Below, one piece after another: positions 1-64,000 of a stretch of DNA of 64,000 nucleotides. The DNA comes from Rhodospirillaceae bacterium (lineage in GTDB: Bacteria > Pseudomonadota > Alphaproteobacteria > SHVZ01), in contig JAEULB010000092.1 in the NCBI GenBank assembly GCA_016792585.1, forward strand, positions 1 to 64,000. The letters are read 5' to 3'. The number at the start of each line of letters is the position of its first letter. The stretch's first letter is position 1. A program made the position numbers and the translations under genes. A model generated the notes under the pieces. It worked only from the letters and a program-made list of their open reading frames with translations. It made no database searches and had not been told where the DNA came from.

Positions 1-134
1 GGTTATCCCCAACTGCTGGGTAGGTTCCCACGCGTTACTCACCCGTTCGCCACTCCCCTTGCGGGGCGTTCGACTTGCATGTGTTAGGCATGCCGCCAGC
101 GTTCGTTCTGAGCCAGGATCAAACTCTCAGGTTG
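1..134 (-). rRNA. rrs: 16S ribosomal RNA, 5' end only (gene continues past the left edge)
   Basis: Read on the minus strand this is the conserved 16S 5' segment: the universal 27F primer site AGAGTTTGATCCTGGCTCAG lies at about 127-108, followed by the usual GGCGGCATGCCTAACACATG and later GGGTGAGTAACGCGTGG. The mature 5' end is placed near 134 by comparison with the usual CAAC(C/T)TGAGAG start. Only about 134 nt are in the window, so the rest of the rRNA operon lies to the left. The variable stretch here does not let me name a genus. Confidence 0.97.
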
Positions 135-339
135 ATCGGTAGCGCTCCCAAGACCGAAGTCCCGGAAACGCCCCTCAATAGGAGCCATTTCCTGTCATTA
201 CGCGTCAGAGACACGCGAGACAGCCAATGGCCCATAAAGGCCCGCCGCCCACGCATCCCTTCCAATTCTATCTACTTGTCAAAGAGCGAGCCCGGCGTCG
301 GTCGGCTTCGTCTGCCGCTCACCGCCGGGCGAGGCGCGG
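135..339 (-). other. rRNA operon leader (transcribed spacer before 16S)
   Basis: About 200 nt separate the predicted promoter from the mature 16S 5' end. No protein-coding gene is convincing here; the open frame at 75-500 on the plus strand runs over rRNA and leader and is treated as chance. The stretch holds the boxA-like element, and GC-rich arms just upstream of 16S that would be expected to take part in the RNase III processing stem, although the partner arm lies outside the window. Confidence 0.7.
276..287 (-). promoter_or_regulatory. boxA-like antitermination element of the rRNA leader
   Basis: The minus strand reads GCTCTTTGACAA, one base different from the E. coli boxA core GCTCTTTAACAA. 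It sits between the predicted rRNA promoter and the 16S start, where boxA recruits NusB/NusE (S10) in other bacteria. The match is seen directly; the function is inferred from position and similarity. Its TTGACA could also be read as a second -35, but no good -10 follows at the right distance. Confidence 0.65.
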
Positions 340-368
340 CTTGTACGCCCGTGTCAGAGGAGTGTCAA
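340..368 (-). promoter_or_regulatory. rRNA operon promoter (sigma70-type)
   Basis: On the minus strand a perfect -35 TTGACA (368-363) is followed after exactly 17 nt by TACAAG (345-340) as -10. Initiation would be near 333, giving a leader of roughly 200 nt before 16S. It lies between the end of clpB and 16S, both on the minus strand. Confidence 0.75.
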
Positions 369-448
369 ACCGATTTTCGGCCCTGTGGAAAAAGAATCTG
401 TAGGGGGTCTTTTCCCTGGGACGACGCTGCATCTAGGGGCTCGGAAAT

Positions 449-482
449 GCGGCGCCGCAGCGGACCGAAGCCGCGGCGCCGC
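449..482 (-). terminator. GC-rich hairpin after clpB, possible terminator
   Basis: Two copies of the self-complementary 10-mer GCGGCGCCGC (449-458 and 473-482) flank a 14-nt loop just downstream of the clpB stop. They can form a strong stem between clpB and the rRNA promoter. There is no clear T run on the minus strand after it, so intrinsic termination is only suggested. Confidence 0.45.
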
Positions 483-496
483 GATTCGAGAGAGTC

Positions 497-3088
<2,592 letters not shown>

Positions 3089-3164
3089 ACCTGATTACCT
3101 CCGTTCGCCGCCCGAAATCGGCTCGGCGTGTCTCCGGCCGCCTGACGGCGCACCGGCCAAGTCA

Positions 3165-3193
3165 CATATGGGCTTGGCAAAAAGCCCCGCAAG
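3165..3193 (-). promoter_or_regulatory. putative RpoH (sigma32) heat-shock promoter of clpB
   Basis: On the minus strand CTTGCGG starts at 3193 and CCCATATG lies at 3172-3165, with 17 nt between CTTG and CCCATATG. This fits the sigma32-type pattern CTTG-N(about 17)-CCCATAT and sits about 75-105 nt upstream of the clpB start codon. clpB is a classic RpoH target, which supports the call. It is by-eye matching only. Confidence 0.6.
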
Positions 3194-3241
3194 AGGAGGG
3201 GGTTGCCCGGGACGCCCGGTCGGCGCATGGTGCAGCGCAAC

Positions 3242-4006
3242 ATGACCGACGCCCCCTCCCGCGTCGCCGCGCTCTATCGCTATCCGGTCAAGGGCCTGAG
3301 CCCGGAAGCGCTGGAGTCCGTCGACCTTGCCGCCTCCCGCGGCTTCCCCGACGACCGCCGGTTCGCCGTCGCGCTGGGGACCACGACCTACGATCAGACC
3401 GAGCCGGTCTGGCAGCCCAAGTCGGCCTTCTTCCAGCTTGCCCGCCATGAGCGCCTGGCGCTGCTCGAGAGCCGATACGACTCGGCGACCGAGATGCTGA
3501 CGCTGGCCCGCGGCGGAAAGACGATCGCTCAAGGGAAGGCAACCGATCCACAAGGACGCGCCATCGTCGGCGAGTTCCTCGCGGCCTTCCTTGATTCAGG
3601 TCAAGGGCGGCCGCGCCTCGTCGAAGGCCCGAAGATCGGCCTCGCCGATTGCGGCGAGGCCGTGGTCTCGATCATCGGAATGGCGAGCATCGCCGATCTC
3701 GCGCGCGTCGTCGGCAAGCCGGTCGAGCGGCTGCGCTTTCGCGCCAACATCTACGTCGAAGGAACGCGCGCCTGGGAGGAGTTCGGCTGGGTCGGCCGCG
3801 AGATCGCGATCGGCGGAGTGCGGCTCAAAGTGATCGACCGCATCGGCCGCTGTGCCGCGACCAACGTCGACCCGGCGGCCGCAGAGCGCGACATGAACCT
3901 GCCGAACGCGCTTCAGCGCGCATTCGGCCACGCCGACATGGGCGTCTATGCGAAGGTGATCGGGGGCGGGCGCATCGCCATCGGCGACGCGCTCCGCAAC
4001 GACTAG
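3242..4006 (+). CDS. MOSC domain-containing protein
   Basis: This 254-residue protein has the YcbX-like arrangement: an N-terminal MOSC_N beta-barrel beginning ALYRYPVKGLSPE, then a C-terminal MOSC domain with GLADCGEAVV, RFRANIYVEG and the conserved cysteine motif GRCAATNVDP. MOSC proteins bind molybdenum cofactor sulfur or act in Moco-dependent reductive detoxification; the exact substrate is not shown. I start at ATG 3242 rather than the upstream frame opening at 3203, because the family begins directly before the YPVKG motif. It diverges from clpB and converges on the DUF4167 gene with a gap of only 5 nt. Confidence 0.88.
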   Translation: MTDAPSRVAALYRYPVKGLSPEALESVDLAASRGFPDDRRFAVALGTTTYDQTEPVWQPKSAFFQLARHERLALLESRYDSATEMLTLARGGKTIAQGKATDPQGRAIVGEFLAAFLDSGQGRPRLVEGPKIGLADCGEAVVSIIGMASIADLARVVGKPVERLRFRANIYVEGTRAWEEFGWVGREIAIGGVRLKVIDRIGRCAATNVDPAAAERDMNLPNALQRAFGHADMGVYAKVIGGGRIAIGDALRND

Positions 4007-4011
4007 CTAGA

Positions 4012-4473
4012 TCAGCTCACCGGCTCGGCCGGCGGCGGTGCGACGAACGGCTGGCTGTTGCCATTGCCGGGGTCGACGCCTTCGTCCATGTCCGGCCCGC
4101 CCATCGGATCGCGAGATCCGTTGGTCGGCAGGCCAGGCTGCTGCTGCCCGCTCGGGAACGGCTGCCCGGGCTGTCCGCCCTGCGCCTGCGTGTTGGCGAG
4201 GTCGGCGGCGATGATGCGGTAATAGTGCTCGGCGTGCTGGAAGTAGTTCTCCGCCGCGACTCGGTCGCCCGACGACTGCGCATCGCGCGCGAGCTGAAGA
4301 TACTTCTCGTGCACCTGATAGGCGTTGCCGCGGATGCGGACATCAGGGCCGTTGGAGTCGAAGGTCTGCAGCCGCAGCGGCAGATGATGCTTCCGCGGGC
4401 CGGACATGCCGCCCCCGCCGCCGCCACCGTTGCCGCGCCCGCGCGACCTCTTCGGATGTGGTCCTTGTCTCAT
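4012..4473 (-). CDS. DUF4167 domain-containing protein
   Basis: This 153-residue protein begins with a very basic, glycine-rich stretch (MRQGPHPKRSRGRGNGGGG) and continues with the DUF4167 core, recognised by SNGPDVRIRGNAYQVHEKYL and the following ARDAQSSGDRVAAENYFQHAEHYYR segment. The C-terminal third is low-complexity Pro/Gln/Gly. The family is widespread in alphaproteobacteria and its function is unknown; the N-terminus looks suited to nucleic-acid binding, which is an inference. In many alphaproteobacteria it sits beside prmC and prfA, as here (same strand, prmC upstream after a gap of about 180 nt). Confidence 0.9.
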   Translation of the reverse strand: MRQGPHPKRSRGRGNGGGGGGGMSGPRKHHLPLRLQTFDSNGPDVRIRGNAYQVHEKYLQLARDAQSSGDRVAAENYFQHAEHYYRIIAADLANTQAQGGQPGQPFPSGQQQPGLPTNGSRDPMGGPDMDEGVDPGNGNSQPFVAPPPAEPVS

Positions 4474-4657
4474 GGTGCCTTAGTTCACCCTATTTCCTGT
4501 CGAGGCTGCTCGCGCACACCTGCCGCGAGTCCGCATCAGCGGACTTGGGTCTAAACAGCGGTGGATCGGTTGTCTGGCGCCCCCCTCGGGCGCGCGAGCC
4601 TCAGCTCGACGACATAGGGACCCTAGTGGGGATTGCCACAATTTCCAACAAGAATTT

Positions 4658-5506
4658 TCACGGAACCGGATGGCCCAGGACCAGGCATCGCTCGACGCCC
4701 GCGAGATCCTGTCGGCGTTCGAGAGCCCTTAGACCGGCCGCCTCCATGATGCCGGCAATCTCCGCAACCTGACCCTTGCCGAGTTCGATCACCGCGCGTC
4801 CTTGCGGTGCCAGGAGACGCAGGAGCGCCGGCGCCAATGCGCGGTACGCATCGAGCCCGTCGGCGCCGCCGTCGAGCGCCCTGAGCGGATCGAAGCTCGC
4901 CACCTCGGGCGACAGCCCGGCGATTTCGCTCGATGGAATATAGGGCGGGTTGCTCAAGATCAGGTCGAAGGTTCCGACCAGGCCCTTGTCCCAGTCGCCG
5001 GTCTGGAAGTGGGCGCGCTCCGATAGTTCCAGCGTACGTGCATTGGCGCGCGCGACCGCGACCGCCTCCTCGGCGATGTCGATGCCGAGCCCGACCCATT
5101 TCGGCCGCTCGCTCAAGACCGACAGCAGGAGACAACCGGTGCCGGTTCCGAGGTCGAGCACGCGCCGGCGCGGCTCGGGCTCGAATTGCGTCAGCGCCGC
5201 CTCGACCAGCGTCTCGCTGTCGGGTCTCGGATCGAGCGTCGCCAGCGAGATCGCGAAGTCGAGGCTCCAGAACTCGCGGCGGCCGAGGATGCGGCTCACC
5301 GGCTCGCGCCGCGCGCGGCGATCGACCAGCCGGTCGAACGCGGATTCGACGTCGGCGGCGAGCACACGGCCAGGATCGAGCAGCACGGCGGAGGCCGACA
5401 TGCCGTCGATCGAGGCGAGCAGCAGACGCGCATCGAGACGCGCGGTCTCCACGCCGGCTTCGGCAAGGCGTCGGGTCGCCCGCGACAGTGCTTCCTCGAC
5501 GATCAT
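4658..5506 (-). CDS. prmC: Peptide chain release factor N5-glutamine methyltransferase PrmC
   Basis: PrmC methylates the glutamine of the GGQ motif in release factors, using S-adenosylmethionine. The 282-residue translation has the N-terminal helical substrate domain, the SAM-binding loop [16 protein letters not shown] and the diagnostic catalytic tetrapeptide NPPY in [17 protein letters not shown]. Its substrate gene prfA lies immediately upstream, and the two overlap by 4 nt (ATGA at 5503-5506), so translation is probably coupled. Confidence 0.96.
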
Positions 5507-6573
5507 TCGAGCGCGGCCAGACGTTCGGCTTCGCTCTCCGCGGTCAGCGCGTCGACGAACTCGTCGAGCGCCTCGCCGGTCATCACCTTCTCGATCTTGT
5601 AGAGCGTCAGGTTGATGCGATGGTCGCTGACCCGCCCTTGCGGAAAATTGTAGGTGCGGATGCGCTCGGAACGGTCGCCAGTGCCGACCTGGCTCTTGCG
5701 CGCCGCCGAGCGCTCGGCATCGAGACGGTCGCGCTCCGCCTGGTAGAGGCGGGCGCGCAGGATCTTCAGCGCCTTCGCCTTGTTGCGGTGCTGCGACTTC
5801 TCATCCTGCTGGGCGACGGCGATGCCGGTCGGGATATGCGTGACGCGGACGGCCGAGTCGGTGGTGTTGACCGACTGTCCGCCGGGGCCGCTGGAACGAT
5901 AGACGTCGAAACGGAGGTCCTTCTCCTCGATGTGGATGTCGACCTCCTCGGCTTCCGGCAGCACCGCCACGGTCGCGGTCGAGGTATGGATACGCCCTTG
6001 CGTCTCGGTCGCCGGTACGCGCTGGACGCGATGGACGCCGGACTCGTACTTGAGCCGTGCGAAGACGTTGCGCCCGATGATCGAGGCGGTCGCCTCGCGG
6101 AAGCCGCCGAGCGGCGTCTCCGACATCTCCATCATCTCGAACTTCCATCCCTTGGCCTGGGCATAGCGCTGGTACATGCGGAAGAGCTCGGAGGCGAACA
6201 GCGCCGCCTCGTCGCCGCCGGTGCCGGCGCGTACCTCGAGGATCGCGTTCTTCTCGTCAGCCTCGTCCTTCGGCAGCAGCATCACCTGCACCGAGCGCTC
6301 GAGCTTCGGCAGCTTCGCCGCCAGCTCCGATCTCTCAGTCTCGGCGAGCGCCTTCATCTCCTTGTCGGTCGCGGGATCGGCGAGCATCGCGTCGAGGTCG
6401 GCCGCTTCGGCGCGCGCCCTCTTCCACTCCTCGATGCCGGCAACGATCGGGCCGAGATCGGAGTACTCCTTCGACTGCTTGGCGAAGGAATCGCCGACGA
6501 CGCCGGAGGCGAGGGTCTCGCCCAGCTCCTTGTGTCGCCGCACCACCGACTCGAGCTTCTCCTCGAGGCTCAT
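5503..6573 (-). CDS. prfA: Peptide chain release factor 1
   Basis: RF1 reads UAA and UAG stop codons. The 356-residue length is normal. The codon-recognition motif PAT is present in [17 protein letters not shown], which marks RF1 rather than RF2 (SPF), and the peptidyl hydrolysis motif GGQ is in [20 protein letters not shown]. It overlaps prmC downstream by 4 nt and hemA upstream by 4 nt (6570-6573), forming a hemA-prfA-prmC run like the well-known enterobacterial arrangement. Confidence 0.97.
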
Positions 6574-7802
6574 CCTTCCTCCTCGTCCTCGCCGAAGAGA
6601 CGCTTCAGCGCCGCCTCGGCCCCTTCCTCGCCTTCGTCCGCCGCGATCCGCCTGAGGCGCTCCGACGGCTCGTGCAGCAGCCGGTTGATCACCAGCTCGG
6701 TCGCCCGTCCCGCATCGCCGGTCTCCGCCAACGCCCGGTTGCGCGCCGCCTCGAAACGCCCTCTCAGCCGCATCACCGCCGAGACACCGCGCCGTTCCGC
6801 CCGGCCGGCACGGAACCGGCCGATCTCCTCGGCGAGGATCGCCCGCGCCCGATCGACCTCGGCCTCGCGGCCGGCCCGGCCTTCGGCCGCAACCCGCTCC
6901 AGGTCGTCGAGGTCGTAGACGAATGCCCCGTCGAGGGCTTCGACCTTGGGCTCGACGTCGCGGGGCACTGCGGCATCGGCGAAGAAGATCGGCTTCCGGC
7001 GCCTCGCCTTCAACGCCTGCTCGACCGCTACGCGGGTCACCACGTAGCGCCCATCGCCTTGCCCCGCAACCACGATGTCGGCGGCCGCCAGCAGGCGCGG
7101 CAGATCGGCGACCTCGCCGACATGCGCGGAAAGGCGTTGCGCCAGGGCCTCCGCCCGCCGCCTGCGGGCGGCGACGCAGACGACATCGCGCAGGCCCGCG
7201 GCGCGAAGCTGCTCGACCAGCAGCGCCACCATGTCGCCCGGACCGATCGCGAGCGCGGTCGTCCGTGCGAGATCGCCATGGAGGTCGCGGCAGAGGCGGG
7301 CGCAGGCGGTCGCCATCGAGACCGGTCCTTCGGCGATCCTGGTCTCGGTCCGCACCCGCTTGGCCGCCGCATAGGCGGCGTCCAGGATCGGCGCCAGGCC
7401 GGCATCGGCATGACCCAGATCCTGGGCGAGGCGATGCGCGGCCTTGAGCTGGCCCAGGACCTGCGGCTCGCCGACGATCTGGCTGTCGAGCGCCGAGGCG
7501 ACGGCGAAGAGATAGTTCTCGGCCTCCTCGCCGACGAGACGAAGCCCGGCGGGAAGATCGGCGGAAGGCTGACCCGCGGCGGCGGCGAGCATCGGCAGCA
7601 CGGCGACGTCGGCGCCATCGGCGAGCCCGGCGACGACGGTGCGATCGCAGGTCGACAGCACCAGCGCCTCGGCGAAGCCGCCGCTCCTGAAGCGCGCCAG
7701 CAAGTCGGGCAAGGCCGCGTCGTCGATCTGCAGCCGATCGCGGAGATCGGCGGGCGCGGTCCGGTGATCGATGCCGGCGACGACCAGTCGGAGAGCTGAC
7801 AT
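6570..7802 (-). CDS. hemA: Glutamyl-tRNA reductase family protein (divergent)
   Basis: This 410-residue protein follows the GluTR plan: [15 protein letters not shown] at the N-terminus, the nucleophile region LSTCDRTVV with Cys52, [17 protein letters not shown], a Rossmann segment [23 protein letters not shown], and a C-terminal dimerisation helix region ending in acidic residues. GluTR makes glutamate-1-semialdehyde from Glu-tRNA for haem by the C5 route. Several normally strict positions differ: CNRTE reads CDRTV, GAGEMG reads GPGDMV, and the NRT segment reads ARR. The start at 7802 is chosen because the upstream part of the open frame is antisense to ispG. It overlaps prfA by 4 nt and follows ispG by 17 nt. 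Confidence 0.85.
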
Positions 7803-7819
7803 CGGCGCCGGTTGAACCG

Positions 7820-8947
7820 CTACTCGGCGGCAGTGCGGGCGGCGGCGTCCTTGTCGCGGGCGATCTCCGCCGCCTTGGCCTCGACCAGCTCGACCAGGTG
7901 GTCGACGATCGCCTTGTCCTTGAGCCGGTGATGCGGCTGGCCGGCGATGTAGACCTGGTGCGTGCCGTTGCCTCCGCCGGTGAAGCCGATGTCGGTCTCG
8001 CGCGCCTCGCCCGGGCCGTTGACGACGCAGCCGATCACCGAGACGGTCATCGGCGTCATGATGTGCTGAAGCCGCTCCTCCAGCACCTCGACCGTCTTGA
8101 TCACGTCGAACTGCTGGCGCGCGCAGGACGGGCAAGCGATCACGGTGACGCCACGACGGCGGAGGCCCAGCGACTTCAGCATGTCGAAGCCGACCTTCAC
8201 CTCCTCGACCGGGTCGGCCGACAGCGAGACGCGGAGCGTGTCGCCGATGCCGCTCCACAGCAGCATGCCGAGGCCGATGGAGGACTTGACCGTGCCCATG
8301 CGGAGACCGCCGGCCTCGGTCACGCCGATATGCAGCGGATAGTCGCAGGCCTCGGCGAGGCCCTGATATGCGGCGACCGCGAGGAAGACGTCCGAAGCCT
8401 TCACGCTGATCTTCACGTCGCGGAAGTCATGGTCCTCGAGGATGCGCACGTGGTTGAGGGCGCTCTCGACCATCGCCTCGGGACAGGGCTCGCCGTATTT
8501 CTCCAAGAGGTCCTTCTCGAGCGAGCCGGCGTTGACGCCGATCCGCATCGAGCAGCCATGGTCCTTCGCCGCCTTCACGACTTCACGCACGCGGTCGGCG
8601 GAGCCGATGTTGCCGGGATTGATGCGAAGGCACGCAGCACCTGCCTCGGCCGCCTCGATCGCGCGCTTGTAGTGGAAGTGGATGTCGGCGACGACCGGGA
8701 TCTTCGCCGCCTTGACGATCGCCTTGAGCGCCGCGGTCGAGTCCTCGTCGGGGCAACTCACACGCACGATGTCGCAACCGACCTCCTCGACGCGGCGGAT
8801 CTGGTCGATCGTCGCTTTCGCGTCCGAGGTCGGCGTGTTGGTCATGGTCTGCACCGAGATCGGCGCCCCGTCGCCGACCGCAACCGACCCGACCATCACC
8901 CGGCGGCTCTTCCGCCGGTGGATATCCCGATAGGGACGAACGCTCAT
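7820..8947 (-). CDS. ispG: 4-hydroxy-3-methylbut-2-enyl diphosphate synthase (flavodoxin), IspG/GcpE
   Basis: IspG converts MEcPP to HMBPP in the non-mevalonate isoprenoid pathway with a [4Fe-4S] cluster. The 375-residue protein shows the TIM-barrel N-terminal half ([20 protein letters not shown] onward) and the cluster ligands in [10 protein letters not shown] and [19 protein letters not shown]. Length and motifs fit the short bacterial form. It is the first gene of the ispG-hemA-prfA-prmC run, with a gap of about 70 nt to the rodZ-like gene upstream on the same strand. Confidence 0.96.
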
Positions 8948-9016
8948 GAGGCCTCCATCGCGGGCCTTATATCAGATGGGACGGAAAGCGGAAAAATCGA
9001 CGCGGAAGCGCCGATC

Positions 9017-10105
9017 TCAGGGCCGGCCGATCGCGGTCCCGGCCTTCAGCTTGTCGGCGTCGAGCGCAACGTTGCGGCGGACCTGGCCGGGCGCGCCGAG
9101 CGAGGGCACCGCCTCGCCGTCGACCAGGACGTCGAGGCCGCCGGCATTGCCGGTCATCAGGGTTAGCCCGTTGCGGTCCGGCACCTTGAGCACGTCGCCC
9201 GGTTTCAGCACGCGGGTCATCAGCGGCGCATTGGCGCCGTCGCGGACCTGAACCCAGTTCTCCTCGCGGGCGCGGAGCAGGATGCGGCCGGCGCCGGAGT
9301 CGGTGGTCGCGGAAGGAGCCGTCGGCACCGCCGCGACGACGATGTTCTGGGCCGGTGCGGACGCCGTCGCCGGCTCGGGCGCGGGACGCGCGCTTTCCTC
9401 GTCCTCGGCCATCTCGGCGTTCTCCGACTCGTCGGCAGGACGCTGATCCGGCAATGCGGCGACGGGGATCGGAGACGCCGGCTGGGCCAGCGGTTGCGGC
9501 TGCGGCGCCGCAGCGACGACCGGAGGCACGGGCGGGGTCGGAGCGGCCGATGCCGCGCCGACAGGCGGTGCCGCTTCGCTGCGCGGCAAGCGAACCACGA
9601 CGGCCTCGCGAGCCTGCGCGACCGCGTCGACGAGCTGCTGCAGCCGCGCCGGCACTTCGGCGACGATCTCGGGCATGCGCCGTTCCTCGGCCGACATCAC
9701 CCACCAGCCGCCATAGAGCACGACGGCGCTGACCAGCGAGACGAACAGCAGCGCGCCGCCCGGCACGCGGCCTTCCGGCGGCGGCGTCGGCGGCAGTAGG
9801 TGCGTGTGGTCGAGCGAGACCGCTTCCGACTTGAAGCGTTCGATCGCGACCGCGGAGTCGAGGCCGAGGAAGGTCGAGTAGGTGCGAACGAAGCCGATCG
9901 CATAGACGCGGCCGGGCAGCTTGGCGTGGTCGCCCGCTTCGAGCGCCTCGAGATATTCGGGACGAATCCGGAGCCGCTGGGCGACATCGGCGATGTCGAG
10001 CCCCGACGCCAGACGGGCGCGCCTCAAGACCCTGCCGAGTCCGCTCGACTCGCCGGCCTCTTCCGCCCCCCGCATCTGCTCCGGCAAAGACACCATTCCA
10101 CCCAC
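9017..10105 (-). CDS. RodZ-like protein (helix-turn-helix, one membrane span, DUF4115)
   Basis: The 362-residue protein starts with a Cro/XRE-type HTH of the RodZ class (LGRVLRRARLASGLDIADVA, then RIRPEYLEALEAGDHAKLPG), has a single membrane segment around 133-155 (GALLFVSLVSAVVLYGGWWV), a long Pro/Ala-rich linker, and a C-terminal DUF4115 beta domain (RILLRAREENWVQVRDG). RodZ links MreB to the elongasome and sets cell shape. The start is uncertain: 10105 gives MGGMVSLPEQ and internal ATGs lie close by. It is upstream of ispG on the same strand, a neighbourhood seen for rodZ in other proteobacteria. Confidence 0.88.
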   Translation of the reverse strand: MGGMVSLPEQMRGAEEAGESSGLGRVLRRARLASGLDIADVAQRLRIRPEYLEALEAGDHAKLPGRVYAIGFVRTYSTFLGLDSAVAIERFKSEAVSLDHTHLLPPTPPPEGRVPGGALLFVSLVSAVVLYGGWWVMSAEERRMPEIVAEVPARLQQLVDAVAQAREAVVVRLPRSEAAPPVGAASAAPTPPVPPVVAAAPQPQPLAQPASPIPVAALPDQRPADESENAEMAEDEESARPAPEPATASAPAQNIVVAAVPTAPSATTDSGAGRILLRAREENWVQVRDGANAPLMTRVLKPGDVLKVPDRNGLTLMTGNAGGLDVLVDGEAVPSLGAPGQVRRNVALDADKLKAGTAIGRP

Positions 10106-10199
10106 GAATCCGGACCAGTCGACTTGCCGATTCTTTTGCTAAAATCTTGTATATTCGGTGAGTATTACAGTAACCGATTGTCGGTATTCGCACAACGGC

Positions 10200-12458
10200 T
10201 TAAATCGCAATCTTGTGATCGGCTGCGAAGGCTCTGAGCTTCTCGCGGACGCTCCGGTCGGGGGCGGTGATCAGGCGGCCGAGATAGCTCGACAATGCCC
10301 CGACATCGAGGCTCCGGATCATGGCCTTTACCGGCGGCAGCGCGCCGGGGGACATCGACAGGGACGAAAATCCCAATCCGATCAACGTCATGGCTTCCAG
10401 CGGCCGGCCCGCCATCTCGCCGCAGACGGTGACGGGCACGCCGCCGGTCGTGGCGTCATCGATCAGGCGGCTCATGACCGACAGCACCGGCGGCGACAGC
10501 GGGTCGTAGCGGCCGGCAAGCCTTGGACTGCCGCGATCGGCCGCGAACAAGAACTGAAGAAGATCGTTGGAGCCGACCGAAAGAAAATCGACGCGCGGAA
10601 GCAGTGCCGGAAGCTGATGAAGAAGGGCCGGGACCTCGATCATTGCGCCGACCCGAAGCTTCTCCGGCGCCGGCGTCCCGATCCGCCACAGCCGCTCGAG
10701 CTCGAGTTCCAATACCTGGCGGGCTTCGACCAGCTCGGCGACTTCCGCCACCATCGGGAACATCACGCTGAGCGAGCGGCCGGCGGACGCGGTGAGCAGC
10801 GCGCGGAGCTGCTGGCGAAGCAGCGACGGGCGGTCGAGTGTCATCCTGATCGCACGCCAGCCCATCGCCGGATTCTCGTCTTCCTCGTAAGGCAGGTAAG
10901 GCAGCCGCTTGTCGCCGCCGGCATCGAGGGTGCGGAACACCACCGGCCTGTCGCCGGCGATCGACAGCACTTGGCTGTACATCAGCGTCTGCTCGGCGAC
11001 CGACGGGTATCGGGGGCGCACCATGAAGCCGATCTCGGTCCGGTAGAGGCCGACGCCGTCGGCGCCGGTCTTCTCGAGCTGCGCCAGGTCGACCAGCAGC
11101 CCGGCATTGAGGTTCAGCGAGACCCGGATGCCGTCGAGGCTGATCGCCGGCATCTCGCGCAAGCCCGCGTGGCGGATCTCTGCGGCACGCGTGGCGGCGA
11201 CCATCGTCGAGATCGAGTCGATCACGTCGTCGCCGGGGCGCACATAGACGACGCCGTGGCCGCCATCGACGATCAGCCGGTCGCCGGCCGAGACCTGGTC
11301 GCGGATCTCGGGCACGCGCGCGACTGCCGGCAGATCGAGGGCGCGGGCGATGATCGCGACATGCGCGGTCGCCGAGCCCTCCTCCAGCACCAGCGCCTTC
11401 AGCTTGGCGCGGTCGTAGTCGAGAAGCTCGGCCGGGCCCATCGTGCGCGCGATCAGGATCGCATCGTCGGGAAGCTCGCGCTTGCCGATGTCGCCGATCA
11501 GGTGCTGCAGCAGCCGGTGATGCAGATCATCGAGATCCATCAGGCGTTCGCGGAGATACGGGTCGACCACCTGCGCCAGGCGCGCTCGCGTGTCGTTCTG
11601 CACCTTCTGCACTGCGGCCTCGGCAGTCAGGCCCGAGCGGATCGCCTCCTTGAGCTTGGCGTTCCAGCCGCGATCCTCGGCGAACATCCGATAGGCTTCG
11701 AGCACGCCTTCGTGCTCGCCGCCGCGGGCGAGCTCGGACGCCGCGAACAGCTCGTCGAGCTGGCGCTGGAGGCCGCCGACGGCGGCTTCGAGGCGGACCA
11801 GCTCCGCCGCCGGATCCTCGGCGACGACGCGGCGGACCTCGATATGGGGGCGATGCAGGACCGCGGTGCCGACGGCGACGCCGTAATGGACGTGAAGGCC
11901 TTCGAGCCTGGCCGGCAGCGGTTCGCCCTGCTCGGCGGCGATCGCCTCCTCTTCGGTGACGAGCCCGGCCGAGACCAGCTCCGCCACCACCATGGCGACC
12001 GTCTCGAGCGTCTCGACCTCGTCCTCGGCGTAATGGCGCTTGGTGCGGTTCTGGACGACGACGACTCCGAGCACGCGGCCGCCTCGGAGGATCGGCGCGC
12101 CCATCAGCGAGTGGAAGGTCTCTTCGCCGGTCTCCGGCCTATAGGCGAAGTTCGGATGGCTCTGGGCGTCGGCGAGCGCCAGCGGGCGCGCATGCGCGGC
12201 GATGTCGCCGACCAGGCCTTCGCCGATCGCAAGGCGCGTCTTGTGCACGGCCTCGGGCTTCAGGCCCTCGGTCGCGAACAGCTCCAGCATGCCGCCTTTC
12301 AGCAGGTAGCAGGAGCAGACTTCGGCGACGAGGCCCTGGGCGATGACGCGGACGATGCGGTCGAGCCGCTCCTGGCCGGCCGCCTCGCCTGCCATCACGT
12401 CGCGCAGCCGCTTCAGCAGCTGCCGCGACCCGCCGCCGAGAGTTCCCGACGGCGGCAT
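10200..12458 (-). CDS. ptsP: Phosphoenolpyruvate--protein phosphotransferase PtsP (EI-Ntr)
   Basis: PtsP is the first kinase of the nitrogen-related PTS, passing phosphate from PEP to NPr. From the start at 12458 the protein has about 752 residues: an N-terminal GAF domain (about 20-160), a PEP-utiliser N domain, the phosphohistidine region EGSATAHVAIIARALDLPAV, and a TIM-barrel PEP-binding domain with VTVCGEMAGRP. The start is set by the ATGA overlap with the nitronate monooxygenase stop (12458-12460) and by the open frame upstream being antisense-like. Downstream partners (ptsO, ptsN) are not in the window. Confidence 0.95.
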   Translation of the reverse strand: MPPSGTLGGGSRQLLKRLRDVMAGEAAGQERLDRIVRVIAQGLVAEVCSCYLLKGGMLELFATEGLKPEAVHKTRLAIGEGLVGDIAAHARPLALADAQSHPNFAYRPETGEETFHSLMGAPILRGGRVLGVVVVQNRTKRHYAEDEVETLETVAMVVAELVSAGLVTEEEAIAAEQGEPLPARLEGLHVHYGVAVGTAVLHRPHIEVRRVVAEDPAAELVRLEAAVGGLQRQLDELFAASELARGGEHEGVLEAYRMFAEDRGWNAKLKEAIRSGLTAEAAVQKVQNDTRARLAQVVDPYLRERLMDLDDLHHRLLQHLIGDIGKRELPDDAILIARTMGPAELLDYDRAKLKALVLEEGSATAHVAIIARALDLPAVARVPEIRDQVSAGDRLIVDGGHGVVYVRPGDDVIDSISTMVAATRAAEIRHAGLREMPAISLDGIRVSLNLNAGLLVDLAQLEKTGADGVGLYRTEIGFMVRPRYPSVAEQTLMYSQVLSIAGDRPVVFRTLDAGGDKRLPYLPYEEDENPAMGWRAIRMTLDRPSLLRQQLRALLTASAGRSLSVMFPMVAEVAELVEARQVLELELERLWRIGTPAPEKLRVGAMIEVPALLHQLPALLPRVDFLSVGSNDLLQFLFAADRGSPRLAGRYDPLSPPVLSVMSRLIDDATTGGVPVTVCGEMAGRPLEAMTLIGLGFSSLSMSPGALPPVKAMIRSLDVGALSSYLGRLITAPDRSVREKLRAFAADHKIAI

Positions 12459-13525
12459 CAGGCGTCTCCGATCTGATCTCTCGCGGCGAGGGCACAGATC
12501 GCCTGGCCGACCAGCTCCTCCAGGATCTCGGCGACGGGCTGCTCGCACGTGACCATGCCGACCGACTGGCCCGCCATCAGCGAACCGGTCTCGACGTCGC
12601 CGTCGACGACCGCGCGCCGGAGCGCACCCGCCCAGAAATGCTCGATCGCGAGCTGGGCCTGGTCCCTGGGCAGCTCGCCGCGGTTGAAGCGGTCGATCAC
12701 GTCGCGCTGGGTCTCGAGGAAGCGCTCGGTCGCCTTGTTGACCAGGGCGCGCACCGGGATCACCGGGAAGCGCGGGTCGAGCTGCTGGGACGGCATCGCA
12801 TCGCGCGCCGACGCCCGGATGAAGGCCTGCTTGAACTTCGGATGCGCGATCGACTCGGTGGCGCAGACGAAGCGCGTGCCGAGCTGGCAGCCGGCCGCGC
12901 CCATCTCGAGGTAGCTGGCGATCGCCTCGCCGCGCCCGATGCCGCCGGCGACGAAGACCGGCACGTCGCGCACCTCGGGCAGGATTTCCTGGGCCAGGAC
13001 CGAGGTCGACACCGCGCCGATATGGCCGCCGGCTTCAGCGCCTTCGGTGATGAAGGCGTCGACGCCGGAGCGGACCAGCTTCTTCGCGACGATTGCCGCC
13101 GGCAGGAAGGTCATGACCTTGGCGCCGCCGTCCTTCAGCTTCTTGACGACGGCGGCCGACGGAAGCCCGCCGGCGAGCACGACGTGGCTGACCTTTTCGG
13201 CGAGGCAAGCGTCGACGAGCCCGTCCAGCTCCGGATGCATGACGATCAGGTTCACGCCGAACGGCTTTTTGGTTTTCGCCTGGGTCGCGCGGATCTCCTC
13301 GGCCAGCCGGTCCGGCTTCATCGCCCCGCAGGCGAGCACGCCGAAGCCGCCGCCTTCGGAGATCGCCGAGACCAGGTTGCGTTCGGAGACCCAGGTCATC
13401 GCGCCGCACATCAGCGCGTAGCGCGTGCCGAGGAATTCGCGGCCGCGCCGCCACAGGCGGTCGAGCCGCTCGGCGCCGCGCCGAGCGGCGCCGTCGGTCA
13501 GGCTCTCAGGCGCCGTCCAGGCCAT
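12458..13525 (-). CDS. Nitronate monooxygenase / 2-nitropropane dioxygenase family protein
   Basis: This is a 355-residue FMN TIM-barrel protein of the NMO/FabK class, with ISEGGGFGVLACGAM near the N-terminus, FGVNLIVMHPELD, and the flavin/catalytic segment ITEGAEAGGHIGAVST followed by VFVAGGIGRGEA. Family members oxidise alkyl nitronates or act as enoyl-ACP reductases; the substrate cannot be told here. The first 30 or so residues precede the usual family start and overlap the lysC 3' end by 20 nt, but I see no alternative in-frame start. It is sandwiched between lysC and ptsP, overlapping both. Confidence 0.88.
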   Translation of the reverse strand: MAWTAPESLTDGAARRGAERLDRLWRRGREFLGTRYALMCGAMTWVSERNLVSAISEGGGFGVLACGAMKPDRLAEEIRATQAKTKKPFGVNLIVMHPELDGLVDACLAEKVSHVVLAGGLPSAAVVKKLKDGGAKVMTFLPAAIVAKKLVRSGVDAFITEGAEAGGHIGAVSTSVLAQEILPEVRDVPVFVAGGIGRGEAIASYLEMGAAGCQLGTRFVCATESIAHPKFKQAFIRASARDAMPSQQLDPRFPVIPVRALVNKATERFLETQRDVIDRFNRGELPRDQAQLAIEHFWAGALRRAVVDGDVETGSLMAGQSVGMVTCEQPVAEILEELVGQAICALAARDQIGDA

Positions 13526-14726
13526 AGGCGGTGTGCAGCGCGCGCACCGCGAGCTCGGTGTACTCCTCGGCGATGAGGACGCTCACCTTGATCTCGGAGG
13601 TGGAGATCACCTGGATGTTGATGCCCTTGTCGGCGAGCGACTTGAACATCGTCTGGGCGACGCCGACGTGGCTGCGCATGCCGACGCCGATCACCGACAC
13701 CTTGGAGACGGCCTTGTCGGAGCCGACGCTGCCGTATTTGAGCTCGCCCTCGCGGCCCTTCAGCACGTGCAGCGCGCGCTCGAGATCGGCGCGGCCGACG
13801 GTGAAGGTGAGATCGGTGGTCTTGCCGTCGTCGGAGGAGTTCTGGACGATCATGTCGACGTTGATCGCGGCGTCGGCCAGCGGGCCGAAGATGCCGGCGG
13901 CGATGCCGGGCCGGTCCTGCACCTTGCGGACAGTGATCTTCGCTTCATCTCGGCTATAGGCGATGCCGCTCACAACTTCCTGTTCCACGATCTCGTCCTC
14001 GCCGACAACAAGGGTTCCGGGCTTGTCTTCGAAGCTCGACAGGACCTGGACGCGAACCCGGTGGTTCATGGCCAGCTCCACCGAGCGGGTCTGGAGCACC
14101 TTGGCGCCCAGCGACGCCATCTCCAGCATTTCCTCGTAGGTGATCTTATCGAGCTTCCGCGCCTTCGCAACGATGCGCGGATCGGTGGTGTAGACGCCGT
14201 CGACATCGGTGAAGATATCGCATCGATCGGCCTTCAGCGCCGCGGCCAGCGCGACGGCCGAGGTGTCGGAACCGCCGCGCCCCAGCGTGGTCACGCGGCC
14301 GTCGGGGGCGACACCCTGGAATCCGGCGACGACGCCGACCTGCTTCTCGGCGAAGCCCTTGATCATCTCGGCGCAGTCGATGTCCTGGATCCGGGCCTTG
14401 CCGTGGACGTTGTCGGTCTTGACCGGGATCTGCCAGCCCTGCCAGGAGCGCGCGTTGCAGCCGAGCTCCTGCAGCGCCAGCGCCAGGAGGCCGATCGTCA
14501 CCTGCTCGCCGGTGGCGACGACGGTGTCGTACTCGCGCGCGTCGTGCAGCGGGCTGATCTCGTTGACCCACTTAACCAGCTGGTTGGTCGTCCCCGACAT
14601 GGCGGAAACGACGACCGCGACCTCGTTGCCGGCATCGACCTCGCGTTTGACGCGCTTGGCCACATTCTTGATGCGCTCGACATCGGCGACGGACGTGCCG
14701 CCGAACTTCATCACGATCCTGGCCAT
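13506..14726 (-). CDS. lysC: Aspartate kinase
   Basis: Aspartokinase phosphorylates aspartate at the entry to lysine, threonine and methionine synthesis. The 406-residue translation begins MARIVMKFGGTSVADVERIK with the kinase signature KFGGTSV, carries the DVDGVYTTDPR segment, and ends with two ACT domains (about 265-406) that normally bind lysine and threonine for feedback control. It is divergent from ubiG and leads a lysC-NMO-ptsP run on the minus strand. Confidence 0.96.
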   Translation of the reverse strand: MARIVMKFGGTSVADVERIKNVAKRVKREVDAGNEVAVVVSAMSGTTNQLVKWVNEISPLHDAREYDTVVATGEQVTIGLLALALQELGCNARSWQGWQIPVKTDNVHGKARIQDIDCAEMIKGFAEKQVGVVAGFQGVAPDGRVTTLGRGGSDTSAVALAAALKADRCDIFTDVDGVYTTDPRIVAKARKLDKITYEEMLEMASLGAKVLQTRSVELAMNHRVRVQVLSSFEDKPGTLVVGEDEIVEQEVVSGIAYSRDEAKITVRKVQDRPGIAAGIFGPLADAAINVDMIVQNSSDDGKTTDLTFTVGRADLERALHVLKGREGELKYGSVGSDKAVSKVSVIGVGMRSHVGVAQTMFKSLADKGINIQVISTSEIKVSVLIAEEYTELAVRALHTAYGLDGA

Positions 14727-14845
14727 GGCGGGGGGAGGTCTGCTGAAAGTGGTCGTTTTCGGGCCCCGGACATAGCGGTCCGGGGTCCGCGCGGGTTATA
14801 GAGGAGGTATACGAGATTGCAACGGTCTTGGGACGTTTTGCGGCA

Positions 14846-15586
14846 ATGACAGCGTTGGGCAGCACCGTCGATCCGGCCGAGATCGAGAAGTTCCGGCGGA
14901 TGGCCGAGGAGTGGTGGGACCCCAGGGGCAAGTTCCACCCGCTCCACCGCTTCAACCCGGTCCGCCTGCAGTTCCTGAAGGACCGGCTGTGCCGGCATTT
15001 CGGCCGCGATCCCAAGGCCGACCGGCCGCTTTCGGGGCTCAGGCTCCTCGACATCGGCTCCGGCGGCGGTCTGGTCGCCGAGCCGCTGACCCGGCTCGGC
15101 GCCAAGGTCGTCGGCATCGACGCGACCGCCCGCAACGTCGAGGTGGCGAGGCTCCATGCCGCCGAGAGCGGGCTCGCGATCGACTACCGCCATGCCGCGG
15201 CCGAGGAGCTGGCCGAGGCCGGCGAGAGCTTCGATGCGGTGCTGGCGCTCGAGATCGTCGAGCACGTCGCCTCGCTGGAGGCCTTCGTCGCCGCCGCGGC
15301 GCGGATGACGAGGCCCGGCGGGCTCCTGGTGGTGGCGACCCTGAACCGGACGCTGAAGGCCTTCGGCCTGGCGATCGTGGGCGCGGAATATGTGCTGGGG
15401 TGGCTGCCGAAGGGCACGCATGACTGGCGGAAGTTCGTGCGCCCGTCGGAGCTGGAGGCGGCGATGCGCGCCTCCGGCCTAACCTTCGCCGAGACCGTCG
15501 GCGTCTCCTACAACCCGCTGCTCGACCGCTGGTCGCTCGGGTCCGATCTCGACGTGAACTATCTGGCGGTGGCGACGAAAGCGTAA
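14846..15586 (+). CDS. ubiG: Bifunctional 2-polyprenyl-6-hydroxyphenol / 3-demethylubiquinol O-methyltransferase UbiG
   Basis: UbiG carries out both O-methylations of ubiquinone synthesis. The 246-residue protein has the family N-terminus (STVDPAEIEKFRRMAEEWWD), the SAM loop LLDIGSGGGLVAEPL, and the C-terminal KGTHDWRKFVRPSELEAAM typical of UbiG. ATG 14846 is preferred over the TTG at 14828. It diverges from lysC, the usual alphaproteobacterial arrangement, across about 120 nt. Confidence 0.95.
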   Translation: MTALGSTVDPAEIEKFRRMAEEWWDPRGKFHPLHRFNPVRLQFLKDRLCRHFGRDPKADRPLSGLRLLDIGSGGGLVAEPLTRLGAKVVGIDATARNVEVARLHAAESGLAIDYRHAAAEELAEAGESFDAVLALEIVEHVASLEAFVAAAARMTRPGGLLVVATLNRTLKAFGLAIVGAEYVLGWLPKGTHDWRKFVRPSELEAAMRASGLTFAETVGVSYNPLLDRWSLGSDLDVNYLAVATKA

Positions 15587-15596
15587 GGGCGGGAGC

Positions 15597-16013
15597 CTAG
15601 TTGTCGGCGAGCGGCACCCAGGGGATGCGGCCGACCTCGATGCCTTCGTCGGCGAGATCCTTCGAGTCCGACTCGCTCGCCTCGCCGTAGATCCCGCGCT
15701 TCTCGGTCTCGCCGTAATGGATCTTGCGGGCTTCCTCGGCGAAGTTCGGGCCGACATAATCGCAATTGGCCTCGACCTGCTTGCGCATCTCGCGAAGCGC
15801 CGTCAGCGCCTCGGCCTCGGTCGGGCCCTTTCCGGACTTGGCAACGGCCCCCTTCGAGAGCCTGGGCGCCATCGGCGCCTTCCGGACCTTCTTGTCGCCG
15901 CAGATCGGACAGACGACGCGGCCGCCGCGGCGCTGGCTGTCATAGGCCTTGCTGTCGCGGAACCAGCCTTCGAAGCCGTGGTCCTTCCCGCAACGGAGGT
16001 CGTAGAGGATCAT
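15597..16013 (-). CDS. DUF1178 family protein
   Basis: This 138-residue protein starts MILYDLRCGKDHGFEGWFRD and carries a CPICG pair after C8, giving a likely small zinc site (C8, H12, CPIC). The middle is variable, and the C-terminus has VEANCDYVGPNFAEEARKIH and GIEVGRIPWVPLADN, which is conserved in DUF1178. Function is unknown. It converges on ubiG with a 10-nt gap. Confidence 0.9.
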   Translation of the reverse strand: MILYDLRCGKDHGFEGWFRDSKAYDSQRRGGRVVCPICGDKKVRKAPMAPRLSKGAVAKSGKGPTEAEALTALREMRKQVEANCDYVGPNFAEEARKIHYGETEKRGIYGEASESDSKDLADEGIEVGRIPWVPLADN

Positions 16014-16103
16014 GGGGCGACTTTAGTCCGAAACCGATTTTCCAGGCGGCAGAGCCTTGTCACATAGTCACGATACCGAGGATAGGCAAGGAGGGACAAG
16101 GAC

Positions 16104-16625
16104 TTGACCGGACACCCCGGAAGCCCGGCGACGCCGTCGCCATGGATCCTCCGCCATCTCGGGCTGGTTCCGGCAGGGGGCCGCGTCCTCGATCTCGCCG
16201 CCGGCAGCGGCCGTCATGCACGGCTCGCGGCTGAGCGCGGATACCGGGTGACGGCACTCGACCGCGATGTTTCAGACCTCAACCGGATCCCCGGGATCGA
16301 GGCGGTGGAGCACGATCTGGAGGCCGGTCTGGCCTTGCCCTTCGGAGATGCGCGTTTCGACGGCATCATCGTCACCAACTACCTGTGGCGACCGCTTCTC
16401 GCCGCGCTGCCCGATCTGGTGGCCGACGGCGGTGCGCTGCTCTACGAGACCTTCGCCCGCGGCAACGAGCGCTTCGGCAGGCCGAGCAATCCGGATTTCC
16501 TGCTGCAGCCCGGCGAGCTGCTCGACTGCGTCCGCGGCCGTCTCGAGGTTGTCGCCTACGAGAATGGAGAGACCGACATCCCTCGTCCGGCGATGGTGCA
16601 GCGGATCGCGGCCGTCCGCCGTTAA
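16104..16625 (+). CDS. Class I SAM-dependent methyltransferase
   Basis: This is a short 173-residue methyltransferase with the SAM glycine motif RVLDLAAGSGRHARLAAERG, an acidic ribose-binding position in VTALDRDVSDL, and FDGIIVTNYLWRPL after strand 4. The C-terminal part resembles tellurite-resistance/TehB-like small methyltransferases, but the substrate is unknown. The TTG start at 16104 is supported by a good ribosome site (AAGGAGGGACAAGGA) 8-9 nt upstream. It diverges from the DUF1178 gene. Confidence 0.87.
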   Translation: MTGHPGSPATPSPWILRHLGLVPAGGRVLDLAAGSGRHARLAAERGYRVTALDRDVSDLNRIPGIEAVEHDLEAGLALPFGDARFDGIIVTNYLWRPLLAALPDLVADGGALLYETFARGNERFGRPSNPDFLLQPGELLDCVRGRLEVVAYENGETDIPRPAMVQRIAAVRR

Positions 16626-16710
16626 CCATACCAGGACGTTGGCGCGGCTTCGGGCCGTAGGCTAAGCTCTTTTCGAACGGCAAAATGCCGAGGGGCGAGG
16701 GAGGCGTGTC

Positions 16711-17052
16711 ATGAAATCGCGAATCGCGATGGTACTGGCATTGGCATTGATGCCAGCGGCTGCGGTTGCTCAGAAGGAAGCGCCGCCCAAGCCGGGTTTC
16801 CACATCATCAACGAGACGCCGGCGCGCGTGTATTACCGGGTCAAGATGTGGCAAGGCGACTTTGCGTTCGTGCAGGCCGGCAAGGAACTCAAGATCGAGA
16901 TCCCCGAGAAGGTCGGGAACCTGAAGTCGGTGCAGGTCGAGGCACGCTCGGGCGAGCAGTGGGACAATTGCTTCGCCACCGTCACCGTCGGCTCCAAGCT
17001 GATCGTGACCCAGGGCCGCGAACGCATCAATTGCCGGGTCGACTACCGCTGA
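16711..17052 (+). CDS. Hypothetical secreted protein
   Basis: This is a 113-residue protein with a clear signal peptide (MKSRIAMVLALALMPAAAVA, cleavage after AVA-Q). The mature part of about 93 residues is rich in beta-forming stretches, with two cysteines (in DNCFATVTVG and RINCRVDYR) that could form a disulphide in the periplasm. I do not recognise the family. A purine-rich ribosome site (GAGGGAGG) precedes the start. It lies between two plus-strand genes with 17 nt to the next one. Confidence 0.75.
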   Translation: MKSRIAMVLALALMPAAAVAQKEAPPKPGFHIINETPARVYYRVKMWQGDFAFVQAGKELKIEIPEKVGNLKSVQVEARSGEQWDNCFATVTVGSKLIVTQGRERINCRVDYR

Positions 17053-17069
17053 GCTGACCGGCTCAGCCG

Positions 17070-17861
17070 ATGATCGAGCCTTATCGCTTCACGACGGGCA
17101 CGACGCCGCTTCTGGTGAGCTGCCCGCATGTCGGCACGCACATCCCGGTGGAGATCGCCGCCCGGATGACGCCGGCGGCGCATGATCTCGCCGATACCGA
17201 CTGGCACATCGAGCGGCTCTACGACTTCGCCCGCGACCTCGGCGCCTCGATGCTGGTCGCCACGCATTCGCGCTACGTGGTCGACCTCAACAGGCCGCCG
17301 GACGGCTCGATCCTCTATGCCGGCGCCAACAACACCGAGCTCTGCCCGACCACGCGCTTCGACCTGAAGCCGGTCTACAGGGACGGCGAGGCACCGGGCG
17401 ACGCCGAGATCGCCGATCGCGTGCAGCGCTACTGGCGGCCCTATCACGACCGGCTCGCGGCCGAGCTCAAGGCGCTGAAAACCCGTTTCGGCTACGCGCT
17501 CCTGTGGGACGCGCACTCGATCGCCTCGATGGTGCCGCGCTTCCACCCGACGAAACTCTGGGACCTGAACCTGGGCTCGGCCGACGGCACCAGTGCCGCG
17601 AAACCGCTGATCGAGGCTGCGTCAGCGATCTGCCGGAGCGCCAATCCCTACACCGCGGCGATCGACGGCCGCTTCAAGGGCGGCCACATCACCCGCGCCT
17701 ATGGCCGTCCGGCCGACGGCGTGCACGCGATCCAGCTCGAACTGTCGCAGGCCACATACATGGAAGAAGCGCCGCCCTACCGCTGGCGAGACGACCTCGC
17801 CGACGGCGTGAGGCCGACCTTGAGGCGCCTGATCGAGACGATGCTGGCGTTTCGGCCTTAA
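17070..17861 (+). CDS. hutG: N-formylglutamate amidohydrolase (deformylase) family protein
   Basis: This 263-residue zinc-dependent amidohydrolase of the HutG/FGase family has LLVSCPHVGTHIPVEI at the N-terminus with a likely metal His, TDWHIERLYDF, VVDLNRPPDGS, and LLWDAHSIASMVPRF. The enzyme class removes formate from N-formylglutamate at the end of one histidine degradation route. No other hut gene is nearby, so the in vivo substrate is an inference. Its TAA stop shares the tetranucleotide TTAA with the convergent dioxygenase gene. Confidence 0.88.
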   Translation: MIEPYRFTTGTTPLLVSCPHVGTHIPVEIAARMTPAAHDLADTDWHIERLYDFARDLGASMLVATHSRYVVDLNRPPDGSILYAGANNTELCPTTRFDLKPVYRDGEAPGDAEIADRVQRYWRPYHDRLAAELKALKTRFGYALLWDAHSIASMVPRFHPTKLWDLNLGSADGTSAAKPLIEAASAICRSANPYTAAIDGRFKGGHITRAYGRPADGVHAIQLELSQATYMEEAPPYRWRDDLADGVRPTLRRLIETMLAFRP

Positions 17862-18658
17862 TTCGCGCCGAAGCGGTAGGCCGCGAGGCTGAGATTGCCG
17901 AGCGCGAAGCCGCGATGCAGCGCCTCGGCCCTGGTGCCGGCTCCGGCGGCGCCGAGCGCCACGTAGAGCGGCAGAAGATGCTCGGTCGACGGATGCGCCC
18001 GCCGGAACTCCGGCGCCTTCAGGCTCACCGCGATCGCTTCCTCCAGCCGTCCGGCCGCCAGCGTCTGGAACAGCCAGTCGTCGAAGCCCTGGGCCCAGGC
18101 CTCGGTCGCGGCATCGCCCTTCCAGCCAAGGGCGCGGAGATTGTGGACAGCCCCGCCCGAGCCCAGCACCAGCACGCCTTCCTCGGTCAGCGGCTGCAGC
18201 GCCCGGCCGAGCACGAAGTGATGCGCCGGATCGAGCTTGGCCTGGATCGAGATCGGCACCACCGGGATGTCGGCCGCCGGGAACATGTGGCGGAGCGGCA
18301 CCCACATGCCGTGGTCGAGGCCCTGGGCCGGCATCATCGCGACCGAGAATCCGACCTCGCGGATCAGGTCCGTGGTCCGCCTCGCGATGTCCGGCGCGCC
18401 GGGGACCGGGTATGAGAGCTTGTAGAGATCCTCGGGGAAGCCCGAATAGTCGTGCACCGTCGCCGGCCGCTCGGAGCCGCCGATCCTCGGATCCTCGGTC
18501 GACCAGTGGGCGGAGGCGACGACGATCGCCTTCGGCCGCGGCATGGTCCGCCCGATCTCCTGGAGCCGCTGCGCCAGCTGCGGCTCGCCGGGGAGGCGGG
18601 GCGCGGCCAGGGTCGGCGCGCCGTGCGAGACGAAGATCGGGTCGATACGGGAAGACAT
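17858..18658 (-). CDS. LigB-type extradiol dioxygenase (4,5-DOPA dioxygenase / YgiD family)
   Basis: This 266-residue zinc or iron enzyme has the family's metal and acid-base histidines in FVSHGAPTL, VVASAHWSTEDP, GLDHGMWVPLRHMFP and PAHHFVLGRAL. It would open catecholic rings; the natural substrate is not known for most members. The start at 18658 (MSSRIDPIFVSHG) is chosen because the homologous region begins there; the frame extends upstream without homology. It converges on the hutG-like gene and diverges from the aldolase gene over 185 nt that contain a palindrome. Confidence 0.88.
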   Translation of the reverse strand: MSSRIDPIFVSHGAPTLAAPRLPGEPQLAQRLQEIGRTMPRPKAIVVASAHWSTEDPRIGGSERPATVHDYSGFPEDLYKLSYPVPGAPDIARRTTDLIREVGFSVAMMPAQGLDHGMWVPLRHMFPAADIPVVPISIQAKLDPAHHFVLGRALQPLTEEGVLVLGSGGAVHNLRALGWKGDAATEAWAQGFDDWLFQTLAAGRLEEAIAVSLKAPEFRRAHPSTEHLLPLYVALGAAGAGTRAEALHRGFALGNLSLAAYRFGAN

Positions 18659-18790
18659 GGGATCTGCCATTCTAGCGCGAAGCCGGGGACGGGAAACTTG
18701 ATCCGCGTCACATGCCCATCTCCCATCGGCGAGCCTCGCACCGGATGCAGATCGATCGGTCCCGATAACAAGTTCTGACTGGCGTTCCGC

Positions 18791-18806
18791 CTTTCCATTT
18801 GGAAAG
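18791..18806. promoter_or_regulatory. Palindrome in divergent intergenic region (possible operator)
   Basis: CTTTCC-ATTT-GGAAAG is a perfect 6-bp inverted repeat with a 4-nt centre. It lies 37 nt before the class II aldolase start and 132 nt before the LigB-type dioxygenase start. It could bind a dimeric regulator. No regulator gene is adjacent. Confidence 0.4.
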
Positions 18807-18843
18807 ATAGGCACAATCCTCACGCCTCAAGGATTCTCCCCAG

Positions 18844-19605
18844 ATGACCGTCCTCACGAAGCTTTCCAACAGCCGGCAAGAAGAGCTGGAGTGGCAGTCG
18901 CGCGTCGATCTCGCGGCCGCTTTCCAGCTGACGTACCAGTTCGGCTGGAACCGCGGCATCGGCAACCATTACAGCCTGATGGTGCCTAATTCCGACGACA
19001 CCTTCTTCGTCAACGCCCGCGGCCTCCTGTTCTCGGAGATCACCGCCTCGAACCTGATCCGCTGCGACTTCAAGGGCAACGTCCTCGAAGGCAAGGGCGA
19101 GATCCGGGACGTCACCTACAACATCCATGTGCCGATCCATCGCGATCATCCGAGCGCGAAGGCGGTTCTCCACGTGCATCCGCCAAACATCACCGCGATC
19201 TCGCTTCTGGAGAACGGCCGGATTGCGCTGGCGCACCACAACAACCTGATCTTCAACGACCGCGTCGCCTATGACGACGAGATGACCGGTCCTGCCCTCG
19301 ACCTCGACGAAGGCGACCGCATCGCCCGTGGCCTCGGCGACAAGACGATCATGGTGATGGCGAACCACGGCGTGACCGTGGTCGGCCCGACCGTGCACGA
19401 CGCCTTCTCCGAGCTCGGCATCTGCGAGAGCACCTGCGGCGACCAGCTCCGCGCCATGTGGACCGGCCTCAAGCTCCGCGAGCAGCCGGCGCACCTCAAG
19501 TGGGACCACAAGGGTGCGTTCGGCGACCGGGTCGACGCCAAGCTCAGCTTCGACGCCCAGGTCCGCCAGCTCGAACGCGACGTCGGCACCAGCTACAAGA
19601 CCTGA
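18844..19605 (+). CDS. Class II aldolase/adducin family protein
   Basis: This 253-residue protein has the class II aldolase fold: NRGIGNHYSLMVP at the phosphate/substrate loop, the zinc histidines in AVLHVHPPN, and the third His in MVMANHGVTVVGPT. Members split sugar phosphates or decarboxylate; the adducin-like subset often has no known substrate. It is followed 81 nt downstream by a lactonase-like hydrolase and then a second aldolase-containing protein, suggesting a sugar-acid or lactone catabolic group. Confidence 0.87.
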   Translation: MTVLTKLSNSRQEELEWQSRVDLAAAFQLTYQFGWNRGIGNHYSLMVPNSDDTFFVNARGLLFSEITASNLIRCDFKGNVLEGKGEIRDVTYNIHVPIHRDHPSAKAVLHVHPPNITAISLLENGRIALAHHNNLIFNDRVAYDDEMTGPALDLDEGDRIARGLGDKTIMVMANHGVTVVGPTVHDAFSELGICESTCGDQLRAMWTGLKLREQPAHLKWDHKGAFGDRVDAKLSFDAQVRQLERDVGTSYKT

Positions 19606-19686
19606 TCGCCCGCATAGGGCATCATCGACGCCGGCCTGGCCCAGAGCCACGGCCGGCGTCGTCGTTTCTGGAGACAGGGAGGAGCC

Positions 19687-20451
19687 ATGACCATCCGCCT
19701 TTTCGCCATGACCAGCGGCTACGTCACCACCTCGCTCGGGAACCTGATGGAAGGCGCCGATGGCGAGGCGGAGCTTCCGATCCCCTGCTACCTGATCGAG
19801 CATCCGAAGGGCCGCGTGCTCTTCGACACCGGCATGCATCCCGACTGCCAGTCGGATCCCGGCCGCCGCTACGGCCCGAGGCTGCCGTCGATGTTCAAGT
19901 TCAACTACAAGCCCGGCGACGAAGTGTCGGCCAAGCTGGAGGCGATCGACCGCGATCCGGCCAAGGTCGACTTCGTCATCAACTCGCACCTGCATTTCGA
20001 CCATGTCGGCGGCAATGCGCTCCTGCCCAACGCCTCCGTCCTGGTGCAAAGGCGCGAATGGCAGGCGGGCCTCGATCCCGACGTCGCGAGCCAGCGCGGC
20101 TTCTACCGGCAGGACTTCGACCTCGGCCACAAGGTGGTGCAGCTCGACGGCGAGCACGACGTTTTCGGCGACGGCCGGGTGGTCTGCCTGCCGACCGAGG
20201 GCCATACGCCGGGGCACCAGTCGTTGAAGGTCTGCCTCGAGGGCCGCGAAGTCGTGCTCGCCGCAGACGCCTGCTATTTCTGCCGGACGCTGAAGGAGCG
20301 CCGGCTGCCTCCCCGCGTCCACGACCGGGAGGCGATGCACCGCTCGCTCGACCGCCTGGCCGCGCTCGAGGCCGGCGGGGCCACGATCTTCTTCGGCCAC
20401 GACGATGAGTTCTGGAAAACGGTGCCGCAGGCGCCGGCGGAAATAACCTAG
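19687..20451 (+). CDS. N-acyl homoserine lactonase-like metallo-beta-lactamase-fold hydrolase
   Basis: This 254-residue MBL-fold protein is of the AttM/AiiA lactonase class. The zinc-binding motif HLHFDH is in NSHLHFDHVGGNALLP, followed by the histidine in TEGHTPGHQSL, the bridging Asp in LAADACYF, and the last His in FFGHDDEFW. The Tyr in that region is present as in lactonases. The enzyme would open lactone rings, either AHL signals or sugar lactones. A GGGAGGAGCC ribosome site precedes the ATG. Neighbouring aldolases favour a catabolic reading, but quorum quenching cannot be excluded. Confidence 0.88.
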   Translation: MTIRLFAMTSGYVTTSLGNLMEGADGEAELPIPCYLIEHPKGRVLFDTGMHPDCQSDPGRRYGPRLPSMFKFNYKPGDEVSAKLEAIDRDPAKVDFVINSHLHFDHVGGNALLPNASVLVQRREWQAGLDPDVASQRGFYRQDFDLGHKVVQLDGEHDVFGDGRVVCLPTEGHTPGHQSLKVCLEGREVVLAADACYFCRTLKERRLPPRVHDREAMHRSLDRLAALEAGGATIFFGHDDEFWKTVPQAPAEIT

Positions 20452-20514
20452 CCGCGCTTGAAAGACCGGCCTCTCCGGTGGTAGGTCCGGGGCCGTTCCC
20501 TGGGAGCCTAGATC

Positions 20515-22566
20515 ATGCAGAACCTGTGGTCCGACGCCGCGGCCGAGGAAGCCGTCGCCCGCTACGCCCAGAAGGGCGTCAACCGCGACCTGGCGCTTCG
20601 CACTTACACCACGCGGCTCCTCGGCGGCGTGCCGAAGCTGGTGCTGCATGGCGGCGGCAACACCTCGGTCAAGACGCGCATGAAGGACACGCTCGGCGAA
20701 GAGGTCGACGTGCTCTGCGTCAAGGGGTCGGGCTGGGACATGGGCTCGATCGAGCCGCCGGGCCTGCCGGCCGTGCGCCTCGAGCCTCTGCTCAAGCTGC
20801 GCAAGCTCGACAAGCTCTCGGACGAGGACATGGTCAACTTCCAGCGCCTCAACCTGCTGGATGCCGGCGCGCCGAACCCGTCGGTCGAGACGCTGTTCCA
20901 CGCTTTCCTGCCGCACAAGTTCATCGACCACACGCACGCCAACGCCGTGCTGTCGCTCACCGACCAGCCGGACGGCATGAAGATCACCAAAGAGGTCTAT
21001 GGCGACCGCGCCGCGATCGTCGACTACGTGATGCCGGGCTTCGCGCTGGCGAAGATGGCGGGCGACGCCGCTTCCAAGGCGCCGAAGGCCGAAGGCCTCG
21101 TGCTCTACAAGCACGGCATCTTCACCTGGGGCGAGAGCGCGAAAGAAGCCTACGACCGGATGATCGAGCTGGTGAGCCTCGCCGAGGGGCGCATCGCCAA
21201 GGGCCGGAAGACCGCGACCACGGTGAAGCTGCCGGCGAAGACCGCGTCGGTCGCCGAGATCGCGCCGATCCTGCGCGGCCTGCTGGCGATCCCGGTCAAT
21301 CCCGACGACGGCAACTGGAAGCGCTGGGTGCTCGAGTTCCGGACGTCCGACAACATCCGGGCCTTCGTCGACGGCAGCGACCTCGGGCGCTACGCCCAGG
21401 CCGGCACGGTGACGCCCGACCACGTGATCCGCACCAAGCCGAAGCCGCTGATCCTGCCGGCGCCGAAGAGCGACGACCTCGCAGGCTTCACGCAAGCGGC
21501 GAAGACCGCCCTCGCCGCCTATGACGCCGACTACAAAGCCTACTTCGCGCGCAACAACGCGAACGCGGTCCCGAAGAAGACGATGCTGGATACGGTGCCG
21601 CGGGTGATCCTGGTGCCGGGCGTCGGCCTCTTTGCGCTCGGCAAGTCGTCGAAGGACGCCAAGGTCAACGCCGACGTCGCTCAGAACGCGATCGACGCGA
21701 TCCTGGACGCGGAAGCCATCGGCACGTTCGAGAGCATCTCGGAGGCCGACCTCTTCGATGTCGAGTACTGGTCGCTGGAGCAGGCGAAGCTCGGCAAGGA
21801 AGCCGAGAAGCGCTTCGCCCGCCAGGTCGTCGTGGTGACCGGCGGCGCGTCCGGCATCGGGCTCGCGACCGCCGATGCCTTCGCCAAGGAAGGCGCCGAG
21901 ATCGCCCTGATCGACCTCGACGGCAACGCCGCGGCCGCGGCCGCCAAGAAGTTCGGCGGCATCGGCGTCGGCTGCGACGTGACCAAGCCCGAAGACGTAC
22001 GCGCCGCTTTCGACAGGATCGCGGCGACCTTCGGCGGCGTCGACATCCTGGTCTCGAATGCCGGCGCTGCCTGGCAGGGAAAGATCGGCGAGGTCGACGA
22101 CGCGACCTTGAGGAAGAGCTTCGAGCTCAACTTCTTCTCGCACCAGACCGTGGCGCAGAACGCCGTCCGCATCATGAAGACGCAGGGCCAGGGCGGCTCG
22201 CTCCTGTTCAACGTCTCCAAGCAGGCGGTGAACCCGGGACCGGACTTCGGCCCCTACGGCCTGCCGAAAGCCTCGACCTTCTTCCTGGTCCGGCAATATG
22301 CGGTCGACTACGGCAAGGACGGAATCCGCGCCAACGCGGTCAACGCCGACCGGGTGCGGACGGGGCTCTTGACCGACGAGATGGTCAAGAGCCGGTCCAA
22401 GGCCCGCGGGCTCACCGAGAAGGACTACATGTCCGGCAACCTGCTCGGGCGCGAGGTGAAGGCCCAGGACGTGGCCCAGGCCTTCGTCGCTCTCGCCGCT
22501 GCCGAGAAGACCACCGCCGCGGTGCTGACCGTCGACGGCGGCAACATCGCCGCGGCGCTGCGCTGA
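20515..22566 (+). CDS. Bifunctional rhamnulose-1-phosphate aldolase / short-chain dehydrogenase family protein
   Basis: This is a 683-residue two-domain enzyme. Residues about 1-420 form a class II aldolase (LHGGGNTSVKTRMKDTLGEE, then HKFIDHTHANAVLSL with zinc histidines, and LYKHGIFTWGESAKE). Residues about 438-683 form a short-chain dehydrogenase with TGGASGIGLATADAFAKEG and the catalytic YGLPK motif. In rhizobia and Bacillus this fusion (RhaD/YuxG type) splits rhamnulose-1-phosphate and oxidises lactaldehyde; the exact sugar here is inferred. No rhamnose isomerase or kinase is in the window. Confidence 0.9.
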   Translation: MQNLWSDAAAEEAVARYAQKGVNRDLALRTYTTRLLGGVPKLVLHGGGNTSVKTRMKDTLGEEVDVLCVKGSGWDMGSIEPPGLPAVRLEPLLKLRKLDKLSDEDMVNFQRLNLLDAGAPNPSVETLFHAFLPHKFIDHTHANAVLSLTDQPDGMKITKEVYGDRAAIVDYVMPGFALAKMAGDAASKAPKAEGLVLYKHGIFTWGESAKEAYDRMIELVSLAEGRIAKGRKTATTVKLPAKTASVAEIAPILRGLLAIPVNPDDGNWKRWVLEFRTSDNIRAFVDGSDLGRYAQAGTVTPDHVIRTKPKPLILPAPKSDDLAGFTQAAKTALAAYDADYKAYFARNNANAVPKKTMLDTVPRVILVPGVGLFALGKSSKDAKVNADVAQNAIDAILDAEAIGTFESISEADLFDVEYWSLEQAKLGKEAEKRFARQVVVVTGGASGIGLATADAFAKEGAEIALIDLDGNAAAAAAKKFGGIGVGCDVTKPEDVRAAFDRIAATFGGVDILVSNAGAAWQGKIGEVDDATLRKSFELNFFSHQTVAQNAVRIMKTQGQGGSLLFNVSKQAVNPGPDFGPYGLPKASTFFLVRQYAVDYGKDGIRANAVNADRVRTGLLTDEMVKSRSKARGLTEKDYMSGNLLGREVKAQDVAQAFVALAAAEKTTAAVLTVDGGNIAAALR

Positions 22567-22573
22567 TCGTGTT

Positions 22574-22605
22574 CCCTCTCCCGGCGCTCTCGCGACGGGG
22601 GAGGG
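22574..22605. terminator. Hairpin between convergent genes, possible bidirectional terminator
   Basis: CCCTCTCCCG (22574-22583) pairs with CGGGGGAGGG (22596-22605) with a single T-G pair and a 12-nt loop. It sits in the 57-nt gap between the convergent aldolase/dehydrogenase and DUF6496 genes. No strong T run follows on either strand. Confidence 0.45.
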
Positions 22606-22623
22606 CGCACGATACGTATCGCG

Positions 22624-23091
22624 CTACCTCGCGAGCGCGTTCTCGAGCTGCTGCTTGGTCAGCTTCGAGCGGTTCGGGATCCTTTCCCGTTTCGCCCGGG
22701 CATAGAGCTGCGCCTTGGTCTTGCCGTCGTCGCGGACGCGGGAGCGGGCCGCGCGCTCGCCGCTCTTGGTGGTCTTCTTCGCATCCTTGCCGCCCATCGC
22801 CCGAGAGCTCTCGCGCTGGCCGCGCGCGCCCACATGCGACTTGCCTTCCTTTTCCTGCTGGGCGGTCTCGCCGCGCGCTTCCTTGCGCTTGGTCTTCGCC
22901 AGGCTCCGGCGGTTCTCGGCCTTGCTCTTGTCCTTGGACGAACCGGACTCGCTGAGCGCGATCGCGATGGCCTGTTTGCGGCTCTTGACCTTGCCGCCCT
23001 TGCCGCCGGGACCGCTCTTCAGCTCGCCATGCTTGAACTCGTGCATGACGCGTCCCGCCGTCTTCTGCTGGGAGAGAGATGACTTGGGCAT
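22624..23091 (-). CDS. DUF6496 domain-containing small basic protein with Rho-N-like tail
   Basis: This 155-residue, very lysine- and arginine-rich protein starts MPKSSLSQQKTAGRVMHEFK, and the GGKGGKVKSRKQAIAIALSE segment is the DUF6496 core. The last 35 residues (KTKAQLYARAKRERIPNRSK, then LTKQQLENALAR) resemble the Rho N-terminal/SAP-like helical domain, so nucleic-acid binding is plausible. The ATG at 23091 is preceded by GGAGTTACC. It diverges from the phytanoyl-CoA dioxygenase gene. Function unknown. Confidence 0.85.
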   Translation of the reverse strand: MPKSSLSQQKTAGRVMHEFKHGELKSGPGGKGGKVKSRKQAIAIALSESGSSKDKSKAENRRSLAKTKRKEARGETAQQEKEGKSHVGARGQRESSRAMGGKDAKKTTKSGERAARSRVRDDGKTKAQLYARAKRERIPNRSKLTKQQLENALAR

Positions 23092-23202
23092 GGTAACTCC
23101 TTGGTCCCCCTGCACTCCTGGAACCGCCTCGAGTCGGCATCGGTTCCCTCTGCGGCACGACGTACAGTTGCCGCGCGCTTAAGAATCGGCGAGAAGTCAG
23201 GC

Positions 23203-24000
23203 ATGCGGATCGACGATGCGACGATCGAGGCCTATCGCCGGGACGGGGCGGTGGCGCTTCGCGGCGTCTTCTCCTCCGATTGGATCCGGCTCCTCACAGA
23301 CGGCGTGGAGGAGAACCTCGCGAGCCCCGGCCCCTACGCCAAGCGCTACACGCCGGACGGCAAGCCCGGGCTCTTCTTCGGCGACTACTGCAACTGGCGG
23401 CGCATCGGCGCCTACGAGCGTTTCTTCCGTGAATCCCCGGCGGCGGCGGTCGCGGCCCGCCTGATGGGCTCGTCCAAGGTCAACCTGTTCCACGAGCATG
23501 TGCTGGTGAAGGAGCCGGGCACGCTGGAGCCCACACCCTGGCACCACGACCAGCCCTACTACTTCGTTGATGGCCATCAGCTCGTCAGCCTGTGGATCCC
23601 GCTCGATCCGGTGCCGCGCCGGACCTGCGTCGAGTACGTCGCCGGATCGCATCGCTGGGGCAAGTGGTACACGCCGAAGCGCTTCGTCGATTCCGCCGAG
23701 CACGCGAATGCGACCGGCGAGGAGAAGGTGCCCGACATCGATGGCAACCGCAGCGCCTACGACCTGCTCGCCTGGGACTTGGAGCCCGGCGACTGCATCG
23801 CCTTCCACGCGCTGACCTTGCATGGCGCGCCCGGCAATCCGCTGAACACCCGTCGCCGTGCCTTCGCCGCCCGCTTCACCGGCGACGATGCCCGCTACGT
23901 GCTCCGCGACGGCTTCATGTCGCCGCCTCCTCAGCCGGGCGCCCCCGAGCCTGGCGGCCCGATGGACAGCGATGCCTTCCCCGTGATCTGGCGAGCCTGA
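23203..24000 (+). CDS. Phytanoyl-CoA dioxygenase (PhyH) family protein
   Basis: This 265-residue Fe(II)/2-oxoglutarate oxygenase has the iron ligands HxD in TPWHHDQPYYFVDGHQL and the distal His in FHALTLHGAPGN, with the 2-oxoglutarate Arg probably in NTRRRAFAARF. PhyH-family enzymes hydroxylate varied small molecules; no substrate can be named. ATG 23203 is used, with MRIDDATIEAYRRDGAVALR being the common family start. Its TGA stop is immediately followed by the uppP ATG at 24001. Confidence 0.9.
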   Translation: MRIDDATIEAYRRDGAVALRGVFSSDWIRLLTDGVEENLASPGPYAKRYTPDGKPGLFFGDYCNWRRIGAYERFFRESPAAAVAARLMGSSKVNLFHEHVLVKEPGTLEPTPWHHDQPYYFVDGHQLVSLWIPLDPVPRRTCVEYVAGSHRWGKWYTPKRFVDSAEHANATGEEKVPDIDGNRSAYDLLAWDLEPGDCIAFHALTLHGAPGNPLNTRRRAFAARFTGDDARYVLRDGFMSPPPQPGAPEPGGPMDSDAFPVIWRA

Positions 24001-24804
24001 ATGGAACTCTGGACTCTCGTCGTCGCCGCGATCCTCGGCCTGGTCGAGGGACTCACCGAATTCATTCCGGTCTCCTCGACCGGGCACCTGATTCTGCTGG
24101 TCGACCTGCTGGGCTTCCAGGGTCCGCCCGGCAAGGTGTTCGAGGTGGTGATCCAGCTGGGCGCCATCCTCGCGGTCTGCGTCGTCTACTTCACCCGCCT
24201 CTGGCGCGTGCTGATGGGCTTGGCATCCGATCCCGGCGCGCGCCGTTTCGCCGCTGCGGTGATCATCGCCTTCCTGCCGGCCGCGGTAGTCGGTGCCGTG
24301 GCGCACGGCTTCATCAAGTCGGTGCTGTTCTCGCCCTGGGTGGTCTCGGCGAGCCTGATCCTGGGCGGGCTTGCGATCCTCGCGATCGAAGCCCGGCCCC
24401 GGCCCGCGACGGTCGGGCAGGTCGAGGACTTCTCGCCGATGCTCGCGCTCAAGATCGGCTTCTTCCAGGTGATCGCGATGATCCCCGGCGTCTCGCGCTC
24501 GGGCGCGACGATCCTCGGCGCGCTCCTGATGGGCGTCGACCGCAAGGCGGCGGCGGAGTTCTCGTTCTTCCTGGCGATCCCGACCATGCTGGGGGCCGCG
24601 ACCTACGACCTCTACAAGAACCGCCATGACCTCAGCTTCGACGGCGGCATCCTGATCGCCGTCGGCTTCGTCGTCGCCTTCCTGGCGGCTCTGGCCGTGG
24701 TGCGCTTCGTCGTCGACTTCATCTCCCGCCACGGCTTCACGCCTTTCGGCTGGTATCGGATCGCCATCGGCACGATCATGCTGATGGTGCTGATGTCCAG
24801 GTAG
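24001..24804 (+). CDS. uppP: Undecaprenyl-diphosphatase UppP (BacA)
   Basis: UppP recycles undecaprenyl pyrophosphate at the periplasmic face of the inner membrane, supplying the lipid carrier for cell wall synthesis and giving bacitracin resistance. The 267-residue, multi-span protein shows LGLVEGLTEFIPVSSTGHLI (the Glu-rich motif) and the phosphatase loop MIPGVSRSGATI. The gene abuts the PhyH-like gene with no gap, so they are probably cotranscribed. Confidence 0.97.
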   Translation: MELWTLVVAAILGLVEGLTEFIPVSSTGHLILLVDLLGFQGPPGKVFEVVIQLGAILAVCVVYFTRLWRVLMGLASDPGARRFAAAVIIAFLPAAVVGAVAHGFIKSVLFSPWVVSASLILGGLAILAIEARPRPATVGQVEDFSPMLALKIGFFQVIAMIPGVSRSGATILGALLMGVDRKAAAEFSFFLAIPTMLGAATYDLYKNRHDLSFDGGILIAVGFVVAFLAALAVVRFVVDFISRHGFTPFGWYRIAIGTIMLMVLMSR

Positions 24805-24808
24805 GACG

Positions 24809-25045
24809 ATGACCGGCAAGCGCACGATGTGGATGAAGCGGCCGGCCAAGGGCGGCCGCGATCTCGACGGGCCCGAGCAGTATCTCGCCAAGGCCCAGCG
24901 CTTCCGCGAGCGCGCCGCCGGGCTCCGCCACGGCCTCGAAAGCTACAAGATCCCGCCGCTGCAGCGGGTCGAGATGGAGCGCACCCTGAAGAACCTGGAA
25001 GCCGCCGCCAACGAGCTCGAGCGGCTGGCGAAGCGGAGAGGCTAA
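24809..25045 (+). CDS. Small hypothetical protein
   Basis: This is a 78-residue, strongly basic protein (MTGKRTMWMKRPAKGGRDLD) with a largely helical, coiled-coil-like C-terminal half (EQYLAKAQRFRERAAGLRHG to the end). It starts 4 nt after the uppP stop, suggesting cotranscription, and codon use matches its neighbours. No family was recognised. There is no signal peptide or membrane segment. Confidence 0.65.
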   Translation: MTGKRTMWMKRPAKGGRDLDGPEQYLAKAQRFRERAAGLRHGLESYKIPPLQRVEMERTLKNLEAAANELERLAKRRG

Positions 25046-25225
25046 GACTCGCCCTTTTTCGCGTAGCGGGGAAAGCAAGCGCAACAAGAAGCACTGTCGC
25101 GCCAAGTAGAGGCTAGCAAAAACGCCGCCGCGGAGTCCGCGAGCGGAGTTCCATATGCTAGATTGAACAGCGCCTTCGAATTCTAAGCGCAATCAAAAAC
25201 GAACTACGCAGGGTGGGGAGCGCAA
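25046..25225. other. Intergenic region with lower GC
   Basis: These 180 nt between the small basic gene and the membrane coiled-coil gene contain no convincing gene. Base composition drops noticeably from about 25080 onward, marking the left edge of the atypical patch. I did not find attachment-site repeats or a tRNA. Confidence 0.5.
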
Positions 25226-25891
25226 ATGGATATCGGCGCCGAGATCATTGCGTGGCTGCGTGCCGACTGGCAGATCGTCGAGGCAGCGCCAATCACATTC
25301 GGCATTGCAGTCGGCGTCGGCATGTTGATCGGCTCGCTTGCCGCGTATTGGTTGCTATCACAACGCCTTAAGACGCGCGCAGATCAACTCGCCGCAAGCG
25401 AGCAGGCACTTGCCAATCTCGACCGCGTCCAGGTCGAGCGACGTGAATATCTGACGACGCAAGTCCAGGATTTGAAAGAGACGGTTGCAGGCCTGAAGGA
25501 GGAACTGAGGGCAGCAGCGCCCCAGACGAACCCCAATGCAGTCGCCCTCGCCCGGGGCAGCGATCCCGTGAAGGAGACGGTCCGCCGCCTGTCGGACGGC
25601 GAAACGCTCGTCTTCCAGTTCGATCCACGGAGGCCGCCGATTCTCCACTCAGGAAGGGTGATCGACCTCAGCGAGGTTGTCCTTGGCGCCAACACAGCGA
25701 CTGTGACCACCAGCGGCGGCGCAATCATCGAGCAGCGCCATGATGGGCTATGGACAGCCAGAGGTACCGGAACCTCCGGAGAAGCCATGCGGATTATCCT
25801 TAGCGGCCGGACGGTCCACCCGGGCGTTCAATCCGGCACTGCGGGTGACTCACCACAGCTCGGGTACGACCCACCCAATCGCCTCGGTTAG
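25226..25891 (+). CDS. Hypothetical membrane-anchored coiled-coil protein
   Basis: This 221-residue protein has one membrane segment at about 22-44 (APITFGIAVGVGMLIGSLAA), then a coiled coil of about 50 residues (LKTRADQLAASEQALANLDR onward) and a C-terminal region of about 110 residues rich in beta-forming sequence (GETLVFQFDPRRPPILHSGR; IIEQRHDGLWTARGTG). The family is not recognised. Codon use and GC are lower than in the flanks. The trypsin-fold gene follows 24 nt downstream on the same strand, so the two likely form one unit. Confidence 0.65.
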   Translation: MDIGAEIIAWLRADWQIVEAAPITFGIAVGVGMLIGSLAAYWLLSQRLKTRADQLAASEQALANLDRVQVERREYLTTQVQDLKETVAGLKEELRAAAPQTNPNAVALARGSDPVKETVRRLSDGETLVFQFDPRRPPILHSGRVIDLSEVVLGANTATVTTSGGAIIEQRHDGLWTARGTGTSGEAMRIILSGRTVHPGVQSGTAGDSPQLGYDPPNRLG

Positions 25892-25915
25892 GGAACCAAG
25901 GAATCGGCGGCAGCT

Positions 25916-26860
25916 ATGCAGATCAAGGACGACATCCGTGGATGCGTGGCCTTCATCGGAGTCGAGACCGAGGAAGGCATCCGCATGCGCGGCACCGCCT
26001 TCTTCGTCCACATCGAGACAGCTAACGGCTTCTTCGTCTACCTAGTCACAGCCAAGCACAACATTGTCCTTGCCCGTCGGACGGTTAAGAAAGACGCCGC
26101 GCCGGTCATTCTGGCTCGCATAAACGCCAAGACAGGCGGTTTCAAGTACTTGATGATCCCATTCGCGGCCTGGGCGGACCACCCGGACCCCACCGTTGAC
26201 GTTACTGCTGCTCTGCTCTTGCCGACCGCACTCATGGCATTCGACTTCCGCGCCATCCAGGACAATATCCTCGCGACTGAGGAGGTCCGTAACAAGGAAA
26301 TCATCGGAATCGGTGATGAAGTCTTCCTGATTGGCCTTTTTGCCAGTCATTACGGACGGCAGCGTAACGTCCCGGTGCTTCGGATGGGCACCATCGCCTG
26401 CATGCCTGAGGAACAAGTCGACACCGTCGCCTATGGACCAATGGATGCCTACATCGTAGAGACGCGCTCGATCGGCGGTCTTTCCGGCTCGCCGGTCTTC
26501 GTGTTCCTCGATGGGGAACGCGTCCATCGCACTGAGGACGGCACACCTGCGCGCGACATGATGCGATCGGACCGCATTATCCTTCTCGGCATGATGCACG
26601 GGCATTGGGACGCTCCACTCAACCTCGCGCCCGAGATCGTGGCTGACGCGCTCGGCACCGAGGAAGGTCGCATCAACATGGGTATGGCGATCGTGATCCC
26701 ATCCGAGAAGATCCGAGAGACCCTCGACCAGCCGGCTCTTGCCGACTTTCGGCGCGTCACGGACAACGCGATCGCAGCCAGCCGACGTAGCGACGGCGGC
26801 AGCGCCACTAATGCCAATAGTGGTTCCCCAGCGAGTTCAGGACCAGCTTCGACTTCGTGA
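25916..26860 (+). CDS. Trypsin-fold serine peptidase-like protein
   Basis: This 314-residue protein is read as a chymotrypsin-fold protease from a correctly ordered putative triad: His48 in LVTAKHNI, Asp95 in DPTVDVTAALL, and Ser190 in GGLSGSPVFV, where LSGSP corresponds to the trypsin DSGGP. The N-terminal GTAFFVH resembles the usual GTGFFV strand. No signal peptide is seen, so it would act in the cytoplasm unless held by its neighbour. The last 40 residues are low-complexity Ser/Ala/Gly. Lower GC than the surroundings suggests transfer. Target unknown. Confidence 0.7.
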   Translation: MQIKDDIRGCVAFIGVETEEGIRMRGTAFFVHIETANGFFVYLVTAKHNIVLARRTVKKDAAPVILARINAKTGGFKYLMIPFAAWADHPDPTVDVTAALLLPTALMAFDFRAIQDNILATEEVRNKEIIGIGDEVFLIGLFASHYGRQRNVPVLRMGTIACMPEEQVDTVAYGPMDAYIVETRSIGGLSGSPVFVFLDGERVHRTEDGTPARDMMRSDRIILLGMMHGHWDAPLNLAPEIVADALGTEEGRINMGMAIVIPSEKIRETLDQPALADFRRVTDNAIAASRRSDGGSATNANSGSPASSGPASTS

Positions 26861-27011
26861 TCCCACGACCTAGTCGATCGACCGCGAGGTCGTACCTTTT
26901 GGTCCTTGGCGGCGCGGATGCCGCGGGAGGGCGCCCTTTCGGCAACGCTAGCGCCAGACGACGACGAGAACCGGCGAGATCAGCAGGAGCTGTTTCCAAA
27001 GGGAGCGCACG

Positions 27012-27701
27012 CTACGGCCTGGGCACCTCCGCGATCTCGCGGACCAGCTTGGCCGCGACCGCGCGGGCGAAGTCGTCGAAGCCCCTGGCGACGATGAGGA
27101 AGGATCCCGGCCCGCCGATCACGTGCTGCTCGTAGTAGTCGGCGAGGCCCGGTTCGTAATAGGTCTGGATCGGCAGCCCGTTGATCGTGATGTCGGCGAT
27201 CAAGGCCCGGTCGCGTGCCTCGTCGACCGACCCGCCGACATTGCTTTCGCCGTCGCCCGAGATGTCGAGCACCTTGCGGTCGGTCTCGTAGGGCAGCTCC
27301 TTGAAATAGGTCATCGCCTCGTCGATCGCGCACGGGATGCAGGTATCGCCGACCAGCTGGCGGCGATGCTCGCGGATGATCTTCGACACCGCCTGGGCCG
27401 AGGTTTCGCTGTCGATCAGGGTCCAGGGCACCAGGCGGGCCATCCGCCTTCCATCGCTCCACTCGAAATAGGTCACGGCGATCCGCTTGTTCTCGCCGCC
27501 GAGGATCGCCTGCAGTACCTGCTTCGAGATCAGCGCGTCGGCATAGCCTTTCCGCTGCTGCTCGAAGCGCTGCTGGTTGACGCTGCCTGAGGAATCGACC
27601 GCGAGCACCAGCGCCAAGTCGATCCGTTCCGCCGCACGCAACGCGGCCGGCAGGAATCCGACGGCGGCAATCGCCAGGAGCAGGACCAGACGCCGATACA
27701 T
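27012..27701 (-). CDS. DUF1194 (von Willebrand A-like) secreted protein
   Basis: The 229-residue protein has a signal peptide (MYRRLVLLLAIAAVGFLPAA, cleavage near ALRA) and a VWA-type fold with the metal-ion site AVDSSGSVNQQRFEQQ (DxSxS) and later VLDISGDGESNVGG. The CIPCAI pair may form a disulphide. DUF1194 proteins are common in alphaproteobacteria and of unknown function, probably periplasmic. The start at 27701 is the first Met before the signal peptide. It is divergent from the transporter array by 66 nt. Confidence 0.88.
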   Translation of the reverse strand: MYRRLVLLLAIAAVGFLPAALRAAERIDLALVLAVDSSGSVNQQRFEQQRKGYADALISKQVLQAILGGENKRIAVTYFEWSDGRRMARLVPWTLIDSETSAQAVSKIIREHRRQLVGDTCIPCAIDEAMTYFKELPYETDRKVLDISGDGESNVGGSVDEARDRALIADITINGLPIQTYYEPGLADYYEQHVIGGPGSFLIVARGFDDFARAVAAKLVREIAEVPRP

Positions 27702-27767
27702 GGGGAAAACGATAACACGCCGCTCGCACTCGCATGGAGTCGGTGTCACAGTGGCTCCTCCCGGCCG

Positions 27768-28661
27768 ATGCCCACCTTTTCCGCCCCTGTCCGCGCGACC
27801 CTGCTGATGCTGGCCGCGACCTTCGTGTCCGGTCTGCAGAACTGCCTGATGCGGCTGATCGCCGACCACGGCATCGACGCCTTCCAGATCACTTTGTTCA
27901 GGAATCTCTTCGGGCTGATCTCGGTCACCGCGATCATCCTGTGGGTGGACCGCCGGATACCCAGGACCCACTGGTTCTGGCCGATCACGCTCTCGTGTTT
28001 CCTTCATGTCGCCTCGATGCTGGCCTTCATCTACGGGCTCAGCCTGCTGCCGCTCAACGAATCGGCGGCCTTGAGCTTCGCCGCGCCGCTGTTCGTCACC
28101 ATCGGCGCCGCCCTCTTCCTCGGCGAGACCGTACGCGCGCGGCGCTGGAGCGCGGTCGCCGCCGGGTTCGTCGGCGTCCTGATCATCCTCAGGCCCGGTT
28201 TCATACCGATCAGCTTCGGCGCGATGATGATCCTGTTCTCCTGCATGATGGGTGCGGCGGTCACGCTGATGTTCAAGACCTTCGCCGGCAACGAGCGGCC
28301 CCTCACCTTGATCTTCTACCAATGCCTCGTCGCCTCGGTGCTGTCGGTGCCGGGCGGTGCCTGGGTGTGGGTCACGCCGAGCCTGCCGATCTTCTTCGCG
28401 CTGGCCTCGATCGGGCTGATCGGCACCTTCGGCTGGCTCTGCTTCCTGCGCGCCTGCAAGCTGATGGACGCCAGCGCGATCCAGCCGATCGAGTTCGTCA
28501 AGCTGCCCTCGGTCGCGTTCTTCGCCTATCTGATGTTCGGCGAGACGCCTGACCGCTGGGTGTGGCTCGGCGCCGCGGTGATTTTCTCGTCCACCCTCTA
28601 CATCGCCCACCGCGAGGCGGTGGTCGCCCGCCGGCGCGCGCTTTCCGGCGCCGACCGATGA
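27768..28661 (+). CDS. EamA/DMT family transporter (array gene 1 of 5)
   Basis: This is a 297-residue inner-membrane protein with about ten hydrophobic segments and two EamA repeats. The shared array signature LPLNESAALSFAAPLF, then GAALFLGETVRARRW and GFVGVLIILRPG, lies in the first repeat, and the second ends with WVWLGAAVIFSSTLYIAHRE. DMT proteins export or import metabolites such as amino acids or nucleotide sugars; substrate unknown. It overlaps array gene 2 by 4 nt (ATGA at 28658-28661) and is closest in sequence to gene 2. Confidence 0.92.
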   Translation: MPTFSAPVRATLLMLAATFVSGLQNCLMRLIADHGIDAFQITLFRNLFGLISVTAIILWVDRRIPRTHWFWPITLSCFLHVASMLAFIYGLSLLPLNESAALSFAAPLFVTIGAALFLGETVRARRWSAVAAGFVGVLIILRPGFIPISFGAMMILFSCMMGAAVTLMFKTFAGNERPLTLIFYQCLVASVLSVPGGAWVWVTPSLPIFFALASIGLIGTFGWLCFLRACKLMDASAIQPIEFVKLPSVAFFAYLMFGETPDRWVWLGAAVIFSSTLYIAHREAVVARRRALSGADR

Positions 28662-29551
28662 ACCCATCCGTCGTCGCCACCGTCTACGCGCTGCTGACGG
28701 TCCTGATCACCGGCCTCCAGAACATCACGATCCGGCTCGCCGCCGATGACGGCGCGCACTCGTTCCAGATCGTGCTGTTCCGGAACCTGTTCGGCCTGGT
28801 CTCGGTCGTGGCGATCATCCTCTGGACCGAACGTACGCTGCCTCGGAGCCGCTATGCCGGCCTTATCGCCATCGCCTGCATCGCGCACGTAGGCTCGATG
28901 TTCTCCGGGTATTTCGGGATCGCGGTCCTGCCGCTGAACGAGTCGGCAGCGCTCGCCTTCGCGATGCCGCTGTTCGCCACGATGGGCGCCGCCCTCTTCC
29001 TCGGTGAGACCGTACGCGCGCGGCGCTGGAGCGCGGTGGTCGCCGGGTTCGTCGGCGTCCTGATCATTCTCCGGCCGGGCGTCATTCCCTTCGAGCTCGG
29101 TGCGGCGATGGTCCTGATCTCGGCGATGCTGGGAGCGGCGATCACGCTGGTCTTCAAGCACTTCATCGGCGGCGAGAGGGCAACGACGCTGATCCTCTAC
29201 CAGTCGCTGTTCTCGGCACTGTTCTCGGTGCCGCCGGCGGCCTTCGTCTGGGAGGTGCCGGCGAACCTCGCGCTCTGGATGATGATCGCCAACGGCATCC
29301 TCGGCACCGTCGGCTGGATCACCTTCCTCCGTGCCTGTGCGCTCGCCGACGCCAGCGCGCTGATGCCGTTCGAGTTCCTGCGCCTGCCGGTGGTCGCGAT
29401 CTTCGCCTACCTGCTGTTCGGCGAGGTGCCGGACCAGTGGGTGTGGCTCGGCGCCGCGGTAATCTTTTCCTCGACCCTCTACATCGCCCACCGCGAGGCC
29501 GTGGTCGCGCGCCAGGCCCGGGCGCGCCCGGCAGCCGGGGACCAGCCGTGA
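28658..29551 (+). CDS. EamA/DMT family transporter (array gene 2 of 5)
   Basis: This 297-residue paralogue of gene 1 has about ten spans. It shares QNITIRLAADDGAHSFQIVL at the N-terminus, VLPLNESAALAFAMPLFATM and WVWLGAAVIFSSTLYIAHRE. The start at 28658 is fixed by the ATGA overlap; the longer frame opening at 28562 is read from within gene 1. DNA around 28985-29065 is nearly identical to the matching part of gene 1. It overlaps gene 3 by GTGA at 29548-29551. Confidence 0.92.
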   Translation: MNPSVVATVYALLTVLITGLQNITIRLAADDGAHSFQIVLFRNLFGLVSVVAIILWTERTLPRSRYAGLIAIACIAHVGSMFSGYFGIAVLPLNESAALAFAMPLFATMGAALFLGETVRARRWSAVVAGFVGVLIILRPGVIPFELGAAMVLISAMLGAAITLVFKHFIGGERATTLILYQSLFSALFSVPPAAFVWEVPANLALWMMIANGILGTVGWITFLRACALADASALMPFEFLRLPVVAIFAYLLFGEVPDQWVWLGAAVIFSSTLYIAHREAVVARQARARPAAGDQP

Positions 29552-30426
29552 GCCCGATGGTCCAGGCCATGAGCCTCATCCTCGCGGCGCAGCTCTCAAC
29601 CGCCTTTCAGAACGTCGCCATCCGGCTTGCGGCCGACGACGGCATCCATCCCTTCCAGATCGCGTGGGTTCGCGGCGTCGTCGGCTTCGTCATGGTCGCG
29701 GCCTTCATCCTCTGGCGCGAGCGCGCAATCCCAAGGCCGAAGGCGATCGGGCAGCTGGTCGCGGTCGGATTCGCCCATGTCGCGGCAATGGTCAGCTTCT
29801 TCTACGGCGTGGCGCTGATCCCGCTGAACGAGTCGACCGCGCTCAGCTTCGCGGCGCCGCTGTTCGGGACCATCGGGGCCGCCCTCTTCCTCGGCGAGAC
29901 GGTCCGCCTCAGGCGCTGGATCGCCGTCGCGATCGGCTTCGTCGGCGTGCTGATCGTGCTTCGCCCGGGCGTGGTGACGATCGGCCTCGGCACCGCCCTC
30001 GTCCTCGTCTCGACCGTCGCCTTCGCCGTGGTGACGCTGCTGTTCCGGACGCTCTCGAGGACCGACCCGCCGACGACGATCGTCTTCTACCAGAGCCTGT
30101 TCTTCTCGGTCGTCACCCTCGCCCCGGCCGCACCGGTGCTCGCCATGCCGTCCGCCTACGCCTTCCTGATGATGGTGATGGTGGCCGTGCTCGGCACCTT
30201 CGGCATGGTTGCCTATACCCGCGCCTTCGCGATCGCCGAGGCCTCCGCGATCCTGCCGTTCGAGTTCTCCCGCCTCCCCTTCATCGCCATCGTCGCCTTC
30301 CTGGTGTTCGGCGAGCGGCCGGACCAATGGGTCTGGCTGGGAGCGGCGGTGATCTTCGGCTCGACTCTTTATATCGCCCATCGCGAGGCCGCCGCCGCCC
30401 GCCGTACCGTCGGGAAGACGGCGTGA
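29548..30426 (+). CDS. EamA/DMT family transporter (array gene 3 of 5)
   Basis: This is a 292-residue ten-span paralogue (QNVAIRLAADDGIHPFQIAW; IPLNESTALSFAAPLFGTIG). It looks intermediate between the gene 1/2 and gene 4/5 types. I use GTG 29548 because it overlaps the previous stop as GTGA, matching the rest of the array; ATG 29557 is an alternative. The second repeat ends WVWLGAAVIFGSTLYIAHRE as in genes 4 and 5. Overlap with gene 4 is GTGA at 30423-30426. Confidence 0.9.
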   Translation: MSPMVQAMSLILAAQLSTAFQNVAIRLAADDGIHPFQIAWVRGVVGFVMVAAFILWRERAIPRPKAIGQLVAVGFAHVAAMVSFFYGVALIPLNESTALSFAAPLFGTIGAALFLGETVRLRRWIAVAIGFVGVLIVLRPGVVTIGLGTALVLVSTVAFAVVTLLFRTLSRTDPPTTIVFYQSLFFSVVTLAPAAPVLAMPSAYAFLMMVMVAVLGTFGMVAYTRAFAIAEASAILPFEFSRLPFIAIVAFLVFGERPDQWVWLGAAVIFGSTLYIAHREAAAARRTVGKTA

Positions 30427-31307
30427 TCCGTTTAAGCCCGCTGATCGCCGCCGTGCTCCTGATGGGAACGGCGGCAGCCCTGACCGCGGCGCAGAACACG
30501 CTGATCCGCTTCCTCGGCGACAGCGGCATCCATCCGTTCGAGATCGCCTTCTTCCGCTGCGTCTTCGGTTTCCTGACCGTGGCACCGCTGGTCGTCTGGT
30601 CCGAGCGCGCCTGGCCTCGCACCCATGCGGCCCGGCCGCTGGCGGCCTCCGGCATGTTCCATTTCACGGCGATGATCTGCTTCTTCACCGGCGTGACGCT
30701 GATCCCGCTGAACGAGTCGGCGGCGCTGACCTTCGCCGGTCCGCTCTTCGCCACGGTCGGCGCCGCGCTGTTCCTTGGCGAAAAGGTGCGGGCGCGACGC
30801 TGGGCGGCGATCGTCGTCGGCTTCATCGGCGTGCTGATCGTGCTCCGGCCCGGTGCCGTGCCGGTCAGCCTCGGTGCCGCGCTGGTGCTTTTTGCGAACA
30901 TCTCCTTCGCCGGCGTCTCGCTGCTGGTGAAGAAGATGTCGGGCACGGAGAAGACGACAACCGTGGTCTTCTACCAGACGCTGATCGTGATGGTCCTGAC
31001 CTTCCCGCTGGCGCTCTGGCACTGGAAGACGCCGACGTCGCACGAGCTTCTGCTGGTCGCCACCCTGGGCGCGCTCTGCACCGCCGGCTGGCTCTGCTTC
31101 ACCCGCGCCTTCGCGCTGGCCGATGCGTCGGCGATCCTGCCGCTCGAGTTCACGCGGCTGCCCTTCGTCGCGATCCTGGCCTACGTCGTGTTCGGCGAGG
31201 TGCCGGACCAGTGGGTGTGGCTCGGCGCTGCGGTGATCTTCGGCTCGACCCTCTACATCGCCCATCGCGAGCACTTGGCCCATCGCCGGGCGCGCGACAA
31301 GGCATGA
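30423..31307 (+). CDS. EamA/DMT family transporter (array gene 4 of 5)
   Basis: This is a 294-residue ten-span paralogue with NTLIRFLGDSGIHPFEIAFF, IPLNESAALTFAGPLFATVG and the distinctive SLLVKKMSGTEKTTTVVFYQ also found in gene 5. The GTG start at 30423 is set by the GTGA overlap with gene 3. It ends in ATGA overlap with gene 5 at 31304-31307. Substrate unknown. Confidence 0.9.
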   Translation: MIRLSPLIAAVLLMGTAAALTAAQNTLIRFLGDSGIHPFEIAFFRCVFGFLTVAPLVVWSERAWPRTHAARPLAASGMFHFTAMICFFTGVTLIPLNESAALTFAGPLFATVGAALFLGEKVRARRWAAIVVGFIGVLIVLRPGAVPVSLGAALVLFANISFAGVSLLVKKMSGTEKTTTVVFYQTLIVMVLTFPLALWHWKTPTSHELLLVATLGALCTAGWLCFTRAFALADASAILPLEFTRLPFVAILAYVVFGEVPDQWVWLGAAVIFGSTLYIAHREHLAHRRARDKA

Positions 31308-32203
31308 CCGCCTTCAGCCCTCTGCTGGTCGCGGCATCGCTGATGACGCTGTCGGCGACGACGATCGCGGTCGGTAACACGCTGATCCGGTCGCTCGGCG
31401 ACATCGGCATCCATCCTTTCGAGATCGCCTTCTTCCGCTGCGCCTTCGGCTTCGCCACCGCGGCGCCGATCGTGCTGTGGCAGACGGGCGGCTGGCCCCG
31501 GACCACGGCGGTCAGGCCGCTGATCGCCTCGGGTCTCTGCCACTACGCCTCGATGCTGTGCTTCTTCACCGGCGTCACGCTGATGCCGCTGAACGAGTCG
31601 GCGGCGCTCAGCTTCGCCACGCCGCTCTTCGCCACCGTCGGCGTCGCCCTCTTCCTCGGCGAGACGGTGCGGGCGCGCCGCTGGATCGCGATCGTCGTCG
31701 GCTTCATCGGCGTGCTGATCGTGCTCAGGCCGGGCGCGGTGCCGCTCGGCCTGGGGCCTGTCCTGGTGATCCTCTCGACCGTGACCTTCGCCGGCGTCAC
31801 CGTGCTGGTGAAGATGATGTCGGGCACCGAGAAGACCGCGACGGTGGTGTTCTACCAGAGCCTGACCGTCATGGTGCTGACCTTCCCGCTTGCGGTCTGG
31901 CACTGGACGACTCCGTCGCTGCCGGCCTTCGTGGCACTGGCGGCCCTGGGCGCGCTCAGCACGCTCGGATGGCTCTGCTTCACCCGCGCCTTCGCGCTGG
32001 CGGACGCGTCGGCGATCCTGCCGTTCGAGTTCACGCGCATGCCGTTCATCGCGATCCTCGCCTATCTCGTCCTGGGCGAGGTTCCCGACAAGTGGACATG
32101 GGTCGGGGCTGCGGTGATCTTCGGCTCGACCCTCTACATCGCGCACCGCGAGCACGCGGCCCACAAGCGCGATCAGATCCAGCGCCGGACCGAAGAGCAG
32201 TAG
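31304..32203 (+). CDS. EamA/DMT family transporter (array gene 5 of 5)
   Basis: This is a 299-residue ten-span paralogue closest to gene 4 (NTLIRSLGDIGIHPFEIAFF; MPLNESAALSFATPLFATVG; VLVKMMSGTEKTATVVFYQS). It starts within the ATGA overlap with gene 4. Its C-terminus (HKRDQIQRRTEEQ) is basic and overlaps the 3' end of the convergent methyltransferase-like gene by 31 nt. Confidence 0.9.
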   Translation: MTAFSPLLVAASLMTLSATTIAVGNTLIRSLGDIGIHPFEIAFFRCAFGFATAAPIVLWQTGGWPRTTAVRPLIASGLCHYASMLCFFTGVTLMPLNESAALSFATPLFATVGVALFLGETVRARRWIAIVVGFIGVLIVLRPGAVPLGLGPVLVILSTVTFAGVTVLVKMMSGTEKTATVVFYQSLTVMVLTFPLAVWHWTTPSLPAFVALAALGALSTLGWLCFTRAFALADASAILPFEFTRMPFIAILAYLVLGEVPDKWTWVGAAVIFGSTLYIAHREHAAHKRDQIQRRTEEQ

Positions 32204-32685
32204 GCGCGGTAGGCGTCGCCGAACCTGGCTTCGAGGTAGCGTTCCTCGCGGCCGATCACGCCGTAGCGCATCACGATCAACACCGGCGCCAGCAGCACGA
32301 TCGGCCACAGGCTGCCATATCCCAGCGCAAGCGCGAGATAGACCAGCGTCAGGCCCAGATAGATCGGGTTGCGCGAAAAGCCATACGGCCCCGAGGTCAC
32401 CAGCGCCGTCGTCGGCATCCAGGTCGGCACGTTGGTCCCGGCGGCGCTGAAGCGGCGGAAGCAGGCGACGAGCAATCCGACGCCGAGGACCAGCACCGCG
32501 CCGGCCACGTACAGCCTGAACGCGAATTCCGGTATCGGCGCTGGGAACACGAGATCGAGCAGGCCGCCGGCCACCAGCGTGCCGAGATAGAGCACGGGCG
32601 GCCTGACCGCGACGCCCGCCGTATCCTGGGCGCCGCTCACAGGCGGCTTCTCAGCCGGTTTCTGCGTGTCCGGAACATGGCGCAC
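32173..32685 (-). CDS. Isoprenylcysteine carboxyl methyltransferase (ICMT)-like membrane protein
   Basis: The translation from GTG 32685 has 170 residues and several membrane spans, and ends with the PEMT/ICMT signature SGPYGFSRNPIYLGLTLVYL and REERYLEARFGDAYRAYCSS. Bacterial members methylate phospholipid or small substrates and are often of unknown role. The start is doubtful: the ribosome site AAGGAGG overlaps the GTG at 32685, while GTG 32640 (155 residues) overlaps the stop of a short leader frame as GTGA. It follows marR by 49 nt and has a copy of the marR palindrome in its promoter. Confidence 0.85.
   Translation of the reverse strand: MRHVPDTQKPAEKPPVSGAQDTAGVAVRPPVLYLGTLVAGGLLDLVFPAPIPEFAFRLYVAGAVLVLGVGLLVACFRRFSAAGTNVPTWMPTTALVTSGPYGFSRNPIYLGLTLVYLALALGYGSLWPIVLLAPVLIVMRYGVIGREERYLEARFGDAYRAYCSSVRRWI
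32637..32678 (-). CDS. Possible 13-codon leader peptide before the ICMT-like gene
   Basis: A short frame MFRTRRNRLRSRL starts at ATG 32678, 6 nt after the ribosome site AGGAGG (32690-32685), and stops with TGA at 32639-32637. That TGA overlaps GTG 32640, an in-frame start of the ICMT-like gene. Five of its 13 residues are arginine, some from rare AGA codons. This is a reading of spacing and frames only; it may simply be an upstream initiation that couples to the main gene. Confidence 0.35.
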   Translation of the reverse strand: MFRTRRNRLRSRL

Positions 32686-32700
32686 CTCCTTGCAGGGAGG

Positions 32701-32729
32701 AGAATGAAGAACGACAACCTAGTTGTCAA
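32701..32729 (-). promoter_or_regulatory. Promoter of the ICMT-like gene with MarR-type operator
   Basis: On the minus strand TTGACA (32729-32724), 17 nt, then CATTCT (32706-32701) makes a good sigma70-type promoter. Overlapping the -35 is the perfect palindrome GACAAC-CTA-GTTGTC (32713-32727). The same 15-bp sequence, with 11 identical positions, lies in front of marR. A bound dimer would block RNA polymerase. Confidence 0.6.
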
Positions 32730-32734
32730 TATAG

Positions 32735-33256
32735 CTAGGGAAGCCTGTCCGCCCGCGCCTTCACGTCCGCGCTCAGCCGCCGCAGGACCGCGGCGGCTGA
32801 GCGGACATCCGTCTCGCCGAGTCCCTCGCCGAGAGTGGAGGCGATCTTCCGGAAACGGGCGCTCATGTCGTCGTAGTGCGCCTCGCCCTTGGGTGTGAGC
32901 TGTACGAGCTTCGAGCGCAGGTGCTTCGGGTTGTCGACGAACTTGACGAGCCCTTCCTCGGCGAGCTCATCCGCCAGCTTCTGCATGCGCTGCCGGCTGG
33001 TCGGCCGCATCTCGGCGATCTGCGGCACGGTGAGCGGACCGAGCAGCGCCAGGCTCCGCATGAAGCCGAAGGCGCCACCGCCCCAGCTGGTGATCAGGCC
33101 GGTCTTCTGTCCCATCGCCCGCATCCGGAAGAAGCACTGGGCCACTTCGAGGATCAGTTCGGCGACCGCCTCGGTCTTGCCGTCAGCGCTGGGGGCCGCC
33201 CCGGTCTTCCGTCGTGCCAATGCCGCCGCCTCCGCTGGTTTCAGCGGCGGCAGCAT
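32735..33256 (-). CDS. MarR family transcriptional regulator
   Basis: This is a winged-helix regulator of about 161-173 residues. The DNA-binding region includes LTVPQIAEMRPTSRQRMQKL as recognition helix and LRSKLVQLTPKGEAHYDDMS as wing and linker, with helical dimerisation ends. The start is uncertain: ATG 33256 has no ribosome site and lies inside the predicted promoter, while TTG 33220 follows GGAGG at 8 nt and would give 161 residues. It sits between the peptide ABC operon and the ICMT-like gene, all on the minus strand, and probably represses itself and that gene. Confidence 0.92.
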   Translation of the reverse strand: MLPPLKPAEAAALARRKTGAAPSADGKTEAVAELILEVAQCFFRMRAMGQKTGLITSWGGGAFGFMRSLALLGPLTVPQIAEMRPTSRQRMQKLADELAEEGLVKFVDNPKHLRSKLVQLTPKGEAHYDDMSARFRKIASTLGEGLGETDVRSAAAVLRRLSADVKARADRLP

Positions 33257-33261
33257 CCCTA

Positions 33262-33282
33262 GTTGACACCATGATTGTCAAC
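33262..33282 (-). promoter_or_regulatory. MarR-type operator in front of marR
   Basis: GTTGACA-CCATGAT-TGTCAAC is a perfect 7-bp inverted repeat and contains TTGACA on the minus strand as a possible -35. The central 15 bases GACAATCATGGTGTC match the ICMT operator GACAACTAGGTTGTC at 11 positions. This points to autoregulation. It lies in the 41-nt gap between the dppF-type gene and marR. Confidence 0.6.
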
Positions 33283-33297
33283 GCGACGGAGAGACCT

Positions 33298-34092
33298 TCA
33301 GGCCCCGGCCTCGTCCAGCGCCTTTGCCACCTGGGCCGAGGTCAGGCGCTTGTCGTAGCCGAGGCTCGCCTCGAACAGCTGGCGCGTATAGGCCTCGCGG
33401 TAGCGCCGCTCGACCAGGTCGCCGACGGTCAGCTCCTCGTAGATCTTGCCGTGGTTCATCACCGCCAGCCGGTCGCACATGTGGCTGACGACGGAGAGGT
33501 CGTGGCTGACCAGCAGGAAGGTGAGGCCGGTCGAGTCGCGGATGTCGGTCAGCAGGTTAAGGATCTCCGCCTGCACCGAGACGTCGAGCGCCGAGGTGGG
33601 CTCGTCGAGCAGCATCAGCTTGGGCTCGAGGATCAGCGCCCGCGCGATCGCAACACGCTGGCGCTGGCCGCCGGAAAGCTGGTGCGGGTAGCGGAAGCGG
33701 AAGGCGGGACCGAGGCCCACCTGCTTCAGCACCCGGTCAATGCGCTCGTCGGCGCGGTCGAGCCCGTGGATCTTGATCGGCTCCATCAGCGTGCCGTTGA
33801 CGGTGAAGCGCGGATGCAGCGAGCCGTAGGGATCCTGGAAGACGATCTGGGCCAGCTTGTAGAAGGCGCGTTCGCGCTTCGGCGTCAGCTGCTTGCCGTC
33901 GATGCGGATCGTGCCTTCCCAGTTCGAGTTGAGGCCGGCGAGAGCGCGCAGGATCGTGGTCTTGCCGCAGCCGGACTCGCCGACCAGGCCGAAGGCCTCG
34001 CCGGTCTTCACGGTGAAGCTGACATTGTCGACCGCGGTCATCGCCGCCTTGCCGATGCCGAAACGGACGGTGAGGTTCTGGACTTCGATCAT
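33298..34092 (-). CDS. Peptide-type ABC transporter ATP-binding protein (DppF/OppF-like)
   Basis: This is a 264-residue ABC ATPase with Walker A GLVGESGCGKTT, Q-loop IVFQDPYGSLHPRFTV, signature LSGGQRQRVAIARAL and Walker B LMLLDEPTSALD. It pairs with the other ATPase under the importer. The start at 34092 (MIEVQNLTVRFGIG) is used because the longer frame runs inside the upstream gene. It is last in the substrate-binding protein, two permeases, two ATPases order, 2 nt after its partner's stop. Confidence 0.94.
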   Translation of the reverse strand: MIEVQNLTVRFGIGKAAMTAVDNVSFTVKTGEAFGLVGESGCGKTTILRALAGLNSNWEGTIRIDGKQLTPKRERAFYKLAQIVFQDPYGSLHPRFTVNGTLMEPIKIHGLDRADERIDRVLKQVGLGPAFRFRYPHQLSGGQRQRVAIARALILEPKLMLLDEPTSALDVSVQAEILNLLTDIRDSTGLTFLLVSHDLSVVSHMCDRLAVMNHGKIYEELTVGDLVERRYREAYTRQLFEASLGYDKRLTSAQVAKALDEAGA

Positions 34093-34094
34093 GG

Positions 34095-34925
34095 TCAGAG
34101 TGCCCAGGCCGGATCGCGAACCAGCGTCGAGAGGTGCTTCCTTCGCTCGCCGATGCGCGGCAGCGAGGCGAGAAGCCCCTGGGTGTAGGGATGCTTCGCG
34201 TCGCGAAGCTCGGAGGCCTTGCACTCCTCGACGATGCGGCCGGCATACATGATCAGCACGCGGTCGCAGAACGTGGCGACCAAGTTGAGGTCGTGGCTGA
34301 TGAACATCAGGCCGAGACCGCGCCGCGACACGAGATCGTCGAGGATCGCCAGAACCTGCATGCGAACGGTGACGTCGAGAGCCGAGGTCGGCTCGTCGGC
34401 GATCAGCAGCTTCGGCTCCGGCACCAGCATCATCGCGATCATGACGCGCTGGCCCATGCCGCCCGAGCACTCGTGCGGGTAGAGATTGTAGACGCGCTCC
34501 GGATTGCGGATCTTCACCGCCTCCAGCATCGCCAGCACGCGTTCGCGCGCTTCCGACCTGCTAAGTCCGGGCGGCAGCGCCTCGGCGACCTGGTCGCCGA
34601 CGCGCATCACCGGATCGAGGGAGAACTTCGGGTCCTGCAGGATCATGCCGATGCGGCTTCCGCGCACCTTCAGCATGTCCGTCTCGGTGGCGCCGGCGAG
34701 GTCGAGCTCCTCGAAGCGCATCTTCTTCGCGCTGACCGTGCCGTTGCCGGGGGTCAGCTTCAGGATGGCGCGCCCGGTCGCGGACTTGCCGGAACCGGAC
34801 TCGCCGACGATGCCCACCTTCTCCTTGCCGACGGTGAAAGAGATGTCGCGCACCGCCCGGACCAGGCGGTGCGGGGTCTTGAAGGTGACATTGAGGTCTT
34901 CGACCTCGAGCAGAGGCTGGGTCAT
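34095..34925 (-). CDS. Peptide-type ABC transporter ATP-binding protein (DppD/OppD-like)
   Basis: This is a 276-residue ATPase with Walker A GIVGESGSGKSATG, Q-loop MILQDPKFSLDP, signature CSGGMGQRVMIAMML (LSGGQ degenerate to CSGGM, as is common in OppD types) and Walker B LLIADEPTSALD. It overlaps the upstream permease by 4 nt at 34922-34925. It lacks the extended C-terminal oligopeptide/Fe-S region seen in many OppD proteins, ending soon after the AKHPYTQGLLASLP segment. Confidence 0.94.
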   Translation of the reverse strand: MTQPLLEVEDLNVTFKTPHRLVRAVRDISFTVGKEKVGIVGESGSGKSATGRAILKLTPGNGTVSAKKMRFEELDLAGATETDMLKVRGSRIGMILQDPKFSLDPVMRVGDQVAEALPPGLSRSEARERVLAMLEAVKIRNPERVYNLYPHECSGGMGQRVMIAMMLVPEPKLLIADEPTSALDVTVRMQVLAILDDLVSRRGLGLMFISHDLNLVATFCDRVLIMYAGRIVEECKASELRDAKHPYTQGLLASLPRIGERRKHLSTLVRDPAWAL

Positions 34926-35842
34926 TCGTCGCGCGGGTCCAGAACGTCGCGAAGGCCGTCGCCGACCAGGTTGAAGCCGAGGCTGACCACCAGGATGGCG
35001 AGGCCGGGAGCGGCGGCGAGGAACCAGCTGCCGAGCAGGTACTGACGGCCGGTCGACAGCATCGCACCCCATTCCGGCATCGGCGGCTGCGCGCCGAGGC
35101 CGAGGAAGCCCAGCGCCGCCGCGGTCAGGATGATGCCGGCCATGTTCAGGGTGACGCGGATGATCACCGAGGAGAGGCACATCGGCACCACGTGCTTGAC
35201 CACGATGCGCCAGGCCGGCGCTCCCTGGGCGCGGATCGCGGCGATGTAGTCGGACGATCGCACGGTCAGCGTCTCGGCGCGCGCCAGCCTCGCCATCGGC
35301 GGCCAGATCGTGAGCGCGATCGCGATCACGGCGTTGCGGATGCCCGGTCCGAGTGCTGCAACGAAGGCGAGTGCCAGGATCAGGCCGGGGAACGACAGGA
35401 AGATGTCGGTGATCCGCATCAGGATCGTGTCGGTCCAGCCGCCGAAATAGCCGGAGACGGTGCCGACCAGAAGGCCGACCGGGGCTGCGATGATCACGAC
35501 CAGGCAGGTGATCTGCAGCGTGATGCGCGAGCCGTAGACGACACGGCTGAAGATGTCGCGGCCGAGCTCGTCGGTGCCGAACCAGTGTGCGCCGGACGGC
35601 GGCTGCAGGCGGCGCGCGAGGTTCTGCTCGTTCATCGGGAACGGCGCGATCAGCGGTGCAAAGATCGCGACCAGCAGCAGCACCACGAGGATGGCGAGCC
35701 CGACCATGGCGAGCGGGTTCTGCGAGAAGCGGACGCAGCCGAAGTAGAGGCGCTGCAGGCTCGCCTGGGTCGGCGACTGGCTGACCTCGGCGGTCAGGTA
35801 GGCGCGGAGCCCACCCTTTCCGGGTTCGATGACGGTGGTCAT
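34922..35842 (-). CDS. Peptide-type ABC transporter permease (DppC-like)
   Basis: This 306-residue inner-membrane permease has the OppC/DppC N-terminal domain with FSQNPLAMVGLAILVV, the HWFGTDELGRDIFSRVVYGS signature, and the EAA loop region YIAAIRAQGAPAWRIVVKH. About six spans are visible. ATG 35842 is used because it overlaps the stop of the upstream permease (ATGA, 35839-35842). Confidence 0.94.
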   Translation of the reverse strand: MTTVIEPGKGGLRAYLTAEVSQSPTQASLQRLYFGCVRFSQNPLAMVGLAILVVLLLVAIFAPLIAPFPMNEQNLARRLQPPSGAHWFGTDELGRDIFSRVVYGSRITLQITCLVVIIAAPVGLLVGTVSGYFGGWTDTILMRITDIFLSFPGLILALAFVAALGPGIRNAVIAIALTIWPPMARLARAETLTVRSSDYIAAIRAQGAPAWRIVVKHVVPMCLSSVIIRVTLNMAGIILTAAALGFLGLGAQPPMPEWGAMLSTGRQYLLGSWFLAAAPGLAILVVSLGFNLVGDGLRDVLDPRDE

Positions 35843-36897
35843 TTCGTGCGCGGATCCAGGATCCTGTAGAGGAGGTCGCAGATGAGGTTGATCGTGACGA
35901 AGATGATGCCGACGATCAGCACACAGGCGAGGACCGCGTTCATGTCGCCGGCGAGAAGGCCCGCGACCAGATAGCGGCCGAAGCCGGGCCAGGCGAACAC
36001 GGTCTCGGTGACGACGGCACCTTCGAGCAGGATCGCGTAGGCGAGCGCCACGATGGTCAGCAGCTGCACCGCGATGTTGCGGAAGGCGTGCTTGCGGATG
36101 ACCTTCCACTTGGACAGGCCCTTCACCCGCGCCGCCAGGATGTATTCCTGCGAGAGCTGGGCCAGCATGAAGCTGCGCGTCAGCCGGCTGATGAAGGCGA
36201 TGGCGTTGAAGCTGAGGATGCTGGCCGGCAGCACGATGTGCGAGAAGGCGTTCTGAAAAACCTCCCATTCGCCGGCGATCAGCGCGTCGACCAGCATGAG
36301 GCCGGTCACGCGGTCGACGATGTCGATATAGAAGACGTCGAGGCGCCCGGGCCCGCCGACCCAGCCGAGCATGGCGTAGAACAGCACAAGGCCCATCAGC
36401 CCGCTCCAGAAGGTCGGGACCGAGTAGCCCAGGAGGCCGATGACGCGGGCGAAGTGGTCGATCGGGCTGCCGCGATAGACCGCGGCGAGGACGCCGATCG
36501 GCACGCCGAGACAGACGCCGATCGTGATCGCGATGGTCGCGAGCTCGATCGTCGCCGGGAACACCCGCATCAGGTCGGCGGAGACCTTGTTGCCGGTGAA
36601 AAGCGCGTTGCCGAACTCGCCGCGCAGCATGTCGGAGATGAAGAACCAGAACTGGACGTAGAGCGGCTTGTCCAGGCCCAGCTGCTTGTAGACCATGTCG
36701 TAGGTCGAGGCGTCGGCCTGCTCGCCGACGATGGCGATGACCGGGTCGATCGGCAGCATGCGCCCGATGAAGAAGGTGAGCGCGAGCAGGCCCAGCAAGG
36801 TCGCCGCCACCGACGACCCGATGCGCCAGGCGTCCCATACCCATAGCGGCAGCTTCGGCTTCGCCACGGGCTGCCGGTTGACGTCGGTCACGGCCAT
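35839..36897 (-). CDS. Peptide-type ABC transporter permease (DppB-like)
   Basis: This is a 352-residue permease with the DppB N-terminal span (LLGLLALTFFIGRMLPIDPV), the QLGLDKPLYVQFWFFISDML segment and the EAA loop YILAARVKGLSKWKVIRKHA. It is translated just upstream of the DppC-like gene with a 4-nt overlap. It begins 19 nt after the substrate-binding protein gene. Confidence 0.95.
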   Translation of the reverse strand: MAVTDVNRQPVAKPKLPLWVWDAWRIGSSVAATLLGLLALTFFIGRMLPIDPVIAIVGEQADASTYDMVYKQLGLDKPLYVQFWFFISDMLRGEFGNALFTGNKVSADLMRVFPATIELATIAITIGVCLGVPIGVLAAVYRGSPIDHFARVIGLLGYSVPTFWSGLMGLVLFYAMLGWVGGPGRLDVFYIDIVDRVTGLMLVDALIAGEWEVFQNAFSHIVLPASILSFNAIAFISRLTRSFMLAQLSQEYILAARVKGLSKWKVIRKHAFRNIAVQLLTIVALAYAILLEGAVVTETVFAWPGFGRYLVAGLLAGDMNAVLACVLIVGIIFVTINLICDLLYRILDPRTK

Positions 36898-36916
36898 GAA
36901 ACCTATCCCCCGACTG

Positions 36917-38521
36917 CTACTTGCGCGCCGACGCGTAGTCGACCTTGAACGGGCCGATCGCGAAGTCCTTCACTTCCTTGCGGATCGCGATCGGGCGCAC
37001 GGTCTGGAACATGTACGCCATCGGCCCGTTGTGGAGCATGTGCTCCTGGATCTTCTTGTATGTCGCGATCCGCTTGGCCGGATCCTTTTCCATCATCGCT
37101 TCGTCGGTCATCTTGTTGATGTTCTCGTCGAACCAGGCCGAGCGCCACGACGGGTACTGCGCCAGCTTGGACTCCAGACGGTTGTCCGGGTTGTAGGCAT
37201 GGCGCGAGATCATGCTGTGCGCGTCGGGATATCCCGCGCCCCAGCCGATCTGGCCGATCTGGAACTCGCGCGCCCGCATCTTGGTGAAGAGGTTGGCGTC
37301 CGCCATCTGCTCGAGATCGAGCTTGATGCCGGCCTTGGCGGCGTTGGCCTGGATGTGCTGAGCGACCGCCGGATTGAACTGGTTCGCCGACAGGATGTAT
37401 TTCATCGAGAAGCCGTTCGGATATCCCGCTTCCGCCAGCAGCTTCTTGGCCATGTCGATGTCGAGCTTGAAGGGCAGCCCCTCCTTCTCGTCCAGCGCAC
37501 CGAAGGCGCCGATCGGGACGAGGCTGTTACGCGCCTTGCCCAGATAGGCCATCACCGACTTCTCCAGCCCCGTGTAGTCGACGAGGTAGCGGAAGGCCTC
37601 GCGCACCTTGGGATTGGCGAGGATCGGGTCGCCCATGTTGAAGGCGAAATAGCTGAAGCCGTGCATCACAGTCTGCTCGATATGCACGTCCTTGTTCGTC
37701 GCCAGCGCCTTCAGGTCGTCGGCGCTGAGCAGCCGGCCGACGTCGATGTCGCTCTTCTCGAGCTGGAGGCGCTGCGCGCCCGACTCCGGCACGTGGCGGA
37801 TCAGGACCCGCTTCAGGCCAGGCTTCTTGCCGAAGTAGTTGTCGTTGGCTTCGAGGATCACCACGTCGTTGGCGTTCCAGGTGCGCACCCGGTACGGGCC
37901 GACGCAGTCGGACTGGGTCTTGAACCAGCCGTTGCCGTAGTCGCTCTTGCTGTCGGTGGTCTTGGCGTTCTTCTCGCCGGTCTCCTTGCTGAGCACCGAG
38001 GCGACGTTGCTGGAGAACGCCGCCGACATCACCAGGCCGACCGGATAGGGCTTGTCCATCTTGACCACGAGCGTGTGGTCGTCGGTGGCGACGAACTGCT
38101 GGTCGGCCTTCTCGGAGCTGAAGCCCCACTCCTTGAGGTTGGCGGCGTTGCCGAAGTTGAGGTGGATGGCGCGCTTCAGGGACCAGGCGGCGTCATGCGC
38201 GGTCGCGGCCTTGCCGGACGGGAACTTGAGGTCCTTGCGCATCTTGAAGGTCAGCGTCATGCCGTCGGCCGAGGTCGACCAGCTCTCGGCGAGCTGCGGC
38301 TCGATCTTGGCGACATCCTTGATGTTCGGCTGTACCAGGCGGTTGCAGACGTTGATCATGATATCGTTGCCGTTGACCTCGCCGATCTGCGCCGGGTCGA
38401 GTGTGATCAGCGCATCCAGGTTCCATGCCATGACCAAGGCGTCCTTGGGCGTCGCGGCATGCGCGGACGCGGCGGCGAGGGTAGCGGCAAGGATCAAGCT
38501 CGGGGCGAGCAGGCGACGCAT
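36917..38521 (-). CDS. ABC transporter substrate-binding protein, peptide/nickel type (family 5)
   Basis: This is a 534-residue periplasmic binding protein with a signal peptide (MRRLLAPSLILAATLAAASA, cleavage near AHA-A). The SBP_bac_5 fold is recognised by LAESWSTSADGMTLTFKMRK and KVREAFRYLVDYTGLEKSVM. It binds peptides or similar solutes for the adjacent importer; the ligand is not evident. A GGAGG ribosome site is 5 nt before the ATG, and a strong palindrome lies 25 nt upstream. It is the first gene of the operon. Confidence 0.95.
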   Translation of the reverse strand: MRRLLAPSLILAATLAAASAHAATPKDALVMAWNLDALITLDPAQIGEVNGNDIMINVCNRLVQPNIKDVAKIEPQLAESWSTSADGMTLTFKMRKDLKFPSGKAATAHDAAWSLKRAIHLNFGNAANLKEWGFSSEKADQQFVATDDHTLVVKMDKPYPVGLVMSAAFSSNVASVLSKETGEKNAKTTDSKSDYGNGWFKTQSDCVGPYRVRTWNANDVVILEANDNYFGKKPGLKRVLIRHVPESGAQRLQLEKSDIDVGRLLSADDLKALATNKDVHIEQTVMHGFSYFAFNMGDPILANPKVREAFRYLVDYTGLEKSVMAYLGKARNSLVPIGAFGALDEKEGLPFKLDIDMAKKLLAEAGYPNGFSMKYILSANQFNPAVAQHIQANAAKAGIKLDLEQMADANLFTKMRAREFQIGQIGWGAGYPDAHSMISRHAYNPDNRLESKLAQYPSWRSAWFDENINKMTDEAMMEKDPAKRIATYKKIQEHMLHNGPMAYMFQTVRPIAIRKEVKDFAIGPFKVDYASARK

Positions 38522-38545
38522 CGAAGCCTCCAGTGCTTATGGATG

Positions 38546-38566
38546 GAACTTCCCTTTGGGAAGTTC
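38546..38566. promoter_or_regulatory. Palindrome upstream of the ABC importer operon
   Basis: GAACTTCCC-TTT-GGGAAGTTC is a perfect 9-bp inverted repeat, ending 25 nt before the start codon of the substrate-binding protein. It could be an operator or an mRNA hairpin in the 5' leader. No regulator was assigned. Confidence 0.5.
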
Positions 38567-38653
38567 GCCTTAGGACCGGTCGTTGCCGGCGTGCACTGGA
38601 TAGCGTGGCCGAACGCGAGCGTCCACTCAAGGCTTGTTTAAGGGCGCTCGCCC

Positions 38654-41600
38654 CTAGCGGTTGGCCGGTTCCGGGCGCTCGTCCTCGCCTTCGAACCCGC
38701 CGAGAAACCTGACAATTCGCCGAAGGATGCCCGGCGCCAGCGCCGACAGCGGGTTGACGCTGACCTCGGGTTGCTCGAGCGGCCCGGTGATGCGGAAGTC
38801 GGCGGCGACAATGCCCTCGTTCTGACCGCCGGTGATAATCGTTCCGATGAGCGGGATGGCGCCGATCACGCGGTTCAGCGTGTAGGCCGGCACCGCCGTG
38901 CCCTCGATCTCGGCGATGTCCGTCTTGCGCTCGACCCAGCCATTGGACGTGACGCCGATCGAGCTGCCGGCGGCGAGCGCGTCCTTGAACGTGATCCGCT
39001 TCTCGGTCTGCACCAGCTTGGCGGTGAGCCGCTGGAAGCCGATGCCCGAGCCGGACAGCGTCTCGACGATGCCCGAGAACGAAGCCAGCGAGGCCAGCCG
39101 GGCTAGTGCCGGCGCCTGCACCACCTTGAAGTCGGTAATGGTCAGGTCGCCTTCGAAGGGCAGGCCCTTGCCGTCGATGTCGGCAGTGCCGTCGAGCACC
39201 AGCCGGCCGCCGACCATGTGGTTGTAGAATCCCAGCGACTTCAGCATCGCACCCGCATCAAGCGAGGTCAGATGGAAGCGGTGGCCCTTGTCGGCCGCCG
39301 ACATGTCGAGCGCGAAGCGGCCTTCCGATCCGACCCGGCCTTCGGCACCGATCCGCTGCCACACGAGGCCGTCGGATTCGAGCGAGGCCCGCACCTGGGA
39401 GAACGCGCGGTCGTCGCTGACGCGAAGCTCGGCCACCTGGATCTCGACGCCCAGCGCCGGCCCCCGCTTCTTCGGCTGCGGATCGTCGTCTTCGGCGAAC
39501 AGCGGCCGGAGATCGAGCCGGTCGCCGGCGACGCCGACGGCATAGCCTCCCTGCGGCCGGCGGCCGACGCCGACCCGGACGTCGCTGGACCCGACCTTGA
39601 GCCGGGTCAGCTCCAGGGTCTGGATGTCCGTGTCCTTGTTGAAGGTGATGCGGCCCGTGAGGTCGAGGTCGTCGGCGTTCGCCTTGAGGCCTTCGAGCGA
39701 GGTCAGGTTGGCGCGATCGAGCTTGAGGACGAAGCTCGACTTCGCCGGCTTGCCGGCGGGCTTGCGCCACGAGATCTCGTCGAAGCGGACCTTGGCCTGG
39801 GCCAGGTCCAGGCTGACGTCGATGTCGCTGGTTCCGTTCGGCCGCTGCTCGGCGATCACATGCGCGTCGATCGGCCCGCTCGCCTTCTCCAGCAGCGGCA
39901 GGTCGAGCGCCTTCCGGCCGGCGTCGTCGGCTCGGCCGGTCACCTCGAAGCGACGACGCACCTGCGGCGCATCGTCGAAGTTCTCCCGCCACTCGAAGAC
40001 CACCGGCACGCCCTGAAGGCGGCCGTCGCCCTTGACCGTCATGCCGCGGCCGTCGAGCGACAGGTTGCCCTTGGCCTCGCTGACGTTCCAGCCGCGCACG
40101 ACCTTGGGAACCGCCACGCCGCGCAGGTTCGCCGCCGCCGACAGCGCCACCTGCTCGAGCTTCAGGTTCGAGATCAGCGGGAAGGCGAAGCGGAGCCGGA
40201 TTGCCGCGTCGCCGGCGACGCCATCCATCTGGATGCCGATCTTCGAGGTGTACCCGAGCGGCTTCGAGTCGATCAGCTTGAGCGCATCCTTGACCGGACC
40301 CGACGCCACGACCTCGATCTCGGCGCGCTCGCGATCGTTGTCGAGGCCGGAGAGCGCCACGGCCGACGGCCCGACGCGGAGGCCGTCGAGCGAGCCCCCG
40401 GCGATCGCAAGATCGAAGCGCGCATCGGTGAAGGTCGCGGTGCCGCGGACCTGGCGCACCGGCGGCATCGGGTTGAGGTAGCGGACGGTCAGGTTCTCGT
40501 AGGCGATGCCGCCGGACACCGACCGGACCGAAAGATCCTTCAGGTCATTGAGCTCGCCGGTGAGCTTGATCCGCGCCTCGCGGGCGATGCCGTGGCTGAT
40601 GTTCTCGGTCACCCAGCGCCGCGCGTTGAGCGCCAGCTTCGCCGGCCAGTAGTGCTGGAGCCGATCGACCTCCATGCCCTCGACCACCGCATCGGCCTCG
40701 AGCAGCCCGCGGCCGACGAGGCCGGAGACGCGTGCCGAGGCCCGCAGCACCGGTCCGCCGAGATCGACGATGGCGCGCTCGATCTCGATCGTCTCGCCGG
40801 CGCGCTCGAAGCGGGCGCGGACCTGCGCGCCCGCAATCTGCAGGTCCTCGCGATAGAATTCCGGCAGCTCGATCGCGCCCGGGCCGGCGGCGGCTTCGAT
40901 CCGCGCCGACAGCACGCGGCCCTGGCGGTCGAGGACCGCCTGGAGGCTGCCGTCGATCGCGAGCTTGATGCGCTTCAAGTCGGGAAAGCGCGCGGCCAGG
41001 CTCGCCGGCTCGAAGCGGCTCAGCTGGAACTGGGTCTCGATCGTGCCGGCGGAGGCGAGATAGCGCCCGGCGCCGTCGATCCGGGTCTTGGATCCGCCGA
41101 TCTCGGCATTGCCTTCGACCCGGATCCTGAGCCCGTCGGCGTTACGCTCGAAGCGCAAGTCGACATCGGTCGCCCGCCACAGCATGCCCTCGGCGAGGTC
41201 GCTGACCGATAGGTCGGCGCCGGTGATGATCACGCGATCGAGGATGCCGACCCAGGCGCCCGAGCGTTTCGGCCCGGAGAGATCGTCGAGCAGCGCCGCG
41301 AGCAGCAGGCCGGAATCCCCCGTGTCGCCGCTCTCGCCGAGGCCGAGATCGATGCGGCCGTCGGCGGCGCGGTTGAGCCGGAGCCTCGGGCGCACCAGCT
41401 CGACCTCGGTCGGGCGGATCTGGCCGCGCGCGAGCTCGGTCAGGCTGAGCCGGATCGCGATGTCGGGAAGGGCGGCGACGACGCCGCCGTCGGGGGCGAT
41501 CGCCTGGACGTCGCTGGCGCGCAGGTCGACGGCGCGCTCCCACCCGGCCCAGACCAGCCGGGTCGAGCCGATCCGGGCCCTCAGCCCCTTGTCGTCGACC

Positions 41601-41746
41601 CTGAGCGCCTGCTCGAGGTGGGGGGTGAGCACATCGAGCGGGATCGGTCCCTGATTCAGCCGCCAGAACAGCAGCGCGGCCGCGATCATCAGGCCGGCGA
41701 CAAGGCCGCCCACGATCTCGATCGCCTTGATCACGACCTTGGACAT
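38654..41746 (-). CDS. AsmA/YhdP-like large periplasmic-facing protein (DUF3971 type)
   Basis: This is a 1030-residue protein with one N-terminal membrane anchor (about 9-29, IVGGLVAGLMIAAALLFWRL) and a long beta-rich body, typical of AsmA/YhdP proteins that bridge the periplasm and move or organise phospholipids. The C-terminal AsmA-like portion shows GTAVPAYTLNRVIGAIPLIG and ITGPLEQPEVSVNPLSALAP, as in YhdP. Two charged or proline-rich breaks occur (for example DDDPQPKKRGPA). It is divergent from glnE over about 75 nt. Confidence 0.85.
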   Translation of the reverse strand: MSKVVIKAIEIVGGLVAGLMIAAALLFWRLNQGPIPLDVLTPHLEQALRVDDKGLRARIGSTRLVWAGWERAVDLRASDVQAIAPDGGVVAALPDIAIRLSLTELARGQIRPTEVELVRPRLRLNRAADGRIDLGLGESGDTGDSGLLLAALLDDLSGPKRSGAWVGILDRVIITGADLSVSDLAEGMLWRATDVDLRFERNADGLRIRVEGNAEIGGSKTRIDGAGRYLASAGTIETQFQLSRFEPASLAARFPDLKRIKLAIDGSLQAVLDRQGRVLSARIEAAAGPGAIELPEFYREDLQIAGAQVRARFERAGETIEIERAIVDLGGPVLRASARVSGLVGRGLLEADAVVEGMEVDRLQHYWPAKLALNARRWVTENISHGIAREARIKLTGELNDLKDLSVRSVSGGIAYENLTVRYLNPMPPVRQVRGTATFTDARFDLAIAGGSLDGLRVGPSAVALSGLDNDRERAEIEVVASGPVKDALKLIDSKPLGYTSKIGIQMDGVAGDAAIRLRFAFPLISNLKLEQVALSAAANLRGVAVPKVVRGWNVSEAKGNLSLDGRGMTVKGDGRLQGVPVVFEWRENFDDAPQVRRRFEVTGRADDAGRKALDLPLLEKASGPIDAHVIAEQRPNGTSDIDVSLDLAQAKVRFDEISWRKPAGKPAKSSFVLKLDRANLTSLEGLKANADDLDLTGRITFNKDTDIQTLELTRLKVGSSDVRVGVGRRPQGGYAVGVAGDRLDLRPLFAEDDDPQPKKRGPALGVEIQVAELRVSDDRAFSQVRASLESDGLVWQRIGAEGRVGSEGRFALDMSAADKGHRFHLTSLDAGAMLKSLGFYNHMVGGRLVLDGTADIDGKGLPFEGDLTITDFKVVQAPALARLASLASFSGIVETLSGSGIGFQRLTAKLVQTEKRITFKDALAAGSSIGVTSNGWVERKTDIAEIEGTAVPAYTLNRVIGAIPLIGTIITGGQNEGIVAADFRITGPLEQPEVSVNPLSALAPGILRRIVRFLGGFEGEDERPEPANR

Positions 41747-41820
41747 TCTAGGACGGCACTCGCGGCTTGACGGTCACCCGACGGCTCCCGCACCTTCGCC
41801 CGCGCGGAACGCCTCCTTCG

Positions 41821-44793
41821 ATGACAAGCTTACTCCGATTCGCACCTTCCGACCTAACCCCGAGGCCGGCCGATCCGGCCCTGGCCAAGGTCGCCCGCGA
41901 CCGCTGGCTGGAGCGGGCCTCCGACCTCGACGACGAGGACCAGAGGGCCGCCGCGCTGGCATTGATCGAGGATCCCGACGCTGGTTCGCTGCTGACAACG
42001 GTCTTCGGGTCGAGCCCGTTCCTCACCGAATGTCTTCTGGCCGAGATCCCCTTCACCCTCGGCCTCGCCGAAAGCGGACCCGAGGCCGGCCTCGCCGAGG
42101 CGCTGGCATCGATTCCGCCGCTTGGGACCGAGGAAGACCAGGCGGCGCTGATGGCCGGGCTCCGCCGGGCCCGGCGGAAGGCGGCGCTGGCGATCGCGCT
42201 CGCCGACCTCGCCGGGCTCTGGCCGGTCGAGAAGGTCACGAGGGGGCTGAGCGACCTCGCCGAGGCGGCGCTGCAGGCGACCGTCGACCACCTGCTCAGG
42301 AAATTGCGCGCCAGCGGCAAGGTGCCGCTGCCGCAGACCGAGCCGCCCTCGGAGGGCGCCGGGCTGTTCGTGCTGGCGATGGGGAAGCTCGGATCGCGCG
42401 AGCTCAACTATTCGAGCGACATCGACCTGATGGTCTTCTACGACGAGACCATGCCCGGCTTCGCCGAGGTCGACGACCTGCAGCAGCGCTTCGTGCGCCT
42501 GGTGCGCGACATGGTGAAGATCCTGTCGGAGCGGACATCCGAGGGTTACGTCTTCCGCACCGACCTTCGCCTCCGCCCCGATCCGGGTGCCACCCCGGTC
42601 GCGATCTCGGTCGGCGCCGCCGAGGTCTACTACGAGAGCCTCGGCCAGAACTGGGAACGGGCGGCGATGATCAAGGGCCGCCCGGTCGCCGGCGACCTCG
42701 CCGCCGGCAAGCGCTTCCTCAAGCACCTGAAACCGTTTGTCTGGCGCAAGCATCTCGACTTCGCCGCGATCCGCGACATCCACTCGATCAAGCGCCAGAT
42801 CCATGCCGCCAAGGGCGGCGCCGACATCGCAGTCGCCGGCCACAACCTCAAGCTCGGCCGCGGCGGCATCAGAGAGATCGAGTTCTTCGCCCAGACCCAG
42901 CAGCTGATCTGGGGCGGCCGCGACCCGTCCTTGCGCGTGCGTCCGACGATCGAGGCGCTGAACGCGCTGGTGGCCTCCGATCACGTCACCCGCGAGGCCG
43001 CCGACGATCTCGCCGACGCTTATCTCACGCTCAGGACCGCCGAGCACCGTCTGCAGATGATCGCCGACGAGCAGACGCAGACGCTGCCGGCGGACGCGGC
43101 CGGGCTGGAACGGCTCGCAGCGTTCCTTGGCCATGCGAATGCCGATGCCTTCGGGACCGCGATCACCAAGGTGCTGAAGCGGGTCGAGCGCCGCTACGCG
43201 CGGCTGTTCGAGGAGGCTCCCAGCCTTTCGGGCCCCGGCAACCTGGTCTTCACCGGCACCGAGGACGATCCGGGCACGATCGAGACGCTGACCAAGCTCG
43301 GATATCGCGATGCCTCGATGGTGTGCGCCACCGTGCGCGGGTGGCACCACGGCCGCTACCGCGCGACGCGGAGCGAGCGGGCGCGCCAGATCCTGACCGA
43401 GCTGATGCCGGCCCTGCTGGGCTCACTGGCCAAGACCTCGGATGCCGACGGCGCCTTCCTTCGCTTCGATGCGTTCCTGAAGGCGCTGCCCGCCGGCGTG
43501 CAGGTCTTTTCGCTTCTGCATCAGAATCCGCGCCTGCTGGAACTCCTCTCGGAGGTGATGGGGTCGGCGCCGCATCTCGCCGAGGCGCTCGGCAATCGTC
43601 CGACCCGGCTCGAGGCGGTCCTGACCCCGGGCACGATGGCGGCACCGCCCGGCGTCGAGGCGCTGAAGGCCGAGCTCGACCGCGCGCTCGAGGACGCCGA
43701 CGGCTACGAGGCGGTGCTCGACCTCACCCGACGCTGGGCCGAGGACCGCAAGTTCGCGCTGGGCCTCCACGTGCTGTCGGGCGACAGCGACGCCGATCAG
43801 CTGGCGCCGGCGATCACCGACATCGCCGAGGCGGTCGTCGACCGGCTGACCGAGCGGACCGGACGCCTTCTCACCGAGGCGCACGGCCGCGTGCCGGATG
43901 CCGGCATGGCCGTGCTCGCCCTCGGCAAGCTCGGCAGCGGCGAGATGAACATCGGCTCCGACCTCGACATGATCTTCGTCTACGACGCGCCGGTCGATCT
44001 CGAGTCCGATGGGGCCAAGCCGCTGCAGGCGGGCCTCTACTTCGGGCGCTGGAGCCAGCGGCTGATCTCGGGCCTGACGGTGCGCACCGCCGAAGGCTCG
44101 CTCTACGAAGTCGACATGCGGCTCCGCCCGTCGGGCAACAAGGGGCCGATCGCCTCCAACCTCGACGGCTTCGTCCGCTACCAGATGACCGAGGCCTGGA
44201 CCTGGGAGCACATGGCGCTGACGAGGGCGCGTCCGATCGCGGGGCCAGCGCCGTTGAGGGAGGCCGCCGCCGCGGCTGTGAGGAGCATCCTCACCAGCCC
44301 GCGCGATTCCGACAAGCTCCTCGCCGACGTCGCCGACATGCGCCAGCGCATGGCGAAGGAGCATCCCGAGACGTCTCCCTGGAAAGTGAAGCACCGCCCC
44401 GGCGGGATGGTGGACATCGAGTTCATCGCCCAGTACCTCCAGCTTCTCCACGCCCCGAGGAATCCCGAAGTGCTCGCCGCCAACACCACCGACGCCATCG
44501 GCCGACTCGCGGATGCCGGCGCGCTGGATCGCACCGACGCCGACCGCCTGATCGAGGCGATGCGGCTCTGGCGCCGGCTACAGGGATTTCTTCGCGTCAC
44601 CACCGGCGGCGACTTCGATCCCTCGACTGCCTCGGAGGGCGTACGTCGCGCGTTGATCAAGGCGGGCGGCGCCGTCGACTTCGATGCCCTCGCGACCAAG
44701 GTCGAGACGACGGCCGCCTGGGTTCGTGGTTTCTATCGGCGGATCGTCGACGAGCCGTCCGAAGCGCTCAAGAAGAAGGAAATGACCTCATGA
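41821..44793 (+). CDS. glnE: Bifunctional glutamine synthetase adenylyltransferase / deadenylase
   Basis: GlnE adds or removes AMP on glutamine synthetase in response to PII. From ATG 41821 the protein has 990 residues with two nucleotidyltransferase domains: the removing domain near 190 (GSRELNYSSDIDLMVFYD) and the adding domain near 703 (LGSGEMNIGSDLDMIFVYD), each followed by a GlnE-type helical domain. A TTG at 41767 would extend it by 18 residues without homology. It overlaps bcp by ATGA (44790-44793). Confidence 0.95.
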   Translation: MTSLLRFAPSDLTPRPADPALAKVARDRWLERASDLDDEDQRAAALALIEDPDAGSLLTTVFGSSPFLTECLLAEIPFTLGLAESGPEAGLAEALASIPPLGTEEDQAALMAGLRRARRKAALAIALADLAGLWPVEKVTRGLSDLAEAALQATVDHLLRKLRASGKVPLPQTEPPSEGAGLFVLAMGKLGSRELNYSSDIDLMVFYDETMPGFAEVDDLQQRFVRLVRDMVKILSERTSEGYVFRTDLRLRPDPGATPVAISVGAAEVYYESLGQNWERAAMIKGRPVAGDLAAGKRFLKHLKPFVWRKHLDFAAIRDIHSIKRQIHAAKGGADIAVAGHNLKLGRGGIREIEFFAQTQQLIWGGRDPSLRVRPTIEALNALVASDHVTREAADDLADAYLTLRTAEHRLQMIADEQTQTLPADAAGLERLAAFLGHANADAFGTAITKVLKRVERRYARLFEEAPSLSGPGNLVFTGTEDDPGTIETLTKLGYRDASMVCATVRGWHHGRYRATRSERARQILTELMPALLGSLAKTSDADGAFLRFDAFLKALPAGVQVFSLLHQNPRLLELLSEVMGSAPHLAEALGNRPTRLEAVLTPGTMAAPPGVEALKAELDRALEDADGYEAVLDLTRRWAEDRKFALGLHVLSGDSDADQLAPAITDIAEAVVDRLTERTGRLLTEAHGRVPDAGMAVLALGKLGSGEMNIGSDLDMIFVYDAPVDLESDGAKPLQAGLYFGRWSQRLISGLTVRTAEGSLYEVDMRLRPSGNKGPIASNLDGFVRYQMTEAWTWEHMALTRARPIAGPAPLREAAAAAVRSILTSPRDSDKLLADVADMRQRMAKEHPETSPWKVKHRPGGMVDIEFIAQYLQLLHAPRNPEVLAANTTDAIGRLADAGALDRTDADRLIEAMRLWRRLQGFLRVTTGGDFDPSTASEGVRRALIKAGGAVDFDALATKVETTAAWVRGFYRRIVDEPSEALKKKEMTS

Positions 44794-45254
44794 CCCTCGA
44801 TGCCGGCAACAAGGCTCCCGCCGTCACTCTTCCGGTCTCAGGCGGCGGCGAGCTGGCGCTCTCCAAGCTCAAGGGAAAGCCGGTGGTGGTCTATTTCTAT
44901 CCGAAGGACAACACCTCGGGCTGCACCAAGGAGGCTCAGGACTTCCAGGCGGCGATGGCGAAGTTCAGGAAGGCCGGCGCCGAGGTGATCGGCATCTCCA
45001 AGGATACGGTCGCAAGCCACGACAAGTTCGCCGCCAAGTACGACCTTTCCTTCCCGCTGATGTCCGACACCGAAGGCAAGGCCTGCGAAGCCTTCGGCAC
45101 CTGGGTCGAGAAAAGTCTCTATGGCCGGAAGTACATGGGCATCGAGCGCGCGACCTTCCTGATCGATGCGAAGGGCGTGGTCCGCAACGTCTGGCGCAAG
45201 GTCAAGGTGCCGGGCCATGTCGATGACGTGCTTGCTGCTGTGAAGGCGCTCTAG
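44790..45254 (+). CDS. bcp: Thioredoxin-dependent thiol peroxidase (Bcp/PrxQ)
   Basis: This is a 154-residue atypical 2-Cys peroxiredoxin. The peroxidatic cysteine is in YFYPKDNTSGCTKEAQDFQA, five residues before the position where a resolving Cys would sit in some PrxQ proteins; here that position is not a Cys (CTKEAQ), so it may act as a 1-Cys type with the later Cys in GKACEAFG. It reduces peroxides with thioredoxin. The start is set by the ATGA overlap with glnE. Confidence 0.94.
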   Translation: MTLDAGNKAPAVTLPVSGGGELALSKLKGKPVVVYFYPKDNTSGCTKEAQDFQAAMAKFRKAGAEVIGISKDTVASHDKFAAKYDLSFPLMSDTEGKACEAFGTWVEKSLYGRKYMGIERATFLIDAKGVVRNVWRKVKVPGHVDDVLAAVKAL

Positions 45255-45264
45255 GGCTCGCCCG

Positions 45265-45735
45265 GTGCCTGAGCCGGTCTTCGAGGAGATCGAGCCGCAG
45301 GGACGGCTTGCCCAGCTGCTCGCATACTGGCAGCGGCTCGCCGGCGGCGAGGTGCCTCGCCGCACCCAGATCGACCTGATGGAGATCAGCCCGGCGGTGC
45401 TGCCGCATGTCTTCCTGGTCGACGTCCTCGATGACGGCCGCAGGTTCCGCTGGCGGCTGATCGGCCAGCACATCGTCCGCCAGGCCGGCACCGACGATAC
45501 CGGCCTCGACCTTGGAATCAGCATCGCGCCGGCGATGCGCGACACCATCATCGGCCAGTACAAGCAGGTGATCCGGGAGCGCCGGCCGCTCAGCCATCGC
45601 GGCGGCTTCATCGGGCGCGATCAGCGCACCTACCGCTACGAACGCCTGCTGCTTCCGGTGCTTTCCGCCGACGGCACCTGGATCGACACGGTGCTGGGCG
45701 CGGCGGTCTTCAGCCCGCAGCCTCACACGACGTGA
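45265..45735 (+). CDS. PAS domain-containing protein (PAS_5 type), copy 1
   Basis: This is a 156-residue single-domain protein with the PAS_5 pattern: LAQLLAYWQRLAGGEVPRRT at the start, HVFLVDVLDDGRRFRWRLIG and YRYERLLLPVLSADGTWIDT near the end. No output domain, membrane segment or signal is seen, so it is a stand-alone small-ligand sensor or adaptor. GTG 45265 lies 10 nt after the bcp stop. It is a clear paralogue of the next gene. Confidence 0.85.
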   Translation: MPEPVFEEIEPQGRLAQLLAYWQRLAGGEVPRRTQIDLMEISPAVLPHVFLVDVLDDGRRFRWRLIGQHIVRQAGTDDTGLDLGISIAPAMRDTIIGQYKQVIRERRPLSHRGGFIGRDQRTYRYERLLLPVLSADGTWIDTVLGAAVFSPQPHTT

Positions 45736-45784
45736 TCCCCGTCACCTCCCCCTGCTTAACCTATAACTAAGCTCATAAGCTCGT

Positions 45785-45830
45785 TTGCTGCCACCCTTCG
45801 GCGTCCCGCGCGCCGAAGGCTGGCAAGCAA
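45785..45830 (+). promoter_or_regulatory. Long hairpin in the leader of PAS_5 copy 2
   Basis: TTGC, TGCCA and CCTTCGGCG (45785-45803) pair with CGCCGAAGG, TGGCA and GCAA (45811-45830), with one C-C mismatch, one bulged A and a 7-nt loop (TCCCGCG). It ends 16 nt before the start codon of the second PAS gene. There is no T run, so a leader structure is more likely than a terminator. Confidence 0.5.
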
Positions 45831-45846
45831 GGGTCGGAGATGGTGT

Positions 45847-46329
45847 TTGGCGTCGCCTGATCTTCAGGATTCGGTCTTCGAGACGATCGAGCCGTCAGGT
45901 CTTTTGGCCCGGCTGGTCGCCTATTGGCGCCGTCTGGTTCCGGCCGGGCTTCCGGGACGCCAGCATGTCGATCCGGTCGAGATCGGCGCGACGCTGCTGC
46001 CGCACATCTTCCTTGCCGACGTGCTCGACGACGGCCGCCGGTTCCGCTGGCGGCTGATCGGGACCCACATCGTCAATCACGCCGCCAGCGACGACACCGG
46101 CCGCGATCTCGATGCCACCATCGCGCCAGCGATGCGCGAGACGATCATCGGCCATTATCGCGAGACGATGCGGACGCGCCACCCGCTCTGCCACCGCAGC
46201 AAATTCGTCGGCCGCGACCGCCGCGTCTATCGCTACGAGCGGGTGCTGATGCCGCTCGCAGCCGACGGCAGCGCCATCGACATGATTCTCGGCGGCGCGG
46301 TGTTCGGCCGCCTTTCCGACGGCGCCTAG
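45847..46329 (+). CDS. PAS domain-containing protein (PAS_5 type), copy 2
   Basis: This is a 160-residue paralogue of copy 1: the same core VLDDGRRFRWRLIG, AMRETIIGHYRETMRTRHPL and VYRYERVLMPLAADGSAIDM. TTG 45847 is the only start that keeps the conserved N-terminus (VFETIEPSGLLARLVAYWRR). It is separated from copy 1 by 111 nt that hold a strong hairpin. Its stop shares CTAG with the convergent TRAP permease gene. Confidence 0.83.
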   Translation: MASPDLQDSVFETIEPSGLLARLVAYWRRLVPAGLPGRQHVDPVEIGATLLPHIFLADVLDDGRRFRWRLIGTHIVNHAASDDTGRDLDATIAPAMRETIIGHYRETMRTRHPLCHRSKFVGRDRRVYRYERVLMPLAADGSAIDMILGGAVFGRLSDGA

Positions 46330-48506
46330 CCTGCCGTCGACGGCTTGGCCGCGCGATTCTTGATCACCTGGCGGATCAGGATCGGGCTTGCGACGGCGAG
46401 GCCGGCGAGCGTGCTCGGAAGGCCCGGCGCGATCGTCGGCAGCGCCGCGACTCCCAGCACGATTCGCTCCCATCCGGCCAGCGGCGCGATGCCGTAGCCG
46501 CCAAAGGCCATCGACAGCAGCACGATGCCGGCGGCGCAGCCGAGCGTCGTGAGGATGAAGGCCGGCCAGGTGAACTCCGGCGTCACGATCAGCATCGCCG
46601 GACCGTAGACGAAGACGAACGGCACCAACACCTTGCCGAGGCCGAGGCGGAAGGCGGTGTTGCCGGTCTTGAACGGGTCGGCACCGGCCATGCTGGCCCC
46701 GGCATAGGCCGCGAGCGCCACCGGCGGGGTGATGTCGGCGAGCACGCCGTAATAGAAGACGAAGAAGTGCGCGACGATCGGCTGCACGCCAAGCATGCCG
46801 AGCGCCGGTGCGGCGACCGTCACCATGATGATGTAGTTGGCCGTGGTCGGCACGCCGCATCCGAGCAGGATGCAGACGAAGCCGGTCATGATCAGCGTGA
46901 AGAACAGCGTCGCGCCGTTCTCGGTGAACCAGCCGACCGGCAGCAGCGACAGGGTCAGCCCGCCGAGTTCGCTCGCGAAGCTCGTGACGATGAACGAGAT
47001 CTTGAAGCCGACGCCGGTCAGCGTGACGATGCCGACGATGATGCCGACGGTCGCCGCCGCGGCACCGACCGAGATCGCGTACTTGGCGCCGACGACGAAG
47101 GAATCGACCATGTCGATCACCCGCGCCTTGCCTTCGTCGGTCGAGAGCCAGGCATGGACCGCGAGCACCGCGACGACGCCGATCATCGGCAGCGAGAACC
47201 ACAGGTTGGTGGTGACCCCGAAGACGACCGACAGCACCAGTGCCGCGAAATAGCCGACGGTGACGGCCGGCATCCGGCCGAGCCCGACGACGAGGCAGCA
47301 GGTGATGCCCCAGAAGGCCGCGAGGTACGGCGTGAAGCCCGAGAACAGGATCAGCAGCAGGGCCGCCAGCGGCATTACCGTCTGCCAGCCCTTTCGCAGC
47401 ACCTCGGCCGCATTCGGCAGTTCGTCGGCGCGGAGGCCACGCATGCCGGTGCGCTTCGCCTCGAAATGCACCTGGCAGAAGACGCCGAAGAAATGCATGA
47501 AGGCCGGCACGATCGCCGCCAGGATCACGCTGGTGTAGGAGACGTTCAGGAACTCGACCATCAGGAACGCGGCCGCACCCATGATCGGCGGCGTGATCTG
47601 GCCGCCGGTCGAGGCGGTCGATTCCACTGCAGCGGCGAAGTGGCGCGGATAGCCCAGCCGGATCATCGCCGGAATGGTCAACGAACCGACGGTAACGGTG
47701 TTGGCGATCGACGAGCCCGAGATCATGCCGAACATCGCCGAGCCGAAGATCGAGACCTTGGCCGGGCCGCCGGCATAGCGGCCGGCGACGATCGAGGCGA
47801 GGTCGATGAAAAGCTGACCCAAGCCGATCCGCGTCGCCAGCACGCCAAACAGCACGTAGTGGAAGACGTATGTGGCGACCACGCCGAGCGCGATGCCGTA
47901 GATGCCCTGGCTGGTGAGATACAGGTGGTTGACGATGTTACCCCACGTCGCGCCGGGGTGCTGCAGGATGCCGGGCATCGAGGGGCCGAAATAGGCGTAG
48001 AGCATCATCAGGATGGCGATCACCGGCAGCGGCCAGCCAACGCCCCGGCGCGTCGCCTCCAGCAGCACGACAATCAGGATCGTTCCCATCGCCACGTCGA
48101 CGAACAGCGGGTTGCCGACGCGGAAGGCGAGATCGGCGAAGATCCACGGCACGTAGAGGCTGGCGACCGCGGCGGCGATCGCCAGCGCCCAGTCGACGAT
48201 CGAGATGCCGAAGGGCCGCCACCACGCCACCGTCGGCTCGCGGTTCTCGTGCGCCTTCAGGAACGGGAAGACCAGGAAGATCATCCCGATCACGAAGGCC
48301 ATGTGGATGCCGCGATGCGTGGTCTCGCGCAGCAGCCCGAAGCCGGCCGTGTAGTAGTGGAAGCCCGAGAGCGTCAGCAGCAGGATCCCGACGATCCAGC
48401 CCGCCGTCGGCGTCAGCGGCCGAAAGCGCATCTCGGGATCGAACTTCTCCTCGAGCGCGCGGGCTTCGGTGATCGCGGCGGCGGTGGTCGACATGGGAAC
48501 GCTCAT
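46326..48506 (-). CDS. TRAP transporter permease, fused small and large subunits (DctQM type)
   Basis: This is a 726-residue membrane protein. The N-terminal part has about four spans (the DctQ-like part, from residue about 35), and the rest has the DctM fold with FGSAMFGMISGSSIANTVTV and ASTGGQITPPIMGAAAFLMV. Such 4TM/12TM fusions work with TAXI-type binding proteins, whose gene lies just upstream here. Two ATGs (48506, 48494) are possible. A hairpin between the binding protein gene and this one may lower its expression. Confidence 0.93.
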   Translation of the reverse strand: MSVPMSTTAAAITEARALEEKFDPEMRFRPLTPTAGWIVGILLLTLSGFHYYTAGFGLLRETTHRGIHMAFVIGMIFLVFPFLKAHENREPTVAWWRPFGISIVDWALAIAAAVASLYVPWIFADLAFRVGNPLFVDVAMGTILIVVLLEATRRGVGWPLPVIAILMMLYAYFGPSMPGILQHPGATWGNIVNHLYLTSQGIYGIALGVVATYVFHYVLFGVLATRIGLGQLFIDLASIVAGRYAGGPAKVSIFGSAMFGMISGSSIANTVTVGSLTIPAMIRLGYPRHFAAAVESTASTGGQITPPIMGAAAFLMVEFLNVSYTSVILAAIVPAFMHFFGVFCQVHFEAKRTGMRGLRADELPNAAEVLRKGWQTVMPLAALLLILFSGFTPYLAAFWGITCCLVVGLGRMPAVTVGYFAALVLSVVFGVTTNLWFSLPMIGVVAVLAVHAWLSTDEGKARVIDMVDSFVVGAKYAISVGAAAATVGIIVGIVTLTGVGFKISFIVTSFASELGGLTLSLLPVGWFTENGATLFFTLIMTGFVCILLGCGVPTTANYIIMVTVAAPALGMLGVQPIVAHFFVFYYGVLADITPPVALAAYAGASMAGADPFKTGNTAFRLGLGKVLVPFVFVYGPAMLIVTPEFTWPAFILTTLGCAAGIVLLSMAFGGYGIAPLAGWERIVLGVAALPTIAPGLPSTLAGLAVASPILIRQVIKNRAAKPSTAG

Positions 48507-48526
48507 CGAAATCGGGACGGATAAGG

Positions 48527-48562
48527 AAGGCCCCTCTCCAGCCTGCGCCGGAGAGGGGCCTT
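48527..48562 (-). terminator. Hairpin between TAXI binding protein and TRAP permease
   Basis: AAGGCCCCTCTCC (48527-48539) and GGAGAGGGGCCTT (48550-48562) form a perfect 13-bp stem with a 10-nt loop. It lies after the binding-protein stop and before the permease start, on the minus strand. No T run follows, so a stabilising or attenuating hairpin that keeps binding-protein mRNA in excess is as likely as full termination. Confidence 0.6.
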
Positions 48563-48584
48563 GAGAACGGCTATGCGGCGAGGC

Positions 48585-49550
48585 CTACTTCAGAAGGCCG
48601 GCTTCCTTGTAGAACTTCGCAGCACCCGGGTGCCACGGCACGCTCGGGCCGGCGGTCGCGGTCGCCTTGACGATCGACTTGCCCTTGGCGTGGCCGGCAT
48701 CGAGCGCGGCGCGGGTCTTGTCGCTCCACAGCGCCTTGGTGATGTCGTAGACCAGCGCCTCCGGCACTTTGGCCGAGGTAACCCACTGCGCGCCGACCGC
48801 AAGGGTCTTCGCCGCGGCCGCACCCTTGTAGGTGTTGGCCGGGATCTCGTCGGCGGCGAAGAACGAGTACTTCTTGCGGATGGCCTCCGCCTGCGGGCCG
48901 TCGATCGGCACGATGTCGATGCCGGGGCCCGCGGCCGCGAGCTCGGTGATCGCGCTGGTCGGGTAGCCGCCGACGAAGATGAAGGCGTCCATGCCGCCGT
49001 CGCGCATCTTCTCGGCTGCCTGGTTCGGCTTCAGGTAATCGGCCTTCACGTCCTTCTCCGAGAGGCCATAGCCCTCGAGGATGATCTTGGCGTCGACCAG
49101 CGTGCCCGATCCCGGCTCGTCGAGCGAGACGCGCTTGCCCTTGAGGTCGGCCGGGGTCTTGATGTTGGCGCTCTTCGCCGCGACCAGGTGGATACTCTCG
49201 GGATAGAGGTTCGCGATCAGGCGGAGGTCGGCCGCCTTCTCCTTGCCCTCGAACAGGCCGGTGCCGGTATGCGCCCAATGGGCGACGTCGGCCTGGGCGA
49301 AGCCGGACTCGAGCGCGCCCGAGAGGATGCCGTTGACGTTGGCGACCGAGCCGTTCGAGGCCTGGGCCGTCAGCACGAGACGCGGCGGGGCCGAGATCGC
49401 GTTCGCGATGATGCCGCCGATCGGATAGTAGGTGCCGGCGGTGCCGCCGGTGCCGATGCGGAAGAAGGCCGGGGCCTGGGCGAAGGCATCGCGGCCGATC
49501 AGCGCCGCGGCGGCGGCCGTCAGCGCGAATTCACGTCGGGTAATGCGCAT
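48585..49550 (-). CDS. TAXI family TRAP transporter solute-binding protein
   Basis: This periplasmic protein has 321 residues from ATG 49550, with a signal peptide bearing a twin arginine (TRREFALTAAAAALIG). The TAXI fold is recognised from FFRIGTGGTAGTYYPIGGII at the N-terminus, RVSLDEPGSGTLVDAKIILE, and MDAFIFVGGYPTSAITELAA. The start is chosen for the GGAGAGAAAG ribosome site. It partners the fused permease downstream. Confidence 0.92.
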   Translation of the reverse strand: MRITRREFALTAAAAALIGRDAFAQAPAFFRIGTGGTAGTYYPIGGIIANAISAPPRLVLTAQASNGSVANVNGILSGALESGFAQADVAHWAHTGTGLFEGKEKAADLRLIANLYPESIHLVAAKSANIKTPADLKGKRVSLDEPGSGTLVDAKIILEGYGLSEKDVKADYLKPNQAAEKMRDGGMDAFIFVGGYPTSAITELAAAGPGIDIVPIDGPQAEAIRKKYSFFAADEIPANTYKGAAAAKTLAVGAQWVTSAKVPEALVYDITKALWSDKTRAALDAGHAKGKSIVKATATAGPSVPWHPGAAKFYKEAGLLK

Positions 49551-49636
49551 CTTTCTCTCCTGGGAGGGGATGACCAACTGGAGCCAGTTTGGGCCGCCGG
49601 GATACTCGATTTCAAGCGGCCCAGGCGAGGACTATT

Positions 49637-50797
49637 TCACTCGCCGTTTTCCTTTCGGAATGGCGAGAACTCCATCAGCCGCTCGATCTCGAGCGCCATG
49701 TGCTGGCGCTCGCGCTTGAGCGCGTCCTCGACCGGCTTCGCCAGCCGTTGGTCGAAGATATGGTGAAGGCTGTAGGTCCGGGTCGGCAGGTACCCTCGCT
49801 GGATCTTGTGGGGGCCCTGCGCACCTGCCTCGACCCGCTTCAGGCCGCGCTCGATCGCGACGTCGATGGCCTTGTAGTAGCAGGCCTCGAAATGCAGGAA
49901 TTTGTAGTCGCCATCGGCGCCCCAGTTGCGGCCGTAGAGCGCCTCGGTGCCGAGCAGGTTCAGCGCGCCGGCGATCATCCTGCCGCCCGCCTCCCCGATC
50001 ACCAGCACGATCTTGTCGGCCATGGTCTCGCCGAGGCGGAGGAAAAAGGCCTCGTTGAGATACGCGTGCGCCCATTTGCGGTCGACCGTGTCGAGGTAGT
50101 AGCGGAAGAAGGTCCGCCAGTGCTCCTCGCGGATTTCCGATCCGGTAATCGCGCGCACCCTGATGCCGCTGTCGGCGACCTCCTTCCGCTCCTTGCGGAG
50201 CGTCTTGCGCTTGCGCGACGCCAGCGCGTTCAGGAAATCCTCGAAGCTCCGATAACCCTGATTGGTCCAGTGGTATTGCATGCCGATGCGCCGGATCCAT
50301 CCGGCGGCACCGAGCCGCGTCCACTCGTCCTCGGTCGGGAAGGTGATATGCACCGAGGAGGCGCGGCGCTGCTGGGCCAGCGTCAGCGAGGCGCCGGCAA
50401 GCTGGACTGCGAGGCCGGGATCGACGCCGGGCTTCAGGAGGATGCGCCGGCCGGTCGCCGGCGTGAAAGGCACCGCGATCTGGAGCTTGGGATAGTAGCG
50501 GCCACCCGCCTTCATGTAGGCGTCGGCCCAGCCGTGGTCGAAGACGTATTCGCCCTGGCTGTGGTTCTTGAGATAAGCGGGGACGACGCCGAGGACCGTG
50601 CCGCCGTCGCCCTCGGCGATCAGGTGCTGAGGCAGCCAGCCGGTATCCGGCGAGACGCTGCCCGACGCCTCGAGCGCCGAGAGGAAGGCATGGCAGAGGA
50701 ACGGATTCTCCGGCCCGGCGCAGGCATCCCACTCGGCCGCATCGATATCATCGATGCGCTCGGCGACGCGGACCGTGACCTGCCCGTCGCCGTCCAT
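49637..50797 (-). CDS. GNAT/FemAB-like protein (peptidoglycan biosynthesis-recognition family, DUF482)
   Basis: This is a 386-residue protein of the DUF482 type. Features are FLCHAFLSALEASGSVSPDT near the N-terminus, the central RKRKTLRKERKEV basic patch, and the C-terminal EACYYKAIDVAIERGLKRVE and GAQGPHKIQRGYLPT, which are well conserved. The family has an acyltransferase-like fold with unknown substrate; FemAB-like action on the cell wall is only suggested. The start at 50797 lies 5 nt after the RidA stop. Confidence 0.88.
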   Translation of the reverse strand: MDGDGQVTVRVAERIDDIDAAEWDACAGPENPFLCHAFLSALEASGSVSPDTGWLPQHLIAEGDGGTVLGVVPAYLKNHSQGEYVFDHGWADAYMKAGGRYYPKLQIAVPFTPATGRRILLKPGVDPGLAVQLAGASLTLAQQRRASSVHITFPTEDEWTRLGAAGWIRRIGMQYHWTNQGYRSFEDFLNALASRKRKTLRKERKEVADSGIRVRAITGSEIREEHWRTFFRYYLDTVDRKWAHAYLNEAFFLRLGETMADKIVLVIGEAGGRMIAGALNLLGTEALYGRNWGADGDYKFLHFEACYYKAIDVAIERGLKRVEAGAQGPHKIQRGYLPTRTYSLHHIFDQRLAKPVEDALKRERQHMALEIERLMEFSPFRKENGE

Positions 50798-50802
50798 CGC
50801 CT

Positions 50803-51276
50803 TTACAGAAGCTCGAAGGTGCCTTCGACCTCGACGGCGACGCCCAGGGGCAGCGCGTTGGTTCCGACAGCGACGCGCGCATGGCGGCCGAGATCGCCGA
50901 ATACCTGCACCATCAGGTCGGACGCACCGTTGATCACCTTCGGCTGATCCTTGAAGCCGGTCGTGCACTGGACGAAGCCCACGAGCTTCAGAACCCGGCC
51001 GACCTTGTCGAGGTTGCCGCCGCAGGCGGCCTTGGCCTGGGCGATCAGGTTCAGCGCGCAGATCCGGGCCGCCAGGACCCCCTGCTCGAGCGAGAGATCC
51101 TGGCCGACGGTGCCAACACAGTCCTTCTTGAGCTCGCCGTTCCAGAACGGAACCTGCCCGGCGACGAACAGCAGCCGCCCCGAGATCGTGTAGGGAACGT
51201 AGTTCGCCGCGGGCGCCGCCGCCTTCGGCAGCTCGATCTTCAGTTCCTTCAGCCTCTCCTCGATGCGCCCGGACAT
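50803..51276 (-). CDS. RidA family protein (enamine/imine deaminase type)
   Basis: This is a 157-residue YjgF/RidA protein with ISGRLLFVAGQVPFWNGELK, GRVLKLVGFVQCTTGFKDQP and the C-terminal NALPLGVAVEVEGTFELL. RidA proteins hydrolyse reactive enamines from PLP enzymes. The catalytic Arg of RidA proper is not evident at the usual C-terminal position (the region reads GRHARVAVGTNALPLG), so this is one of the divergent subfamilies. It is divergent from the HerA-like gene over 75 nt and is 5 nt ahead of the DUF482 gene. Confidence 0.88.
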   Translation of the reverse strand: MSGRIEERLKELKIELPKAAAPAANYVPYTISGRLLFVAGQVPFWNGELKKDCVGTVGQDLSLEQGVLAARICALNLIAQAKAACGGNLDKVGRVLKLVGFVQCTTGFKDQPKVINGASDLMVQVFGDLGRHARVAVGTNALPLGVAVEVEGTFELL

Positions 51277-51351
51277 ACGCGATGCTCCTCTTGAAACGGG
51301 GGAGCGCGCACGATATCCGCTTTGGGATGGCGGGGAAATGAGGTGGCGTCG

Positions 51352-52899
51352 ATGGCGGAACCCATTCTGATCGGCAAGGCGAAGGACCCGGTGCATCTGC
51401 TGCCGGCGATGGCCAATCGCCACGGCCTGATCGCCGGGGCAACCGGCACCGGCAAGACCGCGACCCTGCAGGGCCTGGCCGAGGGCCTGTCGGCAGCCGG
51501 CGTGCCGGTCTTCGTCGCCGATGTGAAGGGCGACCTCGCCGGCATGAGCCAGCCCGGCCGCGGCGACGCGAAATTCGTCGAGCGCGCGAAGACGACCGGC
51601 CCCGCCGGCTACCGGCCCCAGGCCTATCCGGTGCTGTTCTGGGATCTGCTCGGCCAGCAGGGGCATCCGCTGCGCGCCACGATCTCGGAGCTGGGCCCGC
51701 TGCTGCTGGCGCGCCTCCTCGGGTTGAACGAGGTGCAGGAGGGCGTGCTTGCGCTCGCCTTCAAGCTCGCCGACGACGACGGGCTCCTGCTGCTCGACCT
51801 CAAGGATCTCCGCGCGCTGCTCCAGCACGTCGCCGAGAACGCGGAGGAGCTCCGCGCCAGCTACGGCATGGTCTCATCGCAATCGGTCGGTGCGATCCAG
51901 CGGGCGCTGCTGCAGGTCGAGGAGCAGGGCGGCGACCTGTTCTTCGGCGAGCCGGCGCTCGACCTCAACGACCTTCTGATGTGCGACGCGCAGGGACGCG
52001 GCGCGATCAACGTGCTGGCCTCCGACCAGCTGATCCAGCGGCCCCGCCTCTACGCGACCTTCCTGCTCTGGCTGCTCTCCGAGCTGTTCGAGGCGCTGCC
52101 CGAGGCCGGCGACCTCGACAAGCCGAAGCTCGTCTTCTTCTTCGACGAGGCGCATCTCCTGTTCAAGGACGCGCCGCCGGCGCTGGTCGAGAAGGTCGAG
52201 CAGGTGGTGCGGCTGATCCGCTCCAAGGGCGTCGGCATCTTCTTCGTGACCCAAAGCCCGCTCGACCTGCCGGAGAGCGTGCTGGGCCAGCTCGGCAACC
52301 GTGTCCAGCACGCGCTCCGCGCCTTCACGCCGCGAGACCAAAAAGCGGTGCGTGCCGTCGCCGAGACCTTCCGCGCCAGCCCCGGCCTCGATACCGAAAA
52401 GACCATCGGTGAGCTCGCGATCGGCGAGGCGCTGGTCTCGCTGCTGGATGCGCGGGGCACGCCGATGCCGGTCGCGCGCACGATGATCCGGCCGCCGGCC
52501 TCGCGCCTCGGCGCCATCACGATCGACGAGCGGCGCGCTACCCTGGGCATGAGCCCGATCGGCACCCGCTACGACCAGGCGGTCGACCGCGAGTCGGCAT
52601 TCGAACAGCTCTCCAGATCGTCCGAGCCGGCGCCGTCGAGCAACCCGTGGGGCAAGTCGCCGGCACCGTCGGGGAGTTCGAATCCCTGGGGGGCGCCGCG
52701 CGAGGCACCGGCCCCTGCGCCGACGCCGACACGGATCCCCACGGGCCGCCTGCCGCGTCAGGCGCCGGCCGGCCGGCAGCGCCAGACCGTCACCGAAACC
52801 GCCATCAAGAGCGTCGTACGCTCGGTCAGCTCCTCGATCGGCTCGGCCATCGGCCGGCAGATCGTGCGTGGCGTGCTCGGATCGATCCTCAAGGGCTGA
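51352..52899 (+). CDS. HerA-like ATPase, DUF853 (YjgR) family
   Basis: This is a 515-residue ATPase with Walker [19 protein letters not shown], Walker [21 protein letters not shown] and the sensor [12 protein letters not shown]. The DUF853 core runs to about 400, followed by a Pro/Ser/Gly-rich linker and a C-terminal [19 protein letters not shown] tail, as in YjgR. Role unknown; not obviously part of a defence or repair operon here. The ATG at 51352 follows an AGGTGG ribosome site. Confidence 0.9.
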
Positions 52900-52905
52900 C
52901 GGCAA

Positions 52906-53922
52906 GTGCGTTTTCTGCTGGTCCTGGCGATCCTCGCGCTCTCGGCCGCCTCGGCCAGGGCCGGGTGGCAGGTCCGCGATCCCTGGCCGGCCGACACCTC
53001 GAGCGTTCGCGCACTGGACGTCACCTTCCCGTCATCGAGCCCCTTCAGCCCGGCCGATCTCGGCAATGCCGAGCCCACCACCGCGCAAGCGCGCCTCTAT
53101 CTTCCGGCCGATGCCAAGGGTGCCGCGCCGCGCTCGGTGCCGGCGGTGATCATGCTGCACGGCTCAGGCGGCGTGCTTTACGCACGCGAGCTGACCTATG
53201 GCCCGCAGCTGGCTTCGATGGGGATCGCGGCGCTGGTCATCGACAGCTTCGCCGCGCGCCGCGACCGCGCCACCAGCTTCATAGCGCGCCTGCTCGAGAT
53301 CACCGAATCGATGGTGCTGGCCGACGCCTATGCGGGCCTGGCCTTCCTGACCGAGAGGCCGGAGATCGACCCGAAGCGCGTGGCGCTCGTGGGCTTCTCC
53401 TATGGCGGCATGTCGACGATGTATGCACTGAACGCCGCGGTCGCCGACAAGCTGTCGCCCTCGGGGCTGCGCTTCGCCGGCCACGTCGCCTTCTACGGCC
53501 CCTGCATCGCGCGCTTCGAGGACCGGCGCACCACCGGCGCGCCGCTGCTGATGCTGTGGGGCGGCGGCGACGAGCTGATCGACGCCGAGCGCTGCAACGC
53601 CGCCGCCGATGACTTCCGTGCCGGCGGCAGCCCGGTCGAGACCGTGGTCTACCCGACCGCCGTGCATCAATGGGACGGCAGCGGCCCGCTCCGTCCGATC
53701 GGCCGGCTGCTGAACCCGTGCCGCTTCGTCGTCGCGCCCGACGGCACCGTCCGCGACGAGCGTACCAGCCTGACCATGACCGGTCCCTTCTTCCGCAAGG
53801 TGCTGCTGTTCCTCTGCGTCGAGAACCGTCCCTACATGATCGGCGCCGACGCCGAGGTGCGCGCCCAGTCGAACCGCGAGCTCGGCAGGTTCCTGACCCG
53901 CATCTTCTCGCGCAGCAGCTAG
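52906..53922 (+). CDS. Secreted dienelactone hydrolase-like alpha/beta hydrolase
   Basis: This is a 338-residue protein with a signal peptide (MRFLLVLAILALSAASARAG). The hydrolase fold shows PAVIMLHGSGGVLYARELTY, the nucleophile elbow VGFSYGGMS (Ser in place of the Cys of classic DLH), an Asp in GGGDELIDAERC and a His in TAVHQWDG. Extra cysteines are present in the C-terminal part. It probably acts in the periplasm on an ester; the substrate is unknown. GTG 52906 is 6 nt after the HerA-like stop. Confidence 0.87.
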   Translation: MRFLLVLAILALSAASARAGWQVRDPWPADTSSVRALDVTFPSSSPFSPADLGNAEPTTAQARLYLPADAKGAAPRSVPAVIMLHGSGGVLYARELTYGPQLASMGIAALVIDSFAARRDRATSFIARLLEITESMVLADAYAGLAFLTERPEIDPKRVALVGFSYGGMSTMYALNAAVADKLSPSGLRFAGHVAFYGPCIARFEDRRTTGAPLLMLWGGGDELIDAERCNAAADDFRAGGSPVETVVYPTAVHQWDGSGPLRPIGRLLNPCRFVVAPDGTVRDERTSLTMTGPFFRKVLLFLCVENRPYMIGADAEVRAQSNRELGRFLTRIFSRSS

Positions 53923-53925
53923 CCG

Positions 53926-55437
53926 ATGCGGGACGCGACGCCGCTCGTTCGCCTCTACGGATGGAATCGTCGGCGGCGGCTCGTGAAGCAAGACGCCGCG
54001 GCAACTCAAGAGCGGCAGCTTCACCGATTGTCGCATCGCGCTCGCGATACGCGTTTCGGCCGCGCCCATGACTTCCGGTCGATCGACTCCGTCGCCGCCT
54101 ACCAGTCGGCGGTGCCGCTCCGGCGCTACGAGGATCTCTGGCGCGAGTGGTTCAGGCCGGTGTTCCCGGCGATCGACAACGTGACCTGGCCCGGGTCGAT
54201 CGGCCATCTCGCGGTCAGCTCCGGCACCTCCTCGGGCACGACCAAGTGGATCCCGGTGACCTCCGAGATGATGCGCTCCAACACCAGGGCCGCGCTCGAC
54301 GGGCTCACCTGGCATCTCGCGGCCAATCCCCAGAGCCGGATCTTCGGCGGGCCGAGCCTCGTGCTCGGCGGCTCGACCGGCCTGGTCGAGCGCGCACCCG
54401 GCGTGCGCTCGGGCGATCTCAGCGGCATTGCCGCGAGCCAGGTGCCGTTCTGGGCGCAGAGCCGCTACTTCCCGCCGCCGGACCTGGCGCTGCTCGAGAA
54501 CTGGGACGAGAAGCTCGATCGCATCGCCCGCGCCGCGCCTAACGACATCCGCTCGATCGGCGGCACGCCGAGCTGGCTTCTGATCCTGTTCGACCGCCTG
54601 GCGCAGCTCCACCCCGACCGGCCGCGGCGCCTCGCCTCGTACTTCCCGAAGCTCGAGATGATCGTGCATGGCGGCGTCGGCTTCGCCCCCTATCGCAGCG
54701 CCTTCGAGCGCTGGCTCGACGGCAGCCGCGCCGAGACCCGCGAGGTCTATGCGGCGAGCGAAGGCTTCATCGCCGTCGCCGATCGCGGGCCCGGCGAGGG
54801 CATGCGGCTCATCCTCGACAACGGCCTCTTCTTCGAGTTCGTGCCGGTCGAGGAGCTGGGATCGGCGAGTCCGATACGTCACTGGATCGGCAATGCCGAG
54901 ACCGGCGTCGACTACGCGATCGTGCTCACGACCAATGCCGGGCTGTTCGGCTACGTCATCGGCGACACGGTGCGCCTGGTCGACCGCGACCCGCCGCGGC
55001 TGCTGGTCACCGGACGCACCAGCTACTCGCTCTCCGCCTTCGGCGAGCACCTGATCGGCGAGGAGCTGGAGGGCGGCGTCGCCGCGGCGGCGCAGGCCAT
55101 CGGCGCCATAGTCGCCGATTTCAGCGTCGGCGCGCTCTATCCCGACGACCGCCACCCGCTCGGTCGGCATCTGTTCATCGTCGAGCTCGATCCGCCGCCA
55201 TCGCCGGAAGCGCTGGCGCGTTTCGCGCGCACGCTCGACGCGGACCTCGCGGCGCGCAACGAGGACTACGCCGCGCATCGCGCCGGCGGTCACGGCATGG
55301 ATGCGCCTGAGGTCGCCGCGGTCCCCCGCGGCTTCTTCGCCGACTGGATGCGCGAGCGCGGCAAGCTCGGCGGCCAGAACAAGGTGCCGCGCGTCGTCTC
55401 CGGCGAGCTTCTCGACGATCTCCGCCGGCGGCTCTAG
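53926..55437 (+). CDS. GH3 family acyl-acid amido synthetase-like protein
   Basis: This is a 503-residue protein of the GH3 family (ANL superfamily), best known from plants, where members conjugate auxin or jasmonate to amino acids. The ATP-binding motif is SSGTSSGTTKWIPVT, followed by GGTPSWLLILFDRL, MIVHGGVGFAPYRSAF, VYAASEGFIAVAD and the hinge VTGRTSYSLSAFGEHL. Bacterial members make acyl-amide conjugates of unknown kind. It starts 3 nt after the hydrolase stop and ends in a CTAG shared with the convergent dipeptidase gene. Confidence 0.9.
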   Translation: MRDATPLVRLYGWNRRRRLVKQDAAATQERQLHRLSHRARDTRFGRAHDFRSIDSVAAYQSAVPLRRYEDLWREWFRPVFPAIDNVTWPGSIGHLAVSSGTSSGTTKWIPVTSEMMRSNTRAALDGLTWHLAANPQSRIFGGPSLVLGGSTGLVERAPGVRSGDLSGIAASQVPFWAQSRYFPPPDLALLENWDEKLDRIARAAPNDIRSIGGTPSWLLILFDRLAQLHPDRPRRLASYFPKLEMIVHGGVGFAPYRSAFERWLDGSRAETREVYAASEGFIAVADRGPGEGMRLILDNGLFFEFVPVEELGSASPIRHWIGNAETGVDYAIVLTTNAGLFGYVIGDTVRLVDRDPPRLLVTGRTSYSLSAFGEHLIGEELEGGVAAAAQAIGAIVADFSVGALYPDDRHPLGRHLFIVELDPPPSPEALARFARTLDADLAARNEDYAAHRAGGHGMDAPEVAAVPRGFFADWMRERGKLGGQNKVPRVVSGELLDDLRRRL

Positions 55438-56414
55438 CGCCAGAAGGTGCGGGCGAGCCGGAGATAGTTGCCGCCGAGGAACTTCCTCACATCCTCGTCG
55501 CCATAGCCGCGCTCCAGCATGAGCGCCACCAGGTCGACGAGCTGCGCCGGTTGCGCGTAGCGGAAGCCAGGCCAGTTCGGATCCCTCGCCTGCGGCCATT
55601 CGTCGGCACGGGACCGGGCGAAATTGGTCACCGCCTCGGCGTCGAAGACGAGGTCGAGGCCGAGCCCCACATGGTCGATGCCGACGAGCCGGACGACGTG
55701 GTCGACATGCCGGAACAGCGCCTCCGTCGAGGCGTTCAGGTCGCCGAGATAGTCGCTCGATCCCGAGATCCCGACGAGCCCGCCGGTCGCGGCGCAGGCT
55801 TTGATCTGCAGGTCCGTCAGATTGCGGTAGTGCGGCTGCACCGACGCCGCGTTCGAATGCGTGAACAGCACCGGCCGCGTCGCCGCTTCCATCGCCTCCA
55901 GGCTGGTGCGCAGGCCGACATGGCTCAGGTCCAGCATCATGCCGACCCGCTCCATCTCGGCGATCAGGCTGCGGCCCCACTTGGTGAGGCCGCCATCGGA
56001 CGCCTCGGCGCAGCCGCCCCCGGCCGAGTTCGAGACGTTGAAGGCGAGCAGCGTGTGGCGGACGCCGAGACGGAAGAACGGCTCGATCACGCTCAAGTCG
56101 CGCTCGAAGCAGTTGGTGCCTTCGAAGTGCAGCGTGACCGCGAGCTTGCCGGCGGCCTTGGCGGCAAGCACGTCGTCGGCCTTCTCGACCAGAACCAGGG
56201 ATGGATCGGAGAGGATGCGCTTGTGCGCGGCGGCGACACGGGCGAAGGCCTGGCCCAGGTTCTGGTCGTCGCCGGCGATGGTCAGAGAGATCAGGTTCCA
56301 TCCGGCCGCGGCCAAGACCGGAAGCTTGTCCCAGTCGTTGCCGGCCCAGGGCTCGAGCGGCCAGACATTGTCCCAGACGAGTGCGTCCTTCGCGAGACCC
56401 GCGGCGCGATCCAT
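55434..56414 (-). CDS. Membrane dipeptidase-like protein (peptidase M19)
   Basis: This is a 326-residue protein (from 56414) of the M19 renal-dipeptidase family with ALVWDNVWPLEPWAG in place of the usual HxD start, HFEGTNCFERDLSVIEPFFR, MMLDLSHVGLRTSLEAMEAA, LFTHSNAASVQPHYRNLTD and HVGLGLDLVFD. The first metal motif reads DNVWP rather than DGHND, so activity may be altered. The start at 56414 follows AGGGGCAAAG. It converges on the GH3 gene and diverges from the dehydrogenase. Confidence 0.87.
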   Translation of the reverse strand: MDRAAGLAKDALVWDNVWPLEPWAGNDWDKLPVLAAAGWNLISLTIAGDDQNLGQAFARVAAAHKRILSDPSLVLVEKADDVLAAKAAGKLAVTLHFEGTNCFERDLSVIEPFFRLGVRHTLLAFNVSNSAGGGCAEASDGGLTKWGRSLIAEMERVGMMLDLSHVGLRTSLEAMEAATRPVLFTHSNAASVQPHYRNLTDLQIKACAATGGLVGISGSSDYLGDLNASTEALFRHVDHVVRLVGIDHVGLGLDLVFDAEAVTNFARSRADEWPQARDPNWPGFRYAQPAQLVDLVALMLERGYGDEDVRKFLGGNYLRLARTFWR

Positions 56415-56479
56415 TTTCTTTGCCCCTCGGTCGAATGGCGGCACACTCGCACCGAAGTCAGAGCGAGGTCACGCCTACC

Positions 56480-57367
56480 ATGGTCTTCCCGAAATTCGAT
56501 CCGACGCGGCCGATCGCGATCGTCGGCTGCGGCGTCATGGGCGCCAAGGTCGCCTGGGCCTGCGCGCGCATCGGCATCAAGACCCGCGCCTTCGACACCT
56601 CAGGCCCGGTGCTGGAGGTGGCGCTCGGAACCGTTCACGGCTGGAGCGAGGGCGAGGAGCGCCGGCTCCTGACCGAGAGCCTGTCGTTCACGACCGATCT
56701 CGATCTTGCGCTCGACGGCGCGCAGCTCGCCTTCGAGAACGTGCCGGAGGATCTCGCGCTCAAGCAGCGGGTCCATGCCGATATCGGACAGCGCCTCGGC
56801 GCCGATGCCTATATGGGCTCCAACACCTCGTCGCTGCTGTGCACGCCGCTCGCCGACGCGTCCGGACGGCCGGAGCGCTTCTTCAACATGAACTTCACCG
56901 ATCCGCGCTCCCAGGGGCTGGTCGAGATCATGGGCGGATCGAAGACCGCGCCCGAGACCATCGCCTTCGCACTCGACTGGGCGAAGGCGATCGACATGAT
57001 CCCGATCCTCACCCGCGCCGAGCAGATGGGCTATTCCTTCAATCGCCTCTGGCGGGCGATCAAGAAGGAGGTGCTGCAGCAATGGGGGCGCGGCGCCGGC
57101 CTGCCCGAGGACATCGACCGCGCCTGGATGCTCACCTTCGGTATGCCGTACGGCCCATTCGGGCTGATGGACCAGGTGGGCCTGGCGACCATCCTCAAGA
57201 TCGAGGAGCGCTACTTCGCGGCGTCGGGCGACGAGAGCGACCGGCCGCCGAAGAAACTCTACGAGATGGTTGCGCGTGGCGAACTCGGCGTCGCCACGAA
57301 CAGGGGCTTCTATACCTATCCTGACCCGGCCTATGAGCGGCCGGAGTGGCTGAAAGGCGGGAGCTGA
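56480..57367 (+). CDS. 3-hydroxyacyl-CoA dehydrogenase family protein
   Basis: This is a 295-residue two-domain protein with the NAD motif PIAIVGCGVMGAKVAWACAR, the catalytic-side segment MGSNTSSLL with NMNFTDPRSQGLVEIMGG in the position of the usual H-F-F-P, and a C-terminal helical domain (GYSFNRLWRAIKKEVLQQWG; MDQVGLATIL). The usual catalytic His-Glu pair is not obvious (NMNF replaces HFFN), so it may serve another hydroxyacid. It diverges from the M19 gene. Confidence 0.85.
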   Translation: MVFPKFDPTRPIAIVGCGVMGAKVAWACARIGIKTRAFDTSGPVLEVALGTVHGWSEGEERRLLTESLSFTTDLDLALDGAQLAFENVPEDLALKQRVHADIGQRLGADAYMGSNTSSLLCTPLADASGRPERFFNMNFTDPRSQGLVEIMGGSKTAPETIAFALDWAKAIDMIPILTRAEQMGYSFNRLWRAIKKEVLQQWGRGAGLPEDIDRAWMLTFGMPYGPFGLMDQVGLATILKIEERYFAASGDESDRPPKKLYEMVARGELGVATNRGFYTYPDPAYERPEWLKGGS

Positions 57368-57392
57368 TTCGCTCCCGCCTCAGCGGTCCCGC

Positions 57393-57515
57393 CTACTTCT
57401 TCCCGGCGGGCTTGCCCTTCGAGGCCGGGAATGTCGGCGTAGCGGCTGCGGCCTTGACCTTGTTCTGCTTCGGCTTCTTCGCTTCGCGATTGCTGCGCTG
57501 CTGACCTTTGGCCAT
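57393..57515 (-). CDS. Small basic protein of 40 residues
   Basis: A short reading frame MAKGQQRSNREAKKPKQNKV continues to FPASKGKPAGKK and stops with TAG. It is rich in Lys, Gln and Ala. Proteins with this MAKGQQRSNREAKKPK start recur in alphaproteobacteria as unannotated or hypothetical entries (from memory). A GGGGAGAG ribosome site is 6 nt upstream of the ATG. It converges on the dehydrogenase gene with a 25-nt gap. Function unknown; nucleic-acid or ribosome association is possible. Confidence 0.7.
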   Translation of the reverse strand: MAKGQQRSNREAKKPKQNKVKAAAATPTFPASKGKPAGKK

Positions 57516-57603
57516 GTCGATCTCTCCCCGGTGAGCCCCGCAAGCGTGCGAGGCGGTTGCTTCCCTCAGGGGTTATAGGCGCTTGCCGCAGCGGAGTCCG
57601 ATT

Positions 57604-57915
57604 TTACCCGAGGCCGAAATGCGCGCGCGCCATGGTGCAGGCATCGTCGCCCGGCTCGCAGGCCCTGCACACCTCCGGCCTGGCCTCATAGATGCTGCAC
57701 GAGGTAGCGACGCCGACCTCGCCGGCCAACGCCAAGCAGCGGTCGCCCTCGCAGCGCATCCGACCGGCTGCGTCGTCGAGCAGCCTGGGCGGAATGCGCG
57801 CGATGGCCTCGTCGTCCTCGAGGGTCAGCCGCGGCCACTCGCGCGAATAGGCGCAACAGGCGCCGCAGATCCGGCAATCCGGAACCGCGGGATCGCCTGT
57901 CGCCGCGGCGGCCAC
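57604..57915 (-). CDS. YkgJ-type cysteine cluster protein
   Basis: This is a 103-residue protein with the YkgJ/CxxCxxCC arrangement: PDCRICGACCAYSREW, CEGDRCLAL, ATSCSIYEARPEVCRACEPG. The eight or so Cys could hold zinc or an Fe-S cluster. GTG 57915 shares a G with the DUF6481 stop (TAGTG), so the two are coupled. Function unknown. Confidence 0.85.
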   Translation of the reverse strand: MAAAATGDPAVPDCRICGACCAYSREWPRLTLEDDEAIARIPPRLLDDAAGRMRCEGDRCLALAGEVGVATSCSIYEARPEVCRACEPGDDACTMARAHFGLG

Positions 57916-58265
57916 TACTTCTTCTTCTGGGCCTTGGCGGCCTTGCGCGCGGCGTAGCGCGCGTCGCGGGCGGCCTTCTGGCGCGCCTCCTCGGCTTCCT
58001 TCTCGGCCGCTTCCCTGGCCCATCGCGCCTCTTCCTCGGCCTTGGCCTCGGCGGCCTTGCGGGCGGCTTCTGCCTCCTTGGCCGCACGACGCTCGGCCTC
58101 ACGCACCTCGCGCGCCGCGTGGATGGCCTCGCGCTCTGCCCGGCGCGCGGCGACTTCAGGATCGTCCGCCTTCGGCTGCGCCTTGAACTTCTCCAAGGCC
58201 TTCTTCCGTGCTTCGTTCGCCGTCTTCAGCCTCTCGCTGAAGGTGTCCTGTCTGTATCCGCTCAT
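57915..58265 (-). CDS. DUF6481 family small helical protein
   Basis: This is a 116-residue, highly charged Ala/Lys/Glu/Arg-rich protein (MSGYRQDTFSERLKTANEAR; LEKFKAQPKADDPEVAARRA) predicted as a long helix or coiled coil. DUF6481 proteins are common in alphaproteobacteria with unknown role. ATG 58265 fits the family start. It is followed directly by the Cys-cluster gene and is divergent from the aminotransferase over 194 nt. Confidence 0.85.
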   Translation of the reverse strand: MSGYRQDTFSERLKTANEARKKALEKFKAQPKADDPEVAARRAEREAIHAAREVREAERRAAKEAEAARKAAEAKAEEEARWAREAAEKEAEEARQKAARDARYAARKAAKAQKKK

Positions 58266-58459
58266 GTTTCCTTGATCTCGTGCGCCACCGCCGACCACCG
58301 GTCGGGCGGGCCTGATTTTGGGGGAATGGTCGGCCGTCTCGGCCGTCGCGGCCACATATAGGGTCGGAATGTTGCCTTGGCCACCCGATAGCACTAGCCT
58401 CGGACCCGACTTCGCGATATTTCCGATACGAAACTTCCCCGACTTGAATGGAGTGGGCG

Positions 58460-59854
58460 ATGCCCGACCAGGCCCCGGCACAGTGGCTCAGCAATTCCCT
58501 GATCGTCTCGAAGTACCGGGAAAAGACCCCGGGCTCGGAGAAGCTGGCCCGGCAGGCGGCCGACCTCTTCCCCTCCGGCCTCACCCATGATTCGCGCTAT
58601 CTCGAGCCCTATTCGCTCTATGTCGACCGGGCCCAGGGCTCGCACAAGTGGGACGTCGACGGGAACGAGTACATCGACTACTTCGGCGGCCACGGCGCTC
58701 TGATCCTCGGCCACAATCATCCCGAGGTGACCAAGGCGGTCCAGGAGCAGACGGCGAAGGGCAGCCATTTCGGCGCCAGCCACCCGCTCGAGGTCCGCTG
58801 GGCCGAGCTGATCCGCGAGATGGTGCCGTCGGCCGAGCGCGTGCGCTTCACCTCCTCGGGCACCGAGGCGACGCTGATGGGGCTCCGTCTCGCCCGCGCC
58901 TTTACCGGCCGCTCGAAGATGCTGCGCTTCAAGATGCATTTCCACGGCTGGCACGACCACATGACCTCGGGCATGGCCAACCACTTCGACGGGTCGCCGA
59001 CCGCCGGCGTGATCAAGGGCGTCACCGACTCCGTGGTGCTCGCCGACACCAACGACGAGGCCGGCACCCGGAAGGCGATCGAGGCCAATCCGGACATCGC
59101 CGCCGTGATCATCGAGCCGACCGGCGCCAGCTTCGGGCGCGTGCCGGTGAAGCCCTCCTTCCTGAACTTCCTCCGCAAGATCACCAAGGAGAAGGGCATC
59201 GTCCTGATCTTCGACGAGGTGGTGACCGGTTTCCGCGTCTCGCGCGGCGGCGCCCAGGCCGAGCTCGGCGTGATCCCCGACATGACCTCGCTCGCCAAGA
59301 TCGTCGCCGGCGGCCTTCCCGGCGGCGCCATCGTCGGACGCAAGGACATCATGGGGCTGCTCGACTTCGCCGAGACGAAGGCGAAGGGCGTTGAGAAGAT
59401 CCAGCATCCCGGCACCTACAACGCCAACCCGATCTCGGCTGCGGCCGGCATCGCGGCGCTGACCATCCTCAAGACCACCGATGCCAACAAGCGCGCCAAC
59501 GCGTCCGCCGAGAAGCTGCGCGGCCTGCTCAACGACGCGATCACGGCAGAGAACGTGCCGTGGGCGGCTTACGGCACCTATGCCGCCTTCCACATCTTCA
59601 CCAACCCGAAGCGCCGCGACATCTCGCCCAAGACCTTCGACGCGCTCGCGACGGATCCCGAAGAGCTGAAGGGAGCGTGGTCCGCCAACATCGCGCACAA
59701 GGTCCGGCTCGGCATGTTCGTGAACGGCGTCGACATCAACGCCGGCCCCGGCGGCATCATGTCGGCGGTCCATACCGACGCCGATCTGGAGAAGACCGCC
59801 GCCGCCTTCCGCGCGACCTTGAAGCTGCTGAAGGACGAGGGCGACCTCCGTTGA
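58460..59854 (+). CDS. Class III PLP aminotransferase (glutamate-1-semialdehyde aminomutase-like)
   Basis: This is a 464-residue fold-type I PLP enzyme. Features are the GSHKWDVDGNEYIDYFGGHG start motif, TSSGTEATLMGLRLARA for PLP phosphate, IIEPTGASFG, LIFDEVVTGFRV with the conserved Asp, and the Schiff-base Lys in MTSLAKIVAGGLPGGAI. It resembles HemL but lies in the wider aspartate-aminotransferase/GSA group; substrate unknown. ATG 58460 follows GGAGTGGG. It ends in a TTGA overlap with the ATC-hydrolase-like gene. Confidence 0.9.
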   Translation: MPDQAPAQWLSNSLIVSKYREKTPGSEKLARQAADLFPSGLTHDSRYLEPYSLYVDRAQGSHKWDVDGNEYIDYFGGHGALILGHNHPEVTKAVQEQTAKGSHFGASHPLEVRWAELIREMVPSAERVRFTSSGTEATLMGLRLARAFTGRSKMLRFKMHFHGWHDHMTSGMANHFDGSPTAGVIKGVTDSVVLADTNDEAGTRKAIEANPDIAAVIIEPTGASFGRVPVKPSFLNFLRKITKEKGIVLIFDEVVTGFRVSRGGAQAELGVIPDMTSLAKIVAGGLPGGAIVGRKDIMGLLDFAETKAKGVEKIQHPGTYNANPISAAAGIAALTILKTTDANKRANASAEKLRGLLNDAITAENVPWAAYGTYAAFHIFTNPKRRDISPKTFDALATDPEELKGAWSANIAHKVRLGMFVNGVDINAGPGGIMSAVHTDADLEKTAAAFRATLKLLKDEGDLR

Positions 59855-60339
59855 CCCTGCGAAACGCCGAGCAGCTCGAACGCGAGCTCAAGGACGCGTT
59901 CAAGAATCGCGCCCTGATCTACTGGGCGATCTACGACGAGCTCCGCACCGAGTTGGGTGCGGAGCAGGCGAAGACGCTTCTCTCGCGCGCGATCCGCCGG
60001 CGGGGCGAAGCGGCGGGCGATGCCCTCTTCCGCGGCACGCCGGCCGATCCGGTGGCGATCGGCCAGCGCTTCCTTGACGTCTCGCCGGCCGACGGCCGGC
60101 TCTTCCCGACCAAGGTCACGCGCGACGAAAAGGGCGGCATGCACATCCATGTGCAGGTCTGCCCGCTCAAGGAGGCCTGGGAGGAAGCGGGGCTTCCGGC
60201 CGCCGACATGGCGACGATCTGCAAGATCGCCGGCCATTTCGACAACGGCGTCTTCGAGAATCGCGGCGTGAAGTTCTCGGCCGACACCTGGACCGAGGGC
60301 AAGCCAGGCTGCTGCCATCTGCATCTCGAGCGGGCCTAG
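59851..60339 (+). CDS. L-2-amino-thiazoline-4-carboxylate (ATC) hydrolase-like protein
   Basis: This is a 162-residue protein with the pattern of the ATC hydrolase family: YWAIYDELRTELGAEQAKTL, then VCPLKEAWEEAGLPAADMAT and the C-terminal TEGKPGCCHLHL. Known members open a thiazoline ring on the way to cysteine; others are uncharacterised. TTG 59851 overlaps the aminotransferase stop as TTGA, with GAGGGCGA as ribosome site, so the two are coupled. It shares CTAG with the convergent PAS-like gene. Confidence 0.8.
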   Translation: MTLRNAEQLERELKDAFKNRALIYWAIYDELRTELGAEQAKTLLSRAIRRRGEAAGDALFRGTPADPVAIGQRFLDVSPADGRLFPTKVTRDEKGGMHIHVQVCPLKEAWEEAGLPAADMATICKIAGHFDNGVFENRGVKFSADTWTEGKPGCCHLHLERA

Positions 60340-60806
60340 CCCCTCCGCCGCCGCCTCGTCACCTCGTTGACCGGCTCGATGAACGACAGCGCGTAGTCGT
60401 CGTTGTCGAATCCGCGGAAGCGATATGACGTCACGTTGGTGAGGAAACGCCGGCGGTCGTTCGTATAGGTCGAGATGCGGCCGACGCTGCGTCCGTCGGC
60501 GAAGAGCCTGTCGAGGAACCGGCGGACGAACTCGACCACCGCGGTGCGCCGGCAGACGAAATCGAGCACCGTCGAGAGCAGGAGCTGCGGCCGGCGGCCG
60601 GTGTAGTGCTTGGTGAAGGCCAAGTTCGCGAACAGGATCGCGTTGTCCTTGGGCTCGCGGCGAAGCACCGTGATCGCGTTCGGCATCTCGAACTGGTCGA
60701 GGAATTCGATGATCGCGTCCCGATTGATGGCGTTGGCGGCGACGACGTTGGTGAGGGCGGCCTGTTCGAGCGAGCGGCGCTTACCGTCAAGATAGTCACT
60801 GGCCAT
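60336..60806 (-). CDS. PAS-like single-domain protein
   Basis: This is a 156-residue protein with a weak PAS pattern: EMPNAITVLRREPKDNAILF followed by ANLAFTKHYTGRRPQLLL, FADGRSVGRISTYTNDRRRF and a final beta strand (DDYALSFIEPVNEV). No output domain is present. The C-terminus is a basic RRRRRG. It is unlike the PAS_5 pair at 45.3-46.3 kb. Function not known. Confidence 0.6.
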   Translation of the reverse strand: MASDYLDGKRRSLEQAALTNVVAANAINRDAIIEFLDQFEMPNAITVLRREPKDNAILFANLAFTKHYTGRRPQLLLSTVLDFVCRRTAVVEFVRRFLDRLFADGRSVGRISTYTNDRRRFLTNVTSYRFRGFDNDDYALSFIEPVNEVTRRRRRG

Positions 60807-60935
60807 GGTGGTGTCGCGGCATCTCCCCCGAGGACGCGCGGAGATAGCCTGAGCTTCCCGCGTCCACGCCTAGACGGTGTGTCGCGCCGACCCTAACTCA
60901 TCTCGCGCATCAGGCAAAGATCACGAGCGAGGGAA

Positions 60936-60962
60936 ACAAAAAGCGCGGCCTTTCGGCCGCGC
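60936..60962 (-). terminator. Intrinsic terminator of nrdJ
   Basis: On the minus strand GCGCGGCC-GAAA-GGCCGCGC (60962-60943) is a perfect 8-bp stem with a GAAA tetraloop, followed directly by TTTTTGTTT. It lies 27 nt after the nrdJ stop codon. This is the clearest rho-independent terminator in the window. Confidence 0.92.
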
Positions 60963-60988
60963 CTTGTTAACTAAACCGATGTTTTCGG

Positions 60989-63900
60989 TCAGCTGCAGCC
61001 GGTGGTCGACCCGCAGCTGTCGCACTTCAGGCAGGTGCCGTTGCGGACCAGCGTGAAGTTGCCGCATTCGCCGCAGGAGTCGCCCTCGTAGCCTTTGAGC
61101 TTGGCCTCGCGGCGCCGGGCCTGCTTGGCATCGGCCGCGGCCATCACCTCGGGCTCGACCGAAAGCGAGGTCGTGGTGGTCGAGGCGAAGCTGATCGCCA
61201 TGCCGTCCGTGCCGGTCGCCTGCGCCGTCGCCGCGTGCCCGTGCAGGATCGGCGGGGTTTCCACCACGGCCTGGCGGCCGCGGAAGACCACGAGGTTGGT
61301 GCGGACGAAGCCGCGGCTCAGCTTGTCGACCGGCAGCGCCGCCGGCTTCGGCAGGGCGCTCTCGTGCTCGCCCGAGCCCATGGCGCCGGGCAGAAGGTCG
61401 TCGGGCTGCACATGGGCCAGGTCGGTGCGGTCGAGGTAGCTGATCGCGAGCTCGCGGAAGACGTAGTCGAGGATCGAGGTCGACATCTTGATCGCCTCGT
61501 TGCCCTCGACCGGGCCTGACGGCTCGAAGCGGGTGAAGGTGAAGGCTTCGACGAACTCCTCGAGCGGCACGCCGTACTGGAGGCCGATCGAGATCGCGAT
61601 CGCGAAGTTGTTGACCCAGGAGCGGAGCGCCGCCCCTTCCTTGTGCATGTCGATGAAGATCTCGCCGACCTTGCCGTCGTCGTATTCGCCGGTGCGGAGG
61701 TAGACCTTGTGGCCGCCGACCGAGGCCTTCTGGGTGTAGCCCTTCCGGCGCTGCGGCAGGCGCTGGCGGGATGCCACCCGCTCGACGATCCGCTCGACGA
61801 TCTTCTCGGCGATGATCGGCGCCTTCGCCATCGGCGCCGCATCGGCGATCTCCTCGATCGCGTCCTCGTCGTCGATCAGCGCGGCCGACAGCGGCTGCGA
61901 GAGCTTGGAGCCGTCGCGGTAGAGCGCATTGGCCTTGAGGCCGAGGCGCCACGACAGCATGTAGGCGTTCTTGCAGTCCTCGACCGTCGCCAGGTTCGGC
62001 ATGTTGATGGTCTTGGAAATCGCGCCCGAGATGAACGGCTGCGAGGCCGCCATCATCCGGATGTGGCTCTCGACCGAGAGCGCCCGCGTGCCGATGCGGC
62101 CGCACGGGTTGGCGCAGTCGAATACCGCCAGGTGCTCGGACTTGAGGTAGGGCGCGCCCTCGACCGTCATCGCGCCGCAGCAATAGGTGTTGGCGGCGTC
62201 GATCTCGGACCGCTTGAATCCCAGATGGGCCAGCAGGTCGAAGCCCGCCTCGTCCAGCTTCTCGGCCGGGATCTTCAGGTTCACCCGGCAGAACTCCTCG
62301 CCGAGCGTCCACTTGTTGAAGGCGAACTTGATGTCGAAGGCGGAGCCGAGCGAGTTCTCGATCGCGGTCAGTGCATCGGCGGTGAAGCCCTTGGCGCGGA
62401 GTGCCGCGTGGTCGACGCCGGGGGCGTCCTTCAGAGTACCGTGGCCGACCGCGTAGGCGACGATCTCCTCGATCTGCTCCTCGGGATAACCCAGCGTGCG
62501 GAGCGCGTCGGGTACCAGGCGGTTGATGATCTTGAAATAGCCGCCGCCGGCGAGCTTCTTGAACTTCACCAGCGCGAAGTCGGGCTCGATGCCGGTAGTG
62601 TCGCAGTCCATGACCAGGCCAATGGTGCCGGTCGGCGCGACCACGCTGGCCTGCGCGTTGCGGTAGCCGTGGATCTCGCCGAGGCGGAGCGCCTCGTCCC
62701 AGGCGCGGCGGGAGGCGGCGACCAGCGCGTCGTCAGGGCAGCTCTCGGCGTCGAGCGGCACCGGCTTGATCGCCAGGCCTTCGTAGCCGTCGGCCTCGCC
62801 ATAGGCGGCGCGGCGGTGGTTGCGCATGACGCGCAGCATGTGATCGCGGTTCTGGGCATATCGGGGGAAGGTGCCGAGCTCGCCCGCCATCTCGGCCGAG
62901 GTCGCGTAGGCGACGCCGGTCATGATCGCGGTCAGCGCGGCGCAGTAGGCGCGGCCTTCATCGGAGTCGTACGGGATGCCCGAGGCCATCAGCAGGCCGC
63001 CGATGTTGGCGTATCCAAGGCCCAGCGTGCGGAACTCGTAGGAGAGCTCGGCGATCGCCTTCGAAGGGAACTGCGCCATCATCACCGAGATCTCGAGGAC
63101 CACGGTCCAAAGCCGCGTCACGTGCTCGTAGGCGCCGATGTCGAAGCTGCCGTCGTCCTTGCGGAAGGTCAGCAGGTTCATCGAGGCGAGGTTGCACGCC
63201 GTATCGTCGAGGAACATGTACTCGGAGCACGGGTTGGACGCGTTGATGCGCCCCGAGGCCGGGCAGGTATGCCACTGGTTGATCGTGGTGTCGTACTGGA
63301 CGCCCGGATCGGCGCAGGCCCAGGCGGCTTCGCCGATCAGGTCCCAGAGTTCGCGTGCCTTCGGCTCCTTGGCGACCTTGCCGTCGGTGCGGCGGATCAG
63401 CTTCCACTTCGAGTCGGAGAGCACCGCGTCGAAGAACTCGTTGGTGAGCCGGACCGAGTTGTTTGAGTTCTGGCCGGAGACGGTCAGGTAGGCGTCCGAA
63501 TCCCAGTCGGTGTCGTAGGTCGGGAACTCGATCTTCGCGAAGCCCTGCTTGGCGAAGTGGATCACCCGCTGGACGTAGTTCTCGGGGATCATCGACTTGC
63601 GGGCAGCGAGAACGGCCTTCTTGAGATCCTTGTTCTTCTTCGGATCGAAGCGGTCGTCGCTGTCGGTGCCGTCGGCGCAGGCCTGCATCACCTCGTTCAG
63701 GTGCTTGGCGGCGAGACGCGAGCCGGAGACGAGGGCAGCGACCTTCTGCTCCTCGATCATCTTCCACTTGATGTAGGTCTCGATGTCGGGATGGTCGATG
63801 TCGACGGTGACCATCTTCGCCGCGCGTCGCGTGGTGCCGCCCGACTTGATCGCGCCGGCGGCGCGGTCGCCGATCTTGAGGAAGCTCATCAGGCCGGAGG

Positions 63901-64000
63901 AGCGGCCGCCGCCCGACAGCTTCTCGCCGTCGCCACGGAGCTTCGAGAAGTTGGAGCCGGTGCCGGAGCCGTACTTGAACAGGCGCGCCTCGCGGACCCA
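60989..64000 (-). CDS. nrdJ: Adenosylcobalamin-dependent ribonucleotide reductase (class II), C-terminal part; 5' end beyond the window
   Basis: About 1003 codons of a vitamin B12-dependent RNR are present; the frame runs open to the right edge. Visible motifs are [20 protein letters not shown] in the substrate domain, the radical/finger-loop region, [20 protein letters not shown], the catalytic-domain [20 protein letters not shown], and a C-terminal [20 protein letters not shown] with the redox Cys tail TTGCS. The enzyme makes deoxyribonucleotides and works without oxygen. A cobalamin riboswitch, if any, would lie to the right of the window. The intrinsic terminator at 60936-60962 ends the unit. 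Confidence 0.95.

Follow-up and report, generated by a model that had tools for sequence, protein, structure and literature searches.

Why should a bacterial genome hold five paralogous DMT transporter genes in a row, each overlapping the next by exactly 4 nt? We examined this question in a 64,000-nt stretch of DNA (here called the window) from a Rhodospirillaceae bacterium, whose genome assembly (G000; 236 contigs, 5.1 Mb) contains 75 EamA domain matches. The region from 27768 to 32203 encodes five complete EamA (DMT) proteins, without internal stops, each with two PF00892 domains (73.7 to 108.8 bits against a cutoff of 28.2, in two stretches per protein; Table 1). The initial annotation had placed all five genes and their 4-nt overlaps, at 28658, 29548, 30423, and 31304, exactly to the base. 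Protein identity among the copies ranges from 46 to 71% overall, and the values for genes 1 and 2 (61%), genes 4 and 5 (71%), and gene 3 against every other copy (52 to 56%) bear out the earlier view that the first two and last two genes pair and that gene 3 is intermediate. The presence of decayed copies in the window was rejected, as all five reading frames are intact. The claim that no copy is decayed holds for the window but not for the sister species G005, in which the last copy (locus L035) has an in-frame TGA at codon 224 where its relatives have tryptophan, reflecting either decay or a sequencing error.

Table 1. Features of the tandem EamA locus and its flanks in the window
Feature	Coordinates	Strand	Remarks
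DUF1194/VWA-domain gene	27012..27701	-	Fixed left neighbor, 6/6 genomes
Conserved block, candidate promoter/operator	27711..27754		Divergent intergenic region before gene 1
EamA/DMT gene 1, class a	27768..28661	+	297 aa, ATG start; orthologues in 6/6 genus genomes
EamA/DMT gene 2, class b	28658..29551	+	297 aa, ATG start; ATGA overlap with gene 1
EamA/DMT gene 3, class c	29548..30426	+	292 aa, GTG start; GTGA overlap with gene 2
EamA/DMT gene 4, class d	30423..31307	+	294 aa, GTG start; GTGA overlap with gene 3
EamA/DMT gene 5, class e	31304..32203	+	299 aa, ATG start; ATGA overlap with gene 4
PEMT-type methyltransferase gene	32173..32685	-	Fixed right neighbor, convergent, 6/6 genomes

The same locus was compared across six genomes of the genus, for which the matching public records are metagenome-assembled genomes, several with isolate names that suggest lakes. 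The array was present in all five genomes other than that of the window, in the same place between the DUF1194 and PEMT-type methyltransferase genes, with 3, 3, 5, 6, and 6 copies in addition to the 5 of the window (28 in total). Beyond these flanks lie a MarR gene and a peptide ABC operon and, on the other side, PHYH and UppP genes in 5/6 genomes. The 3′ end of gene 5 runs about 31 nt into that of the convergent methyltransferase gene (32173 to 32203), and sister species show a similar overlap. An assembly artifact was considered and rejected: five further independent assemblies carry the same array, and assembly error is therefore ruled out. The initial description of the array as unusual stands only in part, as it is a fixed feature of the genus and at least one other alphaproteobacterial family has arrays of a similar kind.

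All 22 internal junctions in the six genomes, including the four in the window, overlap by exactly 4 nt, with ATG, GTG, or TTG as the inner start codon. Each inner start thus overlaps the upstream stop by 4 nt, the arrangement expected for termination-reinitiation; in published tests, overlapping gene pairs were strictly coupled in 13 of 14 cases (PMC6728339). Anti-SD pairing upstream of the 22 inner starts averaged −5.4 kcal/mol, compared to −2.6 kcal/mol at control positions (p ~1e-6), with some junctions weak in such pairing (e.g., that of gene 2 in the window).

The array's only strongly conserved noncoding block (27711 to 27754) lies before gene 1. Across six species, 35 of its 44 positions (80%) are invariant, versus 30% of fourfold sites (p ~1e-8). 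The block may act for the array, for the divergent DUF1194 gene, or for both, possibly as a two-way promoter. No second copy of its right half was found in the genome, and the block was rejected as a regulon motif on the grounds that no second site exists there. A scan of the region for sigma-70-like promoters found none, terminator-like sites occurred near chance level, and a search for an RNA element before gene 1 gave no notable Rfam match. The earlier proposal of a single transcript with reinitiation at every stop is well, if indirectly, supported by the 22/22 junctions, the SD-like enrichment, and the sole conserved block before gene 1; cotranscription itself is presumed from this arrangement.

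How the copies arose can be read from a tree of 41 proteins, in which all 28 array copies form one clade (100/99) whose nearest relative is a single-copy gene from a sister genus. This clade holds in a tree to which 50 other DMT proteins were added. Local duplication had been raised as a point to check by phylogeny, and the placement of all copies in one clade, not among five unrelated DMT families, supports their duplication from one founder gene. The same tree shows classes a to e to be orthologous between species. Class c, the gene 3 type, is present in the window genome, G004, and G005; G001 and G002 lack both class c and class d, copy a′ is restricted to G003 and G004, and copy b′ is restricted to G005.

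The ends of the array are fixed. In the six genomes, the first protein always begins MPT, and the last always has a tail like QR(R/L)T(E/D)E(Q/R/K), including that of G003, whose last gene is otherwise class d. The C-terminal tail of the last copy would be anchored by the overlap with the convergent methyltransferase gene. Interior copies, by comparison, were gained, lost, and, in one species (G003), mosaic. In the G003 array (locus L033), gene 4 has a class e body with c-like ends, and gene 5 has a class d body with a class e tail. The combination of fixed ends, interior gain and loss, and the G003 mosaics therefore points to unequal exchange. Because the copies descend from one founder, the four overlaps of the window are not independent events; we infer one founding overlap that was copied in subsequent duplications.

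Ortholog dN/dS was 0.19 to 0.25 in every class, indicating purifying selection. Divergence between classes exceeded that within classes 4.8-fold at codon positions 1 and 2 and 2.1-fold at position 3, an amino acid excess that is suggestive rather than firm and possibly overstated because third positions are near saturation. At synonymous sites, paralogues within a genome were no more alike than those between genomes; concerted evolution is therefore not detectably ongoing. Ongoing gene conversion was rejected by the same comparison, with clear mosaics found only in G003.

An AlphaFold2 model of gene 4 (pLDDT 87.7) shows the ten-helix DMT fold. It aligns structurally with LicB (Z = 29.5), the triose-phosphate translocator (28.2), and YddG (5i20; 25.6), its alignments to solved DMT structures spanning 251 to 282 residues; a sequence search of solved structures (PDB) gave no match to the array proteins. 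The copies diverge mainly in TM1 to TM3 and TM6 to TM8 (between-class identity of 0.37 for TM1, 0.35 for TM3, and 0.44 to 0.45 for TM6, TM7, and TM8), and TM4, TM5, TM9, and TM10 are kept, with TM4 (0.84), TM5 (0.74), and TM10 (0.86) the helices most alike between classes. TM4, TM9, and TM10 are also held in the wider subfamily, so their conservation does not set the array apart. In DMT transporters generally, the group formed by TM1, TM3, and TM6 to TM8 contributes most to the substrate cavity. The suggestion in the initial annotation that the proteins cover related substrates is consistent with these sites of copy divergence.

Which substrates these might be is a guess, because no equivalog model reaches its cutoff. 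Scores against TIGR00950 (2A78; carboxylate/amino acid/amine transporter) were 41.6 to 65.3 bits against an equivalog cutoff of 230, and those against the RarD models (NF011959 and TIGR00688) were at most 28.2 bits, likewise below the equivalog cutoff. Our guess is that the transporters serve overflow export of amino acids or amines freed from peptides that the cell has taken up, although they may instead be importers. The 118 PF00496 matches in the window genome, some of them fragments, correspond to about 110 family-5 solute-binding proteins (for example at 36917 to 38521 of the window), which in 5.1 Mb is a very large peptide-uptake repertoire. The export guess fits such a genome. A link between the arrays and a nearby family-5 peptide-binding protein was dropped as evidence because the genome has so many genes of this kind.

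We favor, with moderate confidence, the reading that the locus is one translationally coupled transcription unit of founder-derived paralogous DMT transporters with diverged specificities. A single founder gene would have been duplicated repeatedly in tandem, giving rise to the paralogous 10-helix DMT (EamA) transporters. The conserved block upstream of gene 1 would be where transcription begins, and ribosomes finishing one gene would reinitiate at the overlapping start of the next, such that all copies are made together. The overlap probably arose once and was then copied by unequal exchanges within the array, the ends of which would be held by unique flanking DNA. Each protein would be a transporter in its own right with a shifted substrate range, and the array would divide a single transport function among several related small metabolites.

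The copies could instead be subunits of hetero-oligomeric DMT transporters whose stoichiometry is fixed by coupled translation, like paired SMR heterodimers. In E. coli, short overlaps are enriched among complex subunits (30.4% for spacings of −8 to +10 nt versus 6.8% for those above +20 nt; PMC10666635), and the figure of about 30% among closely spaced pairs provides a prior for this reading, although it also means that some 70% of overlapping pairs are not complexes. The products of SMR genes duplicated within an operon are obligate heterodimers (PMC9574504), and the array likewise comprises paralogous genes in what is presumably one operon; ten-helix DMT proteins, however, already contain both halves that an SMR dimer supplies. 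TM5 and TM10, which are described as the dimer interface of yeast Vrg4 (PMC10118193), are conserved between copies, but TM10 conservation is general in the subfamily and for that reason is by itself no argument for hetero-oligomers. Moreover, a fixed complex would poorly tolerate a copy number that varies from 3 to 6 and the lack of classes c and d in G001 and G002. We consider hetero-oligomers unlikely.

Two further explanations were considered. Tandem copies on one transcript would raise output if all carried the same substrate, and copy number does differ between species, but an explanation by gene dosage is very unlikely given that the classes share only 46 to 71% protein identity, remain separate from species to species, and are not especially alike within a genome. 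Alternatively, the array may grow and shrink by recombination in a neutral process of birth and death, its overlaps merely inherited and its arrangement without a selected reason. The G003 mosaics, the species-limited copies a′ and b′, and the nonsense codon in the last copy of G005 are all in keeping with such a process. That every shared class is under purifying selection, that at least classes a and b plus an e-type copy persist in 6/6 species, and that the overlaps survive start codon changes among ATG, GTG, and TTG argue against it, and we regard neutrality as quite unlikely. A coupled unit of transporters with diverged specificities remains our preferred reading.

Similar arrays were found beyond the genus. 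Gene pairs overlapping by 4 nt recur often among the loci examined there, and a run of three occurs in one Defluviicoccus-type genome. In another alphaproteobacterial family, G119/G387 and G385 have nine EamA genes per locus, split into a run of 3 and a run of 6, and all junctions inside the runs of G387 and G385 are at −4 nt; in G221, seven or eight EamA genes follow one another with mixed gaps. Six tandem EamA copies in G059 (locus L037) are separated by gaps of about 25 to 205 nt and have no overlaps. Because these loci were found by similarity, they give no frequency. The tree sets the other-family arrays apart from the window array, and long overlapping arrays therefore arose at least twice. 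In this second lineage, the L084 and L100 arrays consist of 3 + 6 overlapping EamA genes with a single family-5 binding-protein gene between the runs. The L084 array has two PHYH-like stretches about 4 kb away, and the window array has a PHYH gene at about the same distance. A plasmid search returned one weak Agrobacterium match.

More generally, overlapping DMT arrays might represent a recurrent expandable architecture, arisen at least twice in Alphaproteobacteria, that combines translation in set ratios, frame-safe unequal exchange, and proteins acting together as hetero-oligomers or as a graded specificity set. This generalization is tentative, and we think it improbable. Each of the ingredients is already known, and the array itself is real, conserved, and evolving. 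The literature searched held nothing direct on tandem EamA arrays, and in the same papers we found no description of a serially coupled, expandable set of paralogous 10-helix transporters. Since one array occurs at 3, 5, and 6 copies with identical junctions, its growth, loss, specialization, and coupled translation can be studied at a single locus. The arrays also offer natural sets for studying how DMT specificity changes while TM4, TM5, TM9, and TM10 are held.

Several known systems resemble the array in part. Gene pairs coupled by termination-reinitiation have in common with it the ATGA or GTGA overlaps of 4 nt and the SD-like sequence present at many array junctions (PMC6728339), but these are single pairs, whereas the window array has four serial junctions between paralogues and those of sister species have up to five. 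Paired SMR transporters are likewise operonic duplicates of a related fold (PMC9574504); their subunits have 4 helices and need a partner, whereas the array proteins have 10 helices and may work alone. YddG, the LicB choline importer, and the triose-phosphate translocator share two EamA domains and the DMT fold with the array proteins, at only 13 to 16% identity in the structural alignments, and the array differs from them in joining five overlapping paralogues in one unit. The other-family arrays of G119/G387, G385, and G221 consist of tandem EamA runs as in the window, with −4 nt junctions within the runs of G387 and G385. In contrast to the window array, to which they are not sister, they represent a separate expansion with more diverged copies and with a family-5 binding-protein gene between the 3-gene and 6-gene runs.
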